In this document: one piece after another, positions 1 to 64,000 of the stretch
Numbering within the stretch: the first letter of the stretch is position 1
Layout: each line of letters opens with the position of its first letter
DNA from: a virus
Length of the DNA stretch: 64,000 nucleotides
Virus record (IMG/VR): IMGVR_UViG_3300009509_000001
Span: 124,001 to 188,000 of that record
Reading direction: 5' to 3' (one strand)
Notes under the pieces: model-generated
What the model was told of the DNA's origin: nothing
Databases searched by the model: none
What the model saw: only the letters and a program-made list of their open reading frames with translations
Made by a program: the position numbers and the translations under genes

Positions 1-208
1 CGCATCCATTGCGGTAAGCCCGCAGCAGCGGCGTGACACTCAGCACATCGTCTTCAGGCTCTCCGGCAAGTTCGCCCGGAGTCAGAATCTCAAATCCGGC
101 GAAGCTCGCCATCGTCAGGTTCTCCTGCCTGGTCTCGATGCGTAGCGGTATCCGCACGTCGACGTGAGTGCGGATGACCTTTGGTTCAATGCGCTTGCGT
201 TTACTCAT
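1..208 (-). CDS. Hypothetical protein, C-terminus cut by window edge
   Basis: An open frame starts at an ATG at 208 and runs off the left end, giving at least 69 residues. The N-terminus is basic (MSKRKRIEPK), followed by a mixed segment with no motif I recognise. The start overlaps the stop of the next gene upstream by four bases (ATGA type), as is usual in this block. Function unknown. Confidence 0.6.
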   Translation of the reverse strand, partial: MSKRKRIEPKVIRTHVDVRIPLRIETRQENLTMASFAGFEILTPGELAGEPEDDVLSVTPLLRAYRNGC

Positions 209-396
209 GGTCGATCCCTCGGGTCTTTCGGAACGAGCCGGTCGAGAAGCTCGGTCTTCTCTTTAAGTTCCTTCTGCAGCTTCTCGTTCTGTCTCTCCAG
301 GCGCTTGGCCCTGGCCGCCATGTTTCTGGTGCAGGGATTGCACACGGGCCATGCCCGCGAGCCCCGCATCTCCCTGTGGCATTCAGTGCAATTCAT
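205..396 (-). CDS. Small zinc-ribbon/coiled-coil protein
   Basis: A 63-residue protein. Two cysteine pairs (CTEC near residue 3 and CNPC near residue 19) could bind one zinc ion. A charged heptad-like helix rich in K, E, L and R follows from about residue 28, suggesting a short coiled coil. It is packed between overlapping minus-strand genes. Role unknown; a small DNA- or protein-binding accessory protein is a guess. Confidence 0.65.
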   Translation of the reverse strand: MNCTECHREMRGSRAWPVCNPCTRNMAARAKRLERQNEKLQKELKEKTELLDRLVPKDPRDRP

Positions 397-646
397 CGAC
401 GCACTCCTCCGGGACCGGTATGTCCTCGCTGCTGGGCACGGCGTGGCCGGGATGCCAGGTCTGCTGCGTGAAGTAGCCGTTTCCGTGGTTGACGCGATAA
501 CGAACCGTCCGGGTTACGCGCTGAGCGATGCGCTTGACCCCAGGCACCTCGACGCCTTCGGCACGGAGCTGCTCGTGGAGTTTGTATGTTTCCGCGAAGT
601 TGATTACCGGGTTCAGGCCGGCCAGAACTTGTTCGGCATAATTCAT
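383..646 (-). CDS. Hypothetical protein
   Basis: An 87-residue protein starting MNYAEQVLAG. I chose the ATG at 646 because AAGGAGATC sits at proper spacing upstream and the ATGA overlaps the stop of the upstream gene. A longer frame to 736 lacks such a site. The middle is basic (RIAQRVTRTVRYR), the end acidic. No family recognised. Confidence 0.6.
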   Translation of the reverse strand: MNYAEQVLAGLNPVINFAETYKLHEQLRAEGVEVPGVKRIAQRVTRTVRYRVNHGNGYFTQQTWHPGHAVPSSEDIPVPEECVDELH

Positions 647-1368
647 AGTTTTGATCTCCTTGTTATGAGTCGGTAAAGGTTGAATCGATCTTCGCACACT
701 GGGTTGCCGGGGCCGCCCCACTGCACGAGCGCGCACTCATGCGTGCGCCATCGGTAGTCACTGAACCAGTAGGCGTACCACGACATGTCACGATCACGCA
801 ACACGGCGGTGGACGGGTCGGCCAGGTACTCCTTGTAGGCTTGAAGGTCGAAGTTCCTGTAGTAGCTTGGGAGCGACGACGGGTAGGGCTCGAACTCGGC
901 CTTGAATCCCTCCTTCTCATGAAACCTGCGCGTATCCTTCGGCACGCGGCGCATGACCTCGGCGGGAAACCAGTAGGACCCGTTCGGCCATTGCGTCTCA
1001 TTCGGATGGCGCTTGATCAGGTGCCAATACCTGGGGCTGTAGCTCTCCTCCACATGGCCGTTTGCGGCGAACCACGCAAGGCTTGCGTGGATGCCGCCTG
1101 CGATGCTTCCCCTCGGATCGGTGCGCACTCTGCTGAGCACGTAGACGAACGGAGATTTGTAGTCGCGGGCGTGCCTGGCCTTGGCCGCCAGGTAGAGACC
1201 TGGGTAAGGCCCCGCCATCGGCACGAGGTCGGCAAAACCGCGTTTGTAGAGGTTGATCAGCACGAGGTGCATCAACCACCCGCAGTATGTTTTGTGAGCC
1301 TCTATGGCTTCGGCGTCGCCGAAGATCTCATCCATGTCCTCCCGTACATCGTTTACAGTCATCATCAT
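643..1368 (-). CDS. Hypothetical protein, aromatic-rich
   Basis: A 241-residue soluble protein unusually rich in Trp and Tyr (for example SWYAYWFSDYRW near the C-terminus). The start is the first of three consecutive ATGs, preceded by TGGAGACACAAG. It overlaps its neighbours at both ends. I do not recognise a family and see no catalytic motif. Confidence 0.65.
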   Translation of the reverse strand: MMMTVNDVREDMDEIFGDAEAIEAHKTYCGWLMHLVLINLYKRGFADLVPMAGPYPGLYLAAKARHARDYKSPFVYVLSRVRTDPRGSIAGGIHASLAWFAANGHVEESYSPRYWHLIKRHPNETQWPNGSYWFPAEVMRRVPKDTRRFHEKEGFKAEFEPYPSSLPSYYRNFDLQAYKEYLADPSTAVLRDRDMSWYAYWFSDYRWRTHECALVQWGGPGNPVCEDRFNLYRLITRRSKL

Positions 1369-1630
1369 CTTGTGTCTCCAGACTGGCCATGAGCGCCTCT
1401 ATCTGTTCGGGATTGTCCATCACTCGTTCGATCTTCAACTGCATGTCGGCGTACAACGACGTCAACACAGTCGCACGGGTCGCTGCTTCCAGCAGCCCGG
1501 CGTCACCCAACGCAAGATCGGCAAGCGCATCCGCGCGAGTGGCCAGGGCCTCACAGGTCGTGGCGGTACTCACGCGGTGCGCTTCGATAATGGAGTCAAT
1601 CTCCTGACAAATGTCTTCAGCTCTGCTCAA
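1328..1630 (-). CDS. Hypothetical helical protein
   Basis: About 100 residues, predicted mostly helical (Ala, Leu and Glu rich), ending DDDDCKRCTGGHG. The start is uncertain. A GTG at 1678 would add 16 residues but overlaps the upstream gene by 60 bases with its ribosome site abutting the codon. A TTG at 1630 gives a short overlap. Function unknown. Confidence 0.5.
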   Translation of the reverse strand: MSRAEDICQEIDSIIEAHRVSTATTCEALATRADALADLALGDAGLLEAATRATVLTSLYADMQLKIERVMDNPEQIEALMASLETQDDDDCKRCTGGHG

Positions 1631-2027
1631 GTATGTCTTTCTTGGTTTGTTCGACGAGCTCTTCGAGAGTGATGTCACCCTCTACGATCTCCTCGATGAT
1701 TTCAGGCGGCGAGAACAAGGCGTTCCGGATGCGGATCGCCGTTGGATAAGCATGGCTCGATCCAAACTTTCCCGCCAGGTTGTACAAGGCGACGTCGTCC
1801 ATATCCTCGATGGCGTCGCCGATGGCTTCGGCCGGAGCGTTGGCCGGAAGCCCGACCAGCTCGGCGAGGTTCACGCCCTCGTCGGGCAACAGGTCGCCGC
1901 CCGCTGCCTGTTCGCGGAAGTCCTCCTCCTCGCGATCACCCATCAGGGTGTAGTCTACGAGGTTGCGGACGTCTTCCATGGTGGCCAGTATGCCGTGGAG
2001 TCCACGGACTTTCGGTGGTTCTGTCAT
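1617..2027 (-). CDS. Hypothetical acidic protein
   Basis: A 136-residue acidic protein starting MTEPPKV. The ATG at 2027 was chosen because AAAGGAAG precedes it and it overlaps the stop of the SbcD-like gene. Glu/Asp-rich helical stretches cover the middle and the C-terminus (IIEEIVEGDITLEELVEQ). No family recognised. Confidence 0.65.
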   Translation of the reverse strand: MTEPPKVRGLHGILATMEDVRNLVDYTLMGDREEEDFREQAAGGDLLPDEGVNLAELVGLPANAPAEAIGDAIEDMDDVALYNLAGKFGSSHAYPTAIRIRNALFSPPEIIEEIVEGDITLEELVEQTKKDILEQS

Positions 2028-3082
2028 ATCGCTTCCTTTAGGCTTGCGCCGCACTGGCGCAGGAATTCACGGGTATACCCTTTCGGGTCGCTTGTATCCA
2101 GGAGGCCCTTCATGAACTCATGGGCATCCGGATAGTCCTTCTTCGGCACTGCGATCGGCAATGCGTCGTTAAGGCTCGCGGCTGCGAACTCGGTGAGATC
2201 GCGCGCGTCTTCGATGTCCTCGGCTGCCTTCGGAACGAGGATCACGCCCTCGAACTCCGACGGGTCGAGATTGCCGAGCACCTCAGGATCATAATGGACG
2301 ACCGGCGGGAGAAGGTGGTTCTCGGCGATGGTGTCCTTGATGTCCTGAACCTCGGTAACGTCGAAGTACTTCCTGGTCTCGAGCTTCCAATGCGCGAGCG
2401 TCGCATGCTCGTGGACGAGGAACACGCCGTGCTCCGCATCACACTCGCTGACGCGCCAGACCCACGGCGAGCCGCAGGACGCGATCTTGACGCCGCGCTT
2501 GGTCATCGTTTCGTCGTGCACGTGAACGTGGCCGACGAGAACAAGCTTCTTGACGTTCTCGGGCACCTGCTCCTTGGTCATGTCGTAGGCGCCTTCGAAT
2601 CCGATGAGATGGCGGAAGCCCGTGTGCAGACACAACACGTCGCATTCCGGCACCTGGGCCAGACGTTCGTGCAGCTTTGCTACCGGGCAATAGTCGATAC
2701 CGTAATAGGTCATGCCGTCGATCTCGACTTTGCGCTGGCCAAGAGGCAGTGCGCCCAGCGAGCTGAGCAGCCGATGCTCGTCGTAGTAGCGGTCGGACAG
2801 ATGCGGGTTCTTGTTCACCCGGTCGTGATTTCCTTCAATGTAGTACACCAGCGTGTTCTGCTGATGCATCTTGTTGATGAAGTTGAAAATACGATAGATG
2901 GATTCGCCGCACGGGCTGTTGCTGTCGAACACGTCTCCGCCAAGTATGACGGCCCGGACACTGTTGCGCACCGCGATCTCCTCGATCTGATCGACGGCGA
3001 TGAACGCATCGTCTTTCAGAAGATTCTTCCGGTACACGCTGGCCGGCTTGACGTGCAAGTCCGACGTCCATAATACACTCAT
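2024..3082 (-). CDS. sbcD: SbcD/Mre11-like metallophosphoesterase (exonuclease subunit)
   Basis: A 352-residue calcineurin-like phosphoesterase with the expected metal-binding motifs in order: DLH (residues 8-10), GGDVFD (48-53), GNHD (about 84-87), a mid-protein LHTGF histidine and GHVHVH (about 185-190). In cells and in T4 (gp47) such proteins pair with an SbcC/Rad50 ATPase to process double-strand ends and hairpin DNA. The probable partner is at 36858-38927, far away in the same orientation, so the pair is split. The assignment to the Mre11 side rests on the motifs and the presence of the SbcC gene. Confidence 0.88.
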   Translation of the reverse strand: MSVLWTSDLHVKPASVYRKNLLKDDAFIAVDQIEEIAVRNSVRAVILGGDVFDSNSPCGESIYRIFNFINKMHQQNTLVYYIEGNHDRVNKNPHLSDRYYDEHRLLSSLGALPLGQRKVEIDGMTYYGIDYCPVAKLHERLAQVPECDVLCLHTGFRHLIGFEGAYDMTKEQVPENVKKLVLVGHVHVHDETMTKRGVKIASCGSPWVWRVSECDAEHGVFLVHEHATLAHWKLETRKYFDVTEVQDIKDTIAENHLLPPVVHYDPEVLGNLDPSEFEGVILVPKAAEDIEDARDLTEFAAASLNDALPIAVPKKDYPDAHEFMKGLLDTSDPKGYTREFLRQCGASLKEAI

Positions 3083-3112
3083 ATCAGTTCTCCTTTTGGT
3101 TAATGTATGGAT

Positions 3113-3137
3113 GCCGCCGCCTGCGTCAAGCGGCGGC
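3113..3137. other. GC-rich hairpin between genes
   Basis: GCCGCCGC and GCGGCGGC form an 8-bp stem around a 9-nt loop in the 82-base gap between the SbcD-like gene and its upstream neighbour. No T-run follows on either strand, so it is not a clear intrinsic terminator. It could be an RNA-processing or attenuation element. Confidence 0.35.
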
Positions 3138-3164
3138 TGTTCTTGGACCCTAGTTACCTTAATA

Positions 3165-3758
3165 TCAGTAGTCCAGTCCCTTGCGTTTGAGCATGTCGAC
3201 GTAACGCGACAGTAGCCGCTGGAAGCGAAGAAGGTTCGGCGTCGAGTAGTCCTTCAGGTACTCGCCGTATTGCCCTTCGTCGGCCGATCGTGTCGGGCAT
3301 GAGAATTCAGGCACCTCGCCGCCGCGGTTGTGTATGACACCGCTGACGTCGAACAGCCATTCCATGGCCATGCCGTAGGGATCGGTGGTAAGATCGAACT
3401 CACGGACGGTTTCCTTGAGCTCGTTCATGACACCGGCCGTAAGGTTGCGCTGGCGCTTCAGGTCCGCGTACTTGCCGGCCGACCAATCCTTGCGGAAGTG
3501 GTGGTAGGCAGCGATCCAGTCGATGGCCCGTACATACCTGACGCCGGGACGGTCGGGCATATCGGGACGATCATACGCCGCCTGATACAACGGCAGGCCG
3601 ATGCCCCAGTAGGCACCGCCATGGTCGTATCCCTGAGCGTTGATCTTGACCAACTGGATATGGACCTTGGTACCGGCCGGTGGCGGCTCATGCCGCTCGA
3701 CCCGACCCATTGGGGCGCCGCGGCCGGTGTTCTCCAGATTAGGCAGGTATTTATTCAT
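3165..3758 (-). CDS. Hypothetical protein
   Basis: A 197-residue protein with Gly- and Tyr-rich segments in the first half (YDHGGAYWGIGLPLYQAAYD) and charged helices later. No known motif. It overlaps the next gene upstream by eight bases. Function unknown. Confidence 0.65.
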   Translation of the reverse strand: MNKYLPNLENTGRGAPMGRVERHEPPPAGTKVHIQLVKINAQGYDHGGAYWGIGLPLYQAAYDRPDMPDRPGVRYVRAIDWIAAYHHFRKDWSAGKYADLKRQRNLTAGVMNELKETVREFDLTTDPYGMAMEWLFDVSGVIHNRGGEVPEFSCPTRSADEGQYGEYLKDYSTPNLLRFQRLLSRYVDMLKRKGLDY

Positions 3759-4113
3759 CGGACGCGCTTTCCTTCAGTTCTTCGAGGATCCTGTTCATGG
3801 CCTCGAAGTCCGTGTAGTCCGGCCCGTCCTCGAGCCCAGCGCAAATCTGGTCGATGACGTCGCCGGAGTTGTCCAGTTCGAGTTCCAGAAGCTGCTCGAG
3901 CTGACGGGTGGCTTCCCAGGCCGATAACTTGTTGTGGACGAGATGCCGCGCAAGCTCCATCTCCTCGGTGAGTTCCACGATGTCCTCAAGCTTGAGCTGT
4001 GAGTACAGACCGTCCTTATTCCGATCGAAGTGCGCGCGCACCTCGTCGGCTGTTTCGTGCTTGCGGTCGAGCCACCGGCACGTGCTGCATACTACGATGA
4101 AGTTCTTTGGCAC
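3751..4113 (-). CDS. Hypothetical protein with CxxC and acidic helices
   Basis: A 120-residue protein. Near the N-terminus, CSTCRWLDRKHETADEVRAH resembles a small zinc-finger start (two Cys and two His). The rest is acidic and helical (Leu/Glu rich). No family recognised. Confidence 0.6.
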   Translation of the reverse strand: MPKNFIVVCSTCRWLDRKHETADEVRAHFDRNKDGLYSQLKLEDIVELTEEMELARHLVHNKLSAWEATRQLEQLLELELDNSGDVIDQICAGLEDGPDYTDFEAMNRILEELKESASDE

Positions 4114-4397
4114 TTATCGGCCTCCTTTTTCATGTGATTGAGTACGGCTTCCTTGAACGCGTAGACGTCGGAAAGCGCGCGTTCCAGCACGCTCTCGACC
4201 TGCACGATCGAAAGCTCTCCGTTTTCGCCGCGGCCGCCCTCGTCGAGCTCCTGGATGAGGAAGACGAGCAGATTGTCCTCCACCATCCGGGAGAGTTCCT
4301 TGAGCGTGTCGGGCATGTCTTCGATGGTTTCACCGGCATAATGATCCGGCCATGCCTGAAGTATGGCCAGACCGAGTTCCTTGGCGTCCAGGATCAC
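4092..4397 (-). CDS. Hypothetical helical protein
   Basis: A 101-residue acidic helical protein. The GTG start at 4397 has GGAGAAG upstream and overlaps the upstream stop (GTGA). The longer frame in the same register is only a shadow of the next two genes. It ends in a basic tail (MKKEADKCQRTSS). Function unknown. Confidence 0.6.
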   Translation of the reverse strand: MILDAKELGLAILQAWPDHYAGETIEDMPDTLKELSRMVEDNLLVFLIQELDEGGRGENGELSIVQVESVLERALSDVYAFKEAVLNHMKKEADKCQRTSS

Positions 4398-4651
4398 GTG
4401 GGCTTCTCCTTGTTGATCACGACGTCGCAGTTCTCGCAACCGGCGGGCATCTTCGGGATCAGCTTGTTGGCGAAGCGCCGGCAGACCTCGTTGGCGTTGG
4501 TGTCGTCGGCGGCCTCCTCGATGTTCGCGTAGTCCGTCGACGCGCTGTTGAGCCCGCCGGACCAGCAGCCGAGACCGTTCACGATGTCGTCGAAATACTT
4601 GTTCTCGACGGTTACGTGAACGGTGGTTTCTCTGGTAACTGAGGTTATCAC
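4394..4651 (-). CDS. Hypothetical protein
   Basis: An 85-residue protein. Its C-terminal part carries spaced cysteines (CRRFANK, then CENC) that may bind a metal. Its last codons contain the ribosome-binding GGAGAAG of the downstream gene. No family recognised. Confidence 0.6.
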   Translation of the reverse strand: MITSVTRETTVHVTVENKYFDDIVNGLGCWSGGLNSASTDYANIEEAADDTNANEVCRRFANKLIPKMPAGCENCDVVINKEKPT

Positions 4652-5190
4652 TGTTCACCCTCCTCGTATTCGATGTAGGGGTTGTCGTTGTTTTCGTCGT
4701 GCAGCACCGACAGGTCGATCCGAATGGTGTTCGGCGCGTCGATCCCGTCGGTCCACACATGCACCTTGAGCATGCCGTCGTTGACCTCCACGGCCACGTG
4801 GTCGAAGGCGCCGTTGTTGCCGCCGCCGTCCACCAGCATTCCAATCGTGTCGTTGACGACGCGCAGGCGCACCTTGTGCGTCTTGTGGGTTTCGGTGTCC
4901 ATCAGATCGATGAACACGGCGGCCTGCGCCGCCTGCTTCTTCTCTACCTCCTGCCAGTCCTCGTACAGGATGATGCCGTTGGAGAACGCGTGGGCCGCGC
5001 TCACCATATCGGGATACTCGTGGAAGAGTTTGAGAAGGTTCTGGACGTCTGACTTGACGACCAGGTTGACGAGCAGGCTGTTGAAGTTGGTGCCGCCGCG
5101 CACGGCGTAGGACACCTCGTCGGCCAGCTGCTTCTGTTTCTCCGGGGGAATGGCCTCCCAGTGCATTTTCAGCAGTTCGGCATATGCCAT
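4648..5190 (-). CDS. Hypothetical protein
   Basis: A 180-residue protein starting MAYAELLKMHW. The ATG at 5190 shares a base with the stop of the upstream gene (TGATG). The N-terminal half looks helical; the C-terminal half looks beta-rich (VRLRVVNDTIGMLVDGGG) with an acidic tail. No family recognised. Confidence 0.65.
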   Translation of the reverse strand: MAYAELLKMHWEAIPPEKQKQLADEVSYAVRGGTNFNSLLVNLVVKSDVQNLLKLFHEYPDMVSAAHAFSNGIILYEDWQEVEKKQAAQAAVFIDLMDTETHKTHKVRLRVVNDTIGMLVDGGGNNGAFDHVAVEVNDGMLKVHVWTDGIDAPNTIRIDLSVLHDENNDNPYIEYEEGEQ

Positions 5191-5633
5191 CAGATGCTCT
5201 CCTCGTTGTGTTCTTCGACGAAGTCCCTGTCCGGGAAGTTGCCGAGGCCGGTCAACTGGAACAGATCCTGCCAGGTTCCGCCGCATTCGTTGCAGCGGAC
5301 GTCCTGCCAGGCGTTGGGTCCGTCGGCCTGGAGCGGACCGTCGGTCTCGAGCGATCTCTCTTCGGCGCCGCAGTACGGGCAATGCTTGCCGCCGCGAAGC
5401 ACGTAGAACTGCTCGGCATCGAACTCGACGGTGGGCGCATTGTGACCGCACTCCTCGCAGGTGGACCGCCCGTCAGGCACGCGGTCGATGTCCTGCGGGA
5501 ACGTGCCTTCGTCGTCGGTGCCGTCGTCATTCCAGCGCAAAACGCACTTGGTGTCCATGAGAAACGGCCCGGTCGACGCGCACTTCGGGCACTTCATGCC
5601 GGCAAGGCAGTTGGTGTTAATCCGTTTTTTCAT
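5190..5633 (-). CDS. Multi-zinc-ribbon protein
   Basis: A 147-residue protein with four CxxC pairs: CPKC near residue 15, CEEC near 59, CPYC near 85 and CNEC near 114. The pairs can form two zinc ribbons. AGAGG six bases upstream favours the ATG at 5633 over that at 5639. Such ribbons often bind nucleic acid or assist transcription, but the role here is unknown. Confidence 0.65.
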   Translation of the reverse strand: MKKRINTNCLAGMKCPKCASTGPFLMDTKCVLRWNDDGTDDEGTFPQDIDRVPDGRSTCEECGHNAPTVEFDAEQFYVLRGGKHCPYCGAEERSLETDGPLQADGPNAWQDVRCNECGGTWQDLFQLTGLGNFPDRDFVEEHNEESI

Positions 5634-6348
5634 CGTCATCCTCTATTTGGTAGTTGAATGTGTTGGGGCATCCCATGCACCGGGCGAACCCGTAGTGTGC
5701 ATCGGGATGACTGCACCGGCTGCCGCAATCCGGGCATGTGATCGCGTCGTCGGTTCCGAAAAGGAACACGTCGTTCGGACCAATCTCCTCGAGGATGTTG
5801 GTCTCGTACGTACACTGCTTCCACATGCTTCCGCTGACGTTCCTGGGTTCGTCGAACTTCAGGGTGACGATCGGAACCACGACGTGCACCTTTCTTTCGA
5901 AGTCGAAATGAAGTTCCCATCCGACATGCGCGGGCGTGCCGGTGATGAACCACAGTTGCTCCGAGTAGTTGTTCGACGGCAGCGACCGGAGCCGCATGTC
6001 CTTGACACGTTCCATGAACGACGACCGTTTGAGCATGACACTCCGTCGGGTCGTGTACACTTTGTCCAGCTCTTCCGGCGACGCGGTGCTGATCCATTGT
6101 CTGAACTCGTCGTCCTCGTCGCCGTACTTACGAATGAAGTCCGACCAGGCGTCGCACCCGTAGGAGTAACGGCCCAGGTCCTTCTTCTGCGGCACGCCTT
6201 CCATGGCGTTCAGCGCCCAGTCGTAGATCGGCGTCATCCAGCTCTGCTTCGGCAGTTCGCCACAGAGCTGGCGGGCCAGCAGAATGCGGGTCGGGTTGTC
6301 GCCGAATTCCAGGACCTCCTGAATTCTCTGCACTTCTTTTCTGGTCAT
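5617..6348 (-). CDS. Hypothetical protein with C-terminal zinc ribbon
   Basis: A 243-residue protein. The first 190 residues show no recognisable motif. The C-terminus carries CPDC, a further C and H (CSHPDAH), then CMGC, which could form a zinc knuckle, and an acidic tail (IEDDDEKTD). It overlaps both neighbours. Confidence 0.62.
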   Translation of the reverse strand: MTRKEVQRIQEVLEFGDNPTRILLARQLCGELPKQSWMTPIYDWALNAMEGVPQKKDLGRYSYGCDAWSDFIRKYGDEDDEFRQWISTASPEELDKVYTTRRSVMLKRSSFMERVKDMRLRSLPSNNYSEQLWFITGTPAHVGWELHFDFERKVHVVVPIVTLKFDEPRNVSGSMWKQCTYETNILEEIGPNDVFLFGTDDAITCPDCGSRCSHPDAHYGFARCMGCPNTFNYQIEDDDEKTD

Positions 6349-6791
6349 GTCGACTCCAGTTCTATGAGTTCACGCATGTCGTACCAGCCGATGAGGGAGC
6401 AGCCGCGGAACGACTCCGGCGTTATCCACCGGTCGTCCTCCTCCAGGTCGTGGAGAAGCCGGCTGACGTCGCCGATGGCGCCGAAGTGTACGCTGGAGTT
6501 CCATGAAATGTCCAGGTACATCTCGTGCGGCGGCGTGCTCATGAACGCCTTGTAGCGCTCCTTCGGCCCGGCGCCCGGAAGCCACAGCTGCAGCTCCCGG
6601 CCCTCGGACTTCTCCGGATCCATGTGGTCGACGCAGTCGCCGTGCCACATGCCGCCGAACACCACGAGGTCGTCGCCGTACAGATCGGCCCACGCGCCTC
6701 CGTTCTTTCCGCAGAAGTTGCAGATGTCGTACACGCAGCGGGTGTGCTTGCGCTTTTTCCTGTCGATTCCAAGCAGATCAAGGACTGACAC
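6345..6791 (-). CDS. Hypothetical protein with CxxC
   Basis: A 148-residue protein. A basic start (DRKKRKHTRCVYDICNFCGKN) carries three cysteines in a possible zinc site; later there is a Trp/His-rich segment (GGMWHGDCVDH). No family recognised. Confidence 0.6.
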   Translation of the reverse strand: MSVLDLLGIDRKKRKHTRCVYDICNFCGKNGGAWADLYGDDLVVFGGMWHGDCVDHMDPEKSEGRELQLWLPGAGPKERYKAFMSTPPHEMYLDISWNSSVHFGAIGDVSRLLHDLEEDDRWITPESFRGCSLIGWYDMRELIELEST

Positions 6792-7143
6792 TGGCTGGCT
6801 CCTTCCCGAATATCACGTCGCCGAACGTGGCGAAGTTTCCGCCAGCCGCTTTGTGCATACGCAGTTTCATGGCCAGCTGCCAGCCCTTGTCCGTCAGCCG
6901 GACGACCGGGTTGATGCCGCTGCCGATGTTCTCAAGCAATGCTTCGTTCTCCATGTCTTCGATGCAGTCGAGATCCGTGTGGTCCGGCTGGCTGACGCCG
7001 TGGCGCAGCCGTGTCGGGTATTTCGGATCGGTGCGAAGCCGGCAGGTTTCGAGCCGGCCCTTGTTGTCGGTGGCGCAGCACTCGCAGTACAGGAACGTAC
7101 TCCAGTGGTCCTTGCCCCACAGTCGCATTTCAATGTTGCTCAT
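6778..7143 (-). CDS. Hypothetical protein
   Basis: A 121-residue protein with CECC near residue 20 and a Cys near 34. The second half (VVRLTDKGWQLAMKLRMHK) resembles the helix of a winged-helix fold, but I cannot assign it. It overlaps its neighbours. Confidence 0.58.
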   Translation of the reverse strand: MSNIEMRLWGKDHWSTFLYCECCATDNKGRLETCRLRTDPKYPTRLRHGVSQPDHTDLDCIEDMENEALLENIGSGINPVVRLTDKGWQLAMKLRMHKAAGGNFATFGDVIFGKEPASVSP

Positions 7144-7495
7144 CGTCTAGTTCCTTCTGTTCACGTTGGTTGAGCACCCAGGCCGTGTAGCCCAGGTGCG
7201 TGTCATTGTTCGCGACCTCTGCCTTCCAGTCCTCCCGCGGGAAGTCCGACTCGGAGCCCCAGGGATCAATCCCCTGGTGCGGGTCGGGTTCGTCCTCGAG
7301 GATGAAGATGGACTCCAGTAGATCGATTCGGGCCTGGTAGGTGTCTGGCTCGTCCGTCGTTCTGTACTTATCCTCTTCCTTCTTGCACTCCTGGTAATCG
7401 TCGACGGCGTACTCGAACGCCCCCTGTATCGCGAGCACCAGGTCCTGGCCGGACACGTCGTCCGTAGTCTCGAAGTATACGGTATGGGTCTTCAT
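7130..7495 (-). CDS. Hypothetical acidic protein
   Basis: A 121-residue strongly acidic protein (many Asp, Glu). No motif recognised. It is translationally coupled to the DUF1016-like gene upstream through a four-base overlap. Confidence 0.6.
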   Translation of the reverse strand: MKTHTVYFETTDDVSGQDLVLAIQGAFEYAVDDYQECKKEEDKYRTTDEPDTYQARIDLLESIFILEDEPDPHQGIDPWGSESDFPREDWKAEVANNDTHLGYTAWVLNQREQKELDDEQH

Positions 7496-8136
7496 TCGGG
7501 GTTCTCCATGGTTTCACGGATCTCCGTGCTGATGATGGTGGCGCCGGGCGTCTGAGACCGCATGCCGTAATCCATGTCCCAGACGACCTCGTCGACCGGG
7601 ACCTCGTCGCCGTCGTACTCGATCTCGACGCGAACCTTCAGGTACACGATCTTCGTCTTCTTGGCCGGGTCCGGCGCACGGTTGGTCACCTGCTTGCGAA
7701 CCTGGTCGCCGATTTCCCAGCGGATGCCCTTGCCGACGATCTGCGCGTACGCCTTGCGGAGAGTCGCAATGTCGTCGTAACCGGTCTTGACGTTGGCGAT
7801 GACGCGGGTCTCGACCCAGTTGCGTTCGGCCACGTCGCCGATGCAGGCTAGGCGTGCAACGCTGCTGGCGGCTATGTTCGTGTTGATGAACTTCTCTTCG
7901 ATGACTTCCCACTCGTAGGCTTGCCGAAGCTTGATGCATTCGTAGACCCAGGAGTCGCGCCGTCCGATGCCGCGGGCGAAGCGCTTGATGGCGTTCTCGC
8001 CGTACTTGGCGTCCTCGCGGATCTGCTGGGCCGTCTCGCCGACGTCCCACATGACCCGCAGCAGGTTGTTGGTCACCATCCGCAGGGCGATGCGGGTATG
8101 CTCGATGGCGTCGTCGAGCGTGTCGAATTTGATCAT
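7492..8136 (-). CDS. DUF1016-N-like protein (paralogue 1)
   Basis: A 214-residue protein. Residues about 20-90 share an obvious pattern with the protein at 24080-24856: VMWDVGETAQQI, a YGE motif, FARGIGRRDSWVYECIKL, then AASSVARLACI. The arrangement (a W-x-x-G helix, then a basic helix ending in a Tyr/Arg motif) recalls the N-terminal domain of DUF1016/YhcG proteins. The C-terminal part is beta-rich and differs from the paralogue. The family link is tentative; the paralogy is visible. Confidence 0.65.
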   Translation of the reverse strand: MIKFDTLDDAIEHTRIALRMVTNNLLRVMWDVGETAQQIREDAKYGENAIKRFARGIGRRDSWVYECIKLRQAYEWEVIEEKFINTNIAASSVARLACIGDVAERNWVETRVIANVKTGYDDIATLRKAYAQIVGKGIRWEIGDQVRKQVTNRAPDPAKKTKIVYLKVRVEIEYDGDEVPVDEVVWDMDYGMRSQTPGATIISTEIRETMENPE

Positions 8137-8504
8137 GGTTCGATCTCCTCTATTATGAATGCCGCAAGCGGCTGATCGTCGTTGTCGGAGTCCTGCAGCT
8201 CGACCATGTTGTCGTTGACCTCCACGGCCTTGACGCAACTGGCCACCCGTATGAGCGGGCTGTCCAGATACTCCTTGTAGAGTCCCAGGAAATCCGTTTC
8301 GTTGTCAACCGGGAATTCCTGGTCCTCGCTCATTTTCATCTTGTCGTTCCAGACCCAAAGCCCCTGCTCGTCCTTGACGGCGTCGATGTACCACAGGGTC
8401 GCGCGGTACTTGGGGACTACGGCCTTCATCTTCTCCTCGAGCAGCCGTTTGTAATGCAGCTCGTTCGCGGACTGACGTCTGGCCTTCTCTTCGTCATGAT
8501 TCAT
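8133..8504 (-). CDS. Hypothetical protein
   Basis: A 123-residue protein with a charged N-terminal helix and an acidic C-terminus. The start follows the recurrent CTGGAGAACC ribosome-binding sequence. The 64 bases upstream of its start (8505-8568) hold only that site and no gene. Function unknown. Confidence 0.6.
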   Translation of the reverse strand: MNHDEEKARRQSANELHYKRLLEEKMKAVVPKYRATLWYIDAVKDEQGLWVWNDKMKMSEDQEFPVDNETDFLGLYKEYLDSPLIRVASCVKAVEVNDNMVELQDSDNDDQPLAAFIIEEIEP

Positions 8505-8568
8505 GGTGGTTCTCCAGAAAAGAGGCTACGCACGGCCCGTGGACTGACCGCGCGTAACCAGGGTGGTA

Positions 8569-8982
8569 CTAACTCTCTATCGGCCGGTCCTTCGTCTCGC
8601 TGACGCACAAGGTTCCACACTCCTTGCATTTGTAAGCGGCCTCGTTGTTGATGCCGAGATCGTCGTCGTCGAGATTCTCAACGTGCTCGAACAGGTTGGC
8701 CTTGTGCCGAGCCAGATCGCCGTCCATCTCCTCGAGGTTCTCGCAGTCCGGGTTCGGGCAGGTGATCCACCGCTCGTACTTGGTCTCAAGCTCCTCGGTC
8801 TCCTCGATGACTTCGACGTCGGTGTAGGCGGACTGAACGTCGATAACCTTCCTGCTGGTGAAGTCGATGTCGCCGACCATGCCGAGCGCCTTCTGATGGA
8901 TAAGCTCCAGATCATTGGCTTCGACTTCGACGACGGCTTCGCGGACCTCGGTACGCTGGAACGTGACTTTTGCCTTAATCAT
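8569..8982 (-). CDS. Hypothetical protein with zinc-binding cysteines
   Basis: A 137-residue acidic protein starting MIKAKVTFQR. The ATG at 8982 overlaps the upstream stop, with GAGGTG upstream. Two cysteine clusters (CPNPDCENL and CKECGTLC) could bind zinc. Function unknown. Confidence 0.6.
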   Translation of the reverse strand: MIKAKVTFQRTEVREAVVEVEANDLELIHQKALGMVGDIDFTSRKVIDVQSAYTDVEVIEETEELETKYERWITCPNPDCENLEEMDGDLARHKANLFEHVENLDDDDLGINNEAAYKCKECGTLCVSETKDRPIES

Positions 8983-9400
8983 CGCCGCGCACCTCACGGA
9001 GCGTCATCTCGATGTTGGCCGTGGACTTGATCTCCTGATCACGCGCCTCGTCCCTGGTCCGTCGTACGGCCTGGTGCTCGAACGCCATGCTGCGGACGAC
9101 GTTCTCGTACTGTTCGCCGGTGATCCGGCGGTAGTCCAGCTCCGTGGTGAGTTCGCTCATGACGATGCGCTCGCCATGCTCGACCACGTCGAACGGGTGG
9201 GTGTTTAGCTCCCAGACGTGGCACTCGGCCACGGGAGGTTCGACACTGGTGTCCAGCCGCTCGACGTTCACCACGCGGTCGCGCCGCGCGAAGTACATCG
9301 GGCCTGCCTTGGTCTTCTCCTCGAGCTCGTTGACGATGTCGTAGAGCTCGTCGCTGAGATCACTCAGCCGTTCATAGGTCGTCTTGGGATGCTTAGGCAT
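8975..9400 (-). CDS. Hypothetical protein
   Basis: A 141-residue charged protein with alternating helical segments and a beta-like centre. No recognisable motif. It overlaps both neighbours. Confidence 0.6.
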   Translation of the reverse strand: MPKHPKTTYERLSDLSDELYDIVNELEEKTKAGPMYFARRDRVVNVERLDTSVEPPVAECHVWELNTHPFDVVEHGERIVMSELTTELDYRRITGEQYENVVRSMAFEHQAVRRTRDEARDQEIKSTANIEMTLREVRGDD

Positions 9401-9611
9401 CTTCGTAGTCCTCCTCGTAGTCGTCGTTTATCTGTATGCGGGCCTCGAGACAGATCTCTCCGTCGAGTGCCGCAACGCACACGTCCTTCAGCGGGACGTC
9501 GTTCTTCTTGGCGATCTCCTTCACCCTGTCCACGAATGCGGGGAACGGTAGGAGGTTGTCGACCACATCGAGGGTCTCGTAGTCGTAGTCTTCAGGGTCT
9601 TTTTTACCCAT
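9393..9611 (-). CDS. Small acidic hypothetical protein
   Basis: A 72-residue acidic protein starting MGKKDPEDYD. The start at 9611 follows CTGGAGAACCACG. The acidic C-terminal run (DDYEEDYEDA) is typical of phage nucleic-acid mimics or decoys, but that is only a resemblance. Confidence 0.58.
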   Translation of the reverse strand: MGKKDPEDYDYETLDVVDNLLPFPAFVDRVKEIAKKNDVPLKDVCVAALDGEICLEARIQINDDYEEDYEDA

Positions 9612-9933
9612 CGTGGTTCTCCAGTTCTGGGACTTCGAATCCGGCTGCGAACAGGTCCTGGTCAATGACCGCCTGCAGCTTGTCGAATATCCGTTGATGT
9701 TCGTGAGGGTCAAAACGCTTGATCCTCGTGTAGTCGCCGTGCCCGGTCGGGCACAGCTCGTTGAGCGCGCGGTCCACCAGGAACCTGACGGTCTGCGGCT
9801 CGTAGTTGCAGAAGCGGTCGAGCTCACCCGAGTCGAACGCCTCCACGACGACGCTGCAGGTGCTCCACAGCACTTCCTTGCGCAGGAAGTCCCACGCCTC
9901 CTGGGTCAGCGGGTCGTTGAGTTTGAATTTCAC
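9604..9933 (-). CDS. Hypothetical protein
   Basis: A 109-residue protein. Its last codons (LEN) encode the CTGGAGAAC ribosome site of the downstream gene. No family recognised. Confidence 0.6.
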   Translation of the reverse strand: MKFKLNDPLTQEAWDFLRKEVLWSTCSVVVEAFDSGELDRFCNYEPQTVRFLVDRALNELCPTGHGDYTRIKRFDPHEHQRIFDKLQAVIDQDLFAAGFEVPELENHDG

Positions 9934-10322
9934 CGTTTCTTCCTTTTCGGGGTTTTGATGTCAGTGAAGTCTTCGAGACCTCCCAGACAGGTTATCGTCA
10001 GGCAGTGGTCCGGTGAGATGTCGAGACACTCCTTGACGTGGTTGTGCATGTCGTCGCCGTCGAAGTCGGTCAGATCGCCGCGGCTCTGGAAGAACTTGCG
10101 GTACACGTCGGGCGGATGCCCGTCGACGAAGTGCGTGTCGGTGTGGACTTCCACCATGAAGATCTTGACGTAGGGTTTGAACTTCTCGATCTTCTCGAAC
10201 AGCAGGCAGTGCTCGCAGCTGACCCAGGTGTCGTCCTCCTTCAGCCCGTGTTCGCCGATGGCGTCGGTCCGAAGGATGTGGGGTCCGTCGGAGCCGCAGC
10301 GGGGGCAGACGAAGTCAGGCAT
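9930..10322 (-). CDS. Zinc-ribbon hypothetical protein
   Basis: A 130-residue protein opening with CPRC and then CEHC about 30 residues later, a compact zinc ribbon. It ends in a lysine/arginine cluster (KTPKRKKR). Binding to nucleic acid is plausible but not shown. Confidence 0.6.
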   Translation of the reverse strand: MPDFVCPRCGSDGPHILRTDAIGEHGLKEDDTWVSCEHCLLFEKIEKFKPYVKIFMVEVHTDTHFVDGHPPDVYRKFFQSRGDLTDFDGDDMHNHVKECLDISPDHCLTITCLGGLEDFTDIKTPKRKKR

Positions 10323-10560
10323 TGGCAGCCTGCTTCTTTGCCAGCAGTTCGTCGCGGCGCTGTTCGCAGAGCTTGATCAGCTCGTCGTGTTTGTTGTTGC
10401 CCTTGACGCCGAAGCGCTTCTTGGCCTGGGAGTAGGCGGATTGGCCTCTTCCCTTGAGCCCGACCTTCTCCATTTTGAGCCGGGATTTCAGCTGGCAGAC
10501 CGTGAAGTACTCGGCCTGGTCGGGATCGGTCATGTCGATACAGATGGCTTCTTCGCTCAT
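10315..10560 (-). CDS. Small basic hypothetical protein
   Basis: An 81-residue protein starting MSEEAICIDM. The central segment is basic (KSRLKMEKVGLKGRGQS), resembling a SAP-type or helix-turn-helix DNA-contact helix. The ATG at 10560 overlaps the upstream stop. Function unknown. Confidence 0.58.
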   Translation of the reverse strand: MSEEAICIDMTDPDQAEYFTVCQLKSRLKMEKVGLKGRGQSAYSQAKKRFGVKGNNKHDELIKLCEQRRDELLAKKQAANA

Positions 10561-11135
10561 CGGTTCTTCTCCTTTGCGTTGACGACCTCCATGAGGTCGG
10601 TGTTCAGTTTGACGGCGGTCCCGAGCGCCTCGCGGATCTTCGCGGCGGCGGCCTGGGCGTCGTATTCCTTGTTGCGCGCGGCGCCGAGATCCTCGGCCCA
10701 CACGGCTTCGAGTTCCTGGAACAGCGTGTCGACGTCCCTGTCGGCGTGTTCCTCGAATTCCTCCTCCACGGCGCCGCAGTACGATTCCAGCACCGCCTGG
10801 TGATGGGCGTCGATGACGACGAAGACCTGGTCGAGCCGTTCGCAGACGGTCTTGGTGACCCGGCGTGCGCCGATGATGGCGTCGTGCCGGATTCCGAGAA
10901 CCTTCTCGATGGCGTTGAGCTTCTGGGGGATGAACGCATGCTGGTCGTGGATTATGACGAGGTGCTGCAGCTGGTCGCGGATGGCCTGTTCGCGCTCCGC
11001 CGGCGGGAGCCTGGTGTCCTCCACGAGACTAAGGATATTCTTCGCGTGTTGGTAGCGCCCGGCCTTCAGCTTCATCAGATCGTAATGCTGCTTTCTGACG
11101 GTCACCGTTTCTTTGGGGTTTGGTTTTTTCGGCAT
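10557..11135 (-). CDS. Hypothetical helical protein
   Basis: A 192-residue, predominantly helical protein with an N-terminal basic segment. The start follows CTGGAGAACAGGCAC. The 121-base gap upstream contains a GGCCCG/CGGGCC inverted repeat and no gene. No family recognised. Confidence 0.6.
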   Translation of the reverse strand: MPKKPNPKETVTVRKQHYDLMKLKAGRYQHAKNILSLVEDTRLPPAEREQAIRDQLQHLVIIHDQHAFIPQKLNAIEKVLGIRHDAIIGARRVTKTVCERLDQVFVVIDAHHQAVLESYCGAVEEEFEEHADRDVDTLFQELEAVWAEDLGAARNKEYDAQAAAAKIREALGTAVKLNTDLMEVVNAKEKNR

Positions 11136-11256
11136 GTGCCTGTTCTCCAGTTTGGCCCGGATTTCGACGCACAGGCCCGATTCCCGGGCCGTACAACGCG
11201 ATTCCGGGGATTTGCGGGTTTGTGTATGGGTGGGGGATTTCGGCGCTTAAAACGCC

Positions 11257-11949
11257 TTAAAACGAGTTTCGGAGTTCCGGGCGCCTTTCGGCCGCCTCGT
11301 CGTACTTGCGTAGCACGTATTCCGACGCGTCGTTCATCATGGCGGTCATCTTCTTGGTGCCGTTGCTGCGGCCGATGTCCGCCAGGAAGCTGCGTTTGCA
11401 CGCCAGGACCGGAACGCGGATGGACTCGTGGTATCCGGGCTCCAGCTGCGAAAGCATGCCCTGCACGTAGAGCAGGATCATGGTGATCCGCACGTGCCGG
11501 GCCTTTGTAGGTATCTTCTCATCCAGTCTCTTCTCGAACTGCGCCCACTGCCAGCTCACGTTGTCTATGAAGCGGCTGCGCTTGTACGGGTCCTGCACGA
11601 ACCCGACGTCCCTGACGATCTCCATCATGGGCGCCAGCAGGCCGAGGCCGTTGACGTGGCGCATGTAGTCGTTGACCACGAACTTCGGGTGGAACGGGTC
11701 CCACCGGACGTCAAGGCGTTCCCACATCATGGTCTGCAGGCGGATGGCGAAGTCCACGACACCATAGCGGTACCGCTTGACCATGTCCTCCCCGCTCCTG
11801 ACGTTGATGCGGTTGGCCGCGTCCTTTGCGGCAAGCTTCTGACCGGTGTAGGCCAGGGTGAACAGCTCATCAGAGCGCATGTTCAGAAGATCAGCGGGGG
11901 TAATCCCGGGTTTTTGCATAGTCCGATTATCCTGTACGTAGGCAGACAT
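11257..11949 (-). CDS. Hypothetical protein
   Basis: A 230-residue protein rich in Met, Arg and Trp with long helices. The first of its two ATGs is used here; a second at residue 11 (MQKPG) is equally possible. It is the first gene leftward of a non-coding gap. Function unknown. Confidence 0.6.
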   Translation of the reverse strand: MSAYVQDNRTMQKPGITPADLLNMRSDELFTLAYTGQKLAAKDAANRINVRSGEDMVKRYRYGVVDFAIRLQTMMWERLDVRWDPFHPKFVVNDYMRHVNGLGLLAPMMEIVRDVGFVQDPYKRSRFIDNVSWQWAQFEKRLDEKIPTKARHVRITMILLYVQGMLSQLEPGYHESIRVPVLACKRSFLADIGRSNGTKKMTAMMNDASEYVLRKYDEAAERRPELRNSF

Positions 11950-12318
11950 ACGACCTGCCGTTAAACATCATCAAGGTTCATGCCCCGGCATATCCGGTAC
12001 CGGAGCGGATCATCATGCTCATACAGTGCGATGTACCGCGGACGATGTCAAACAAGGCGTTTGAAAAACGACGAAGTTTGATGCGTCCGACGGGACTTAT
12101 CACAGTCTCCTGCAATGGCAGGATCAGAGCGGCTGAAAGCTGCTCATCATGCCATTAAGGAGTATACTCTACGAACGGAGTGAGTAGATAGGTAATAGCG
12201 AGCGAGCGCCCGCGACGCGCATTATGCGAGCGAGCACCTGCGCACGCGTAAGCGCGCTCGCGGCCTCACCATGAAATTGAAAAACCGCGCCCCGGCGGAC
12301 CGGAACGCGGCGAGTTTG
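11950..12318. other. Non-coding stretch with hairpins and GCGAGCGAGC repeats
   Basis: About 370 bases without a credible gene. It holds TCCTGC-AATG-GCAGGA (12108-12123), an 8-bp stem with a 3-nt loop, GAGCGGCT-GAA-AGCTGCTC (12127-12145, containing a G-T pair), an ACTC/GAGT hairpin near 12170, and two copies of GCGAGCGAGC within about 12199-12236. It may hold a small structured RNA or control region. It resembles, but does not match, the large array at 17.8-21.6 kb. Confidence 0.45.
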
Positions 12319-12624
12319 TCACTTCCACGACGGTATCAACGGCAGCGCCAGGAGACATATCGGGTACGATAATATGAATCCAAGCGGGTTCTGCCACAGG
12401 AGCACGACGGCGATGACCCCGAAGACGAGATCGAATCCGTCGGCGTTCTGCATCGTGAGCTTCTTGCATCCGAACATGAAAGTGTGCGCATACACGAAGG
12501 CGATGGTCAACAGACAGAGGATCGGTTGACCCCTGTAAAGTGCCGTGAAGTGGAAAAGACCGAGCATGACGACGGCGAACAATCGCAGTTCGTCTAACGC
12601 ACGGCCCTTGTTTGAAGTAAGCAT
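12319..12624 (-). CDS. Small membrane protein
   Basis: A 101-residue protein with three or four hydrophobic segments (about residues 14-30, 34-48, 60-75 and 80-97), so an integral inner-membrane protein. The ATG at 12624 (MLTSNKG) follows AAAGGG and is preferred to an upstream TTG. Holin or superinfection-exclusion roles are possible but unsupported. Confidence 0.6.
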   Translation of the reverse strand: MLTSNKGRALDELRLFAVVMLGLFHFTALYRGQPILCLLTIAFVYAHTFMFGCKKLTMQNADGFDLVFGVIAVVLLWQNPLGFILSYPICLLALPLIPSWK

Positions 12625-12659
12625 GAGACTGCCCTTTACATTGGACAGCAGCAAAGCTC

Positions 12660-12845
12660 TTACTGTTCTTCAGTTCGGGCTCTGTCCAGTACGCGGTCGT
12701 CCGGTCGGATGTCCAGGGGCGTCGGCAGCGGACGGGAATGGGACTTCAGCGTGTGAGTGCCGAACTCCTTCTTCTTGTTGTTCGCGGTCGACTCCGTGTG
12801 ATCCAGCCGTTGGCGGCGAAGGAAATATCTGCTGTTCTGGGACAT
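12660..12845 (-). CDS. Small basic hypothetical protein
   Basis: A 61-residue, arginine-rich protein (MSQNSRYFLRRQRL). Third codon positions are strongly G or C, like the genuine genes here, so this frame is preferred for this stretch. It may be the 3' part of the gene starting at 13008 if a frameshift joins them. Confidence 0.45.
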   Translation of the reverse strand: MSQNSRYFLRRQRLDHTESTANNKKKEFGTHTLKSHSRPLPTPLDIRPDDRVLDRARTEEQ

Positions 12846-13008
12846 GTTTGCTCAGGCTTTTTACAGCTTCGGCCTTGTGGCCTCGGCTCATTACTCTTCT
12901 GTACGAAACGGGAGTGCCCGCATGCTCCTTCCGGGGCAGCGAGTCCTTAGCAATAAGATACACCCTGAGCGGGGTTCTCGCAAGCGGTCCGGCCGGATCG
13001 TACTGCAT
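12670..13008 (-). CDS. Hypothetical protein, possibly frameshifted
   Basis: A 112-codon frame with a good ribosome site (GGGAG, eight bases before the ATG). Its first half has gene-like codon use. Its second half has A/T-ended codons, and the coding signal there moves to the frame of the 61-residue protein at 12660-12845. So either two overlapping genes, a natural or programmed frameshift near 12845, or a sequencing error. Confidence 0.35.
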   Translation of the reverse strand: MQYDPAGPLARTPLRVYLIAKDSLPRKEHAGTPVSYRRVMSRGHKAEAVKSLSKHVPEQQIFPSPPTAGSHGVDREQQEEGVRHSHAEVPFPSAADAPGHPTGRPRTGQSPN

Positions 13009-13029
13009 ACCGGCACTCCCAATGCTTTT

Positions 13030-13788
13030 CTAGTCGGAGCGTCTGGACTTGGACGAGTAGCCACTTTTGATTCCCTGATTCTTCATGAGCTTCAGGGCCT
13101 CGGCGGCCTTTCCCCCCTTCGGCTGCACACCGTGCAGTAGCAGACAGAAACTGTGGTTGCCGGCCATCGCATGATCGTCGTCATGGTCAATGGGCCAACC
13201 GAGTTCCTCCGCTTCGTCGGGGTGATAGACGACGCGCGCTTCATGCAGCTCGTGCTTGTCTATCAGTACGTCGTACATACCGCCTCTCGACGGCGTCAGT
13301 CGCATGTTCTCCGGCAGATCATTACGGAACTGAACATAATACGACAGCGCTTTGGTGTACCCGTAGAAAAGAACGTCGGGGTACAGCGCTGCCACATCCA
13401 TCCACGCCTGAAAGTACTCAGCGGAGAGATAATCCCCTCCCGTGGTATGGATTCGTACGTATCGGGCCTCCGCCGGAATGCTCCGGTCGATGAGGTTCCC
13501 GAGTGCTTCTCGGTCGTGGAGTCCGGTCTCCTTGATCAGGTCGAAGTTCGCCTGGCTGCGTTTCAGCAGGTTCGGGCTTCTGACTTCGCTGCTGGCGCCG
13601 AAGCACCTGAACTCAGTCTTTGGCCCGTCGACGATGTGCATTCGACCGTCAACTATGTCGACTCGGGATCTGCACTGTTTGGCCCACCGGCAGGCGTGAC
13701 CCGCCGGCATGCTGAACGTGTACAGATGGTTCCACCGGCTCAGCTTTGAATTGCCGCGGCCGCTACCGAATAGCAGTTTTGCCGACAT
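13030..13788 (-). CDS. GP88-family phage protein
   Basis: A 252-residue protein matching my knowledge of the mycobacteriophage gene-product-88 family. It has an FSMPAGHACRWAKQC start, a DGR...DGP...FRCFGASSE block, a YVRIHTTGGDYLS segment and FYGYTKALSYY. The conserved Cys residues and the H..GD and YTK motifs are present. The biochemical role of the family is unknown to me. The ATG at 13788 has GGGAG upstream; a GTG at 13800 abuts that site. Confidence 0.75.
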   Translation of the reverse strand: MSAKLLFGSGRGNSKLSRWNHLYTFSMPAGHACRWAKQCRSRVDIVDGRMHIVDGPKTEFRCFGASSEVRSPNLLKRSQANFDLIKETGLHDREALGNLIDRSIPAEARYVRIHTTGGDYLSAEYFQAWMDVAALYPDVLFYGYTKALSYYVQFRNDLPENMRLTPSRGGMYDVLIDKHELHEARVVYHPDEAEELGWPIDHDDDHAMAGNHSFCLLLHGVQPKGGKAAEALKLMKNQGIKSGYSSKSRRSD

Positions 13789-13845
13789 TTCAGACGGCAC
13801 TCCCTGGTGGGTTCATGTTTTCGGTGTCCTCCTGTTGTTTAGGGG

Positions 13846-14076
13846 TTATATGGTTGTCGGGATGTCCCAGCTCGCCACCAGATCGTCGGGGCTGTCTGCG
13901 CCCAACTGCACCAGGTCAAGCTCTGATACCCACTCACTGACCGCGCAGTCTTCCTGCTGGTAGTCCAGTGCGTCTCGTAGGGTTTCGTAATCGAACGGTG
14001 GGCAGACGGTCAGGATCTGACCGCTCTCGAGCTCCAGTTCGATAACGACTCCGTGGATGTCGTCGTCCATACCCAT
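13846..14076 (-). CDS. Small acidic hypothetical protein
   Basis: A 76-residue very acidic protein (MGMDDDIHGV...). The start codon overlaps the TAA of the upstream gene. No family recognised; small acidic phage proteins sometimes inhibit DNA-binding host factors, which is only an analogy. Confidence 0.55.
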   Translation of the reverse strand: MGMDDDIHGVVIELELESGQILTVCPPFDYETLRDALDYQQEDCAVSEWVSELDLVQLGADSPDDLVASWDIPTTI

Positions 14077-14498
14077 TAGGGATTGAACTTTTCGAAGTCG
14101 GCCATCGCCTTGACGGCGTCTTCGCTGTCCTTGAAATGCAGGTCGTCGACAATGCTCGTGACCTTGGTGAGGAGCGCGAGCTCCGCATCCGACATGCGTT
14201 TGGCGTTGGCGGCCTCGATGCTCTTTACGAGCGCGAAGTTCTTCTTCACCGGCGGCGTTTCGTTGAGAACGTTCAGCTCGAAGTGAGCGTAGTAGTTCTC
14301 GCCTTTGGATTCTTTTTCACACAGAGCCACGAACTTCGTGGGGTTCTCGCGAGCCCACTTGTACCCGATGGTCTTCGTGTCCTCCCTGGAATCTTCCGGG
14401 TCGGGAAGGTTGTTCTTGATGACTTCGAGCTTCGTCTTGCTCATTTCTTCGAGGCGTACCTGTACGCGTTTGATCTGTGACTGGGATACTTTCGCCAT
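14076..14498 (-). CDS. Hypothetical protein
   Basis: A 140-residue charged helical protein with lysine-rich first half (KRVQVRLEEMSKTKLEVIKNN). No motif recognised. The 26 bases upstream contain its ribosome site only. Confidence 0.6.
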   Translation of the reverse strand: MAKVSQSQIKRVQVRLEEMSKTKLEVIKNNLPDPEDSREDTKTIGYKWARENPTKFVALCEKESKGENYYAHFELNVLNETPPVKKNFALVKSIEAANAKRMSDAELALLTKVTSIVDDLHFKDSEDAVKAMADFEKFNP

Positions 14499-14524
14499 TG
14501 GCTTTTTCCTTTGTGTTTGATGGT

Positions 14525-14749
14525 TCAGTTGATGCAGACCGCGTTGGGCGTGGTGCCCGGCGGCAGCTTCGACAGGGCGGTGAAGCCGTCGGGTCCGAGG
14601 ACGCCGACGGCCGGCGAGTATACGACCTCGCCGAACCCGTTACCTTCGTCGTCTTCGGCCTGAATGACCTGCAGGTTTGGGGCGGCCGGATGACTTGCCA
14701 GGGCCTCCTGCAGTTCCTTGAGGTACCGATGGGCGAGCTTTTTCGCCAT
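14525..14749 (-). CDS. Small hypothetical protein
   Basis: A 74-residue protein starting MAKKLAHRYL with AGGAGAACG upstream. It overlaps the C-terminal 110 bases of the next gene in a different frame, which is long for this genome. Both frames look used. Function unknown. Confidence 0.5.
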   Translation of the reverse strand: MAKKLAHRYLKELQEALASHPAAPNLQVIQAEDDEGNGFGEVVYSPAVGVLGPDGFTALSKLPPGTTPNAVCIN

Positions 14750-15080
14750 AGTCTTCGTTCTCCTTTTTCTTCTTGGCCTCCTCGAGCTCCACGACTTCCT
14801 CCAGGTTCCGTATGAGCTTGTTCAGCCGGTTCGCGTAATGCTTGTCACCGCTGGTGACGAGCGGGTTCATGCTGACGCCGTCGACGATTCGCTTGAGCGC
14901 ATCGATCGCGTTGGCGATGGCGACCTTGTCGTCGCTCCGCAGATCGCGAAGTTCCTCGAGCCACTGGAGGAACCGCTCGGAGCCTTTTATGACTTCGGGC
15001 GGTTCCTTACCGGTGAGCTCCCGGAGCTCCGCCTGGATCGCTTCGATCGTTTCCGACAGAGTTTCGGGGAGTTTGTCCAT
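14640..15080 (-). CDS. Hypothetical helical protein with basic tail
   Basis: A 146-residue protein. The first 100 residues are amphipathic helices with a coiled-coil look; the tail is Pro/Gly/Arg-rich ending in RRRRR. The ATG at 15080 abuts the end of the DUF932-like gene. The tail lies inside the overlap with the next gene, so its exact end could be questioned. Function unknown. Confidence 0.55.
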   Translation of the reverse strand: MDKLPETLSETIEAIQAELRELTGKEPPEVIKGSERFLQWLEELRDLRSDDKVAIANAIDALKRIVDGVSMNPLVTSGDKHYANRLNKLIRNLEEVVELEEAKKKKENEDYGEKARPSVPQGTAGGPGKSSGRPKPAGHSGRRRRR

Positions 15081-15880
15081 TAGAAGAGCATTGCCTCCTG
15101 GGGACGGGCGGCCATGCAGTTCTCCATGATGAACTGGCTGGCCTTGCTCACGATGTCGATGTGGCGGGGCGCCTGACATTTCTGAGCGACGTGGGTGAAA
15201 TCCCCATACAGCTTGAACGCCGTGTTCTTGGGGAAGTCGTCGTACGAGAAGACCGGGTTCTTCCACTCGTCGTAGATGTCGCGCATCCTGGCGGCCGGGA
15301 TGATGCCGGCGGCATCGGCCTCCATGATGATGTACCGCGCCATGTCGTCGCTGCAGTCCGTGGCGCGCATGTCTTCGATGAACTTCACCTGGTTGGCGCA
15401 GTCCTCGATGAACGCCTTCATGGCGACTTCGGTAGCCCAGGTGCGGACGTCGAACAGCGCCGTGTGCTTGTGGCCCGCGAGTTCCTGGCCGCTCATGCAG
15501 CCATTGGTGCAGACCATGAGCTCGGTGCCGGCGTTGATCTTGGCCTTGGCGCTCATGTCGTTGGCGTGCCGCAGGAAGAGCTCGTACTGAGCGTCGACAC
15601 CGCCGGGCATCGCCGGAAGCATGTCGCCCTTGACCTTGAACCCGCCGACGAGCAGGTGCTCGTTGCCGTTGAGCGCGAAGGATGCGTCGACGATCTCCAG
15701 ACCGGTTTCGAGGATCGCGTCGTGGATCGTGCCGACGAATTCGGCGTGAGCGATCGGTTTCCACTGGTGGTTCTTCGCCGTGTCGTTCTTTACGACGTCC
15801 TCGCGGCTCGGAACGGTGATGCAGGCTTTGGTGTTCATGACCTGGTCGAAGGTCATCTTGTTTTCGCCCATAATACGCAT
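15080..15880 (-). CDS. DUF932-like protein
   Basis: A 266-residue protein with the layout I associate with DUF932 (phage and plasmid proteins of unknown function). It has a PIAHAEFVGTIHDAILETGLEI region, then a G.FKV strand, and the signature MVCTNGCMSGQELAGHKHT, which matches the conserved C-N-x-x-S-G...KHT core. It is the first gene of the leftward block below the divergent promoter at 15.9 kb. Confidence 0.7.
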   Translation of the reverse strand: MRIMGENKMTFDQVMNTKACITVPSREDVVKNDTAKNHQWKPIAHAEFVGTIHDAILETGLEIVDASFALNGNEHLLVGGFKVKGDMLPAMPGGVDAQYELFLRHANDMSAKAKINAGTELMVCTNGCMSGQELAGHKHTALFDVRTWATEVAMKAFIEDCANQVKFIEDMRATDCSDDMARYIIMEADAAGIIPAARMRDIYDEWKNPVFSYDDFPKNTAFKLYGDFTHVAQKCQAPRHIDIVSKASQFIMENCMAARPQEAMLF

Positions 15881-15920
15881 GATGGGTTACTCCTTTTGTT
15901 GTTGGATTTTGGTGACTGAC

Positions 15921-15949
15921 TTGAAAATTCGGCGGCACTGCCCTATAAT
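15921..15949 (+). promoter_or_regulatory. Sigma70-like promoter
   Basis: TTGAAA (15921-15926), a 17-base spacer, then TATAAT (15944-15949), close to the bacterial consensus. It points at the plus-strand gene starting at 15984. An inverted repeat just downstream (ATTCTC-TGTAT-GAGAAT) overlaps the probable start of transcription and could be an operator. Confidence 0.75.
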
Positions 15950-15983
15950 TCTCTGTATGAGAATATAATAAGGAGGCGCCCCC

Positions 15984-16247
15984 TTGAATAAGAATGACCC
16001 CGAACTAGGGAGACGGGCCTGCCTACGCTGCAACGAATGGTTCGACAGTGAATGGCCAGGCAACCGCATCTGCAAGAAATGCAGCAAGAAGAACGCGAAG
16101 TTGTCCACCGGTCTTCCCGTGTTCGACATCGACAACAGCGGCTACCCCTTGCCGCCAGACCCCGCCGCCGAGGACTTGCCACGCTTCGAGGAGCGAGGAA
16201 CGTCCAGCAGCATACAGAGCAAATCTTCCCACGCCGTCGAGTCATGA
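15984..16247 (+). CDS. Small zinc-finger protein on the opposite strand
   Basis: An 87-residue protein. CLRCNEWF and CKKC (residues about 13-32) form a four-cysteine finger like zinc-ribbon regulators. The TTG start has AGGAGG seven bases upstream and lies below a consensus promoter, which supports it. The C-terminal part overlaps the convergent gene at 16142-16609 by about 105 bases. It is probably an early-expressed regulator (inference). Confidence 0.68.
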   Translation: MNKNDPELGRRACLRCNEWFDSEWPGNRICKKCSKKNAKLSTGLPVFDIDNSGYPLPPDPAAEDLPRFEERGTSSSIQSKSSHAVES

Positions 16248-16609
16248 GCGCGGAGACGATCGTACAAGCGGTCCGCCACCTTCATCCAGTTGGTGCAGGC
16301 GGCCTGACCGTTTGCGGGGACTTTCAGTTTCACGGGCTTTCTGGGCTCGCGGAAGCGGAACTCGTAGCGCTTGCGCCGCACCGAGGTGCGGAGATCGCCC
16401 TTCTTGTCGGAAAAGACCTTCTTGTCGAAGCTGGGCTCGACCGTCAGTTGCATGAACATGGCGGCGTCGTCCTCCTTCGGTTTGACCTTCTCGAGCAGGA
16501 ATGCGACCGGACCCGCGTCGGTCCGTTGGAACAAAACGTAGTGGACGGTGGGCACAACGGGCAGTTGTCCGTCCAGGTTCTCCAGTTGCGTTTTGAGGCT
16601 TTGGTGCAT
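16142..16609 (-). CDS. Hypothetical protein
   Basis: A 155-residue basic protein with a charged beta/alpha middle (VRRKRYEFRFREPRKPVKLKV) and a Ser/Gly/Lys tail. It overlaps a convergent plus-strand gene. AAGGAG precedes the start. Function unknown. Confidence 0.58.
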   Translation of the reverse strand: MHQSLKTQLENLDGQLPVVPTVHYVLFQRTDAGPVAFLLEKVKPKEDDAAMFMQLTVEPSFDKKVFSDKKGDLRTSVRRKRYEFRFREPRKPVKLKVPANGQAACTNWMKVADRLYDRLRAHDSTAWEDLLCMLLDVPRSSKRGKSSAAGSGGKG

Positions 16610-16654
16610 GGGGGTACTCCTTGATTTTATGCTGAGTTCAGCTAGGTTATTACT

Positions 16655-17095
16655 ATGAAGTGTTATACCATCAACAGGACCGGAAAGCTCCTAAAGACGA
16701 TCGATACGAAGCAGTTGCGGCCGATACTGGAGTCATCGCTTCGTAAGAAGTCGTTGATAGCGTCGGCGCATCCGAAGTTCACGCCCTTCACGCCGTTCAG
16801 TCTGAATGAGCTGAAGGGCGAGCCGGACATGTTTTCGTATGGAACGATGGAGTTGACGAGCAGGGTCAATCCGTTCTCGCGGAACTTGCCGAAGACGGCT
16901 TTCCTGCTGATGTATGAACACGGTAAGTTTTACCCCGATCCGTCGAACGGGGACATGTCGACATCCATCTGGATGTCTACTACGCACACGGTGGTGATGG
17001 CGCTGCCCGGCAAACTCGCATTGCGGGAAATGGCGAACGACACCATCTTTGGTGTGGACAAGAACGGGAAGTTGACGAAGTATCTCGTCAATTAG
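16655..17095 (+). CDS. Hypothetical protein on the opposite strand
   Basis: A 146-residue basic protein starting MKCYTINRTG. Codon use is less GC-biased than its neighbours, a possible sign of separate origin. There is no clear ribosome site; an AT-rich TAGGTTATTACT lies directly before the ATG, so a leaderless transcript is possible. It converges on the RuvC-like gene with a four-base overlap. No family recognised. Confidence 0.6.
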   Translation: MKCYTINRTGKLLKTIDTKQLRPILESSLRKKSLIASAHPKFTPFTPFSLNELKGEPDMFSYGTMELTSRVNPFSRNLPKTAFLLMYEHGKFYPDPSNGDMSTSIWMSTTHTVVMALPGKLALREMANDTIFGVDKNGKLTKYLVN

Positions 17096-17700
17096 AAGAG
17101 GAAGGGTTCCGTCTGTACCTGGCCGTTGGCCTGAGCCAGCAGCCGAACGAGCGTTCCGTGCTGTGCCGCCAGGTAGGCGGCGATCGCGTCGGCCGCATGT
17201 TCGAACCAACCTTCGTAGCCGGACAGGGACTTTACACTCTTGGACCTGGGCACCATAGTCAGGAGTTCCGGGAATTTCTTCAGACAGGTATGCTGCATTT
17301 CGATCTTCGAAGCCTTTCGGTCTCCGCACATCGCCAGCTTGCCTTCATCCTCGGTCGTCCATTCCGCCGGCAGCTGCAGGCCGTCGACCGCAAGGGCCAC
17401 GATCGCAGTTCCGAGCGCCATTCCAACGAGCGAATTCGCACCCTGTCCACCGCCACCCGGTATCTCCGCCACTACAGCGGAAACGTCGTTGTCGGCGATA
17501 ACCTGATAGAGCTCCCTGGACACCTTCTGGATGCGGTCGATCTTGTCGTCCGACGCGCGAAGGTGCTTTTTCCTCTTCTTTGTAGTGGCCTTGTTCTGGA
17601 TCGTTCCGATGGACACGAAGACCTGTCCGTCGGTGTATGGCTCGATCACAGCCCAGCCAATGTTTGCGAAGGCGACGTCAAGCGCCAGCAATTTCTTCAT
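17092..17700 (-). CDS. RuvC-like Holliday junction resolvase
   Basis: A 202-residue RNase H-fold nuclease. It starts with a strand carrying the first catalytic Asp (LLALDVAFANIGWAVIE, Asp8). A second acid is in VVAEIPGG (about residue 78), with the late acids in EHAADAIAAYLA (about residues 168-173). These fit poxvirus/phage RuvC-type resolvases that cut branched DNA before packaging. GGAGGAC precedes the start and a promoter lies just upstream. Confidence 0.8.
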   Translation of the reverse strand: MKKLLALDVAFANIGWAVIEPYTDGQVFVSIGTIQNKATTKKRKKHLRASDDKIDRIQKVSRELYQVIADNDVSAVVAEIPGGGGQGANSLVGMALGTAIVALAVDGLQLPAEWTTEDEGKLAMCGDRKASKIEMQHTCLKKFPELLTMVPRSKSVKSLSGYEGWFEHAADAIAAYLAAQHGTLVRLLAQANGQVQTEPFLF

Positions 17701-17720
17701 GAGTCCTCCTGGTTATGCGA

Positions 17721-17749
17721 ACCATACACCGGGTCCGCGGGTTTGTAAA
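17721..17749 (-). promoter_or_regulatory. Candidate promoter for the RuvC-like gene
   Basis: Read on the minus strand: TTTACA, a 17-base spacer, TATGGT, ending about 20 bases before the ATG. It marks the boundary between the leftward gene block and the hairpin array. Confidence 0.5.
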
Positions 17750-17793
17750 GCAATGTGGGGAAATAGGTACGACTAAACAGAGCCCTGGGTCAA

Positions 17794-20700
17794 CGTGACA
17801 TTCATGTCACGATGACATCGCGTTGTGGCAGGCGCGCTTCGTGACGTTCATGTAACGGAGCGCGCCGCCGGCGGGAATGGGATGTAATTGGATCGATGTC
17901 GGCGCGGCGCCGACGAAGACTCGTACCTTCATGCGACTCAAAAACAATCCCCGATATGTTTTCGGGGACAGGGCAGCCAGGGCGGCTGGTCTCCAGCTCA
18001 CTGGCTGCCTTGAAGCCTCCTGTATCCCGAGGGACGTGGAGCCCATAGGCGTGGCGCCTATGTCGTCTCGCATGCACACGCGTAGCGCTAGAGTCAGTAG
18101 GCGCAAGCCTTCGACTCGGTTGATGGGTGTATTCCATTCATCCAGGCGGCGCGGCGCCGCCACGTACCGCTACATTCGGATGCTTGAATAGCCAGCCGGC
18201 GTCCTCCTGAGGGCGCAGACCGGGGGATGGACGCCGGCTGGGTTGCTGGCCGGCGTGATCATCTAGGCGATACAGGCGGTGCGCCTGCTAATGCCATCCG
18301 TTAAATTACCCGCTAAGAGTGAGGAGGGAATGCAACTGGAGTTATTGCCAGGCCGGGGGCATGGTGGTAAGTCCAGTTGGAAAGTGCGACAATGCGTGTC
18401 CGTAGGACTTGTCGTGCTTCCGACGAGCGATCGCGGGGCGCCGCAGGTGACGTACCAGCTGTAAGCTGGTGCGTTGCCCGTACTCTCCTCGTGTTATGAA
18501 AATGCCGGCGCATCGCCGGCGATCACCGGGTAGGAAAAATCAGAGTCACTAACCACAGTCAGTCCGCAAGCGCTGCGCGGACTGGCTGACTTCAAGCGAA
18601 GCGCAGCAAGTGCGCAAAGCCCACTGGGTTTTGCGCAGGCGTCTTCGTGGAATGCTGATGTCCTTTCGGACCATGGGCGATGCGCCCACTGCCACTGACT
18701 CTGGAAAACCACGCTTACACTTTTGCAAGCACAGCTCGAGCGGAGGGGAGGAGTGTTTTTGGATTTATCCGGCGAAGCCTGGTTGAATCCAAAAACTCGG
18801 GGGAGCGATGCTCGAGCTGTGTGAGTTGGTATACGGACCGACTCGCGACGTTGGCGGCGAATCGCCGCCCATGACCGTGGTTCGAACACTTAAACAAGGA
18901 AACGTAGCAGGCACCTGGGCTCTGCTACGTATCCGGCCGGTGGAGGGATGAACCCTTTCCGGGCTGACGGCGTTGCACCGTCCAACACTGTTCGTTACTA
19001 GGAGGAGGAGTCGAATTACTGCCCGAATTCGGCTCCGGAGGAATGGCGGTAGTGGTGCGGGCAGTCAAAGCCGCGTAGGGCCAGACTGGGCGAATGCCGT
19101 GCACCGTACCTATTGGCGGCGAATCGCCACCGCTCACTAACGACAATCAACTCTCATACACACGTGTCCGACTGCCCATCGTGGCAATCCGCTGCCGGCG
19201 CAGCGCCGGCCAGGCCAGTTGATCCTGTGTCATAACCGGTTCGGCGATTAAATCCTTGCCGGTTCTACGACGCCGCCGTCGGGTTGGGCGTCGGGGTTTG
19301 GTTGCGGTTTGGGCCGATCCACGTCGCTTGCCATTGAATGCAATGCTCGGGCGCGTGTCGTGCCTGGTTGACGCTGCACTTATACTGGTGAAGCTTGCTT
19401 CACCTGTAAGCTGGGCGTTCGTGCCCATGCTTGATCCAGACGATGCGCCTGAATGGACTGCAGCGTAGCGCGCTCTACACTAGCGAAATCCGGAACGCCT
19501 TCCGGATGAGTTACGGTATAGTCGCAATGAGGTACCCGGGCTCGCTTGCGAGCGGAAGTGGTACCTGAGCAGCGACTGAGGAATCATGCGAACATGTTCC
19601 CTGCCGGCGTTGCACCGGCGCCTTCTGTAGAACTTGTACTAACTGCTGCTGCAGGACAATCGGAGTGCAGCAGCAGTACGCCGGCGGTAAACCGGTACTG
19701 ATGGTACAGGCGGTGCGCCTGCGACTACTACAAGTATCGATACTAAATCAACGCGGGCGACCCTTAATCGGCGTACGCAGTGGAAGCCGACCTGGGGTCG
19801 CCCGCGGTCCGCCTTCGGCTTTCGCCTGACGGGCCTGCGGCGCAACGCCGCGATGGACTATCGAAATCGTGACACTGATCAGGATGTCGCCGAGGTAGAA
19901 GAGCATCGGCGACATCCGGACTCTTAACGTTGCAAACGTTAAGTACAACGAACGGATGACGCTCCGTCGACTGCAGGCGAAGCGCCTGCGAACACTGTCA
20001 CTGAAAGAGGCACAAAAACTCAGGAGGAGGAACTGAACGTCCCGACGGGCGGGGGGTTCCTCCTCGCTTAGCCTGCATGGTCCTGACGGACCGGTTGCCT
20101 GTGGGCGAAGCGCCCGCGAAGACTGCCTCTGGTGCGTGCACGGCACAAAAAGGTGCACCCGGGATGACGATCTCACGTATCTGCGTGATCAGGAATCCCG
20201 GGTGCGCTATACGAGTGCGGACACACGTATCAGCTGTAGGCGCAACACCTACTTCCGCTGCCGGCATAAATTACACTACTGGTGCTCGATGAAAGCGAGC
20301 GCGCGTGGACCTCTTTGACGCAGGCACGCAGGGCCAGTCGTCGAAGAGGGGAACTCTACAGGATCGTGCGGTCCCGCAGGTTTGGCGGCGATTCGCCGCC
20401 ACTTGCTGTAATCGATTGCTATGACCCAGACAGGCGTTCAGCCTGTCGCGGAGTCCTGACTGGCTTAGACTTCAGTCTTGGCCATCAGGATGGACCTTGA
20501 GGAATGCATATCGCCATAAGCGACCCCGGCGTGACGCCGGGTAATTCCAATCGTATACGAATCTGACCGCTCACTTTCAGCTCTCCCCAGATGACTCCGA
20601 GGCGAAGACATGGATGTGATCTGGGGAGATTGCCCCGAATGCATGCCATATCGTTCGTTGCAGGCGATGCGCCTGCGATGACCGGTCGTGTACACGGACC

Positions 20701-21376
20701 TCGATCGATGGAACGGAAGATCGAGGTGCTCCTCGTGCCGGTGGATTGTCGGTGGAAGCCGACAATGCTCAACCTGATGGCACGCGGTTTCGCACGTCAT
20801 GGCGCTTCGCCATGGGATGCTGTACATCTCACACAAACCCAGGGATCCCGTCGCGTTTACGAAGAAAGGGATCCCGGGCCATGACCTGGTAGGTTTCCTA
20901 CCAGGTCGATGGGCATGAATGCCCGAGGACTTTGAGGTTACAGGCGAAACGCCTGCGAGGACTGTGAGACGCGTTTCACTATCGCAGATCCGGCGGTGCC
21001 CGCCGGAGCAGCGCGGTGCACGGGGACCCTGGGAGCTGTGAAGCGCTACCTGGGTCCCCGTGCAGCCTCCTAGCCTGGAGGCCGGTTGGGACATTGGCGG
21101 CGAATCGCCGCCTTGTGCTGAAACACTTACGAAAATCGGGCCACGCCCGACGGCGGGGATGAGGCTGCCCGGGCATAAGCTTGCGTTGCCGGGCAGCCTC
21201 ATCTCTCTGACATCCGCTTGAAATTGGGCGGTAGCAGGCGAGGCGCCTGCGTGTACTGTTTCTGCAGAAACGTCGATCGCATTATAATCACGAGACGCAC
21301 GTGAGTGGGCGTGCGATCTCGTGATACGGTGGCTGCCGTCGGTCTCCTGTGAAGCGGGTGACCGACGGCAGCCATC
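17794..21376 (+). ncRNA. Series of about 27 long hairpins, candidate small structured RNAs
   Basis: Long inverted repeats lie between the 17-nt elements: 17794-17811, 17831-17866, 17948-17968, 17972-18009, 18192-18241, 18333-18379, 18387-18414, 18611-18637, 18731-18820, 18902-18930, 19018-19065, 19234-19264, 19387-19404, 19488-19507, 19530-19566, 19642-19677, 19752-19806, 19882-19917, 20024-20065, 20153-20207, 20310-20349, 20454-20490, 20582-20629, 20698-20727, 20838-20878, 20883-20907, 21017-21064, 21158-21203, 21287-21325, 21328-21376. Several contain G-T pairs that are wobbles only if the plus strand is RNA. None is followed by a T-run, so they are not intrinsic terminators. Loops often contain GAAG. 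Confidence 0.55.
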
Positions 21377-21544
21377 TCCTGGAAAGCTACGTGACGTTGT
21401 CACGCTCGGCGCAGCGCCGAGTCGAGCCGATCGACCGGATGGAAAGGGCACTTGATAAATGGACAAATCTGACCGCACCGAGATGGTACCGGGTGGCCTT
21501 GACGGCGAGTCGCCGCCGCTAACTGCCCTGGGGCGATGCGCCCC
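17898..21544 (+). repeat. Dispersed 17-nt hairpin element, 26 copies (candidate folded promoter)
   Basis: Consensus NNNGGCGNNNCRCCNNN: arms pair, the 3-nt loop varies freely, and a motif RCYR follows after exactly four bases in most copies (for example GCAGGCGAAGCGCCTGC then GAAC then ACTG). Starts of copies: 17898, 18045, 18145, 18272, 18504, 18673, 18853, 18966, 19115, 19194, 19603, 19706, 19836, 19973, 20101, 20236, 20384, 20525, 20660, 20798, 20940, 21096, 21234, 21405, 21501, 21529. Diverged copies: 19436, 19680, 20429, 20990. The outer three pairs covary between copies, so the fold is conserved rather than the sequence. Geometry resembles promoters of the N4 virion RNA polymerase (inference). 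Confidence 0.75.
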
Positions 21545-21600
21545 TTTCGCGGTGATTACGCCGACCGGGGTTACCTGCCGGCGCACTGTCCGCTGCTACC

Positions 21601-22212
21601 CTAGACGGGTAGTTCGGCGTCTAATTGCTTGAGGAACAGATCACGGACGACCCGCGCCTTGTTCTCAGGGATGTACGGGCTTTCATTGCCTTCGGGCGGG
21701 ACGCCGTACAGCTCGGCCAGTTCGTCGAGCTTGTACCGGTTGAGGCCGCGCATGGACTTCACCCGCTCCTGCAGATGCAGTATGCTGGTCGACTCCGACA
21801 GGCGGTCGTTCCAGTACCGGATCGTCTTGTGAAGGACGGCCGGGTCGACGAACGTGGCGTTGGTCGGCAGCAACTTCTGGTCGAGCAGCTTGTCGCGTAC
21901 GAACGTGAACGCCTGGTGGGCCACCAGACAGGTTATGCCGTGCGTCTCCATTATGGACTGCAGGGTCTCCGCGGCCATGTGGGGTTCGACGGCCAGCGAC
22001 GAGTAGACCGTGGCGGGAATGCCGTGGTACTGCTCGGTCTCCGACAGGTTGGCCCCGGCGACGAACACGCTGATGTCCGGTCCGTCGATGGGTTTGATGG
22101 CGATCATACCGACCTTTGCGTCGGGCTTGATGCCGTCGGTGGCCAGTGCTATTGCGGCGCTCGCTTCCGGGCGTACCCAGAATGGTCGAAGCGCGTCTCT
22201 AAGTGTAGTCAT
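21601..22212 (-). CDS. Possible DnaQ-type exonuclease, degenerate
   Basis: A 203-residue protein. LVAHQAFTFVRDKL (about residues 97-110) and LDELAELYGVP near the C-terminus resemble the second and third exonuclease motifs of DEDD nucleases. The first motif is only weakly visible (ALATDGIKPDAKVGMIAI) and lacks the usual D-x-E. So either a divergent nuclease or an inactive relative. Start at 22212, overlapping the upstream stop. Confidence 0.5.
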   Translation of the reverse strand: MTTLRDALRPFWVRPEASAAIALATDGIKPDAKVGMIAIKPIDGPDISVFVAGANLSETEQYHGIPATVYSSLAVEPHMAAETLQSIMETHGITCLVAHQAFTFVRDKLLDQKLLPTNATFVDPAVLHKTIRYWNDRLSESTSILHLQERVKSMRGLNRYKLDELAELYGVPPEGNESPYIPENKARVVRDLFLKQLDAELPV

Positions 22213-22931
22213 TGCCTTACCTCGATGAAGTCGTCGCCGGCCAGAGCGTCCAGTGGAAGCCATTGGGCCGGCGGCAGTGTGTCTTTGTCGAACATGACCA
22301 GGCCGAGGCCGCAAACCATGTCGAACGGATACAGCCAGTGGTCGCCGTCGGCTATCGCGAACGCATTGCCCAGATTGCTGAAGTTGTCCTCCAGCGGCAA
22401 CGCGCGGCTATAGCCGTCAAGCGCCATAAGCTGCTTGGTCACCTCGCCGCGCATCCGCACGGTGAGATTCTCGGTGCTCTGCGCCCTTATGTAGAAGGCC
22501 GGATAGATCAGACTGTCCACCTCGACGGCGGTTTCGCAGCCCTGGCACAGCGTCTCGATCACGGCGTGGTCGCGCTTGTCGCCGGCCCGGATCGCATCCT
22601 TGCCGCGCTTCAGGCTTTTGATCAGGCCGGCCTTCGAGCCGTTCTCGCCGGGGCGCAGGCGCGTGGGCTCCACGAACATTCCGCGGCGCTTGCCGTTTCG
22701 TATCCGATAGAGCCCGTTTGCCGCGAAGCAGATCTTCTGATCGCCGATGCCGGACCGGATGACCGTTCCGGGCATCACCTGCACCTGATCCTTGGTTGCC
22801 ACCAGCAATCTGAGCATGCGCATGTTGACGTGGCCGGTATCCTCCCCGGTCACGTACCAATGAACGAGCGCGTGCCCGTCCCATTGTCGAAGCGTCCGTC
22901 TGGCTTGTTCAAGCCGAGCGGATCTAGTCAT
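22209..22931 (-). CDS. Hypothetical protein
   Basis: A 240-residue protein with a basic N-terminus and several beta-strand-like stretches. A CQGC pair lies near residue 129. No family recognised. It is part of a run of tightly overlapping genes leading to the recombinase. Confidence 0.6.
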   Translation of the reverse strand: MTRSARLEQARRTLRQWDGHALVHWYVTGEDTGHVNMRMLRLLVATKDQVQVMPGTVIRSGIGDQKICFAANGLYRIRNGKRRGMFVEPTRLRPGENGSKAGLIKSLKRGKDAIRAGDKRDHAVIETLCQGCETAVEVDSLIYPAFYIRAQSTENLTVRMRGEVTKQLMALDGYSRALPLEDNFSNLGNAFAIADGDHWLYPFDMVCGLGLVMFDKDTLPPAQWLPLDALAGDDFIEVRQ

Positions 22932-23433
22932 TCGACTCCTCGGGAACGGCGGGCGGTTCCTGGTTGACGAACTCGGTAGTCACGTGGTTGTATGCCTGGA
23001 GGTGAGCACGTACTTCGGCGGCCAGGCCGGGCGGCAGAGAACTCAGCAGCATCAATGCGCCGATGTCCTTCTTCATTTCGCTGAGATCCAGCGGTCGATC
23101 GTCGTCCTGTACGCGCTCGGCCAGGATGTACCGCCAGATGACGCCGAGGCTCATGGTCCGGTGGAACTCGGCCACGAGCGACGGGTCCACCTCGCTCGTA
23201 TGCTCCTCGAACGACCGGGTGATCTGCTCGATCGTCTCGGCTTCGGCGCCGGTGACGATCTCGTTGATCATCCCGCTGAGGGCGGTTGCCAGCTTGTGCA
23301 ACTCCGGAATCCTGGTCGGATGCCGTTCACCCATCTGTTCAAGGATCAGGCGCACCACCGGTTTGAACCAGTTGAGCACGTCCCGGCGTGGCGCATAGAT
23401 GCCGCCGCCTTCCTTACGTTGGTATTGTATCAC
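22924..23433 (-). CDS. Hypothetical helical protein
   Basis: A 169-residue helical protein with an acidic, proline-containing tail (NQEPPAVPEESND). No recognisable motif. Confidence 0.6.
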   Translation of the reverse strand: MIQYQRKEGGGIYAPRRDVLNWFKPVVRLILEQMGERHPTRIPELHKLATALSGMINEIVTGAEAETIEQITRSFEEHTSEVDPSLVAEFHRTMSLGVIWRYILAERVQDDDRPLDLSEMKKDIGALMLLSSLPPGLAAEVRAHLQAYNHVTTEFVNQEPPAVPEESND

Positions 23434-24080
23434 GGATTTCTCCTTCTATATATTTCACGGTTCTGTGTCTTCAGCGACGAGGGTGTGTCGATTTCCAGGA
23501 GCGCAAGGTTGCGTCCTTTCTGCGTACCCATCTTCGCCCAGGTATGCATGGTCACGCTGTCCGCCGGCTTGGGCCTGCTGTCACGCGGGCACCCGAGCAT
23601 CTTCGGAAAGTACGTAGCGTAACGCAGGCTTAAAATAACGTCGAGAACATGTCCGGCGGCCGGGCCGTTTATGGCCAGGACCTTGCAGACGTATCGCAAC
23701 GGTATTCCGGGTTTGCTCGGATCGAGCTTGTCCATTCCGACCACGCGCACGCACATCCAGATGTGCTGCGAGCCGTCCCACAGGGGCGGCAGATCGCCAT
23801 GCCGGAAAGCGGCGTCGTGCTCCACAAGGAACAGCGCCAGGCAGCGGCGGGCGATCGCGTTGAACTCCATGCCGTCCATCGGTATGATGGATTCGGCACG
23901 GGTTCTTACGTTTGCGCGGACCGGGTAACGGCGGCGGGCACACAGCTTCTCTAGGAGATCGACGCGGAGTGGCTCCGACATCGTCCGTCCAAGATACTCG
24001 TGGAACATGTGCTCGACCGCCTTCACCTTCTCGAGATGTTTGGACAGGCTGAATCCTTTCGGCGGCTCCAGCCAGATCAC
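23430..24080 (-). CDS. Hypothetical protein
   Basis: A 216-residue basic protein (many Arg/Lys, e.g. ARRRYPVRANVRTR). No family recognised. It overlaps both neighbours by a few bases. Confidence 0.6.
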   Translation of the reverse strand: MIWLEPPKGFSLSKHLEKVKAVEHMFHEYLGRTMSEPLRVDLLEKLCARRRYPVRANVRTRAESIIPMDGMEFNAIARRCLALFLVEHDAAFRHGDLPPLWDGSQHIWMCVRVVGMDKLDPSKPGIPLRYVCKVLAINGPAAGHVLDVILSLRYATYFPKMLGCPRDSRPKPADSVTMHTWAKMGTQKGRNLALLEIDTPSSLKTQNREIYRRRNP

Positions 24081-24856
24081 TACTCTTCCTTGAACTGGTC
24101 GGGCGCCATCTTCTTGATGGTGTCCACGATGTTCTCAAGGTACACGATCTGCTTCTGCAGCTTGACGCCGCAGCTGACGATGCGATCCTGGCTCAGCTCG
24201 TACAGCGTGTCGTCGCTGATGTCGCCGAGCTGGTCATACGCCGTGAGCGTGTCCTCCATCATGAGCATCTGTTCCTCGGAATGCCGCTGGAGCTTGCCGA
24301 AGTGCGTGCGGATGATGGCGGCCGCCACGTTGCTGGGGTCGCTGGCGTCCAGATTCTGACTGGCCTTCTGTTCCTCCATCGACGGTTCTTCGCCGTCGCT
24401 GAGATCAGACTGGTTCGTGTTGTCGTTCATCCGGTCTTCGTACGCCTTCTTGGCCTTGGCGATCTCTTCATATCCGATCTCGCCGCTGACCAGTTTGTCC
24501 TCCACGTAGGCCCGGGCGCCATCGTCCTGGATGCAGGCGAGGCGCGCAACGCTGCTGGCGGGGATGCCGGCGTTCAGGAAGCGTTCCTGGATGACTTCCC
24601 AGGGGTACGCCTTCTTCATCTTCACGCACTCGTAGACCCAGCTGCTCGTGCGTTTGATGCCCTTGGCGAACTCTTCCACGTTGGATTCGCCGTACGCTTT
24701 CTTCTCCATGATCTGCTCGGCGGTTTCGCCGACCTCCCACATGAGACGCGTAAGGCTGTGCATGGCCATGATGAAGCCCTGATTGAAGTAGGTTATGGCC
24801 TCGTCGATGGACTTCCACCTGGGTTCTTCGTTGACGACTGTGATTTCTTCACTCAT
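24080..24856 (-). CDS. DUF1016-N-like protein (paralogue 2)
   Basis: A 258-residue protein. Residues about 25-120 share clear similarity with the protein at 7492-8136: LMWEVGETAEQI, YGESNVEEFAKGIKRTSSWVYECVKMKKAYPWEVI, and ASSVARLACI. The C-terminal half is different (acidic linker, then a helical segment), so the shared part is a discrete domain. It lies next to the recombination genes, which makes a DNA-linked job plausible. Confidence 0.65.
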   Translation of the reverse strand: MSEEITVVNEEPRWKSIDEAITYFNQGFIMAMHSLTRLMWEVGETAEQIMEKKAYGESNVEEFAKGIKRTSSWVYECVKMKKAYPWEVIQERFLNAGIPASSVARLACIQDDGARAYVEDKLVSGEIGYEEIAKAKKAYEDRMNDNTNQSDLSDGEEPSMEEQKASQNLDASDPSNVAAAIIRTHFGKLQRHSEEQMLMMEDTLTAYDQLGDISDDTLYELSQDRIVSCGVKLQKQIVYLENIVDTIKKMAPDQFKEE

Positions 24857-25355
24857 CTCGATATTCCTCTACGAAATGTTCGATACGTATTATCTGCACG
24901 TGATTGACGCCGGCGCGCTTGGCCGGGATCAATATGCAGGGTTTCATTCTGTCCGGCGGAACCGTCAGGTTGTGGATCACCCACAGGCCGCTGCTGCGGA
25001 CCGGGATGACCCAGACTGCCTCCCCATACAGAACCATGTACTCGACGAATTTCTTCCAGAAGGGCTCGTCGAAAACCTTCTCGGCCAGCAGGTTGGCCTG
25101 CTTGACCGACGTCATCCCGCCGAGGACCAGCCCACGCGGGAGGAGCGGGCCGATGCCCGGGTCCTCCCTGACGTGCCGCATCAGGTCCTCGCCGTTGCAC
25201 ATCGTCCACACCCATTTGACTCGCTTGGATTCGTATCCGAACGCGGGTGCGAGCATGCGCAGGGCTTTGGCTATGAAGGCCCGTCGAACCGGCTCCTTCA
25301 CGCCCTCCTTCTGACGCTTGATGAAGTCCTCAGGACTGATCGGCTGATCCGTCAT
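24849..25355 (-). CDS. Hypothetical protein
   Basis: A 168-residue protein with alternating charged helices and hydrophobic strands (FVEYMVLYGEAVWVIPV). It overlaps the recombinase gene by 26 bases, which suggests coupled expression. A recombination mediator is conceivable by position alone. Confidence 0.58.
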   Translation of the reverse strand: MTDQPISPEDFIKRQKEGVKEPVRRAFIAKALRMLAPAFGYESKRVKWVWTMCNGEDLMRHVREDPGIGPLLPRGLVLGGMTSVKQANLLAEKVFDEPFWKKFVEYMVLYGEAVWVIPVRSSGLWVIHNLTVPPDRMKPCILIPAKRAGVNHVQIIRIEHFVEEYRDE

Positions 25356-26637
25356 TAGCGGCCTCCTCGTTTGCGGCTTCGTTCTCCTCCTCGGAAATCG
25401 ACTGGATGCCCGTAAGGTCGGTTCCGGCCTTTACCGCCCAGTCCATTATCGGCTTCTTGTCGGTTCCGTCGACCTGCGTCCACTCGACCTGATCGAACCG
25501 AAGGTTCTTGGTTATTCGCATGGCGCGTTTCAGGGCCTCGAACGTCTTCTTGTTCTCCGGCGTCCGAAGAATGTCGTAGACCTCCTGGGCCGTCGCCTTG
25601 TCGAAGCCGAGCTCCTTACAGCGGTAGTAGCCCTTGTTGCTCGAGTGCTCCTCCAGGTTAATGACCTCCTTCACGCCCGCCTTGTTCTCGAGCTTGTCGG
25701 ATGTCAGACAGTCACAGTCCGCCTTCGCCCAGTCGAAGAAGTAGTTGTGCACGTTCATGCCCATGGCTTCGTCGAAGCGTTGGTGGAAGTGGATGGTCGC
25801 CGCGCAACGCCGGCCGAGTATGCCGAGGTTGTTCTTGACCGTTTTGAAGTCCACATCTGCGTACGGGTTCAAGGCACCCTCGATCGGCGATTTGACGACC
25901 CTGCTTCGAGTCAGCACCGTGCTGTGGAAGCGCGGGGCTTCGCCGCCGAGCGTCGACTTTGCCTGGCCACCGCCGCCACCATAGCCTTCCTGCTGTTTGT
26001 TCTTCTCATGCTGGACGAAGAAGAGCAGCATCGGCCAGAAGCTCAGCTCCTCGACCATCTTCGCAAAGTACGGCGACAAGGCGTGGGCCTCGGCGCTGTA
26101 GCTCTTGGAATAATGGCCTTCCTTGCTGATCTTGTCACTGGTGGCCTCGCTGAGGACGCCGCGAAGCGAATCCCAGCAGATGCCGTACGGAAGGTGGCGT
26201 TGGACCGCCGTCTTCTTGTAGAAGTCCAGGGCATAAGTGATCATGTCCTGACCCTGCTCGAGCGACGTGGCGTTGTACTGCTGCATCGCGTTCAGATACT
26301 TGCCGATGATGCCCTCCATGAGGGTATCGCTGACTTTGCGCTCGGTCTCGACGAGGAGTCCGAGTCCGCCATACGACATTATGTTTCGAAGGAGCCAGAA
26401 GCATATGCTGCTTTTGAAGCTCTGCGTGGGGCCGCTGAAGCCATAGAACCGCCCGAACGGCAGGTTCTCCACGCAGAACATGTATTGCAGCGCGAGGCTC
26501 GGCAGAGGAACGCCAAATTGCCGGACCCAATGGTCCTTGGCCATGTAGCAATTCTCTCTGCCGAACTTCTTCTGAGCCCCAGCGAGCTGTATCGCCATGA
26601 AGTCGGCGGCACTTATAGGCTCTTTGGGTTCAGCCAT
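25330..26637 (-). CDS. RecA/UvsX-like recombinase
   Basis: A 435-residue RecA-fold ATPase. The Walker A loop is GFSGPTQSFKSS (residues 67-78), Walker B is GICWDSLRG, and LLFFVQHEKN fits the following core strand. A Gly-rich loop (GYGGGGGQAKS) lies where RecA proteins have DNA-binding loop 2. The acidic C-terminus is typical. It would form filaments on single-stranded DNA for repair and recombination-dependent replication, together with the SSB-like, UvsW-like and SbcCD genes here. Confidence 0.82.
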   Translation of the reverse strand: MAEPKEPISAADFMAIQLAGAQKKFGRENCYMAKDHWVRQFGVPLPSLALQYMFCVENLPFGRFYGFSGPTQSFKSSICFWLLRNIMSYGGLGLLVETERKVSDTLMEGIIGKYLNAMQQYNATSLEQGQDMITYALDFYKKTAVQRHLPYGICWDSLRGVLSEATSDKISKEGHYSKSYSAEAHALSPYFAKMVEELSFWPMLLFFVQHEKNKQQEGYGGGGGQAKSTLGGEAPRFHSTVLTRSRVVKSPIEGALNPYADVDFKTVKNNLGILGRRCAATIHFHQRFDEAMGMNVHNYFFDWAKADCDCLTSDKLENKAGVKEVINLEEHSSNKGYYRCKELGFDKATAQEVYDILRTPENKKTFEALKRAMRITKNLRFDQVEWTQVDGTDKKPIMDWAVKAGTDLTGIQSISEEENEAANEEAANDGSADQS

Positions 26638-26640
26638 TCA

Positions 26641-28281
26641 CTATTCTCCCTGTTGCTGGGTTTCTTCCATGTTTCCCTGCGCCGCCTGGAGCTGTGCCGC
26701 CAGAGCGTCGAGGTCGGGCATGCCGTCAGCCTGTGCGGCCGGTGCGGTCGTAGCCGGTGCGGTCGTGGTCACCGGCATTGCCGCCGCCTGCTGCTGCTGT
26801 GGCGCCTGGGAGGCGTTCGGCGGAGCGAGCGGAGCGTCGGACACTACCGGGGCCTGTGCCGGCTGCTGAGCCGGCTGCTGCGGCTGGGTCGGCGTGGTGA
26901 CGGGTGCGGACACCGGTACCGCGAGCGGAGCGGCGTTCTGCTGCGTCGATGCCGTCGGAGCGCCCGCTGGTGGCGGAGCCGGCATCGGTGCCTGCGTCTG
27001 CTGCGCCGGGGTCTGGGCCGGTGCGCTACCCATCGTGGCCAGTGCGGCCTGGATAGCAGCCTCGGGCAAACCCGCGGCGCGCAATGCTGCAACGCGCGGG
27101 TCGTCCGGGGCCTTGGGCGCATAGGGAATTCCGGCAGCGGCGGCCGCAGCCTTTATCGCCTCTTCCGGCAGGCCGGTTGCGCGCATTGCCGTAATCCGGG
27201 GATCCTCGGCGGCAAGGCCGGGAATCTGATCACCGGGAGCGGCCTGAGCCGCCTGAACGACGTGAGCCGTCGGCTGATACGACGGTGTCTGGGCCTGAGC
27301 CTGCACATTGATCGGAGCACAGCCCACGTACTTGGCGTAGGTCGGATGCTCCTGGAATGCCCAGGTCACGACGTCCGCGCCGCAGGCGAGCATGAGCTTC
27401 TGGAACAGATCCGCCAGCGTCGGCCGGAAGATGATGCTGTCCCAGCTGCAGAACGTGCCCTGATCATAGATGTGCTGGAAGACCGTCGCCGGATCGAGCG
27501 GAACGCTGACGTCCCGTTCGAACTTGTAGCGCGTGATCTTCATTCCCTGATCATTGGCAGAGGTGTAGTCGCTGATGCGGAGGCTGAAACCGTTCGGTCC
27601 GATCAGATCACCGAGAACGCTGTTCTCGACGCTGAGCGGCTGACTGGCGTCCAGCGGCGTGGTCATCCCTTCGACCAGGTTGTTCATGGCGGACTGCGAC
27701 ACGCGGAGAATCGTCTTGTGTTGGGCTTCCGGCTGCTTGCTCACGAAGTTGATCGGCTGCTCGCCGCGAATGAGAGTGGCCACACCGCGCATGAACAGCG
27801 TCGTGGCCGGAGGCCGAAGCTTCGGCCGCTTGTCGTTCGGGCCGCCGCCTTCCTTCTTCGTCAAAACCCAGTCGTGGATCCGCTGATAGACGGCGATCGC
27901 CTGGGAGTCGCCGCTCTGGGCGAGAGCCACGCCGTCGGTCTCCTGCAGATCGCGAAGGCGCTGGATGAGCACGTCGACCGGGCCGGCCACGTTCTCGATC
28001 GGATCGGTGACTTCGGTGATGCCGCTGATCTTCTCGGGACCGAAGTTGTTGATCGCCTGATACGGCGCGATCATCTGGCCGATGAGCTTGGCTCCCTGGT
28101 TGTCGTCCTTGAAGATCAGCTGGGGTTCAGGCTGCCCGTTCGCAAAGTGCGGGTAAAGCCTGATCACCGTGGGTTTGGCGAGCGCCACGTATTCGTTGCG
28201 CCAGCCGGCGTCGAACGCCCCGGGTGTCAGATAGAACAGTTTCTCCGAGCCGGAGCTCGAGGATCGATGAGTGTCACGCAT
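26641..28281 (-). CDS. Candidate single-strand DNA-binding protein with disordered tail
   Basis: A 546-residue protein sitting between the recombinase and DNA polymerase genes. The first 320 residues look folded. Residues about 355-425 hold two similar 35-residue units (DPRITAMRATGLPEEAIKAA and DPRVAALRAAGLPEAAIQAA). The rest is a long Pro/Gln/Ala-rich low-complexity linker ending in a short acidic tip, as in SSB proteins that recruit partners. Function is inferred from position and architecture, not from a sequence motif. Confidence 0.5.
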   Translation of the reverse strand: MRDTHRSSSSGSEKLFYLTPGAFDAGWRNEYVALAKPTVIRLYPHFANGQPEPQLIFKDDNQGAKLIGQMIAPYQAINNFGPEKISGITEVTDPIENVAGPVDVLIQRLRDLQETDGVALAQSGDSQAIAVYQRIHDWVLTKKEGGGPNDKRPKLRPPATTLFMRGVATLIRGEQPINFVSKQPEAQHKTILRVSQSAMNNLVEGMTTPLDASQPLSVENSVLGDLIGPNGFSLRISDYTSANDQGMKITRYKFERDVSVPLDPATVFQHIYDQGTFCSWDSIIFRPTLADLFQKLMLACGADVVTWAFQEHPTYAKYVGCAPINVQAQAQTPSYQPTAHVVQAAQAAPGDQIPGLAAEDPRITAMRATGLPEEAIKAAAAAAGIPYAPKAPDDPRVAALRAAGLPEAAIQAALATMGSAPAQTPAQQTQAPMPAPPPAGAPTASTQQNAAPLAVPVSAPVTTPTQPQQPAQQPAQAPVVSDAPLAPPNASQAPQQQQAAAMPVTTTAPATTAPAAQADGMPDLDALAAQLQAAQGNMEETQQQGE

Positions 28282-28299
28282 GTGCTTTCCTCTTTTTGT

Positions 28300-30870
28300 T
28301 TAGGCGGCAGCCTCTTCAGGCCGCCACACTGTTAAGTTGCCGAAGTCGTCATACACGGGTTCCGCGTCTTTGTCCCAGCGTTCCATGAGACAACCTTCAG
28401 CTTCGATTCTTACGTCGGGAAGAATTTCCCGCATGGCTTCGACCATCAGCGCACTGATGATCGCGACGTCGTCGGCCGCCGTTTCAGCGGGCAATTCCAG
28501 CAACAGTTCGTCATGAATGAAATTGACGATCCGGTGCCTGTAGCGCGGGTCGCGCCACACCTTCCACAAAGCGCGCTTGGCCCCGATCGCAGCCAGTGAC
28601 TGGAACGGGAAGTTGCACGCGCTGTTGAAAGTGCATTTGCGACGCAGAACACCCATGATGTTCCGCGCCTTGCTGAGCCGCAGGTTCGGGTCGTTGAGGC
28701 GCTTCCGGTCGTAGTCGTTCACGACGTCGCTTTCCGGCGACATGTGATGGACCATTTCAGGGAACGCTTCGAACCACTTGGTCCGCAGCTCTTCACACTC
28801 TTCAAGGGTGATCTCGATGTTGCCGTAACCGCGCTGAGTGCGCAGGAACGTTTTGGCGCTCATGCCGCCGGGGAAGCCGAAGTTGGCCGCCTTGGCGTTT
28901 TTACGCTGCTTGGTCGGGACGTCCTTGAGGATCTCCACTACCCGGTCACGGGATTCAGTGGTGCCGTCGTAGTCGTTCTCCTCTGTGAGGAGACCCATCG
29001 TCTTGGCGGCGAACCATGAGTGGAGGTCGATTTTGGCGTTGATAAGTTCGAGCATCCGACTGAAGCCGTACATGCGGTAGCAGTGCTGCGCAAGGCTGCA
29101 TAGCTCCAGCTGGCTGTAGTCGATGGATGCGTAGATACATCCTGGCGCCGGTATGTACATGTCGCGAAGACCGCCGGAACCAGGAACGTTCTGGACGTTC
29201 GGCTTACTACTGGACGTCCTGCCCGTTCTTACGTAGTTTTCGTACCGTGTGTGCACCCGGCCGTCGGGCCATATGTGCGCCGGGTTCAGATACGTTGAAA
29301 TGAGTTTCTCGTTGTGCTTGTACTCGATGAAGAGCTCGATGAGCTTGTCCTCTATCTTGTACTTCTTGAAGATCCACATGTCCTTTTTGGACACCTGTAT
29401 CTTCACCTTCTTCGGGTCCTTGTCTTTGCCTCCGTCGGTTCGCGGGAATGTGACCCCGTTTTTCATTTCGATGGACTTCAGGCGGTCCTGCATGAAGGCT
29501 TCGCTCTTCAGGCAGTCACTCCAGTCGTTCCCGAGATTCGCGTAGCGCAATGCCTTGATCTGCATGTGCGTCGCGAATGTGGCAAGGTCGAACTCGCCCT
29601 CGATCAGAGGGTTCGATCCGGCCTTGGTCATGAACAGCTCGCGGATGACGAACGCGAGCGGCCACACGCTGAGCGTTTTGGCGGTAGCGAAGTCGTCGAG
29701 CCCAAGACCCTCCTTGGTCGTCTTGGATCTGCGGCCGTCGGACACTACGTACTGACTCGCCAGGTACCCACGGGCGATCTCGTTGAGACGCTTGCGCCAC
29801 TTACCGGCCTTGAACGGATTGATCCGGGCCTTCGCCGCGGGTTCGCAGAGAGCGGCCAGCTGCATGTTGTTCGCATGCTCCTCGGCCGCCGTCACTTTGT
29901 CGCGTTTCAGTTTTCCGGGCATGTCGTGCGCCATTTCTTCGATGGTGTGCCTGACCATGTCCTCGACCGTGAAGTACGGACACTCCTCCCGCTCGATGTT
30001 GGTGATCGCCCGGTTTACCGCCGTCCTGAATTCGTCCAGCGGCATGTAGGATGCCATCATGGACTGGACGAGCAGGTACTCCATCTTCGGCGCCGTCATC
30101 AACGGCAGGTCTCGTTCGATGCCGATGTAGTCGATCGCCGCCCGGATGACGTCCGAGGACGTTCCGCTCAGCAACGGGCAGTACCCCTGCATCTCGAGCT
30201 CCGCCAGGTCGCGGTGGAGCTTCGTGGTGTGGGATGCCAGCAGCGCATCGAAGATGCCACGATCCACGAGCATGCCGTTCCGGCTGATGCCGTCGAGGAC
30301 GATCGATCCCATGATCTGACTGTCGGCCTCGGTGGGCATCGGTGGTATCCGGTCGCCAAGAAGCCAGGTGGCCATGACGTCGTACGAGCCGTAGATCAGC
30401 TGGTTGAACGTCGGGTCCTTGGCCCTGGTGAAGTTGAGCCTGAGCTCGTCGTCCTTGGGCAGGTCCACGTTCAGAACGTTCCGGGCCATGCCCTTGAGGC
30501 TCGCCGGCTGACGGACGTATCCGCGCTCCGAGATGTCCCAGAGCTTGTACCTGTCCATCATGTCGATGATCCGCCGCTCGTCCACGAGGTCGTAAAGCTC
30601 GTCCATTCCCAGCACGCCGAGATCGTACGCCGCATTGACGAACACGATCTGCGATTCGGGATTGTACTTCAGCAGCTTCTCCATGTAGACCGGAATGTCC
30701 TGCCAGGTCACGAGATCGACGCGATCGCCGGCCGTCACCTGGAGCATCACGACGGCAGGGAACTCCTGCGCCACGAAAAGCTCGGTCTCGGTGTCGATCG
30801 ACAGCAGCGAGCCGATCACGGGGTCCTGGTCGGGCTCCCATGCGTTAAGCCAGAAGGTACGGTCACTCAT
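28300..30870 (-). CDS. Family A DNA polymerase with 3'-5' exonuclease
   Basis: An 856-residue polymerase. The exonuclease domain starts with SIDTETEL (Asp26/Glu28) and VNAAYDLGVL. The polymerase motifs follow: A (YASIDYSQLEL), B (KNAKAANFGFPGG) and C (NFIHDELLLELP). There is no 5' nuclease domain, as in phage T7 polymerase. The ATG at 30870 has AGGTGG upstream; earlier in-frame codons overlap the primase gene and look spurious. It is the replicative polymerase of the phage. Confidence 0.93.
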   Translation of the reverse strand: MSDRTFWLNAWEPDQDPVIGSLLSIDTETELFVAQEFPAVVMLQVTAGDRVDLVTWQDIPVYMEKLLKYNPESQIVFVNAAYDLGVLGMDELYDLVDERRIIDMMDRYKLWDISERGYVRQPASLKGMARNVLNVDLPKDDELRLNFTRAKDPTFNQLIYGSYDVMATWLLGDRIPPMPTEADSQIMGSIVLDGISRNGMLVDRGIFDALLASHTTKLHRDLAELEMQGYCPLLSGTSSDVIRAAIDYIGIERDLPLMTAPKMEYLLVQSMMASYMPLDEFRTAVNRAITNIEREECPYFTVEDMVRHTIEEMAHDMPGKLKRDKVTAAEEHANNMQLAALCEPAAKARINPFKAGKWRKRLNEIARGYLASQYVVSDGRRSKTTKEGLGLDDFATAKTLSVWPLAFVIRELFMTKAGSNPLIEGEFDLATFATHMQIKALRYANLGNDWSDCLKSEAFMQDRLKSIEMKNGVTFPRTDGGKDKDPKKVKIQVSKKDMWIFKKYKIEDKLIELFIEYKHNEKLISTYLNPAHIWPDGRVHTRYENYVRTGRTSSSKPNVQNVPGSGGLRDMYIPAPGCIYASIDYSQLELCSLAQHCYRMYGFSRMLELINAKIDLHSWFAAKTMGLLTEENDYDGTTESRDRVVEILKDVPTKQRKNAKAANFGFPGGMSAKTFLRTQRGYGNIEITLEECEELRTKWFEAFPEMVHHMSPESDVVNDYDRKRLNDPNLRLSKARNIMGVLRRKCTFNSACNFPFQSLAAIGAKRALWKVWRDPRYRHRIVNFIHDELLLELPAETAADDVAIISALMVEAMREILPDVRIEAEGCLMERWDKDAEPVYDDFGNLTVWRPEEAAA

Positions 30871-30887
30871 GGTGACCACCTTATGGT

Positions 30888-31955
30888 TTATGCGTTTATC
30901 ATACGCCATATTTCCTCTCTGGTGTATTCGGCCGGGTCGCCGTCGGGAAGCGTAAGCATGTGCGCTCCGCCCTCGAAAGCTCCGGCCATATTCCAACGTT
31001 CTGTGTAGGTTCGTGCGGCCTCCACCGCCTCCTCGTCGTCCTGGTCTGGTATCCACACGACGCGCTTGTCGCTGGCCATGGCATACAGGCGGTTCGCCTG
31101 TCGGCCGCTCGGCTTCTTGCCGAACATGGCCACGCCGCTGTCGCCGATGCGGACGGCATCGAATATGCCCTCGACCAGCACGATGGTGTCCGTGTGAATC
31201 GCACGGTCCATGTTGTACAGGACGAGGCTCTTCTTCGCGCCGGCGGGGATGTAGTACTTCGGCTTCCGTCGCCCGTCTTGGAAGAACTCCGGTATTTCTC
31301 CGTTGACCGGATACCGGGCCTGCCAGAAGGCGTATTTTCCGTCGAAGTACACGGGCATGATTACCGCCGGCACATCGTAGAAGTCGATCTTACCGTAGCG
31401 GAAATCCCAGTGCTTGGCAAGCTCGTTAAGATCATAACCTCTACCGGTCAGGTAATTTGTGATAATCGGATCACCACCGGGAACGTTGACGTAGAACGTA
31501 CTCGGGAAGACGACCGGCTTCACTTCAAGCGGCCCGTTGCTACAGGTCGAGTGGGTGACGACGTCCGGCTTCCATTTACCTTCGACGCTCTGGCAGAACT
31601 TCTTCCAGTACTCGTGATTGTTCATGCAATGCTCGTTGTAGCAATGGACGAGTCCCTTGCTGACGGGTATGTGCAGACCATTCACGTCGATGCGGCTCCC
31701 CCATGCATGGCAGACCCACAGTCGGTGGCGCTTGACGTCCTTGTCGTCACAGAACGGGCAGTTGATCGTGTAGTACTCACCACCCTCGTCCACCATGTCG
31801 GAACTTATCCGCATGTCGCTCAATCGGCCGCCGGTGGCCACGTCGACTACCGGCATTCTGCTGACGATCATCGGAGAGTCCTCGTTGACGATGACGACGT
31901 CTTCATACGCGGCGACCAGCGCCTTGTACAGTGGTTCATTCAACACGTTAATCAT
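30888..31955 (-). CDS. DnaG-type primase
   Basis: A 355-residue primase. The N-terminal zinc-binding module has CPFC (Cys66, Cys69) and HCYNEHC (Cys105, Cys110). The Toprim core has TIVLVEGIFDAV with the catalytic Glu (about residue 262) and WIPDQDD with metal-binding Asp residues. It overlaps the DnaB-type helicase gene by eight bases, as expected for a primase-helicase pair. Confidence 0.88.
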   Translation of the reverse strand: MINVLNEPLYKALVAAYEDVVIVNEDSPMIVSRMPVVDVATGGRLSDMRISSDMVDEGGEYYTINCPFCDDKDVKRHRLWVCHAWGSRIDVNGLHIPVSKGLVHCYNEHCMNNHEYWKKFCQSVEGKWKPDVVTHSTCSNGPLEVKPVVFPSTFYVNVPGGDPIITNYLTGRGYDLNELAKHWDFRYGKIDFYDVPAVIMPVYFDGKYAFWQARYPVNGEIPEFFQDGRRKPKYYIPAGAKKSLVLYNMDRAIHTDTIVLVEGIFDAVRIGDSGVAMFGKKPSGRQANRLYAMASDKRVVWIPDQDDEEAVEAARTYTERWNMAGAFEGGAHMLTLPDGDPAEYTREEIWRMINA

Positions 31956-33411
31956 TCACTCCATAGTTGTCGTTCATTTGTTGTGACCGGTCCGGCGGAG
32001 CCTGTATGGGCTCCTGGGTGGCTCCGTACCCGGCGCTCAGATTCTCGACGAAGGCGCCGTTGCCGGGATCATGGAACTTCTCGGTCACGTCGTTGAACCG
32101 CATGTACGCGCCGTCCAGCTGTATGAGCCGGTCGTCGGTCTTGTTTCGGCGGTCCTTGCCCGGGATGAACCAGCATACCTGAAGCTGCCGATCCATGGTT
32201 CCGAGCACGCAGCACGAGTCGCATTTGTTCGGGAAAGACCTGAACTCGTGGGCATCGTGCTTGCTGGGTTTGTGGGTGGGGCCGCGCGTCTGCGCCTGGG
32301 TGTTGGTTTGGTGGAAAATCAGGAACGTGCAGTCGTTGCCCTCGTTCTCCTTGTACTGGTTCAGCTCGCTCATGAACTTCTCGCAGGTGCGCCGATACGC
32401 GCTGTCCGCCGAAGTCATATGTTCGTATCGCTGAACCATTTCACCGAGCCAGTCGACCATGACCAGGTCCGGATACCATCCGGTTTCCCGACGCTCCTCG
32501 TCCAGATGATCGGTAAGCTCCCGGACTCCACCGGTGCCTGCATCCTCGCCGACCATGTCGAGAACCACGAGGTACTCCTGGTACTGGTCGGCGGACTTGT
32601 TGATCTTGTCCATTATCACCGGGTCGATGTCGTCGTAGTCTATGTGACGCAGATGGTTCATCGATATTCCGGCAAGGTTCGCGAATATCCGCTGGGCGAC
32701 GTCCTCTTCAAGCGCCTGTTCGTACAGGGCTATGGCGACCTTTCGCCCCTCGCGGATCTGACGGGTTGCGACCATGACCATGTTGGTGGTTTTTCCGCCA
32801 CCGGTCGGGCCGAGGAACCCGTGAATCTCCTTCTTGTACCAGCTTCCGCCGGCGGCATCCCAGTAGTCGATCCCCCATTTGTACCGTGGCCGCACGCGCA
32901 GAACCTTTCGGCGGTTCTCCGCCCTCAGCGGGCGCTTGCGCACGCCCTGTTTGGGTATGACGCCCTCCAGGGTGTTCGACATGGATGCCAGGCTCTCGGC
33001 GAGCTTGTCGGCCTCCATGAGGTTCGAACCCATACCGGGCAGCTTGGTAAGAATGGCTTTGTGGAACGCTTCCTTCAGGAGCTTATGGGTGTGCGCCCGT
33101 GAAACGATGTTCAGGTTGGTGCCAAGGTGGTGTGCCACCTCGGCGACCTGCTTCGCAACCAGGATCTTCACCAGGGGGTCGCTCATCTCTATGTGAACTC
33201 TGGCCGAGTTGAACAGAATGAGCGGATTGGGGACCTCGTTCAAGGTCTTGTAGCTGTCGCGCAGGCAGTTCCACAGTACGCGGTATCCTGGTTCGGTCAT
33301 CGGGTTGAAGAGTTCGAGATCTACGCTCTTCTCAACCGTGTGACGCAACAGGTCCTCGTTGTAGTACAGCCCCACAAGCAGCAGCATGGGCTGTGAAAAC
33401 ACTGACATCAT
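31948..33411 (-). CDS. DnaB-type replicative helicase
   Basis: A 487-residue helicase. Its N-terminal helical domain is followed by a RecA-fold motor with Walker A FLGPTGGGKTTN, Walker B LVMVDWLGEM and TFLIFHQTN. It would unwind DNA at the fork as a hexamer and work with the primase encoded next to it. Confidence 0.88.
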   Translation of the reverse strand: MMSVFSQPMLLLVGLYYNEDLLRHTVEKSVDLELFNPMTEPGYRVLWNCLRDSYKTLNEVPNPLILFNSARVHIEMSDPLVKILVAKQVAEVAHHLGTNLNIVSRAHTHKLLKEAFHKAILTKLPGMGSNLMEADKLAESLASMSNTLEGVIPKQGVRKRPLRAENRRKVLRVRPRYKWGIDYWDAAGGSWYKKEIHGFLGPTGGGKTTNMVMVATRQIREGRKVAIALYEQALEEDVAQRIFANLAGISMNHLRHIDYDDIDPVIMDKINKSADQYQEYLVVLDMVGEDAGTGGVRELTDHLDEERRETGWYPDLVMVDWLGEMVQRYEHMTSADSAYRRTCEKFMSELNQYKENEGNDCTFLIFHQTNTQAQTRGPTHKPSKHDAHEFRSFPNKCDSCCVLGTMDRQLQVCWFIPGKDRRNKTDDRLIQLDGAYMRFNDVTEKFHDPGNGAFVENLSAGYGATQEPIQAPPDRSQQMNDNYGVND

Positions 33412-33423
33412 CTTTCCTTATAA

Positions 33424-33894
33424 TTATCCTGAGTGTGCCTCAGGCAGGTATGGATTGAACAGCGCCTCCCGATAGGCATCCGATTCCCAGCGGGCAGCAA
33501 CGTCGTTCAGGCCGTACGCCTTGGCATAGCGCACTCTGGCCGTAGCCGTCATGCCGGCAGCTTCGTTCTCTAAAGCTGCCCGCACACTCCCTTCAAGCTG
33601 ACTCAGCGAGACGAAAGCGACGGCGTCGGACTCGACTTTTACATTAGCCTCCTCCTTCATGAAATTCAACATGTCTTCAAGAAATACATCCCATTTGTCG
33701 GACAGGATGCAGTTTGCCGTCGCCCAGCTTGTCGCCGGCGCTTTTACGTTGCAGGCGAATGCCCGCAGGTAGACGGCCGGGTGGTAGCCGAGCCGGTCGC
33801 ACTTGTCGAGGATCTTCTGCCTCGTTGTGTACGTCCAGCTCGGCGTAATCCCGAACACGGCAGTCGCGCTCTGTTCTAATTGTGTATGGTCCAT
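33424..33894 (-). CDS. Hypothetical protein between helicase genes
   Basis: A 156-residue helical protein with no motif I recognise. It lies between the DnaB-type and UvsW-type helicase genes, where phages sometimes keep a helicase loader (T4 gp59 style). That role is only a positional guess. Confidence 0.6.
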   Translation of the reverse strand: MDHTQLEQSATAVFGITPSWTYTTRQKILDKCDRLGYHPAVYLRAFACNVKAPATSWATANCILSDKWDVFLEDMLNFMKEEANVKVESDAVAFVSLSQLEGSVRAALENEAAGMTATARVRYAKAYGLNDVAARWESDAYREALFNPYLPEAHSG

Positions 33895-35597
33895 CCGTGG
33901 CTCCTATAGACGGCCAGTCGTTTTTGTGTTCTGCTGTTGGCCCAGTCGTTGAACTCGTCGCGAAAGTCGATGAGTATGCCGCGCTGCTTGCCGGTTTCCG
34001 GCGAGAGCCTAGACAAACGACCGGGTATCTGGGTGCTGTTGACGAAGCTTGTGGCTCCGTCGGCTCGGATGAGCACGGACAGCTGCTGGAAGTCGACGCC
34101 CTCCTTCCACGTTCCGGTGGCGATGACGCGCTTCAGCTCGGCGGTCTCGAACTGCTTCTCAATCTCCTCCTTTTCCTTTGAGGACAGCAGCAGGCTGGAT
34201 TTGGCGACGCGCTTTCCGCCCGGGAGCTGGATGTACTCGTCCTGGCGGATGAGCACGTAGTCGCCTTCGCGCAGATCTTCGAGCTCGAGCTCGGCCAGTT
34301 CGTCGTAGGATGCCAGGCGCTTGCGGTAATTCACCGCGCGGCCGGCCGCCTTGGCGTTTTCCGTGAAGTCCTTCTCGGTGTAACGCGTTCCAACCCAGCC
34401 GTACACCGGAAGCGTCGGGTCTTCGGCCCGCTCCTCCGGCGTTATCAGCTTATAGGCGTGCGGCTCCGTTTGCCGCCACGTAACGGCGATCCGGGCCTGC
34501 TGCTCGTCGAGTCGGCGCCACTCGTGCGCATGGTACTCGAGTCGTATCTTTCCGAAGTGGACGACCGTGTACTCGGGCATCAGCGCGTGCAGCCTCACGG
34601 CGTGCTCGAGCGTATCGACCATGATCAGGCACTGTTCTTCCGCCGGAACCTTCGCGGAAACACGGCGGATCACGTCATTGCGCCGCTCGTGCTGCCAGTA
34701 GGACACCCGCTTGTTTCTGGTGGTGTCCTTGTACTCACGGATGGTTCCGCCGACCTTGACCATGTAGACGTCGATCGGTACGACGTTGCCGAGCTTTACG
34801 GCTTCATCGTATTCGAACTCCACAAGGAACTTGCCGAACAACGCCTCCATGCACATCTCGCTTTTGTCACCTCGCACCGGGCTGGCCGTGAAGCCGAACA
34901 TCCGGCACTTGTTGAAGTATGCGAGCGTCTTCGCCACGTCGTTGTCACCGACCCCATGAACTTCGTCGAAGAACAGCAGGTCGATAGTCGTCGGGTTCAG
35001 TTTGTGCATGCTCTTGGTGGTCGACACGGTTACCCGGCGGCCACGGACGTCATGCCCGCCGCCGACGATTCCGACCTGATCTTCGCCAAGCGCCTCCACC
35101 AGATTCCGGTAGAGCGTGTTGACGACGGAGACCCGCGGACTCGTGACCAGTACCCGCGTGTTCGGGTACATCTTGCAGCATTGTTTGATGATGAACGATT
35201 TGCCGAAGGCGGTGGCCGCCTTGATGATGCCGCAGTCCTGGTAGGCGATCTGCAATATGCACTTGTCCTGCCCAGGCCGCAGCTTGTCGAGGTTCGTGAA
35301 GTCCGGCGCCGGTTTGACGCGGGCCAGATCCCGATGGTCGGCGATTTCCCAGGTGTGGCCACGCGCCCGGAGAAACTCCAGGACGCGGGCCAACAGACCG
35401 GCAGGAAAACAACCGACGGTAGGGGTGTTATCGGGGACGCTGTACAATCGACGCTGATGAAAGGTCGTGCGTGGTTCGTCGTCCGGAATGTACCCGTGCC
35501 TGTGATCCACTCGAGTGAACGTGAGTTCGTCGTTCAACGACGGCATCCACGGCTCGAGCGAACACAGGTTGTAGGTCTTGCCGATCTTTACGTGCAT
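33876..35597 (-). CDS. UvsW-like SF2 helicase
   Basis: A 573-residue superfamily 2 helicase. Motif I is AATAFGKSF (residues 127-135), followed by TSPRVSVV (Ia), a DEVHG box (motif II, about residue 217), FTASPVRGD (motif III) and a C-terminal IPGRLSRLSPETGK (motif VI). T4 UvsW remodels recombination intermediates and R-loops; the neighbours fit that role. The start overlaps the next stop (TAATG). Confidence 0.85.
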   Translation of the reverse strand: MHVKIGKTYNLCSLEPWMPSLNDELTFTRVDHRHGYIPDDEPRTTFHQRRLYSVPDNTPTVGCFPAGLLARVLEFLRARGHTWEIADHRDLARVKPAPDFTNLDKLRPGQDKCILQIAYQDCGIIKAATAFGKSFIIKQCCKMYPNTRVLVTSPRVSVVNTLYRNLVEALGEDQVGIVGGGHDVRGRRVTVSTTKSMHKLNPTTIDLLFFDEVHGVGDNDVAKTLAYFNKCRMFGFTASPVRGDKSEMCMEALFGKFLVEFEYDEAVKLGNVVPIDVYMVKVGGTIREYKDTTRNKRVSYWQHERRNDVIRRVSAKVPAEEQCLIMVDTLEHAVRLHALMPEYTVVHFGKIRLEYHAHEWRRLDEQQARIAVTWRQTEPHAYKLITPEERAEDPTLPVYGWVGTRYTEKDFTENAKAAGRAVNYRKRLASYDELAELELEDLREGDYVLIRQDEYIQLPGGKRVAKSSLLLSSKEKEEIEKQFETAELKRVIATGTWKEGVDFQQLSVLIRADGATSFVNSTQIPGRLSRLSPETGKQRGILIDFRDEFNDWANSRTQKRLAVYRSHGWTIHN

Positions 35598-36853
35598 TAC
35601 TTCCAGAAGCCCTTGGTCTTGATGTTGAGCACCGACTTCATGGGTTCGAGTTCGCCGCGAACGCCATCGAGGACGGCTTCGGCGGCATCGGCGCGCTTGT
35701 TCGCATCGACCAGCTTCGCCTGGATTTCGGCCAGCTCGGACGGATCGGCCTTGCGACCCATCTGCTTGCGAACCTGCTTGGCGATGTTCTTCAGGATCTT
35801 GGCCATCTCCACACTGTTCGCGTGAGTCAGGTCCTTGACGCCTTTGACCAGATCCGGCAACAGAACGTCCAGAGCTTCCTGAACATCGTAGTCATCGGCC
35901 TGGGGCTTCGGGGCGGGCTCTCCACTTCCGGGGCTCTGGGAGCTTCCGGGCTCCTCTGCGCTTTCTTCAGGGGTATCGGCCCCGACTTCAGCTGCTTGTG
36001 CATCGGTGCCATCCGTCGGCTCTTCGGCGCACTGTTCCATCGGTTCGGCGGCCGGTTGCTCCTCCGGTTCTTCCGCTGCTGCCTGTTCCTCGGGAGCGCT
36101 TTCGCCCTCCTGCTGCAATGGCTCATTTTCAGGAGTTCCTGGATTTTCGGGTTCGGGGGTTGCGTTCTCGTCGACCACGTCGGGCTCCTCGAGTTGTAGG
36201 GGCTTGCAGCCGTAGACGGCCATAAACTCCGGGGTTTTGATCATGAAGAAGTAGGTGTGGCCTTTGACCTGGAAGCCGCTGACCACCTTCTCGTCGTTCT
36301 GCATACACAGGGCGATGATGTCGCCGGGAACCGCGAATGCGTGCTCCTGGTCGAGATCACAGGTTCCGACGACGGTTTCCGCCGCCGTGCGCAACGCATC
36401 GTAATCGTCGCTGGTACGCATGCGAACCTCGCCGTCGACCAGGTGGATGACAGCCCACTTCTGCGTAAGGTTCGAGAGCATCGACGGGAGCGGGAACAGC
36501 TTCATGCCGGCCACGACTCCGCCGATGGTGTTGATGAAGGCACCGACGTCGGCGCCCGGCTTCTTCAGTTCGTCGAGCACGACGGTGGGCTCCTTCATCA
36601 CCGCGTCTGGCGGGAACGTGAAGCAGCCTGCTTCGGCATCGAACTGGATGTCGAACTTGCCGAGCTCCAGCGTGTCGGGGACCGGTACGTACTGGAACGG
36701 CGCGTCGACGGCCTTTCCTTCGACGGAAACGTCCTCGATGAGGACGAGCCGGAAGTCGGTGATGAGCGCCTTGTACTTGCCGTCCTCGACGCCTACGGCC
36801 GCCACGACCTGGTGTTCGAATACGGGGTGAAGAGCATTGATGTATCGGAACAT
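35597..36853 (-). CDS. Hypothetical protein with long acidic linker
   Basis: A 418-residue protein in three parts: a folded N-terminal region of about 220 residues with beta-rich segments, a Glu/Pro/Ala-rich disordered linker (about residues 225-310), and a helical coiled-coil C-terminus. AGGAGAATA precedes the start and overlaps the SbcC stop. Its place among replication genes suggests a replisome or recombination accessory; a sliding-clamp-like N-terminus is possible but I see no proof. Confidence 0.6.
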   Translation of the reverse strand: MFRYINALHPVFEHQVVAAVGVEDGKYKALITDFRLVLIEDVSVEGKAVDAPFQYVPVPDTLELGKFDIQFDAEAGCFTFPPDAVMKEPTVVLDELKKPGADVGAFINTIGGVVAGMKLFPLPSMLSNLTQKWAVIHLVDGEVRMRTSDDYDALRTAAETVVGTCDLDQEHAFAVPGDIIALCMQNDEKVVSGFQVKGHTYFFMIKTPEFMAVYGCKPLQLEEPDVVDENATPEPENPGTPENEPLQQEGESAPEEQAAAEEPEEQPAAEPMEQCAEEPTDGTDAQAAEVGADTPEESAEEPGSSQSPGSGEPAPKPQADDYDVQEALDVLLPDLVKGVKDLTHANSVEMAKILKNIAKQVRKQMGRKADPSELAEIQAKLVDANKRADAAEAVLDGVRGELEPMKSVLNIKTKGFWK

Positions 36854-36857
36854 CCTT

Positions 36858-38927
36858 TTATTCTCCTATTGTGATGACTTGATCCGCCACGGCCACGAGC
36901 TGTTCCTCGTGCGTCGGGCAGATGATTTTCGTGTTCTTGGTGCGGAAGTGCGCCGCCGCCTGGCCGAGAACCTCGATCAGGGCGATACGTGCATCCTTGT
37001 CCAGCGCGGTCGTCGGCTCGTCGATCACGAGCAGGCCGCAGCCGCTGCTGAATACGTCCATGAGAGCGAAGCGCATGGCCAGCGCCGCACGGACGGCTTC
37101 GCCACCGCTGAGAACGGCGGCAGGAACGTCCTTCGAATGGTCGAGATCCACCACGAAGTCCAGACTCTCGTTGAGCCTGAACGGATAGGGGAACGCGAAC
37201 ATCTTCAGATACTTGTCCATGACCCGGTTGACGGCTCCGATGGAGCCCTGGGCCGCCAGGCGCGGCATGCACTCGACGTGCAGCCGGTCGCGACTGAACT
37301 GCAACAGGTCCTTGGCTTCCTTGTTTATCTTCGCCTTGTCCATGTCGTTGTGCAGTTGCGAACGCCGGTTTTTCTTGGCGCCGATGTCGGCACCGAGCAT
37401 GATCACCTTGTTGTTCAATCCGGCGATCCCGGCACGAGTGTCCTCGTAGGCAGTTACCATCTTTTGCGCGCTGGTGCGCTGCTCCGGAGTGGACACCTGC
37501 TGTTCTTCGAGTTTCTCGATGCTGGCGGTGAGTGCATCGACCTGGCGTTCGATCATGCCGACCTCACGCTCGATCCGAATACGATCACCCGATGCAGCAT
37601 AAGCCGCTTCGTACGTTTCCTTGGCCTGGGTATAGGCTTCGACATCGAACTCGGCGAACGCCTTGAGCGTGTCGAGACCCGCTTCGCATTGCTCGACGGC
37701 GCGCTTGGCGCTTTCGACCTTTGCGTCGTAACCCGCCTGGGCCTGGGTATAGATGGAGATCTTCTGGATCGCTTCGCCCTGGGCGGCGTGCACCTTGTCG
37801 TGCTCCTCCCGTTGCTTGGCGAGTTCCTTTTTGACCTCCTCGATGTCGAAGTCGACTTTCAGCGTCTGGTTACAGGTCGGGCAGACGCCCGTGCCGAAAC
37901 CACGGATCTTGGCCTCCAGCTGGCCGACGGCATCGCGCAGGCCCTGAAGACGCTTGGCCTCGTCCTGCGAGCAGATCGCGTAGACCTCGTCGTCCGGCTT
38001 CACCGGGGGCGTCAACTCCGCCAGCTGGTCCTGGTATGCGTTCAGGTCCTTCCGGGCCTTCTCGTAATGCAGGTGATTCTGGTAGGAGTTGTGGTCGGGC
38101 GGCTCGGCGTCGACTGTGGTCGGAAGAGCGGCAAGCCGCTCCTGGGCGTCCTTCAGCTTGGTCCGCTCGAGCTCGAGCGCGCTTTTCTTGGCGGCCAAAT
38201 CCCGATCCCGGTAGTCGCTGGCGGGCAGCTGCAGGACGACGAGCGCCGACTTGTAGCCGGCCTCCACGCCGGGCGTGAGCTTAGCCTGGAGCTCGGCCAA
38301 ACTCTGTTCGGACTGCACCAGCTCCGCCTCCTTGACCTCGATGTCCTTGTCGAGCTGCTCGAGATCGAGCGTCCGGTCGGGCATGTCGGCGATGAGGTCG
38401 CTCGCATCCTTGAGCACGACCCTGAGCGTTTCGGCACGGTCGAGTCCCATCATGGAATTGAGGAGCTTGGCGCGAGGCGTGTGCTCGATTCGCATGAGCT
38501 CGTCGAAACGGCCCTGCAACGCGAACGTGATGTACTCGAGCGAAGCACCGGTGGCACCGATCAACGGGTCGAGGAAGTCGGTTACTTCGGCCTTTTTGTT
38601 CAGTGGATCGTCAAGCCAGCTGCACTCGAGATAATGCTTGATCGAGGTACCGCCGGTCTTGTCGTTGTGCTTGAGCTCGCGCTGCACCGTGAGGGAGCCG
38701 CGATCGGTGACGGCGTCCATGGCCACGAAGCCTGTCTGCCGTCCGTCACGGACCAGGTTTCCCGGCCCGTAAACCTCGCCCTTCATATTCAGGTAGATCG
38801 ACCTGACGAAGTTCGATTTGCCGCCGCCATTCGGTGCGATGAGCACGATAAGGCCGGGGCCGAGTTTATAGTCGAATTTGGCATACTGGCAGAAGTTACT
38901 GCCGTACACCCGTTGGATGTCCATCAT
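36858..38927 (-). CDS. sbcC: SbcC/Rad50-like ATPase
   Basis: A 689-residue ABC-type ATPase. Walker A is APNGGGKSN (residues 31-39). Long coiled coils flank a zinc hook GVCPTCNQ near the centre. The C-terminal half has the signature LSGGEAVRAALAMR and Walker B GLLVIDEPTTALD. It would pair with the SbcD-like nuclease at 2024-3082 to process DNA ends and hairpins. It is short compared with bacterial SbcC but typical of phage versions (T4 gp46). Confidence 0.9.
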   Translation of the reverse strand: MMDIQRVYGSNFCQYAKFDYKLGPGLIVLIAPNGGGKSNFVRSIYLNMKGEVYGPGNLVRDGRQTGFVAMDAVTDRGSLTVQRELKHNDKTGGTSIKHYLECSWLDDPLNKKAEVTDFLDPLIGATGASLEYITFALQGRFDELMRIEHTPRAKLLNSMMGLDRAETLRVVLKDASDLIADMPDRTLDLEQLDKDIEVKEAELVQSEQSLAELQAKLTPGVEAGYKSALVVLQLPASDYRDRDLAAKKSALELERTKLKDAQERLAALPTTVDAEPPDHNSYQNHLHYEKARKDLNAYQDQLAELTPPVKPDDEVYAICSQDEAKRLQGLRDAVGQLEAKIRGFGTGVCPTCNQTLKVDFDIEEVKKELAKQREEHDKVHAAQGEAIQKISIYTQAQAGYDAKVESAKRAVEQCEAGLDTLKAFAEFDVEAYTQAKETYEAAYAASGDRIRIEREVGMIERQVDALTASIEKLEEQQVSTPEQRTSAQKMVTAYEDTRAGIAGLNNKVIMLGADIGAKKNRRSQLHNDMDKAKINKEAKDLLQFSRDRLHVECMPRLAAQGSIGAVNRVMDKYLKMFAFPYPFRLNESLDFVVDLDHSKDVPAAVLSGGEAVRAALAMRFALMDVFSSGCGLLVIDEPTTALDKDARIALIEVLGQAAAHFRTKNTKIICPTHEEQLVAVADQVITIGE

Positions 38928-39046
38928 CGTTCATTATCCTTTTTGTAGTTTCCAGAAATAAACCGCCCCGGACCTCGGGCGTCCATGGGGTGATGACCCC
39001 CGGGGACCGGCGCAGTTGCTTATGTCTGGAGAACATAATTCATGTA

Positions 39047-39075
39047 AATGTAACGGGTACCGCCAGTGGTATCAA
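39047..39075 (-). promoter_or_regulatory. Candidate sigma70-like promoter for the SbcC cluster
   Basis: On the minus strand: TTGATA, 17-base spacer, TACATT, overlapping the stop of the reverse transcriptase gene. The 144-base gap to the SbcC start also holds a GC-rich CCGG...CCGG inverted repeat (about 38970-39011). Confidence 0.45.
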
Positions 39076-40235
39076 GCCATGCGGAGGATTTCATGGACTG
39101 CACAGAATTCCAGGCTGGTCTGAATGCCCTCGGGCGGATTCTCAACCATGTGCTGGAACGCCCTGTGGCCACGGATCTTGTTCGTATAGCCTGGACCTTT
39201 GAGCAGGTTCTTGGACGCGATGTCGTCCATGCTGATGTTGCCGCCGTTGGCCTGGATCTCCTTCACGATCGCCTGCATCTTCTGACCGAAGGTCATGCCG
39301 TCGGTCTTGCTGAGCAGGAACGGTTTGAGCCGCTGCGGAAGCTCGAAGCCCCGCTGCCTGCTCAGCTCGATGAGCGTGTAGATCACGTTGCAGTGGTGCT
39401 GCATCGCACGGAGCCGCCGCCGGAAGTAACGGGTGGTGTTCAACCGCTCGTTGACGACCAGACCGACGATCTTCTTGCGCTGGTTGCCGGTCTTGAGCGT
39501 GTACTTCTTCGTATTGATGCTGAGGTTCAACATCTCGAGAAGCGCCACGGTGCGCCCGTAGGCCCGCTGCACGCCCTCCTTGCTGTCGCCGCTGAAGATC
39601 AGGTCGTCGGCGTACCTGGTGTACGCCACCTTCTCGTTGTAGCCGGCCCAGGCCGCCCGGTAATCCAGACGACAGAGCAGCACGTTGCTCAGCAACGGCG
39701 AAGTCGGTGCGCCCTGCGGAAGCCGCAGACCCTTGCCGTCCTCGAAGTCGCAGAAACACATTTTGAGCAGCGGAAGCACGTCGGTCGTGTACTTGATGAA
39801 CCAGTCGCCGGTCTTGACCATGCGGCGCTTGCCGAAGACGTATTCCATCACCCCGGAATACGACTTGAAGGTCTTGCCGCCGGCATTAGGATCGGCCTCG
39901 GGATCGAAGTGCGCCCACTTGACGCTCGGGAAGAAGTCGCTGAGATCAGCCGTGAGCACCACTTCGGCCCTCACATGCGGCAATGCCGCGCTGGCGATAT
40001 TCTTGCCGCGCACGAAAGCGTGGGCGAAATGGCTGACCTCCAGCATGAACTCCAGCTTTCGCAGCACGATCCGCTGCTGAGCTTTGAGCTCATCGTTGGG
40101 GGCCTCGATCTGGCGGAGGCCGCCGCTCTTCTTGGGCTCGAAGGAAATATGGTACTGATCCTTCGTGCTGAACTTGTTCCGCATGGGAAGCAGGTCGATG
40201 TCGAAGTCAGCCGGATTGGCGTCTTGAACTGACAT
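39072..40235 (-). CDS. Retron-type reverse transcriptase
   Basis: A 387-residue reverse transcriptase with all core blocks: KKSGGLRQIEAPNDELKAQQ (residues 35-54), AHAFVRGKNI, VVLTADLSDFFPSV (Asp97), RLPQGAPTSPLLSN (171-184), TRYADDLIFSGD (YADD at 208-211) and KIVGLVVNERLN. The KSGG...IEAPN start, the ALPH after the RGKN block and the V-G-L-V-V-N block are the retron/group-II-like pattern. The gene overlaps its upstream neighbour, so no msr-msd RNA lies directly upstream as in standard retrons. It sits in the replication cluster, not in an evident defence island. The template RNA is unknown. Confidence 0.88.
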   Translation of the reverse strand: MSVQDANPADFDIDLLPMRNKFSTKDQYHISFEPKKSGGLRQIEAPNDELKAQQRIVLRKLEFMLEVSHFAHAFVRGKNIASAALPHVRAEVVLTADLSDFFPSVKWAHFDPEADPNAGGKTFKSYSGVMEYVFGKRRMVKTGDWFIKYTTDVLPLLKMCFCDFEDGKGLRLPQGAPTSPLLSNVLLCRLDYRAAWAGYNEKVAYTRYADDLIFSGDSKEGVQRAYGRTVALLEMLNLSINTKKYTLKTGNQRKKIVGLVVNERLNTTRYFRRRLRAMQHHCNVIYTLIELSRQRGFELPQRLKPFLLSKTDGMTFGQKMQAIVKEIQANGGNISMDDIASKNLLKGPGYTNKIRGHRAFQHMVENPPEGIQTSLEFCAVHEILRMA

Positions 40236-40608
40236 TTGGTTTGTTCTCCTGTATGAGTCGTTTCAACTCGGATACTTCGTCGCAGAAGGTATCCACGTTC
40301 TTTGCTGTGCAGATTTCACAGATCATGGCTACGCACCACGATTCGCTGAAACCGTTTCGATGGTACCTCGTCCAGACCCCACGACCGATGAACCCCGGTG
40401 CCGGGTTATCCGGCAGCTTGGACAACATGTCGTTGGGCCTGGCGAAGTGGAACTTGTGCGGTACGGCGGGCACGCCGAACACGGCCGCCAGGCAGACGCC
40501 ATTGCGGCAGCACGTGACGATGGTCTCCGTCGGGCCGTAGCCCTTGTCGACGATGCCCTCGAAGCTCATCGTGTACTTCGACGTCTTGCCGCAATGCATG
40601 CACTGCAT
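40207..40608 (-). CDS. Cysteine-rich hypothetical protein
   Basis: A 133-residue protein overlapping the reverse transcriptase gene by 29 bases. It opens with CMHC and also has CCRNGVC and CEIC, enough for two zinc sites. Coupling to the reverse transcriptase gene suggests a shared role (an accessory protein), which is inference only. Confidence 0.6.
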   Translation of the reverse strand: MQCMHCGKTSKYTMSFEGIVDKGYGPTETIVTCCRNGVCLAAVFGVPAVPHKFHFARPNDMLSKLPDNPAPGFIGRGVWTRYHRNGFSESWCVAMICEICTAKNVDTFCDEVSELKRLIQENKPNVSSRRQSG

Positions 40609-40609
40609 A

Positions 40610-41968
40610 TCAATCTCCTGTTTTCAGGTAGGTTATGGATTCACAGTAGGGACTCAGCGTCTGCACGTTCTTGTCGCGGGTGAGCACCAGCATTCGATGG
40701 ATTTCACCTGCAAGATCGTTGAAGCAGCTCTGGATGTCGGAGTCGCCGTCGGTGAAGCAGATGAGCGCTTCGACGGGATCTTCTTCCATGTACTCGAGTA
40801 CCCACTTGACGACGGGCTTGTGGCTCGTGCCACCGCGGCCCGTGAGCTTCACTTTGGCGAGAAGCTCGTCCTTGTCGGTTTCGCGCAGGTTCATGACCTT
40901 CGGCGGCCCGGCGTCGCTCCACAGGAATATGATGTGGACGCTCTCGAAAGAGTCCAATATTCCGTAGAGTTCGGTTACGGCTGCTTCCAGCTCTCCCCTG
41001 CTCATGCTTCCGGACGTGTCGATGTGGCAGATGACGCGAACGCCTTCCCGGTTTGGACCCGGAAACACCACGTCATAGGAATACGACCAGCTTGTGCGTC
41101 GCGGCCGCCGATAGGTGTAACCGGCCTCGGCGATCGGCTGCACGAAATTCTGCAGCTGTCCGCGCCAGTCGACCTTCGGGTCCATCAACTTGTTGAGCGC
41201 TTCGACCAACGAGGCCGGGATGTTTCCCTTGCCATCGCCCGCCCGCGCCAGCACACCGGCCGACCGGACCATCCAGTCCGCCGCCGCCTGTGCCTTCTCG
41301 GCCGGGTCCATCTTGTCGAGCCACCCGTCGTGGCCACAGTCGCCCATGGCCTCGCCGATGGCGTCGGCAAGCATCTGCTCGAGCTCTTCGCGCTGCTTCT
41401 GTACCTGCGGCTCGCATTCCTCGCGCATCTTCTCGAAGAACCGGACGATCTCGTCGTAGAGTTGCTCGGCGCTCTTCTTGTGGATGCCATGTATGCGCAT
41501 GACGAACTTCTTGCCGGGGAACGGCTCGAACGTCTGGGTGTACGTACCTTCCTTCGTCGGCATGATGACGCCGCCGGGTAGGTCCTCGAGGTCCTTCTCG
41601 AGACCCATTTCGTAGAACATGTAATTGACCTTGAGGTCGCATGCATAGTTCCAGGCCCGCAGCAGCATCATGATGCGGCCGGTGACCTGCCCGTTTTCGA
41701 ACGCGCGAACGATCTCTTCGGGTACACGGAACACGTGGAGCAGAATGAGATGCAGGATCTCGTGGATCAGCACCGCGATGATGTGCCGGAACGTCAGGGC
41801 TTCCACCCATTCGGCGTTGTAGTGCAGAACCGACTTGTTGTCGACTCCCATCCGCTGCGACTTGTCCTCCTGCGGCCTGGGCTGCAGGTAGACGAGCGTG
41901 TCACCGGCGAACGGGTAGTCGGACCGGAGTTTCATCCGGCCCTTCATGATCTGACCTGCGGCCGTCAT
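40610..41968 (-). CDS. VWA-like metallopeptidase (DUF2201-like)
   Basis: A 452-residue protein. IIAVLIHEILHLILLH (about residues 60-76) contains the HExxH zinc protease motif. The C-terminal third has a von Willebrand A fold with the metal-binding DTSGSM (about residue 318). This combination is what I know as DUF2201. Such proteins usually act with a MoxR AAA ATPase, and one is encoded immediately upstream with a four-base overlap. Confidence 0.8.
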   Translation of the reverse strand: MTAAGQIMKGRMKLRSDYPFAGDTLVYLQPRPQEDKSQRMGVDNKSVLHYNAEWVEALTFRHIIAVLIHEILHLILLHVFRVPEEIVRAFENGQVTGRIMMLLRAWNYACDLKVNYMFYEMGLEKDLEDLPGGVIMPTKEGTYTQTFEPFPGKKFVMRIHGIHKKSAEQLYDEIVRFFEKMREECEPQVQKQREELEQMLADAIGEAMGDCGHDGWLDKMDPAEKAQAAADWMVRSAGVLARAGDGKGNIPASLVEALNKLMDPKVDWRGQLQNFVQPIAEAGYTYRRPRRTSWSYSYDVVFPGPNREGVRVICHIDTSGSMSRGELEAAVTELYGILDSFESVHIIFLWSDAGPPKVMNLRETDKDELLAKVKLTGRGGTSHKPVVKWVLEYMEEDPVEALICFTDGDSDIQSCFNDLAGEIHRMLVLTRDKNVQTLSPYCESITYLKTGD

Positions 41969-43143
41969 TCAGCCAACCCGCCGATGTCTTTGGCGATGCC
42001 GATGAGCATGTCGCGCAGCTTCTGGTACCGGGTGGTGCCGGTCACCGCACGGATGAACGGAGTTCCGACCTGCGTGCGCAGCATGTACAGCTGCGTGTCG
42101 AGCAGGTCGTTGTCCTCGACCTCGTTCAGGAAGTTCAAGCCCTGGCTGAGGACCTGGTTGTTCTCCTTGGACGTGCCGCTGAGCCACAGGCTGAAGGCGA
42201 CCTTCTGATCCCACGGGCACGCCGCATACAGCGTCGGGTCCTGCAGGATCGCCGGGCCGCGCCGGCTCATGTCGTGGTTCAGCACCGCCTGGAACTTGGC
42301 GGCGGCACCGCTGCCGACCCGGCCGGCGATCAGGGTGATGAACAGATCCTTCTGCCGCACATGGTCGATCGGCTTTACGATGTCGCTGGAAATATGCCAG
42401 GAGCGGTGGGTGCAGAACGCATCTTCCCGCCGGTCGGCGAGCTCCTGGTAGATCAGGTCAGGGCACGACCGCATCAGCACCACGATCCGGGGGTCGATCT
42501 CGTTGAGCTCGGCCCAGAGACACCATTCCTGCGCGGTCGGCTGGATGAGCTCGTGAAAGCTCAGGCGATTCTTGTGGTGCTCCGGCAGCCTGGTGACGGC
42601 GCACTTGTCCTCCGGCCGGTTGCTGGCGGCGACGCGCTTTACCGTGGGCTGAAGGCGAACGTCACCGCAGCGGCCACGCAGATACGCCTCGGCGAAGGTC
42701 TTCTGGACCTCCACCCGGCCCTGCAGAACTTCGTCCATGAAGAACAGTCCCGCGATGCCGGGAAGGCTGAAGATCCGGATAAGCTTCTGCGGGTACCACT
42801 CCATGACCTTGAGTTCGCGGTTCGGCACACCGATACCCTTCATGTCCTCCGGGTTCGAAGCCAGGACGTCGTAGAAGGCGATCAGATATGTCTTCTCCCT
42901 GAGGTCCTGGTCGGTCAGCAGCTGCTTAGCCATCTCTTCATCGACGTCAGCCCAGTCGACGTAGGTGCGGCCCTGCCGTGCGGCCTCCTGGCGGCCGTAG
43001 AGTTCGACGCCATAGGTCTTGCCGACGCCGGTGTTTGCCAGAAGCATGACGCAAGCGTCGGCATCGAAGATCGCTTTCAGCGTGTCGGGGAGCATGGTGT
43101 GGGTTACGCGGTTGAGCTTGATCAGCTCAGGTTGATTTTCCAT
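41965..43143 (-). CDS. MoxR-family AAA ATPase
   Basis: A 392-residue AAA+ ATPase: Walker A ANTGVGKT (residues 36-43), Walker B GLFFMDEVLQ (about 141-150), sensor region VAASNRPED. The ATG at 43143 has AGGAGAAC upstream; an earlier in-frame start lacks one. MoxR proteins are chaperone-like partners of VWA-domain proteins and the pair here forms a two-gene unit. Target unknown. Confidence 0.82.
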   Translation of the reverse strand: MENQPELIKLNRVTHTMLPDTLKAIFDADACVMLLANTGVGKTYGVELYGRQEAARQGRTYVDWADVDEEMAKQLLTDQDLREKTYLIAFYDVLASNPEDMKGIGVPNRELKVMEWYPQKLIRIFSLPGIAGLFFMDEVLQGRVEVQKTFAEAYLRGRCGDVRLQPTVKRVAASNRPEDKCAVTRLPEHHKNRLSFHELIQPTAQEWCLWAELNEIDPRIVVLMRSCPDLIYQELADRREDAFCTHRSWHISSDIVKPIDHVRQKDLFITLIAGRVGSGAAAKFQAVLNHDMSRRGPAILQDPTLYAACPWDQKVAFSLWLSGTSKENNQVLSQGLNFLNEVEDNDLLDTQLYMLRTQVGTPFIRAVTGTTRYQKLRDMLIGIAKDIGGLAE

Positions 43144-43156
43144 TGGGTATGTTCTC

Positions 43157-43462
43157 CTAGATGTTGAAGGGTGAGACCAGCGTATGGTGGACAACCTGTA
43201 CGCGGCCTCGTTCGTTTATGATTTTCGCTGCCCATGCCGATTCGGTGTTATCACCCTGTGCACCCATCAGCAATTCAAGTTCCCGTTCGTCCCAGGAGGG
43301 GTTGGGCACCCACTCCAGGAAGATTGCCGGGAACGTTCCGGCGTCCCGGGGCCGAGTATCGAAACTCAGCTCGCCGGTGTTGTGGTACACTCTGTTCCCG
43401 CGCAAGGCATGGAACGGCGTGTCCGGTCGGTCGACTTCGACTTCCATGATGTCCATGATCAT
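43157..43462 (-). CDS. Hypothetical protein
   Basis: A 101-residue protein with a beta-rich look and no known motif. Its start overlaps the upstream stop. It lies upstream of the MoxR/VWA pair and may belong to the same transcript. Confidence 0.58.
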   Translation of the reverse strand: MIMDIMEVEVDRPDTPFHALRGNRVYHNTGELSFDTRPRDAGTFPAIFLEWVPNPSWDERELELLMGAQGDNTESAWAAKIINERGRVQVVHHTLVSPFNI

Positions 43463-44256
43463 AACCTTGCCGACAGCTGCTTGAACTGGTCAAGCTTCTG
43501 CTTAGCCTTCTTGTTTTCGCGTTTGAGGTCGCCGTGCTCCTTCTCCAGCGTGTTGAATTTCGCCTGCAGCCGGAGCAGTTCGTCCGTCTTGGATTGCAGC
43601 TGCTTCTCGAGCTTCTGCTTCTCTTCGACGTGCCGGACGTTGTCGGCCACCGCCGCCGCAAGCTCCTCCTGCAGCTTGGTGTTGTCGCCGCCGTTCAATC
43701 CCTTCTGCGCGAACAGCAGGATCTCCTGTAGCGGCACGTCCTTGACCAGCTCGTACAGCTCGCAGTCGGTGACCACCTTGTGGCCGGATTCCTCCATGAT
43801 CTCGACCAGCTCCTCCATTTCGTCCGGCGCGATGTTCTGCGACATGTCGATCTGGATGGTCTGCTTGTGATAGTCGGGGGTTTCCGGTTCCGCCGGCGGA
43901 CGTACGGGTATACCTTCCGCTTCACGTTTTCGACACTCGGCTTCGAGCACCTCAAGGAATGCACAGATGTCCTCCTGTTGGTTGATGATCGTCGCCTTGT
44001 CGCGGGTCGTCTTGCCGCCCCATCCCTTGGACATGCCGTCCTTGTTGACTTTGTGCAGCGCATTACTGACGTTCGTCTTCATGCAGCCGGCGGCCGCCGT
44101 GGTCAGGCCCAGTGCCTCGTCGTCGAGTTCACGGGCGAAAGCAACTTGATCCTGAACGTTCTCTCGAAGCGCCTTCACCCAGCATTTGCGTGCATTGGCG
44201 TCGATGCGTCCTTTCACGTATCTGCTTCCGGCTAAGTTGGTTTGTCTTCCAGCCAT
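43459..44256 (-). CDS. Coiled-coil hypothetical protein
   Basis: A 265-residue protein. Residues about 190-265 form a clear heptad coiled coil rich in Lys, Glu, Leu and Gln (QKLEKQLQSKTDELLRLQ). The N-terminal 100 residues are basic and might bind DNA. The start has AAGGAGAGACAGACA upstream. No family recognised. Confidence 0.62.
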   Translation of the reverse strand: MAGRQTNLAGSRYVKGRIDANARKCWVKALRENVQDQVAFARELDDEALGLTTAAAGCMKTNVSNALHKVNKDGMSKGWGGKTTRDKATIINQQEDICAFLEVLEAECRKREAEGIPVRPPAEPETPDYHKQTIQIDMSQNIAPDEMEELVEIMEESGHKVVTDCELYELVKDVPLQEILLFAQKGLNGGDNTKLQEELAAAVADNVRHVEEKQKLEKQLQSKTDELLRLQAKFNTLEKEHGDLKRENKKAKQKLDQFKQLSARL

Positions 44257-44271
44257 TGTCTGTCTCTCCTT

Positions 44272-45267
44272 CTAGGTTGGTCCGGCGTTCTCGCCAAAGG
44301 CGCCTGCCGGGAGTGTCCAGTTTCTCACTATGATCGGCGCCGTGTACTCGGTCGAAAGCGCCTGCAGGATAAGGAGCGGGTCCATGTCCTGGTAGGGCTT
44401 TGCCTTCTGCACGCGCTCGATTAGACTTTTCGTCCGATGGATGGTCTTGCCGAAGTCGGCCTCCAGCTGCGCCAGCATGTCGAACCGGTCCGGGTCGATC
44501 TTCTTCACGGATGCCCACTGGGAGTCCGATCCGAAAATGCACGTCATACAGCTTAACCTGCCCCACCCGAGCCTATAGCAAGGGTGAACGAGGACACTGT
44601 AACGCTCGATAATCTCCCAGACGTCCGCTTCCTTCCAGGCGTGTACCGGCCGCCAGGCGTCGACGTGGCGCTTGACTTTCGGACCCCAGGTGTGGCAGCG
44701 GTGCTCCTCGAACTCCTTGTAGTTGGCGCGGGCCGACGACTCTTCGGCGCGTTCGCCGGTGAGTACCAGTACCCGCTTTCCGATGAACCGCGGACTGTTG
44801 TTGATTGCGCCGCTGCCGACGTCGATCTTCAGCTGCCCGCTGCACCAGCGCTGTATCAGGTTGGCGGTCACCTGCGGATACATGAGCCTCGTCGAGATCT
44901 TTCCGTTCTTTCCGCCGACCTGGCTGAAAGTGCCGTCCGGATTCTCGAATATAATCGGGTTGGATCGGGCGTTCTTCTTCATCATCTCCGCTCTGAACCC
45001 ACCGACCCTCCAGCTGAAGTAGATCGGTATGTTGAAAGCGGCGGCGAATGCCTTGCAGAAGGCGGGCGTCGCCGGCCAGTCCATGAAGGTTCCTCCTTCA
45101 CGGCCGTCGACCTCGTGATGCCAGAGCTCGAGCTTGTGGGCAAACCCGAGGTAGATGAGGTAGAGGACCATGGCGATCGAATCCTTCCCGCCGCTGAACA
45201 TGATGATGATATGGTCGTAGGACTCAAGGTCCTTTTTCGACATGTTCGATGTTGTGTTCAGTATCAT
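44272..45267 (-). CDS. PAPS reductase-like PP-loop protein
   Basis: A 331-residue protein of the adenine-nucleotide alpha-hydrolase fold. The PP-loop is FSGGKDS (residues 24-30), followed by a long alpha/beta domain with VLTGERAEESSARA and CMTCIFG. This is the pattern of phosphoadenosine-phosphosulfate reductase/DndC-like enzymes widespread in phages. It may act in sulfur transfer to nucleic acid or in sulfur metabolism; the sequence alone does not decide. Confidence 0.78.
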   Translation of the reverse strand: MILNTTSNMSKKDLESYDHIIIMFSGGKDSIAMVLYLIYLGFAHKLELWHHEVDGREGGTFMDWPATPAFCKAFAAAFNIPIYFSWRVGGFRAEMMKKNARSNPIIFENPDGTFSQVGGKNGKISTRLMYPQVTANLIQRWCSGQLKIDVGSGAINNSPRFIGKRVLVLTGERAEESSARANYKEFEEHRCHTWGPKVKRHVDAWRPVHAWKEADVWEIIERYSVLVHPCYRLGWGRLSCMTCIFGSDSQWASVKKIDPDRFDMLAQLEADFGKTIHRTKSLIERVQKAKPYQDMDPLLILQALSTEYTAPIIVRNWTLPAGAFGENAGPT

Positions 45268-45466
45268 AGACGGTTGCGTATTCCTTTGAGTTAAGGGCGA
45301 GTGTCGTCGCCTGGGCCTTGGTCAATATGACGTAACCCTGCGGCGATGAATCCCGCGTACCGACGCGTCGGCGGACGACCACGCAATGGGCGTCGAACGC
45401 CCGGTACATGGTCTCCGCCTTGCGGCAGGCTTTCGTGCGTTCGTCGTTCGGATAGACCAAGTCCAT
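45224..45466 (-). CDS. Small hypothetical protein
   Basis: An 80-residue protein starting MDLVYPNDER, overlapping the PP-loop gene by 44 bases. The ATG at 45466 shares a base with the neighbouring stop. A larger frame over the same DNA is a shadow. Function unknown. Confidence 0.55.
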   Translation of the reverse strand: MDLVYPNDERTKACRKAETMYRAFDAHCVVVRRRVGTRDSSPQGYVILTKAQATTLALNSKEYATVYDTEHNIEHVEKGP

Positions 45467-45795
45467 CACATGTTCTCCATGTTCGGGATCACTACCGTGT
45501 CGTAGTAACACTTGAACATCTTGGCGGCCGTGACGGCATCTTCGCGGGAGCTGAATGCAAACCGCTGGATGTCGCCGTTCGGCACGTAGGAGCTCGGGCA
45601 GATCTCGGCGTACCACTTCTGCTCCGGCCACGTGACGATCAACCGGAGACTGTCCGTCGACTTGGCGGGAACCAGCGTAAGCTCGCCGTCTGATTCCATC
45701 CAGGCGTCGTCGGCCGTATGCGGCCATTCCAGTTGAAGGTCGGCCAGCACGCTTTTCAGCATGATGTTTACCCATGCCTGCTTACGACTGTCCAT
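45466..45795 (-). CDS. Hypothetical protein
   Basis: A 109-residue protein with mixed beta/alpha character (LRLIVTWPEQKWYAEI). No family recognised. Overlaps neighbours on both sides. Confidence 0.58.
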   Translation of the reverse strand: MDSRKQAWVNIMLKSVLADLQLEWPHTADDAWMESDGELTLVPAKSTDSLRLIVTWPEQKWYAEICPSSYVPNGDIQRFAFSSREDAVTAAKMFKCYYDTVVIPNMENM

Positions 45796-46051
45796 CGGAC
45801 CCTCCTTTGTGCCGAGAAAGGGCGGCCCGGCGTTTGAAGACGGGCTCGGTCATGCGGTACGGCGTGTCGTGATACGCGCAGCCGTCGAGGACGAGATACG
45901 CATAGGGGTGCCGGTATTTGTTCCCGGCCTTGCCGTGCGTGCGGATCTCGACGAGCTCGCACCGCTCGATGATCAGGCTGCCTTCGGACGTCATCGAGGC
46001 GATGTATACGATGTCGCCGACCTGGACGTCGTTGTTCTGACTGTCAATCAT
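45782..46051 (-). CDS. Small hypothetical protein with SH3-like start
   Basis: An 89-residue protein. VQVGDIVYIASMTSEGSLIIERCELVEI has the spacing of a small KOW/SH3-like beta barrel. Other than that no family is recognised. Confidence 0.55.
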   Translation of the reverse strand: MIDSQNNDVQVGDIVYIASMTSEGSLIIERCELVEIRTHGKAGNKYRHPYAYLVLDGCAYHDTPYRMTEPVFKRRAALSRHKGGSDGQS

Positions 46052-46587
46052 TGGTTGTTCTCCTTCTGTATTCTTTCAGCTTGACGCATGCTTTCGATCA
46101 CGTCCTGCTCTACCTGCGTACGCAGCCTGCTTCTGTGCTCATCCGAGTGCTGGTGCGATACTTTCGATGCCGCCGACGGTCCGGGCGCCAGCATACTCGT
46201 GTCGTTACCGTGCATCCGCCTGAGGCTGTGGGTTATGTCGTGGCATTCCGCGCAAAACAACAGTATGTTGTCCAGCTCGGTCGAACCCCCTTGTGCAACG
46301 GGGATGATATGGTGCGCCTTAACCCACACGCGCTCCTTTCCGAACCGGCCACGAAGGCAGCACTGACAATAGTATCCGCCTATTTTCTCGGCTTTCCGCT
46401 TTACCAGTCCAGCCGTATTGTAGGATCGGCCGGTGCGTATCTTGGCTACACAGCATATGTAAGCTCCACATCGTGCACAGTTGGCTATAAGCTGACCGTT
46501 GACCATGACCGTTGTATGTTCGGTTGTCCGGCAACTTCTGCAGGGACCTATCGAAGAAAGGTCATACCCATCTGTGCTTTCACTCAT
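46048..46587 (-). CDS. HNH endonuclease
   Basis: A 179-residue protein. The first 50 residues carry CRSC and CARC zinc-ribbon pairs. Residues 74-120 form an HNH nuclease: two more cysteines (CQCC), AHHIIPVAQGG (His92, His93), LDN and CAECHD. The C-terminal tail is charged. It could be a homing-type nuclease or act in packaging; there is no adjacent small terminase here. The start follows CTGGAGAACCTGCA. Confidence 0.82.
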   Translation of the reverse strand: MSESTDGYDLSSIGPCRSCRTTEHTTVMVNGQLIANCARCGAYICCVAKIRTGRSYNTAGLVKRKAEKIGGYYCQCCLRGRFGKERVWVKAHHIIPVAQGGSTELDNILLFCAECHDITHSLRRMHGNDTSMLAPGPSAASKVSHQHSDEHRSRLRTQVEQDVIESMRQAERIQKENNQ

Positions 46588-46955
46588 TGCAGGTTCTCCA
46601 GTTTGGCCTTTACCTTGGCCCAGTGGGCGTCGGTCTTCGGGTTCCAGGGGCCGTTCGGACCCCCGTTGTGCAGGCGGCACGCCACCTCGATGGTGAGGGG
46701 CCTGCCGGTCTTGCGGGTGTAGCGCGCGCCGTAGTGCTTCACGTAGACGACCACCGCCCACCGACTGAGCGCTTCGCTGCGATGCACCTGCTCCAACGTG
46801 TAGGCGGTGCCGGCGATCGTGTTTACGTCCGTCAGGTAGTCCTCGCGGATCTGACAGACGCCGTAGGTTTGCTCCCACAGGTTCTTGTCGCCGATCGCGG
46901 GTTTACCACCGGACTCATGCGCTATGAGCGCGGCAAGAAACAATATCCAGTTCAT
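46584..46955 (-). CDS. Lysozyme-like transglycosylase-type protein
   Basis: A 123-residue protein matching small SLT/lysozyme-like phage proteins: HESGG (catalytic-type Glu14), AIGD, YGVCQIR, then DVNTIAGTAYTLEQV and a final HNGGPNGPW block. There is a hydrophobic N-terminus but no clear signal peptide. It likely cleaves peptidoglycan in lysis or entry. Confidence 0.75.
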   Translation of the reverse strand: MNWILFLAALIAHESGGKPAIGDKNLWEQTYGVCQIREDYLTDVNTIAGTAYTLEQVHRSEALSRWAVVVYVKHYGARYTRKTGRPLTIEVACRLHNGGPNGPWNPKTDAHWAKVKAKLENLQ

Positions 46956-47140
46956 ACTTTCAGTACTCCGTTCGATTTGCGCTGCTGCTCCGGCCAGTAA
47001 CGGCCGCCCAGATCAACCTTTATACACACACGTTTGGACGTGAATCGCGTTACTTCGCCGAATAGCAGTTCACAGCCTTCCGGCCAGGTCATGACGATCC
47101 TGTCTCCGACCTTTAACTCATTTCCAGCTAGATCCTTCAT
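46952..47140 (-). CDS. Small hypothetical protein
   Basis: A 62-residue protein with an SH3/KOW-like pattern (LKVGDRIVMTWPEGCELLFGEV). AGGAGAG precedes the start. Function unknown. Confidence 0.55.
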   Translation of the reverse strand: MKDLAGNELKVGDRIVMTWPEGCELLFGEVTRFTSKRVCIKVDLGGRYWPEQQRKSNGVLKV

Positions 47141-47165
47141 AATACTCTCCTTAGTTTTATGGTGT

Positions 47166-47369
47166 TTATAGCTTGACCACCTTTCTTTTGGCTTCTTCCG
47201 TTACGCGCCGCATCAGATCGACCGTGTCGGCCTTCCGCTTCTCGATGAAGCAGGAGCTGTGCGACGTGAACAGGTTGGTGTAGAACGACGGCAGCTGACC
47301 GAAACGCTGCGAGCGCTCGGTCGCCGACGGGCTCAGGACCACGGGTTTTCCACAGATTGAGCAGTTCAT
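47166..47369 (-). CDS. Small zinc-finger protein
   Basis: A 67-residue protein. CSICGKP at the N-terminus and a later H..C (HSSC) fit a single zinc finger; the C-terminus is basic and helical. Function unknown. Confidence 0.58.
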   Translation of the reverse strand: MNCSICGKPVVLSPSATERSQRFGQLPSFYTNLFTSHSSCFIEKRKADTVDLMRRVTEEAKRKVVKL

Positions 47370-47740
47370 GGCAATTCCAGATCCTCCAGTGGGATGTCAA
47401 ACGCCTTGGCGATCGTCTTGATCTGACCAATGGCTGCGTCGACGGCGTCGTCCGGGTCCTCGGGGAACCAGTCGGGATCAGCGAGCAGTTGCGCATCGGT
47501 CTTCAACGCACGAAGCGCGTTCGCCACGGCCTCCTTGTCGGGCCGGTCGCCCCGGATGGCGGCTTGCAGAACCTCTTCGACCATCGGGTTTTCGACCAGG
47601 TCCATCTGGACCTCGCCGGCGTCGTTGTAACGTTTGAGCTCGCCGGCCGCGTTGTTGATTGCGTCCGACAGGTCGGACATGCAGCCGGTCAGCTTGGCGG
47701 CGAACCGTTTTCCTTCGATACTGTCCCAGAAATTAGCCAT
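47366..47740 (-). CDS. Hypothetical acidic protein
   Basis: A 124-residue acidic helical protein. Start and stop overlap its neighbours. No family recognised. Confidence 0.58.
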   Translation of the reverse strand: MANFWDSIEGKRFAAKLTGCMSDLSDAINNAAGELKRYNDAGEVQMDLVENPMVEEVLQAAIRGDRPDKEAVANALRALKTDAQLLADPDWFPEDPDDAVDAAIGQIKTIAKAFDIPLEDLELP

Positions 47741-48086
47741 CGGTCGGTTCCTCCTCGTTCCACATGATGTCCGTGGGCTCGTCGAACGTCGCCCGGCCGG
47801 TGTTGCCGCAGTCGTTGCATTCGACCACGATCTCCGGGTGCTCGATGGCGTCGTTCGTCAATTCGGGGCAGCAGCGGGTGTTGTCGCTGCCGCAGGCGGG
47901 GCATTTTCCTCTCATGAGTTTTTCCTTTATGGATCTGACCAGCGTCGCAATGTCCTTGAGATCGCCGGTGGTTATATGGATTCGGCCGTCGAGAAACGGC
48001 GGGTTGTGCCAGACTTTGGTTCGCTCCCAGCGCTCGGCCAGGTGTTCGAGCCGGTTGGCGGCCTGCAGGATTTCAAGGTTAGTCAT
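47733..48086 (-). CDS. Hypothetical protein with zinc ribbon
   Basis: A 117-residue protein: a helical N-terminal half, then CPACGSDNTRCC and CNDCGNTG forming a zinc ribbon, then an acidic tail. The overall plan (helix plus Lar-like ribbon) recalls the small restriction-alleviation ribbons of phages, without proof. Confidence 0.6.
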   Translation of the reverse strand: MTNLEILQAANRLEHLAERWERTKVWHNPPFLDGRIHITTGDLKDIATLVRSIKEKLMRGKCPACGSDNTRCCPELTNDAIEHPEIVVECNDCGNTGRATFDEPTDIMWNEEEPTDG

Positions 48087-48259
48087 CGGTTCTTTCGCCG
48101 CGACTGTTTCGCACGCTTGCGTTCGGCCTTCTTGGCCGGGTTTGCTTTGTGCTTGACCTTCACGCGGACTCGGCGTCCGCCTGCGCCCGGCCGGCAGTAG
48201 CCTTCGCCCATCCGGCCAAACATCATGGCCATGGCCAGTGCCATCTGTCCTTTATTCAT
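48083..48259 (-). CDS. Very basic small protein
   Basis: A 58-residue protein starting MNKGQMALAMAMMFGRM. The C-terminal 40 residues are almost one-third Arg/Lys. AAGGAG lies eight bases before the ATG, and both ends overlap neighbours (ATGAATAA, CGATGA), which supports it despite its size. The charge suggests nucleic-acid binding. Confidence 0.62.
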   Translation of the reverse strand: MNKGQMALAMAMMFGRMGEGYCRPGAGGRRVRVKVKHKANPAKKAERKRAKQSRRKNR

Positions 48260-49055
48260 CGATGAACTCCTTCAACCATGCGGGGTTTGCTTCACCGAAC
48301 ACGAATTCGACCGACCCGACATAGGTCTTGCCGTCCTCGCATTCGAACACGACGTCGCCCATGATTTCCTCGGCACTCGCCTTGTCCAGCCGTCGGCCGG
48401 CGACGGTGAGCAGCTGCTCGGTGGTTTCGCACAGATCCTCCAGGGACTCGCCGTTTCCGTCGCGGAGCCACTTGACGATCTTCATGTGCTTCGGCTTGTC
48501 GAACAATGCCGCCAGCACGATCGCGGTCTTGAGGTTGCATGCTTTGATCCCCGTAGGGCTAAGCACATAGTCGCGGAACGTGATCCCGCGCTCCTCAAGC
48601 GTCTGCAGCAGCACGTTGCGGTGCAGCGGACCGGCGTCCTCGAACGGATGCTCGTCCGGGCGGCCGAAGTGCGCAAGCGCCTCGGCCCAGCCCTGTTGGT
48701 ACGCCTTGTTCAGACCGTCGATGAGACTGCTCATGAACTTCGGCTGTGCATGCAGCGTCTCGGTCGGCGGGAACGGTTCCTGACGGAAAATGATCCCGCC
48801 GTCCCTGCCGAAGAACGGCGTTTCGACGGTGATTCCATGTTTCTTCCAGTTCTCTTCGGTCTCGCCTTCCTGATGCAGGTGCGCCAGGACGCCGAGGAAC
48901 TGACCCTCGTCGGCCAGGACTTCTTCGTCCTCGCCATGTGCTGCGATCTTGCCGTCCAGGAACTTCACGGCCTTGCTGTTTGCGCCGAACACGGCCACCG
49001 CGTTTTTCCGGTAGTTGCCCAGAGTGGCGTCGACGCCTGTACTCAGTTTATTCAT
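48252..49055 (-). CDS. Hypothetical protein
   Basis: A 267-residue soluble protein with an acidic first third. The start follows CTGGAGAACCCTGAAG. No family or motif recognised. Confidence 0.62.
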   Translation of the reverse strand: MNKLSTGVDATLGNYRKNAVAVFGANSKAVKFLDGKIAAHGEDEEVLADEGQFLGVLAHLHQEGETEENWKKHGITVETPFFGRDGGIIFRQEPFPPTETLHAQPKFMSSLIDGLNKAYQQGWAEALAHFGRPDEHPFEDAGPLHRNVLLQTLEERGITFRDYVLSPTGIKACNLKTAIVLAALFDKPKHMKIVKWLRDGNGESLEDLCETTEQLLTVAGRRLDKASAEEIMGDVVFECEDGKTYVGSVEFVFGEANPAWLKEFIDE

Positions 49056-49266
49056 CTTCAGGGTTCTCCAGTTGTTGTTGTTGTTTTTCGTCCATCCGCA
49101 CTTCGAGTCGCAGGACTTCGATGAGCGGGTTCATGCTGAACGGGCACAGGATCACGGCCTGGGCCATTCCAGCGATAGTGTGTTCGGGTATGATCGGCCC
49201 CACACCCATAAGCGCGTCGGGCCGTTTGTACTCGAATCCGCAGAATACGCAGGCATGCTCAGGCAT
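49048..49266 (-). CDS. Small hypothetical protein with CxxC
   Basis: A 72-residue protein starting MPEHACVFCGFEY. The single CxxC near the N-terminus and a later Cys could bind a metal. The LEN near the C-terminus encodes the CTGGAGAAC site of the downstream gene. Confidence 0.56.
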   Translation of the reverse strand: MPEHACVFCGFEYKRPDALMGVGPIIPEHTIAGMAQAVILCPFSMNPLIEVLRLEVRMDEKQQQQLENPEDE

Positions 49267-49268
49267 AC

Positions 49269-49604
49269 TTACCTCTTGTGGTTGCGGCGATCCCGCTTGG
49301 AGCGGAACTGCTCGCGGTTTTCCAGCTTCTTCAGCTTCTTCTGCAGCCTCGGGTCGTAGGGATCGTCTGCGACGGCGGGGGCTTCCAGCCGCATCACCAG
49401 CTCCTCCTGACGAATCGGCTGAGTCTCCATGTCGAATATGAACAGATCGGCCTCGATGTCCTGCATATCCTCGACCGTGGCGTTCGGAAACGCATCGATG
49501 ATCAGGTCCTCGATGTGGTCGAGCATAAGCAGCTGGCGTACCTGCTCCCGGTGTTCCGGCATCGACAGGTTTGAACATGCACTACCGATTAACACTACTT
49601 TCAT
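49269..49604 (-). CDS. Hypothetical protein
   Basis: A 111-residue protein. MKVVLIGSACSN resembles a nucleotide-binding strand-loop start (P-loop-like but without the Lys). The C-terminus is basic. Function unknown. Confidence 0.57.
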   Translation of the reverse strand: MKVVLIGSACSNLSMPEHREQVRQLLMLDHIEDLIIDAFPNATVEDMQDIEADLFIFDMETQPIRQEELVMRLEAPAVADDPYDPRLQKKLKKLENREQFRSKRDRRNHKR

Positions 49605-50161
49605 GGCTGATACCTCATGAATACTTCGTTCTTCGGGAGCGGGCAATCCTTCATCCAGACGTAGCCCCAGCGGATGTCCCACCGAAGCAGGTCCGACGAG
49701 ACCTTTTCCGGGAAGTCACCGGGCGTCACGTTCTCGAACACGTTCAGGCGCAGGCTGTGCCGGTCTGGATCGAACACGCCGGTGTTCACCATGTCGCAGA
49801 AGGCCAGCGCGTCGTCCGGCTCGTGAAGCGTGTAGGTGAAGCCGTCGACGACCTTCGCGACGTTCTCCCAGTTGACGATCAGGTTGTACTGATAGCCGTG
49901 CTGCGAAAGCAGCGGGCCGGCCGTGTACACGATGATCTTGATACCGGGATCGTGATCCTGGACCTGGTAAGCCACGTCGAGGACGTGCCGGGGTTTGAGC
50001 ATCGGCTCGCCGCCGGTGATCAGCACCATCTCGGTGCCCTCGGGCAGGTACTGCATGTGGCTGATCGGCGGCACGTCGTCGAGATTGAAATGCGCCTGCT
50101 TCATGCAGCAGCCCTGACAGTTGCGAAGGCATTCATCGGTTATGTGCAGTCTAACGTTCAT
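49601..50161 (-). CDS. Radical SAM protein
   Basis: A 186-residue protein. CLRNCQGC (Cys11, Cys15, Cys18) is the CX3CX2C iron-sulfur motif near the N-terminus, and MVLITGGEP (about residues 45-53) is the typical SAM-binding GGE motif. At this length it resembles QueE- or activase-type enzymes. No queuosine partner gene is recognised in the window, so the substrate is open. The start follows CTGGAGAACAAA. Confidence 0.78.
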   Translation of the reverse strand: MNVRLHITDECLRNCQGCCMKQAHFNLDDVPPISHMQYLPEGTEMVLITGGEPMLKPRHVLDVAYQVQDHDPGIKIIVYTAGPLLSQHGYQYNLIVNWENVAKVVDGFTYTLHEPDDALAFCDMVNTGVFDPDRHSLRLNVFENVTPGDFPEKVSSDLLRWDIRWGYVWMKDCPLPKNEVFMRYQP

Positions 50162-50469
50162 TTTGTTCTCCAGTTGAAATCTTCGGGAACGAACACGTAT
50201 TCGATGCTCGCGTTCACGAAGTAATAAACGGTCTGACCATTGAGCTTGGACCGGTGGTACGATACGTGCCAGTCGCCCGCCATGGTCAGGCCGTTCCAGT
50301 TGTGGCTCGCGTATCCGAGTTTGCCCTCCAAAAGCTGGAGCTCGTCGTGATACACGTGTTTCATGAAGGTCCGCCGAGTGATCTCGATCGAGTCTTCGAT
50401 CATGTCGTGGAGGGCCTGGACGGGTCCGGGCCACCCCACGCATGTATGAAAGAACTTGTGTCTATTCAT
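50158..50469 (-). CDS. Hypothetical protein
   Basis: A 103-residue protein rich in His, Trp and Tyr. No known motif. The ATG at 50469 overlaps the upstream stop. Confidence 0.57.
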   Translation of the reverse strand: MNRHKFFHTCVGWPGPVQALHDMIEDSIEITRRTFMKHVYHDELQLLEGKLGYASHNWNGLTMAGDWHVSYHRSKLNGQTVYYFVNASIEYVFVPEDFNWRTK

Positions 50470-51256
50470 GGTACTCGAAGTCCTCGTACTGCTCGGCATC
50501 CATGTCGTAGTTGATGAGCGTGGCACCGACGTGCTTGGCATAGGCATACTGTTTCCAGAAGCCCGGTGAGAACTCGTAGTTCTGGTTCTCGCATTCCTCC
50601 ATGACCTCGAGCAGCACATGCCCCGTGTAGACGATGTACCCGTAATGGGTCTCGTAAACGCGGAACGGCAGCGGCCGTCGGTTCGGGTTCATGCGCTCGG
50701 CACGCAGGTCCATATCCATATTGTACAGCATCCGACGGTCGCGCTCGGTCAGATGGCCGGTGCTGATGTCCAGCATCTTCTCGGGCCGGCAGCGGGGGAT
50801 CGGCTCCACCTCGTCGGGGTTCAGGTGTATGCCGTATCCGCCCATCCAGCCCAGGGCGCTTTCGCTCATGTTGTCCCAGGGCAGTACCCAGTAACCACCG
50901 TCAGGCAGGTTGACGGCCGGGATGACCGGGGTGAACGCGGGGATTCGACAGACCTTGCCGTAGGGCGCGGCCTTGTACTCGATCTCCTCCTTGGTCCACA
51001 TGGGATTCAGCATGTCGGTGCCGATGATCGGCAGCATTGCCTGGACCTCAGCGAGATCCTCCTCGGCTTCCAGCTTGCTGACGTACATTGCGGTTTCGCA
51101 GTCGGACATGTCCTCGAACCATACGTCGATGGCGCAGCTCTCCGGGTTGTCCGGGTCGCTGTCGGGCGTGTCCTCGAGCAGTACCTGGCGGCTGACGATC
51201 GGCCGACCGGCTTCGCGCCGCCGGTGGATGATCTTCATCAGTTCTTGATTGTGCAT
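50462..51256 (-). CDS. Hypothetical protein
   Basis: A 264-residue acidic protein starting MHNQELMKII. The start at 51256 has CTGGAGAACCT directly upstream. It contains a beta-rich mid-region (YGYIVYTGHVLLEVM). No family recognised. Confidence 0.6.
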   Translation of the reverse strand: MHNQELMKIIHRRREAGRPIVSRQVLLEDTPDSDPDNPESCAIDVWFEDMSDCETAMYVSKLEAEEDLAEVQAMLPIIGTDMLNPMWTKEEIEYKAAPYGKVCRIPAFTPVIPAVNLPDGGYWVLPWDNMSESALGWMGGYGIHLNPDEVEPIPRCRPEKMLDISTGHLTERDRRMLYNMDMDLRAERMNPNRRPLPFRVYETHYGYIVYTGHVLLEVMEECENQNYEFSPGFWKQYAYAKHVGATLINYDMDAEQYEDFEYHE

Positions 51257-51738
51257 AGGTTCTCCAGTTGTTCGTCGAGCTGCATGAAGGACGGAAGCGA
51301 CTGATACCACTGCTCCAGCTGATCATAATGATCCTGGGTGATGAAGTCGCCGATGTCCTCGAGTACGAAGAACAGATAGTTGTGGCGGAAGTCCCGGTCG
51401 CGTCGTGGCCAGCGCCAGTCGAGGCGGTAGCCGGGGTTCCACGGGTTGTAGCGGCGGGTGGCCCATGGTTCATGGAACGATGCGGATCGCACGCGCTCCA
51501 TGACCAGGGCGTGAACCTTAGCCTGCATGGTCGGGTCCTGGATGACGATCTTCTCGCCGGCCCAGGGATCGGCGGCCATACTGGTCAGGTTTCGGAACGT
51601 CATGTGCCGCTGCAGCATGTACTCGCCAGTGGCCATACGGAAGGTCACCAACGGGTGGCCGTCGACCTCGCCGAGCAGATTGTACAGCGTGAACGAGACG
51701 ATGAACGGGTTGAAGGACTTGACCGTAAGGTGCATCAA
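51238..51738 (-). CDS. Hypothetical protein
   Basis: A 166-residue protein rich in Arg, Trp and Phe (RRYNPWNPGYRLDWRWPRRDRD). No family recognised. The LEN near its C-terminus carries the next gene's ribosome site. Confidence 0.6.
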   Translation of the reverse strand: MMHLTVKSFNPFIVSFTLYNLLGEVDGHPLVTFRMATGEYMLQRHMTFRNLTSMAADPWAGEKIVIQDPTMQAKVHALVMERVRSASFHEPWATRRYNPWNPGYRLDWRWPRRDRDFRHNYLFFVLEDIGDFITQDHYDQLEQWYQSLPSFMQLDEQLENLCTIKN

Positions 51739-52031
51739 GCGCCCCAGTTACACGTATACATGCCCATCGAGGACAGGTTTCCCCACTGCTGGACGTCGAT
51801 CGCCATGTGGAGGGCGACCAGGTTGCATACCGCCGGATCAAGCTCTTTCTCCTCTTCCTGGCAGTGCCGCCAGATCCTGACGACGTAGGCGCTCCAGAAC
51901 TCGTCGGCCCAGTTGGAATCCAGGACGTTGACCAGGTCTTCCAGGGTTTCGATCTCGGTTTCCTTCAGCAGGGATTCTCTCATTTCGGTCTTGGTGCACG
52001 ATTTGATCAATGCTTCTATCTGTTTGTTCAT
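51735..52031 (-). CDS. Hypothetical helical protein
   Basis: A 98-residue acidic helical protein starting MNKQIEALIK. The ATG at 52031 overlaps the upstream stop. Function unknown. Confidence 0.57.
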   Translation of the reverse strand: MNKQIEALIKSCTKTEMRESLLKETEIETLEDLVNVLDSNWADEFWSAYVVRIWRHCQEEEKELDPAVCNLVALHMAIDVQQWGNLSSMGMYTCNWGA

Positions 52032-52369
52032 ACGAAGTACCTCGCACGTTTGGAGTGATTGACGAGATCGCGGATCCGTTTCCAGTCCATGCCTAGAATC
52101 TCGTCGAATTTGGACAACTGGGCCTTGGACGGCCCGTAGTAGCCTGACGATTCCTTGCAGATTTCGTCGGTCAGGATGGCGTTCTCGTTCTCGTCGAAGA
52201 CGCCGATGAGGGCGATGCCGTTGCACTCGCTGCCGATCAGCCCCATGGCGTTGAACGCGCCGTAGAGCAGTACCGTTACGTTGCAGGGCGCTCCCTCGGG
52301 CTTGAAGGATGCGCCGCGGCTGATGCCGACGAACGGGTCCAGTCTGGGTAAGCTCATGACGTCACTCAT
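52028..52369 (-). CDS. Hypothetical protein
   Basis: A 113-residue protein with a compact alpha/beta look and a basic C-terminus (VNHSKRARYFV). No motif recognised. Confidence 0.57.
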   Translation of the reverse strand: MSDVMSLPRLDPFVGISRGASFKPEGAPCNVTVLLYGAFNAMGLIGSECNGIALIGVFDENENAILTDEICKESSGYYGPSKAQLSKFDEILGMDWKRIRDLVNHSKRARYFV

Positions 52370-52590
52370 CAGTCTATTTCCTTTATGGGTTTGAACCGCA
52401 CGTCGAGCGTGCAGTCGAGGGCCTGGCCGACCTTGCAGAGGTCGATGATGCTGACGCCCAGGTCGCCGTTCTCGATTTCAATGACGATCTTCAGCGGAAC
52501 ACCGCTTTCCTTGGCCAGCTCGATCGGCGTCATTTCCTTCTCGACGCGGAGGGCCGCCATGCGCAGGCCCAGAGGTTTGAGTTCATCCAT
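52369..52590 (-). CDS. XRE/Cro-C1-type helix-turn-helix protein
   Basis: A 73-residue protein built almost entirely of an XRE domain: LGLRMAALRVEKEMTPIELAKESGVPLKIV then the ENGDLGVSIIDLCKVGQAL helix pattern. It likely binds DNA as a dimer and regulates phage genes. CTGGAGAACAAGACA precedes the ATG. Confidence 0.78.
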   Translation of the reverse strand: MDELKPLGLRMAALRVEKEMTPIELAKESGVPLKIVIEIENGDLGVSIIDLCKVGQALDCTLDVRFKPIKEID

Positions 52591-52876
52591 TGTCTTGTTC
52601 TCCAGTCGGCGCCCACTCATAGTTGGCCATGAGATGGGCACCCAGTTTATGTTTCTTGACCTTGGAGCGCGGGAACACACGGGAAGCACACAGCCACAAT
52701 TCTTCGCCCTGCTTGAAGCCTTCGGCTTTGCCGGTGATGCGTACGTGCACTTTGGTGGTCCCGTTCTCCGTCTTGACGTCCAGCACCTTGCATGGCACCA
52801 GACCGCTAACCAACGTACTCCAGTACGCCTTTTCGCCGGGATGATGCTTGTCGAAGCTCACGAGTTGAACGTCCAT
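52583..52876 (-). CDS. Hypothetical protein
   Basis: A 97-residue protein with a beta-rich middle (TKVHVRITGKAEGFKQGEELWL) and basic KVKKHKLG segment, suggestive of a small beta-barrel. No family recognised. Confidence 0.57.
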   Translation of the reverse strand: MDVQLVSFDKHHPGEKAYWSTLVSGLVPCKVLDVKTENGTTKVHVRITGKAEGFKQGEELWLCASRVFPRSKVKKHKLGAHLMANYEWAPTGEQDNG

Positions 52877-53166
52877 TGGTTATTCTCGGCGCCGGGCCAG
52901 GCATTGAGCCCGCCGACGATCCGGGGTTTGGGGTCGTTCTGCGGGAAGAACGGCGGTTTCTCCTGGTCGAACGCGAAGCTCTTCACCGAGATCTCCGGGT
53001 GTCCCCGGTCGGCGTCTATGATGTAGATGTCGCGTCCGATCGAGTGGTTGCCGCTTTCGCCGTACTCGTAGCTGTCGATCAGCAGCTGCTCGAGCTGTTC
53101 GAGCATGTCATGCTCCCGCGCCCAGCGGATGAGCAGGCCGATGTTTCCGGTCATTCTGATTGCCAT
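52858..53166 (-). CDS. Hypothetical protein
   Basis: A 102-residue protein starting MAIRMTGNIG. No family recognised. A longer frame to 53232 has no ribosome site, so the ATG at 53166 (with AGGAGGACTG upstream) is preferred. Confidence 0.58.
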   Translation of the reverse strand: MAIRMTGNIGLLIRWAREHDMLEQLEQLLIDSYEYGESGNHSIGRDIYIIDADRGHPEISVKSFAFDQEKPPFFPQNDPKPRIVGGLNAWPGAENNQWTFNS

Positions 53167-53167
53167 A

Positions 53168-53656
53168 TCAGTCCTCCTGGTATTCTTCGCAGACGCCACG
53201 GTAGATGACGATCGGCGTGTGTACGCCCACATAGCCGTCGACCATGCTGTCGAGGACTTCGCGGGCGCCCTCGTAAGTCATGCCGTCGCGCTCCATCAGG
53301 ACCGCCAGGCACCGGTCTTCGTCGTAGATCAGGCGGAGCGGATGCCCCGGCCCGGTCCAGCAGTCGGTGAAGCCGACGAGTGCGGGCTCCATTCCCGGCC
53401 AGGCCATGTTGCCGTCGTTGCGGTCGAACTCCTCGAAGTTACCTTCCAGGTAGTCGAGCAATGCGTCCGGCTTCGGGATCATGATCTTCTTCAGGGCCGC
53501 GATCTGCTCGGCCGCCTCGTCTTCGGCGTTCACGAAGATCTGATCCTTGTTGCAACGCCAGCAATGGATGGCCACGCCGGCCTCCACCTTCTCCTGGAGT
53601 CCTTCGGTCAGATCGGCGTTGTCGGTCTCGCCGCATTCACTGCATTTGATTCGCAT
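53168..53656 (-). CDS. Hypothetical protein with N-terminal zinc ribbon
   Basis: A 162-residue protein. CSEC near residue 5 and CWRC near 32 form a zinc ribbon. The rest is an acidic alpha/beta region with no motif. ATGGAGAACAAT precedes the ATG at 53656. Confidence 0.6.
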   Translation of the reverse strand: MRIKCSECGETDNADLTEGLQEKVEAGVAIHCWRCNKDQIFVNAEDEAAEQIAALKKIMIPKPDALLDYLEGNFEEFDRNDGNMAWPGMEPALVGFTDCWTGPGHPLRLIYDEDRCLAVLMERDGMTYEGAREVLDSMVDGYVGVHTPIVIYRGVCEEYQED

Positions 53657-53780
53657 ATTGTTCTCCATGCTAAAAAAGAATGAACCCTAAAAGGGATCTT
53701 CGTTGTGGGTGATGCCGGCAGCCGCCACGACGCAGATGCCCCCGAGGGCAAATGCATCGCGGCAGCGCCGACGATGGTTA

Positions 53781-53951
53781 TTATATACCGTACCAGTGAT
53801 CTTCCGGCTTGGTACTTATCTTTCGCTGTTCGAGCTGCTTGAGCAGCCACTTCACGTGAGCGTCGGTTCCGACGAATCGGAAGCTTCCGGCCACCTTCTC
53901 GACCTTGACCCGCAGTCGGTCGTATTTCCTGGTTCTTACAGGCTGCTGCAC
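53781..53951 (-). CDS. Small basic hypothetical protein
   Basis: A 56-residue frame starting GTG (or TTG at 53954) and overlapping the upstream stop. It is Arg/Lys-rich with the end PEDHWYGI, and the TAATAA double stop is clear. Codon use resembles neighbours. The 124 bases downstream (53657-53780) may hold a second mini-frame ending THNEDPF, but no start codon is visible for it. Confidence 0.45.
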   Translation of the reverse strand: MQQPVRTRKYDRLRVKVEKVAGSFRFVGTDAHVKWLLKQLEQRKISTKPEDHWYGI

Positions 53952-54220
53952 CAATTAACCAGATCCATCATCTTCAACATGCGGAACCCGCTGCCGTTTC
54001 CGGTACCGAGCTCCAGGACCGCGTGAGAGTGCTCGCGGCTAATGACGAGCTTCAGCTGGTCGAACGTAACCTGCTGGCCCTTCAGGAATTCCTGAATGGT
54101 CTTCAGCCGGGTCTCGGTGACCTTCAGCGTGCGGTCAGTGAGCACGAGATCTTTCATCTCGCTCCTGATGGCCTCGCTGCGGGGCGACGCCACGTTTCTG
54201 TGGTAGAGTCCTAATTGCAT
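53936..54220 (-). CDS. Hypothetical protein
   Basis: A 94-residue basic helical protein starting MQLGLYHRN. The ATG at 54220 lies in the last codons of the upstream gene. No family recognised. Confidence 0.57.
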   Translation of the reverse strand: MQLGLYHRNVASPRSEAIRSEMKDLVLTDRTLKVTETRLKTIQEFLKGQQVTFDQLKLVISREHSHAVLELGTGNGSGFRMLKMMDLVNWCSSL

Positions 54221-54360
54221 TCTTCGTTCTCCAGATCGAAGTCCTCGATGGTCGCGTCCTCCGACGCTGCCAGTTCGTCCATGAAGCAGACTTCGGCGAT
54301 GTCCGCTTCGGTGATTTCGTCCTCGTCGCCGTCGAGGATAAACATGCGCATGTCAATCAT
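54211..54360 (-). CDS. Very acidic mini-protein
   Basis: A 49-residue protein (MIDMRMFILDGDEDEITEAD...) of which about 40 percent is Asp/Glu. Both ends overlap neighbouring genes (ATGATT, and ATGCAATTAG at the stop). Its CTGGAG AAC codons form the ribosome site of the next gene. It could be a DNA-mimic type inhibitor, by composition only. Confidence 0.6.
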   Translation of the reverse strand: MIDMRMFILDGDEDEITEADIAEVCFMDELAASEDATIEDFDLENEECN

Positions 54361-54812
54361 GCCAGTGCCTCCTTAACAATGCCGTCGCCCACCGGGCCGC
54401 AGAACTCGTTGCTGCTGCCCGTGCCGATCGGCGGGTTCTTGGCGCAGACCCATCCCAGGTATTCGCCGGGGAATAGATGCACCTGTTCGCTGTAACGATT
54501 CAGGGTGCTGCCTCGGCACCCTTTGTACAGCTTCGTCGTTTCAGGGAATACCTGAAGGTTGGGTACGTACAACTTCACGCGGCCGTCCTTGTGGAAGATG
54601 GCCAGGTGGAAGTAACCCTTGCGCACCGTCGGGTCCGCAGCGTAGGGCAGTACGTCCGTGTCGCCCTGGGCGTACCCGAAGCCTTCGTACCAGATCTCGT
54701 CGTGCTCATGCTGCCGGCGGTACACCTTGGCGCCGCTCGGCAGCAACAACGGGAACTGGTCGTCCGCCGCTTTGAGGATGTGCGACGGCAACCTTTTCTT
54801 ATCGAGTTCCAC
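54357..54812 (-). CDS. Hypothetical protein
   Basis: A 151-residue protein, beta-rich with several Gly/Tyr pairs (YEGFGYAQGD). No family recognised. Confidence 0.58.
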   Translation of the reverse strand: MELDKKRLPSHILKAADDQFPLLLPSGAKVYRRQHEHDEIWYEGFGYAQGDTDVLPYAADPTVRKGYFHLAIFHKDGRVKLYVPNLQVFPETTKLYKGCRGSTLNRYSEQVHLFPGEYLGWVCAKNPPIGTGSSNEFCGPVGDGIVKEALA

Positions 54813-55785
54813 GGCCGATAACCCTCCGTACGTTCTTGACGATTTCGCCCAGGTCGGTGATGCCGCCGTAGGCTTCCACGTGATCCCGCTTGCCGCCGAA
54901 GACCTTGACGCCGTGAACGTCCGGGTACTTGGACATGAGCATGCATTCCAGGTCCTCGAGCTGTTCGTAGCTCTCGGCTTTGCCCAGCAGCTGGTCCTCC
55001 TCGAACGGACTGTTGGCGTGACCCATGCCCTTGATGGTTATGGGGTACTCGAACCACTCCTGCTTCTCGTCCGCCTTGGCCACGGTTACCAGCGAGTACC
55101 GGTCATCGTTGTTCAGGTACACCCGGTTACCCTCGCTATCCTTCTCGATCAGGTAGAACGACTTGTTGGTCGTCTTTTCCTTGCCAAGACGGTCCAGGAA
55201 CATTTTGGCGACGTCGTCACTGAGGAAAACCCTGGTATACATGCGGCCGAACAGCTTTTCCCAGAGGTAGATGCCCTTGGCCGGCAGGTAGTCGAACTCC
55301 TTCTCGTCGGCTTCTTCCAGCGCCTCTGCCTTCTCGCGCTTGGCCGCCGTGGTTTCTTCAGGTGGGATGCCGGCTTCGCGTTCGCGGCCGTACTCGACCA
55401 CCCTGTAGGTCGCCAACTCCTGTTCGAGCTTCTTGACCTTGTCCTGTTCGTTCAAGTACCATCCGCCACGCTTGATGCACATTTGCATCATCTCGTCGAA
55501 ATCCGCCTTCTGCCGCGCCAACTCTTGTTCGAGCTGCCAGATGGCGATCGAGTCCTCTTCCGTGCTGCCTTTGGCGACGAACGCCAGTTTGCCGTTGGCG
55601 TCCCTGGGAACGGGCTGGTGCTGGACCATGCAGGTATCATCGTCCTGAGGTGCATTGGCCACGAAGATCGTGGGAACGCCGAGCGTTTGGTAACCGTTGA
55701 GGATGGCCTCGCCGGCCGGGATTTCGACGGGAACCATCGTGGGTACGCCGTCGACGAACTCGAGTTTGTGAAGATTCGTTTTCAT
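54799..55785 (-). CDS. Hypothetical protein with central coiled coil
   Basis: A 328-residue protein starting MKTNLHKLEF after CTGGAGAACAAGCG. Residues about 80-160 are charged helices, probably coiled. The C-terminal third is alpha/beta. No known motif. Confidence 0.6.
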   Translation of the reverse strand: MKTNLHKLEFVDGVPTMVPVEIPAGEAILNGYQTLGVPTIFVANAPQDDDTCMVQHQPVPRDANGKLAFVAKGSTEEDSIAIWQLEQELARQKADFDEMMQMCIKRGGWYLNEQDKVKKLEQELATYRVVEYGREREAGIPPEETTAAKREKAEALEEADEKEFDYLPAKGIYLWEKLFGRMYTRVFLSDDVAKMFLDRLGKEKTTNKSFYLIEKDSEGNRVYLNNDDRYSLVTVAKADEKQEWFEYPITIKGMGHANSPFEEDQLLGKAESYEQLEDLECMLMSKYPDVHGVKVFGGKRDHVEAYGGITDLGEIVKNVRRVIGRGTR

Positions 55786-55808
55786 CGCTTGTTCTCCAGA
55801 CTTGCGAT

Positions 55809-56483
55809 TCACAACCAGTGCTTTTCAAGCATGTCGTGAAATACTTCGATTTCGGCCAGGCGCTGGGCTTTTCCCATTTCGCTGAACCCCTCAGCGTCGC
55901 ACTCGGCCAGGTGGATGTAGAGCCAGACGACCTTCATGACGTCCTGCTCCCTGAAGCCCTCGGTGAGTCTCCGGATGAACTTTCGGAAACCCTTGGGGCT
56001 TACGACCGGCTCGTATTCACCGGCGTCGCTCTTCTTCGCCAGCTGCTGAATCCAACCATGATGCTCAATGACCCGTACGACTGCGACCGTGCAGTTGCAG
56101 TTGACCGCAATTTCGGCGCTTTTCTCCTCATGCTTGGGGAAGCGGTAGCCACCGCCCTCCTTCGGTTCCACGACATCGAGCTTGCCGACGTCGTGGAGCA
56201 TGGCGGCCTGCACCAGATCGGGGCTGACATAATCATGGCTCTTGGCGGCCTCCACGACCGCCACCATGTGGCCGTCGGTATCCAGGTCGTGGAATGCATG
56301 CTGCGGGTTGAGTCCGCCGAGATCCATGACCTTCTTGAGAGTCTGGTTGTAGACGTTACGTACCAGCTCGAAGACACCGTTCTGGCACATGTCGGTCGGC
56401 GTGCTGAGCATGGTAAGTCCGTCGTTGAGCTTGGGAAGAGGCGTACCCTCAATGGGCACTTTACCGATGGTTAAGTCAGTCAT
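55809..56483 (-). CDS. HD-domain phosphohydrolase
   Basis: A 224-residue protein. The HD pattern is visible: HAFHDLDTDGH (about residues 62-72), AAMLHDVGKLD (93-103, with the His-Asp pair), and VIEHHGW (about 137). HD enzymes hydrolyse nucleotides or second messengers; phage examples act on dNTPs or signalling nucleotides. The start overlaps the small upstream gene (ATGACTGA). Confidence 0.75.
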   Translation of the reverse strand: MTDLTIGKVPIEGTPLPKLNDGLTMLSTPTDMCQNGVFELVRNVYNQTLKKVMDLGGLNPQHAFHDLDTDGHMVAVVEAAKSHDYVSPDLVQAAMLHDVGKLDVVEPKEGGGYRFPKHEEKSAEIAVNCNCTVAVVRVIEHHGWIQQLAKKSDAGEYEPVVSPKGFRKFIRRLTEGFREQDVMKVVWLYIHLAECDAEGFSEMGKAQRLAEIEVFHDMLEKHWL

Positions 56484-56586
56484 TGTAGAAGTCTCCGTCA
56501 GGATCGAGAAGGTGATCGTTGTGGTCGGCGGCGGCCCCTGCGAGCAATACGCAGGCCATTTCGATGATGAGCGTGATGAATTTCAC
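56476..56586 (-). CDS. Mini membrane-type peptide
   Basis: A 36-residue peptide: GTG start after CTGGAGAACAGACT, then a hydrophobic run (FITLIIEMACVLLAGAAA) and an acidic tail. Its stop overlaps the HD gene start. This looks like a small membrane peptide (for example a holin-like or toxin-like peptide). It is the most promoter-proximal gene of the leftward block. Confidence 0.55.
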   Translation of the reverse strand: MKFITLIIEMACVLLAGAAADHNDHLLDPDGDFYND

Positions 56587-56789
56587 AGTCTGTTCTCCAG
56601 TGCCCTGTTATAGCCGCTCCACCCGGGCCAGGTGGGCGGTCTTAGTTAAAGAAAAAGCAAAGGATTGAAAATCATCCACCAGCAGCAGCCCTTCAACGAC
56701 GCGATGTCGATGAAGGAAAACACCCATGCCACAGGCATACCGCATCGCTGAGGTATGGCCCATAGTAGGGTGAGGCTTGTCCAGCCCCG

Positions 56790-56822
56790 AAAAAAGGCGA
56801 CCACGCTAAATACGTGGCCGCC
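56790..56822 (-). terminator. Intrinsic terminator of the large RNA
   Basis: On the minus strand GGCGGCCACG and CGTGGTCGCC form a 10-bp stem with a 7-nt loop, followed by TTTTTT. One pair is a G-T wobble only on this strand, confirming direction. It closes the structured RNA lying to its right. Confidence 0.82.
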
Positions 56823-57560
56823 CCGGGATGGGAGTGAGAAAAAGAGGAGTGAGCGGGGCCATCGCCCTGCACGCCGATTACTCGGCGCCCGGTGCCTGTC
56901 ACGCACCGGACTCACTGGGTATGCCGCTTTCACCTATGGCCCCGGGTTTCCCCGGTAACTGCCATTGCTACTAGCGTCACTTCAGGAACTCCAATGTTCC
57001 CTTGGCCTTTGTTCATCCAGGTGGTACACCCTGGAGGCCATGCGGCGAGGCTTCAACACCTTACCGCACCTTGTCAGCTCCTTTAAGATCCTCCCGTTGT
57101 AACAGGGGGATCAACCACGGTTACCGTCCGTGGCGTGCTGACGACCCCTATTAAGGGGTCCTGTCGGGAACCGCTCCCGTAGCGTCGACTCGCGCCGATG
57201 AGATTCGACCGAATCACTGTCGAAGTGGGTCACCATGCCGATTGCCCGTGGCCGAGGGGTTGCACCTGTTCCGCTCCGTCGCCCCGAAGGGCAACCGATT
57301 GGAAGGCGTTCCTCCGACCACCCCTTGGGCATTCAGCGTGGCTGAGCCCCTGCATTAACCATGATTTCCTACTTGTCCGACATGGGAGCCGGACGTTCGG
57401 TAATCATAGAGGTTGCAGGGTTCTCCCACATTCGACCGATATTCGGTCACGGTGCGATTGAGGCACCGTCGCGGCAGTCCAGTCACCTGGATAAACCGCT
57501 GGAGCATTGTAACCCTTACTCTTAGGAGGGGGAGCTAAACTCCGTTCAGGTAATCATACG
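56790..57560 (-). ncRNA. Large structured non-coding RNA (GOLLD/ROOL-class candidate)
   Basis: About 770 bases, no gene, full of stable helices when read on the minus strand. Examples: 57449-57469, 57281-57292 (UUCG tetraloop), 57143-57160, 56942-56955 (GAAA tetraloop, CCGGG stem), 56889-56909 and 56872-56887 (GUAA tetraloop). GNRA tetraloops and this density of helices are marks of the large phage RNAs GOLLD and ROOL (about 600-900 nt), which assemble into multimers. It ends with an intrinsic terminator. The 5' end near 57560 is an estimate. Membership of either family is inferred from size, context and tetraloops, not from alignment. Confidence 0.65.
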
Positions 57561-57576
57561 ACATTTCTGCCTCAAA

Positions 57577-57750
57577 TTAACCGAACGGAATCAGGCTCCG
57601 AAAAGACCCTGGAAACCCCCTCTGAAGTCTCAATTTTTGCAGGCGTTTTACCTTCAAAGGGGGTCCCCATCGGGGGAATTCGGGTTCGTGCGAGTGTACC
57701 ACGCTCGCTACGTCAAAAGGCCACCCGAACCGGGCCTTCGATGGGGTCAT
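57577..57750 (-). CDS. Possible leader peptide upstream of the large RNA
   Basis: A 57-residue basic frame (MTPSKARFGWPFDV...) with an excellent ribosome site (AAAGGAGG, then six bases, then ATG). It ends just before the large RNA. It could be a leader gene, or the sequence could be part of the RNA's 5' region. Confidence 0.45.
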   Translation of the reverse strand: MTPSKARFGWPFDVASVVHSHEPEFPRWGPPLKVKRLQKLRLQRGFPGSFRSLIPFG

Positions 57751-57779
57751 TGTGCCCTCCTTTACCCCTTTCGGGGCTT

Positions 57780-57971
57780 TAGAATAAAGGAAAAAACCGC
57801 TCAAAATAGCCCATTTTTCGTGGTAAACGGTCCCATCTAGGTAAATATACTGAAAAAACGGCCAAAATTAACCAATATGTGTGTGTATTGAAAACTGGCC
57901 ATTTTGGGGTATTGTCGCGCAATATTCAACCTGTGTGGACAACGCGGCGATTTGCGTTATATTAGAGGCAT
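57780..57971. promoter_or_regulatory. AT-rich divergent control region
   Basis: Separates the leftward genes from the rightward terminase gene. It has three related segments: AAAAAACCGCTCAAAAT (57791-57807), AAAAAACGGCCAAAAT (57853-57868) and AAAACTGGCCATTTT (about 57891-57905), which may be protein-binding sites. TTGAAA (57888) with TATTGT (57910) at 16 bases spacing is another plausible plus-strand promoter. TATATT on the minus strand near 57845 may serve the leftward RNA. Confidence 0.5.
57936..57963 (+). promoter_or_regulatory. Candidate promoter of the terminase gene
   Basis: TGGACA (57936-57941), 16-base spacer, TATATT (57958-57963). It ends nine bases before the ATG, so the transcript would be nearly leaderless unless an upstream promoter is used. 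Confidence 0.45.
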
Positions 57972-59714
57972 ATGTCACATATACTCGCAGACTACGTCGA
58001 TGCCGTGAAAGCCGGCAGAATAACATCGTTGGACCCGTTGGTATCGCTGTTCAAGTACCAGGGAAGGCCCATGAACCTGCACCGGCACTTCCAGCTGGCG
58101 CCAATGTACAGTCTTCGGATGCCGACGAACATGGTTTTCCAGTGCGGCCGGCAGATCGCCAAGAGTTTCGGCATCGCGGAAAAGGGCATACTGCTCTCAG
58201 GCTCGCTGCCTGACTTCCACACACTATACGTGCAGCCGCGGTTCGACCAGATCAAACGCTTCAACACCGCGATCGTGCAGCCATTGCTGCGAAGCATGGT
58301 AATACGCGACCAGATAATCGAGAAGCAGCAGATCAGCAGCTTCCTCATGCGTAACTTCAAGAACAACTCCATCATGTATATGGAGTTTTGTCTTATCAGC
58401 CCGGACCGTACCCGCGGTATTTCGGGTGTGAGCCACGTATTCTACGACGAAGTGCAGGATCTGGATCTCGACAACATCGAAATCATCAGCGAGGTCATGT
58501 CCGCCACCATCAACTATGGGTTCAGCCAGTATACGGGAACGCCGAAGACCACGGACGGAGCTCTCTCCGTTCTTTTCGACCGGTCGAGCCAGGCCCACGT
58601 GGTGCTTCCGTGCGAATGCGGCCACCACAACATGGCACACCCGAACGAAGACCTGTTCAAGATGATCGGAAAGTGGGACGACGTGCTGAAGACCGGCATA
58701 CACTGCACGAAATGCGACCGCGGCCTGGATTGCCGCAAGGGTTACTTCAAGCATCTGTTCCCGGATAGGCGCGTGGACTTCCCGGGATACCACGTCGGCC
58801 AGATCACGCACCCACTGCACTGTTCGCTGGAGTCGAAATGGAACACGCTGCTCTACAAGTACAACAATTATACGAAGGCAAAGTTCTTCAACGAAATCGC
58901 GGGCGTTCCATGTGACGAGTCGGTAAAGCTGCTTACCATGGCCGACCTGGAAAAGGCGTGCAACGACACGCTGCCGACCATCGAGGAGGCGATAAAACGC
59001 CGCGGGTACTATGGTAACTGCATACTTGGCGTGGACTGGAGCGGTGGCGGATCATTGGGGAAATCCTACACGGCCGGGGCGATCGTAGGGGAAAGACCGG
59101 GTACTCAGAAACTGGACTGCATTCATGCCTTCAGGCTTCCGATGGGGATGAAGCCGGAAGACGAGGCCCAGATCCTGGTCCACTATATGGACAAATTCAA
59201 ATGCCAGCTGCTGGCCCACGATTATACGGGCGCCGGCAATCTGCGCGAAGTCATGATGAACAACGCCGGCATCCCGGCGGAGCGGCTCGTACCGTTCACG
59301 TACGCCTGGGCGCCCAAAAAGGACATCATAAGCCTTTACGCGCCGGCCGACGGCAGCCGACAGTCGTACGTCCTGGACAAGGCCCGAAGTCTGGCCATGA
59401 TGTGCGGCCTGATCCGCGGCGGCATAATATCGATCCCGAAGATGCGCGACAAGGACGACAACCCGGTGATAACCGACCTGTTGGCCCTCGTCGAAGATCC
59501 GAAGGAAATGCCCAGGGGCGGCATCATTTACATGATTCAGCGGTCGCCCGACAAGAGCGACGATTTTGCCCACGCATTGAACATGGCGACCAGCGCTTTC
59601 TGGAAGATTCGCGGCGGATACCCGCAGGTTCACGACGTCGGACGGTACATGATAACCCCCGACGTATTGCGTGATATTGACCCATTTATGGCACAACTTA
59701 TGGCAGGGCCTTGA
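57972..59714 (+). CDS. terL: Terminase large subunit
   Basis: A 580-residue packaging ATPase/nuclease. The ATPase part has a Walker A-like CGRQIAKSFG (about residues 58-67) and Walker B VFYDEVQD (about 156-163). The nuclease part begins GVDWSGGG (Asp about residue 356). A four-cysteine segment (CECGH...CTKC, residues about 215-250) suggests a zinc site. It drives DNA packaging into proheads. AGAGG precedes the ATG. The small subunit is not recognised nearby. Confidence 0.88.
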   Translation: MSHILADYVDAVKAGRITSLDPLVSLFKYQGRPMNLHRHFQLAPMYSLRMPTNMVFQCGRQIAKSFGIAEKGILLSGSLPDFHTLYVQPRFDQIKRFNTAIVQPLLRSMVIRDQIIEKQQISSFLMRNFKNNSIMYMEFCLISPDRTRGISGVSHVFYDEVQDLDLDNIEIISEVMSATINYGFSQYTGTPKTTDGALSVLFDRSSQAHVVLPCECGHHNMAHPNEDLFKMIGKWDDVLKTGIHCTKCDRGLDCRKGYFKHLFPDRRVDFPGYHVGQITHPLHCSLESKWNTLLYKYNNYTKAKFFNEIAGVPCDESVKLLTMADLEKACNDTLPTIEEAIKRRGYYGNCILGVDWSGGGSLGKSYTAGAIVGERPGTQKLDCIHAFRLPMGMKPEDEAQILVHYMDKFKCQLLAHDYTGAGNLREVMMNNAGIPAERLVPFTYAWAPKKDIISLYAPADGSRQSYVLDKARSLAMMCGLIRGGIISIPKMRDKDDNPVITDLLALVEDPKEMPRGGIIYMIQRSPDKSDDFAHALNMATSAFWKIRGGYPQVHDVGRYMITPDVLRDIDPFMAQLMAGP

Positions 59715-59764
59715 CATACGGCGCAAACGCCGATACGGTAGGCACTGTAACTGAGGCACGAGGA

Positions 59765-59968
59765 ATGCACCACGAGAAACCGGCAATAATCGACGAACTG
59801 CATGCTTATTTCAGGCAACTGCTTATCGATGGATTGACCCCGGAGCAACTCGAGCTTTTCGACTTCTTCAGTTCATTGCCATCGTCGGAAATATCGGAGG
59901 ACGACTACGAGGAGTTTCCGCTCTTCGAAGGTCTGCCGGAGATGTGCGACGAGGATTTACACGAATAA
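59765..59968 (+). CDS. Small acidic hypothetical protein
   Basis: A 67-residue acidic protein starting MHHEKPAIID. The ATG has GAGG eight bases upstream; a TTG at 59711 in the same frame overlaps the terminase stop. Its C-terminus is very acidic. Function unknown. Confidence 0.57.
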   Translation: MHHEKPAIIDELHAYFRQLLIDGLTPEQLELFDFFSSLPSSEISEDDYEEFPLFEGLPEMCDEDLHE

Positions 59969-59983
59969 GAATGAGGTGAAGAC

Positions 59984-60196
59984 ATGAAGGCACTACCGGA
60001 CTGCCCCATGGCCAAAAGCTGTATATGGGGAAGTCATCTTAAATCCGGTGGTTGGGTGGACTGCAACAAACGCAAGCGCCGCGAAGACGGGTTGTTTGAA
60101 TGCCCTAATTTCAAGGCCAAGCCGTTGGTGACTCTGGACACCATTCCAGACCCTTCCGAAGAATTATTCCCGGAGCACGACTATGGCAGAAAATAG
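59984..60196 (+). CDS. Small cysteine-containing hypothetical protein
   Basis: A 70-residue protein with CPMAKSC, a later Cys and CPNF, giving a four-Cys set suited to one metal. GAGGTGAAGAC precedes the start. Function unknown. Confidence 0.6.
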   Translation: MKALPDCPMAKSCIWGSHLKSGGWVDCNKRKRREDGLFECPNFKAKPLVTLDTIPDPSEELFPEHDYGRK

Positions 60197-60209
60197 ATCA
60201 CTGGCCGAA

Positions 60210-60860
60210 CTAACCGGCCAACTGCCCGTCAAGTACGAGGATGCCGGCGCCGTCGCCCGCTGCCTCGAGGCGAGACAGAAGAGTTTTGGCAGCGTCCTCT
60301 TCCTCCATCTGCTCCGTGACGAACCACTGAGCGAGCTCGAGAGTCCCGGCGTCGTCGGTGGCGATACACTCTTTCGCGATGATGCGCCAGTTCTTGGTAA
60401 CCGCGCGCTCACGCTCGAGAATGCCCTGGATGGCTTCTTTGATGCTTGGGAACTTGACGGAAACACCCGCGATCTGGGGCAGCTCAGGCGTCGCGCCGAG
60501 CGTTACGAGGAAGTCGAGTATCTTCTTCATGTGCTGGAGTTCGCCACAAGCCTGCGTGCCTGCCCAGGTGGCAAAGCCGCTGAAGCCCTGGCCTTCGAAC
60601 CAGCCAGCCGCCGCGATGTACTCGTAATAGGCGAAGAGCTCATTCCCGATTTGCTGGCAGAGCATCTGCTCGACAGCGTCCGTGATGAACTTAGTCTGCT
60701 GGGTTTCAGGCGTTTCGGGCGTCTCGAGGGCAGACGAAGTCTTGCCTTCGGTGGGCGTTTCGGCAGGGGCCGTCTTGACGGGCTCAGAAGGTTCATTCTC
60801 GATGTCGACTGTTCCGTCGGCGGCGTTCTTCGTCAGGAATGCTCTCAGTTTGGCGTTCAT
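60210..60860 (-). CDS. Ferritin-like protein
   Basis: A 216-residue protein with an N-terminal disordered, acidic, Pro/Thr-rich extension (about 55 residues), then a four-helix ferritin domain: IGNELFAYYEYIAAAGWF (first helix Glu), WAGTQACGELQHMKKI (ExxH), a 40-residue connector with SIKEAIQGILERE, and WFVTEQMEEED. The ferroxidase-type Glu and His residues are in place. It would store or oxidise iron. It is on the minus strand inside a plus-strand region and has its own promoter candidate. Confidence 0.8.
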   Translation of the reverse strand: MNAKLRAFLTKNAADGTVDIENEPSEPVKTAPAETPTEGKTSSALETPETPETQQTKFITDAVEQMLCQQIGNELFAYYEYIAAAGWFEGQGFSGFATWAGTQACGELQHMKKILDFLVTLGATPELPQIAGVSVKFPSIKEAIQGILERERAVTKNWRIIAKECIATDDAGTLELAQWFVTEQMEEEDAAKTLLSRLEAAGDGAGILVLDGQLAG

Positions 60861-60946
60861 GATCCGGTATACCTCGAATTGTACTGTTATGAGTGGATCA
60901 CGGCCGTCGACATGGACGGAAACCGCGAAATCATTGATCAACTACT

Positions 60947-60974
60947 AATATAACACACATTACATCAAACGCAA
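60947..60974 (-). promoter_or_regulatory. Candidate promoter of the ferritin gene
   Basis: On the minus strand: TTGCGT, 16-base spacer, TATATT, about 90 bases before the ferritin start. The string GTTATATTAG also occurs before the terminase gene. Confidence 0.42.
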
Positions 60975-60985
60975 AGGAGATGAGT

Positions 60986-61618
60986 ATGGCAGGAAAAGTG
61001 AAGACGGCGGTGGAGATCGCCCAGGAACGGGCGGCCAAGGGGCTGCAGGACCGTGACGACGGCAGGGTCGAAATCGACTTCGACAATGTTACGATAACGC
61101 CGCAGGAGAAGACGCCGAGCCACGTGCTGAAGCAGGAAGAGGTCACCGGCTTCGACATCGACAAGAAGGGGACGCTGTTCAAAGACGACAAACAGACGTT
61201 CAGTCGCATCCGCGACGTGCGCGCCGAAGGCCACATGGTCTGGATCGAAGTCGATGAGGGCCGCATGGACGAGAACCACGCCGCCGTGCTCGTGTCCAAG
61301 AAGGTCACGCCGGAAGAAGCGCTGGAACGCGCCATCGCGCTGAACCGCATGCTCATGCACAAAGCGATCAAGGTCGCCGACACGAAGCAGGTCGAGGACA
61401 TCGTCGAGGCCACGATCACGGCCGTATTGGAAGCCCAGGAGAATGGCATGCGTGCGAGCGGCTGCACGAGGGAAGACATCAAGCGTACGCGGAAAGCGCG
61501 GCTCGACCGCATCAATCAGTTCGAAGCGGCGGTGGCAAAGACCCGTGGCCCCAAGGAACTGTCCAAGCTTCAGGACATGCTGCTGTTCAAGAAGGTTCTG
61601 CAGAAAGTCGGAACCTAA
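60986..61618 (+). CDS. Hypothetical protein
   Basis: A 210-residue charged helical protein starting MAGKVKTAVE, with AAGGAG six bases before the ATG. Residues 1-110 are mixed, the remainder long helices ending at a transcription terminator. It may be a virion or scaffold-type protein by position; no motif recognised. Confidence 0.62.
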   Translation: MAGKVKTAVEIAQERAAKGLQDRDDGRVEIDFDNVTITPQEKTPSHVLKQEEVTGFDIDKKGTLFKDDKQTFSRIRDVRAEGHMVWIEVDEGRMDENHAAVLVSKKVTPEEALERAIALNRMLMHKAIKVADTKQVEDIVEATITAVLEAQENGMRASGCTREDIKRTRKARLDRINQFEAAVAKTRGPKELSKLQDMLLFKKVLQKVGT

Positions 61619-61648
61619 CCGGATTTCCTCAAAAAAAGCGTAAACGCT

Positions 61649-61697
61649 CCCGGTGCATCGCCTCAGTTACAGCTTCAGGTGCACCGGGTTTTATTTT
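61649..61697 (+). terminator. Intrinsic terminator
   Basis: CCCGGTGCA (61649-61657) and TGCACCGGG (61680-61688) form a strong stem, with further pairing inside, followed by TTTTATTTT. It ends the plus-strand transcript of the preceding gene. It lies at the end of the convergent minus-strand gene and may act in both directions. Confidence 0.8.
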
Positions 61698-61960
61698 ACC
61701 CGGATTCCCAGCGAGCCGCCGTCGACGAACACGGACAGAACGGCCCCGGTCGGTACGCCGAACTGCTGCTCGAGCATGGATCGCTTCGTACTGCACACGC
61801 TTTTGAGCATGGTGATGCTAGTCGACAGGCTCTGATTCTTGTTGCACTTCGCACAGGTCTTTCGCGTGGCCGTACGGTACGCGTTGAACAGGCTTATGCA
61901 ATACCGATCCGCCGACATGACCGGGTCGGCCATGAGCTGCTGTATCATAATGGTTGACAT
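61691..61960 (-). CDS. Small hypothetical protein
   Basis: An 89-residue protein with CAKCNKN near the middle. Its promoter region overlaps the divergent promoter of the next gene; TATAAT is present on the minus strand at 61980-61985. There is no clear ribosome site. Function unknown. Confidence 0.52.
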   Translation of the reverse strand: MSTIMIQQLMADPVMSADRYCISLFNAYRTATRKTCAKCNKNQSLSTSITMLKSVCSTKRSMLEQQFGVPTGAVLSVFVDGGSLGIRVK

Positions 61961-61982
61961 GGGTTGGCTGTACCTATATATT
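61954..61982 (+). promoter_or_regulatory. Consensus sigma70 promoter
   Basis: TTGACA (61954-61959), 17-base spacer, TATATT (61977-61982). It overlaps the start of the divergent gene and drives the plus-strand gene starting at 62025. Confidence 0.78.
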
Positions 61983-62024
61983 ATAAGAGTAAGCTTACAG
62001 TTAATCTAACCGAGGATCGTGCAC

Positions 62025-63053
62025 ATGTCCAACGTATTCAATGACCCAAACAACGCGACGCTTCTGAAGATCTGGCATGAAATGGATGTGCCGGGCTTCG
62101 TCAAGACTGCCCAGGCGACTACGGAGCAGAACTACAATGTCGTCGACATCAAACATTTCGGTGATCCGGCCAAGCGTCTGTATCCCATCAACACCAAAAG
62201 CAATACCTGGCTCAGCCGCGAGCATTTCCGCCGCGACAAGACCGGCCTTCCGAAGGAAGCCGCCGAAGTCATCGAGTCCCGCATCAACAAGGCTGCTGCC
62301 TTCTGGGGCCTCGACGAGTCCAGCCGGGTCCGTGACCCGGAGCCCAAGCACACCATTTTCCAGGTCCACATCGACGGCGACCACAACACCGAGAAGACCG
62401 TCCTCGACCTGACCGGCCACTATAAACAGGCGTGTGAAACGTTCTACGCGAACCGCTCCGCCTATCCGTATGAAACCAGGCGTTCATTCGCACGTCAGGT
62501 CATGGCCGCCCCCGATGACGTCAAAGAGCCGCTCGATCCGACGGTCGAGCAGGGTCTGTGCAAAATGGCCAACTATGGCAGCTGCACCGGCAAGGCCGCA
62601 CAGAAAGCCGTCTTCCGCCGCATGTGCTACGTCCGCAAAAAGGACCCCGCAACCTTCGGCCAGCTGGTCAAGGTCGCGAAGCACCTGGGCGACACCGAGG
62701 GCCTGGTCGGCATCGACCTGCTGCACAAGACCGCCCAGATTCTCGACACCGTCGACCGCTCAAACGGTCTGCACGTGCGTTACGGTCGCGAACTCGAAGC
62801 GCCGGAAGAGGAGCTCTTCAGCTTCACCGAGAAGCGTGCCAGCCATGTTCGCGACGAAGCCGTTATCATGGCCGACGGCAGCATCTGCCGCCGCCGCGAA
62901 CTGATCGAGCACAAGCCGCAGATCGACGAATACTTCACAAAGATCGCCGGCGAAACGCCGTACTCCAGCGATGATGAGATGGTCGAAGCCCTCGTCCAGC
63001 TCCACGCCGACGAAGTCCCGGCCCTCTACAACTTCCTGGGTACCGCATGCTAA
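62025..63053 (+). CDS. Hypothetical protein, possibly virion-associated
   Basis: A 342-residue protein starting MSNVFNDPNN, with GAGG upstream. Two shared features with virion proteins are only circumstantial: position after the terminase and a strong promoter. It contains several Cys (GLCKMANYGSC, MCYV). No family recognised. Confidence 0.62.
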   Translation: MSNVFNDPNNATLLKIWHEMDVPGFVKTAQATTEQNYNVVDIKHFGDPAKRLYPINTKSNTWLSREHFRRDKTGLPKEAAEVIESRINKAAAFWGLDESSRVRDPEPKHTIFQVHIDGDHNTEKTVLDLTGHYKQACETFYANRSAYPYETRRSFARQVMAAPDDVKEPLDPTVEQGLCKMANYGSCTGKAAQKAVFRRMCYVRKKDPATFGQLVKVAKHLGDTEGLVGIDLLHKTAQILDTVDRSNGLHVRYGRELEAPEEELFSFTEKRASHVRDEAVIMADGSICRRRELIEHKPQIDEYFTKIAGETPYSSDDEMVEALVQLHADEVPALYNFLGTAC

Positions 63054-63760
63054 AACCGGCCGACATATTCAGCCGCCCGGATATGTATGCCAGCTGCCTG
63101 CTGCTGATGGCCGTGGACAGCTGGGGAACCGAGTGCCTGGAATGGGAACCGGAAACCTTCACGAGCGCCGTTCGCGATGAATTCGGCGTCGCGCTCCACG
63201 CCCTGAACTACGACAAGCTTAACGCGGCCGTAAGCGTCGTGCAGACGAATCTGTACCATCGCAGCATCGGCGCGTTCTGCGCGATCAACAAAGCTCTCAG
63301 CTTCAAGACCGTAAGCCCGAACGAGATGAACATCTGTTCGCTCGACGACGTGCTTTGGGGCACGACCGAAGCACAGCTGCTCGAGGGTAAGGAAGAGTAT
63401 GTGGAGCAGGGGTTCACCCAGGACATCAGCCGTTACGTCGGCCAGCTACTGGAAGCCGAGGGCGTCATGACGCCACCGAGCAACCTGCTGTTCGCCAAAT
63501 ACCAGGAGCACGTGGCCGAAGCCGTCAAAAACTCCGAATTCGACGACCCGATGACCTGGAAGATGCACATGTCCAGGGAAGAGGACGAGCTCAAGGAAAT
63601 GAATCAGTTCATGGGCGTCAATCTTATGCGGATGTTCAAGCAGCTGAAGGTGCTTCCGCTGACGAACACCACCGAGATTCAGCAGAACGTCGAGAACATG
63701 CTGTCGAACATCAAGGAAAAGCTCGGGTCATACGCCGAGGATGAGGAATACAATCCATGA
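63047..63760 (+). CDS. Hypothetical protein
   Basis: A 237-residue helical protein overlapping its upstream neighbour by seven bases and therefore co-translated. No family recognised. Confidence 0.62.
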   Translation: MLKPADIFSRPDMYASCLLLMAVDSWGTECLEWEPETFTSAVRDEFGVALHALNYDKLNAAVSVVQTNLYHRSIGAFCAINKALSFKTVSPNEMNICSLDDVLWGTTEAQLLEGKEEYVEQGFTQDISRYVGQLLEAEGVMTPPSNLLFAKYQEHVAEAVKNSEFDDPMTWKMHMSREEDELKEMNQFMGVNLMRMFKQLKVLPLTNTTEIQQNVENMLSNIKEKLGSYAEDEEYNP

Positions 63761-64000
63761 GCCAACGCATTCTTGAAATAACCAAAAGGATCACCGAGAT
63801 CACTGGCGTCGGGTCGCACCGGCTCCAGATGTGGGTAAGCGCGTACCAGGACATCGACCAGAACGTTTTCGTCTACAAACGCAATCCGCCGGTACCGCCG
63901 GCAGTGACGTCCGAGGACGTGTACGTCAACATCGCGAGTGCCGCCGACATGGTGGAATATCCCATCGACAACCCCGATCCGGAACTCCCGCCCTTCTTCC
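63757..64000 (+). CDS. Hypothetical protein, cut by window edge
   Basis: An open frame from the ATG at 63757 (overlapping the previous stop, ATGA) runs to the end of the window, at least 81 residues. The start MSQRILEITKRITEITG is helical, followed by a proline-rich acidic segment. Function unknown. Confidence 0.6.
   Translation, partial: MSQRILEITKRITEITGVGSHRLQMWVSAYQDIDQNVFVYKRNPPVPPAVTSEDVYVNIASAADMVEYPIDNPDPELPPFF

Follow-up and report, generated by a model that had tools for sequence, protein, structure and literature searches.

Gene setting of the locus

The window analysed here, a stretch of 64 kb, corresponds to bases 124001-188000 of a virus record of 194,576 bp. The first bases of this record recur at 194432, and since its ends repeat over ~144 bp it is probably a complete circular map or a terminally redundant genome. 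The genome codes for a major head protein, for an RNA-polymerase beta-like protein and, by a weak match, for a portal protein. In the phage collection, both TerL and RNA polymerase point to Vibrio phage D69 and Salmonella phage Arash as the closest named relatives, with ~25-29% identity. TerL also led to a clade in IMG/VR, mostly 34-41% identical, whose longest contigs are ~190-205 kb. No close relative of the phage was found by these searches, which may omit very near records.

The locus is a gap of 1.5 kb between two divergent genes, and ~1 kb of it has no credible genes:

55809-56483, minus strand: HD-domain gene (Pfam HD, score below the Pfam cut-off)
56790-57838, minus strand: whole structured RNA element, ~1,049 nt, putatively transcribed; delimited by fold z-score, tetraloop excess, non-coding score, helix P1 with terminator, and a -10-like box
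57972-59714, plus strand: terL, an ordinary TerL (phrog_675)

A sequence-only reading of this DNA had placed a large RNA beside the terminase, at the junction of the early and packaging sides. The neighbour is indeed terL, starting at 57972 on the plus strand; as for the junction, what we observe is the strand switch, with the HD-domain gene on minus and terL on plus. Shortly downstream of terL, on the opposite strand (60210-60941, minus), the phage encodes a protein with a ferritin-like domain (PF00210, E 1.9e-27). There are no tRNA genes in the 64-kb window.

Extent and ends of the element

The element has a predicted 5' end at 57838 and a predicted 3' end at 56790, both on the minus strand. 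The earlier outline of ~770 bases (56790-57560) was correct in marking structured DNA, but it covers only the 3' three quarters; the 5' quarter was missed, the 5' end lying at ~57838. The following features define the two ends:

57783-57867, minus strand: tandem motif TTTTG[AG][CG]CG[GT]TTTTT, two copies 61 nt apart, then TATATT / TTTATTCT
57845-57850, minus strand: -10-like hexamer TATATT (direct reading), 7 nt before the first base of P1, with a weak -35
57831-57837, minus strand: 5' strand of helix P1, GAUGGGA, pairing with 56833-56827 (probability 0.96)
56827-56833, minus strand: 3' strand of helix P1, UCCCAUC, directly before the terminator
56790-56824, minus strand: intrinsic terminator with an 11-13 bp stem, AUUUA loop and six U (pair probability 0.97)

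The terminator that had been claimed for this site is confirmed by direct reading of the minus strand, where GGGGCGGCCACGU-AUUUA-GCGUGGUCGCC-UUUUUU forms a perfect example ending at 56790. It was not listed by the consensus terminator scan, and the TATATT box at 57845-57850 was not listed by the consensus promoter scan. We regard TATATT as a putative promoter box, from which transcription would start at ~57838. A 7-nt complement such as P1 in such a position occurs in ~0.5% of random trials. Position 57838 was chosen from the -10 box and the P1 pairing jointly, and the two lines are not fully independent. The tandem motif, found nowhere else in the genome, sits upstream of the 5' end of the RNA and overlaps it.

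Excess of structure and tetraloops

Folding of the minus strand of 56791-57838 gives a minimum free energy (MFE) of -505.2 kcal/mol, against -397.7 +/- 9.3 in 120 dinucleotide shuffles (z -11.6); a separate tool, applied to a shorter stretch of the element, gives z -11.1. The plus strand of the same interval reaches -455.1 (z -7.4, dinucleotide shuffles). Stable helices on one strand had been proposed, with the strand left unnamed, and the comparison of z -11.6 with -7.4 favours minus. Seen in 200-nt windows, both strands exceed the shuffled expectation over ~56,600-57,800, with minus higher in most windows. Eight random stretches of 1,048 nt, taken as controls from the minus strand of a gene-dense part of the same genome, have z from +1.0 to -4.9 and contain no GNRA loop.

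The minus-strand MFE fold has 11 tetraloops, of which 6 are GNRA and 1 is UUCG:

57772, 57567 and 56950, minus strand: GAAA tetraloops
57486, minus strand: GUGA tetraloop
57288, minus strand: UUCG tetraloop
57193, minus strand: GCGA tetraloop
56881, minus strand: GUAA tetraloop

Shuffled sequences have on average 0.38 GNRA and 0.02 UUCG/UACG loops, and none of the 120 shuffles reached 7. The GAAA, GUAA and UUCG loops reported earlier are thus present and also enriched, with 7 special loops against 0.4 per shuffle. No GNRA or UNCG tetraloop appears in the plus-strand fold. This excess is not an artefact of the energy model, because the shuffles were folded with the same special-loop energy bonuses. 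In these predicted folds it is the strongest sign that selection acts on a minus-strand RNA and not on DNA palindromes. A long non-coding element with structure far beyond chance is what the descriptive class "large ornate phage RNA" covers, and the element has both properties.

Across the genome, structure scans show only two places that are prominent over several consecutive windows, the RNA locus and a hairpin array at 17.7-21.6 kb. The array (17740-21620 of the window) is gene-poor and ~3.9 kb long. It consists of dozens of hairpins, in which long and variable ones (11-15 bp) take turns with short ones built as GCAGGCG-NNN-CGCCTGC or GGCGGCG-NNN-CGCCGCC, and its structure is strong on either strand (z about -9 to -11). 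It has no relevant Rfam match and no tRNA.

Predicted architecture

The minus-strand fold divides into the following parts, from 5' to 3':

57502-57802, minus strand: domain I, ~300 nt, closed by GAGCG/UGCUC, CCUUUAUUCU/AGAGUAAGGG and AGGAGGG/CCCUCCU
57449-57499, minus strand: two hairpins, one with a GUGA tetraloop and one with the 7-nt loop CUCAAUC (probability 0.97-0.99)
57207-57448, minus strand: domain III, ~240 nt, closed by GACCGAAU/AUUCGGUC (probability mostly 0.89-1.00)
57004-57160, minus strand: domain IV core, with a three-way junction among its four stems (probability 0.91-1.00)
56846-56955, minus strand: 3' region with GAAA and GUAA tetraloop hairpins (0.90-1.00) and enclosing helices at 0.20-0.53, the outer pairing being uncertain

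Domain I contains two GAAA tetraloops and a hairpin of 18 bp whose loop has 24 nt; the helices of this domain mostly have probabilities of 0.89-1.00, with some inner helices at 0.32-0.58. Domain III has two long arms, one of them capped by C(UUCG)G. Most helices are confidently predicted, by thermodynamic folding of this one sequence, which alone is no proof of the native structure; the standard proof of an RNA structure would be covariation among relatives. The sequence TATGATTACC(T)GAACG occurs twice inside the RNA (57548-57560 and 57396-57411, minus), possibly as an internal duplication or a shared motif.

The predicted loops suggest two candidate kissing contacts:

57629-57634 and 57462-57457, minus strand: AUUGAG (24-nt loop of domain I) with its complement, the loop segment CUCAAU
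57696-57702 and 57028-57022, minus strand: UGGUACA (hairpin loop of domain I, direct reading) with its complement UGUACCA (loop of domain IV)

A 6-nt match between unpaired segments, as in the first, arises in 18% of shuffles and is suggestive only. For the second, any 7-nt match between unpaired segments arises ~0.02 times per shuffle, for a pair that was picked by eye, and an inner stem of 2 bp has to be opened. Both contacts are candidates of marginal significance that would fit a compact or multimeric fold.

Coding potential

A codon model was built from 82 genes of the phage, where true genes have a mean score of 0.22 and wrong frames of -0.29. The longer open reading frames inside the element score between -0.09 and -0.39, like wrong frames. 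A conserved protein frame across the element had been named as an observation that would speak against an RNA; judged by codon usage, the answer is against coding. One could still picture several short proteins encoded at the locus, for example by 57577-57750 (57 aa) and 57355-57507, both on minus. The former has, on direct reading, a good Shine-Dalgarno sequence, AGGAGG, before AUG 57750, but this is paired in the domain I helix with probability 0.99. The two frames score -0.27 and -0.09, and such frames are short and shift along the element, so that we find this explanation barely credible.

Comparison with known RNA families

No Rfam model matches the locus at the gathering threshold. With the limit relaxed to E<=10, on both strands, nothing relevant appears, only two sub-threshold matches that look like chance. 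The models of GOLLD (RF02032) and ROOL (RF03087) find nothing in this genome or in 19 kin records, and control genomes were silent too. The proposed membership in the GOLLD/ROOL class is therefore not supported at this locus, while the broader reading as a large ornate non-coding RNA agrees with the GNRA and UUCG loops, the RNA's own terminator and the site beside terL. Group I and group II introns, riboswitches and known small RNAs were also considered, and none has a relevant Rfam match at E<=10. A packaging RNA of the phi29 type is ~120-174 nt long and comes with a phi29-type ATPase; the element is ~1,049 nt long and adjacent to a TerL of phrog_675.

GOLLD is likewise phage-encoded, often longer than 800 nt and highly branched, with GNRA loops and, in the solved structure, loop-loop contacts (PMC12286853). 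Across its homologues GOLLD keeps a conserved 3' domain while the 5' domain varies. The RNA described here differs in having no match to the model on either strand, no nearby tRNA and no relatives found. Proximity to tRNA genes is the usual setting of GOLLD and ROOL, common but not obligatory for GOLLD. ROOL is also a large ornate RNA encoded by phages, abundant where it was measured, and forms an RNA cage (PMC12286853); the solved ROOL has 659 nt, whereas the RNA here is longer and without a model match. The cages of GOLLD and ROOL consist of RNA only and are held by kissing loops and A-minor contacts (PMC12286853). As judged from sequence, the likeness to these two families concerns size, origin in a phage, degree of structure and the special loops, and the element belongs to neither of them nor to any Rfam family.

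Large RNAs outside these families have been reported in lytic phages. The most abundant transcript of ICP1 is an orphan RNA of ~800 nt, which its authors compared with GOLLD and ROOL (PMC7567579), and phage K has two such lncRNAs (PMC9241854). Like the RNA here, they are large and non-coding, come from lytic phages and have no function assigned to them (PMC7567579, PMC9241854), and the ICP1 RNA likewise has no tRNA neighbour (PMC7567579). Transcription has been demonstrated for the ICP1 and phage K RNAs, whereas ours is known from sequence. By the same measure the ICP1 region shows far weaker structure (z -2.4, one GNRA), and since that RNA is expressed, strong folding cannot be taken as typical of such RNAs in general. 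Given these precedents, the kind of RNA is already known and the present one is a distinct variant.

Search for relatives

The RNA itself had no match in a distant BLASTN search of phages and plasmids, nor in a DNA search of the kin records. A nhmmer search over the fetched loci and seven whole kin genomes gave nothing significant. Of the seed k-mers, five were searched in IMG/VR, where no match extended, and one in GTDB genomes, with six matches. A covariance model of the domain IV core (57004-57160), named R1, recovered only itself among 40 records; a further search gave two weak matches (E 0.47 and 1.4), taken as chance.

TerL was also used as bait. As a single sequence it found nothing in IMG/VR, and none was found in GTDB genomes; TerL alignments recovered 39 loci and then 80 loci from IMG/VR. 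No structured stretch of the RNA's size lies upstream of terL in the second set of 80. In the first scan the contig with the nearest TerL (37-38%) was IMGVR_UViG_3300048837_000984 (locus L069), which has genes, and not such an RNA, upstream of terL.

This contig carries, 12 kb downstream of terL, a largely non-coding region of ~855 nt (L069 18361-19215; contig 178361-179215) with z -11.2 on minus and -9.5 on plus. GNRA loops are few and the strand is ambiguous. The region holds a 15-bp CCGGGUCGGUCGAGU hairpin and, at its left end, a long hairpin. It resembles the RNA here in being strongly structured and largely non-coding, but it is unrelated in sequence, with nothing shared beyond chance, and does not lie beside terL. 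Six other kin genomes were scanned whole. Among the 1-2 peaks read by eye in each of G028, G044, G037 and G025 there was no comparable long non-coding one, these being mostly genes with hairpins, and the peaks of G036 and G048 are short. Structured stretches in G028, G044 and G037 that looked promising by position were read as short genes with hairpins.

Interpretation

The locus very probably encodes a discrete non-coding structural RNA on the minus strand, divergent from terL. It could be asked whether the signal belongs to the DNA instead, as a packaging site or replication origin whose palindromes merely resemble RNA structure. Both strands do fold better than shuffles, and a strand switch beside terL is where such an element might lie. 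Against this, the energy differs by strand and GNRA and UUCG loops are confined to minus, asymmetries that would not be expected of DNA hairpins, and the terminator is on the same minus strand; the idea seems highly improbable. If the element is an RNA, it might be a very long regulatory 5' leader whose terminator attenuates transcription of the minus-strand operon headed by the HD-domain gene (56483). In favour of this, that gene follows the terminator on the same strand at a distance of ~300 nt, and a domain I helix sequesters the Shine-Dalgarno sequence of AUG 57750. Known leaders, however, are rarely over 500 nt. P1 and the terminator also enclose a closed unit without an obvious anti-terminator, there is room for a separate promoter downstream of the terminator, and no riboswitch or leader of Rfam matches, so that we regard a leader as unlikely.

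The position directly beside terL would also suit a packaging RNA that acts as a partner of the terminase, in the manner of the phi29 pRNA. The latter is likewise encoded with packaging genes and multimerises through complementary loops to form a ring, which the complementary loops seen here could do as well. The RNA here is six times longer, however, without any family match; the motor gene is an ordinary TerL and not the phi29 ATPase, and at terL no such RNA occurs in kin whose TerL is 34-41% identical. This role appears quite unlikely. A catalytic RNA of a new kind, self-cleaving or splicing, has in its favour that group I and II introns are of comparable size and GNRA content. No group I, group II or ribozyme model matches, no gene is interrupted and no endonuclease lies inside, which leaves such an RNA a very slim chance.

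Our preferred explanation, which we hold to be somewhat better than an even bet, is a stand-alone RNA of ~1,050 nt with its own promoter and terminator, acting in trans as a scaffold or compartment like GOLLD and ROOL. Transcription would run leftwards from an intergenic promoter diverging from terL and would end at the RNA's own intrinsic terminator. The 7-bp P1 is predicted to clamp the 5' and 3' ends, and the interior to fold into ~50 short helices, with GNRA and UUCG loops as caps. In RNA tertiary structure, GNRA loops typically serve for docking; given these and the two complementary loop pairs, a compact body is most likely and multimers joined by kissing loops are possible. During infection the RNA may then act in trans, working like GOLLD and ROOL without being either. 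By analogy with these two it might also form a cage, although we would sooner bet against this. Equally tentative is the idea that the RNA represents a new class of giant phage RNAs, one that has its own architecture, is unrelated to GOLLD, ROOL or OLE and would assemble an RNA-only particle via complementary loops.

Only a handful of natural RNAs are known that combine a length near 1 kb with an ornate fold. With its ends defined and most helices confidently predicted, this RNA lends itself readily to structural work. An RNA that has the hallmarks of GOLLD and ROOL but no sequence relation to them, encoded by a phage of ~195 kb with an RNA-polymerase subunit, would offer an independent case for the question whether giant phage RNAs form cages by convergence. 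If such a class does exist, then together with the unrelated ~855-nt element of the kin phage it would imply that, within a single phage lineage, giant RNAs have repeatedly evolved anew or been replaced.
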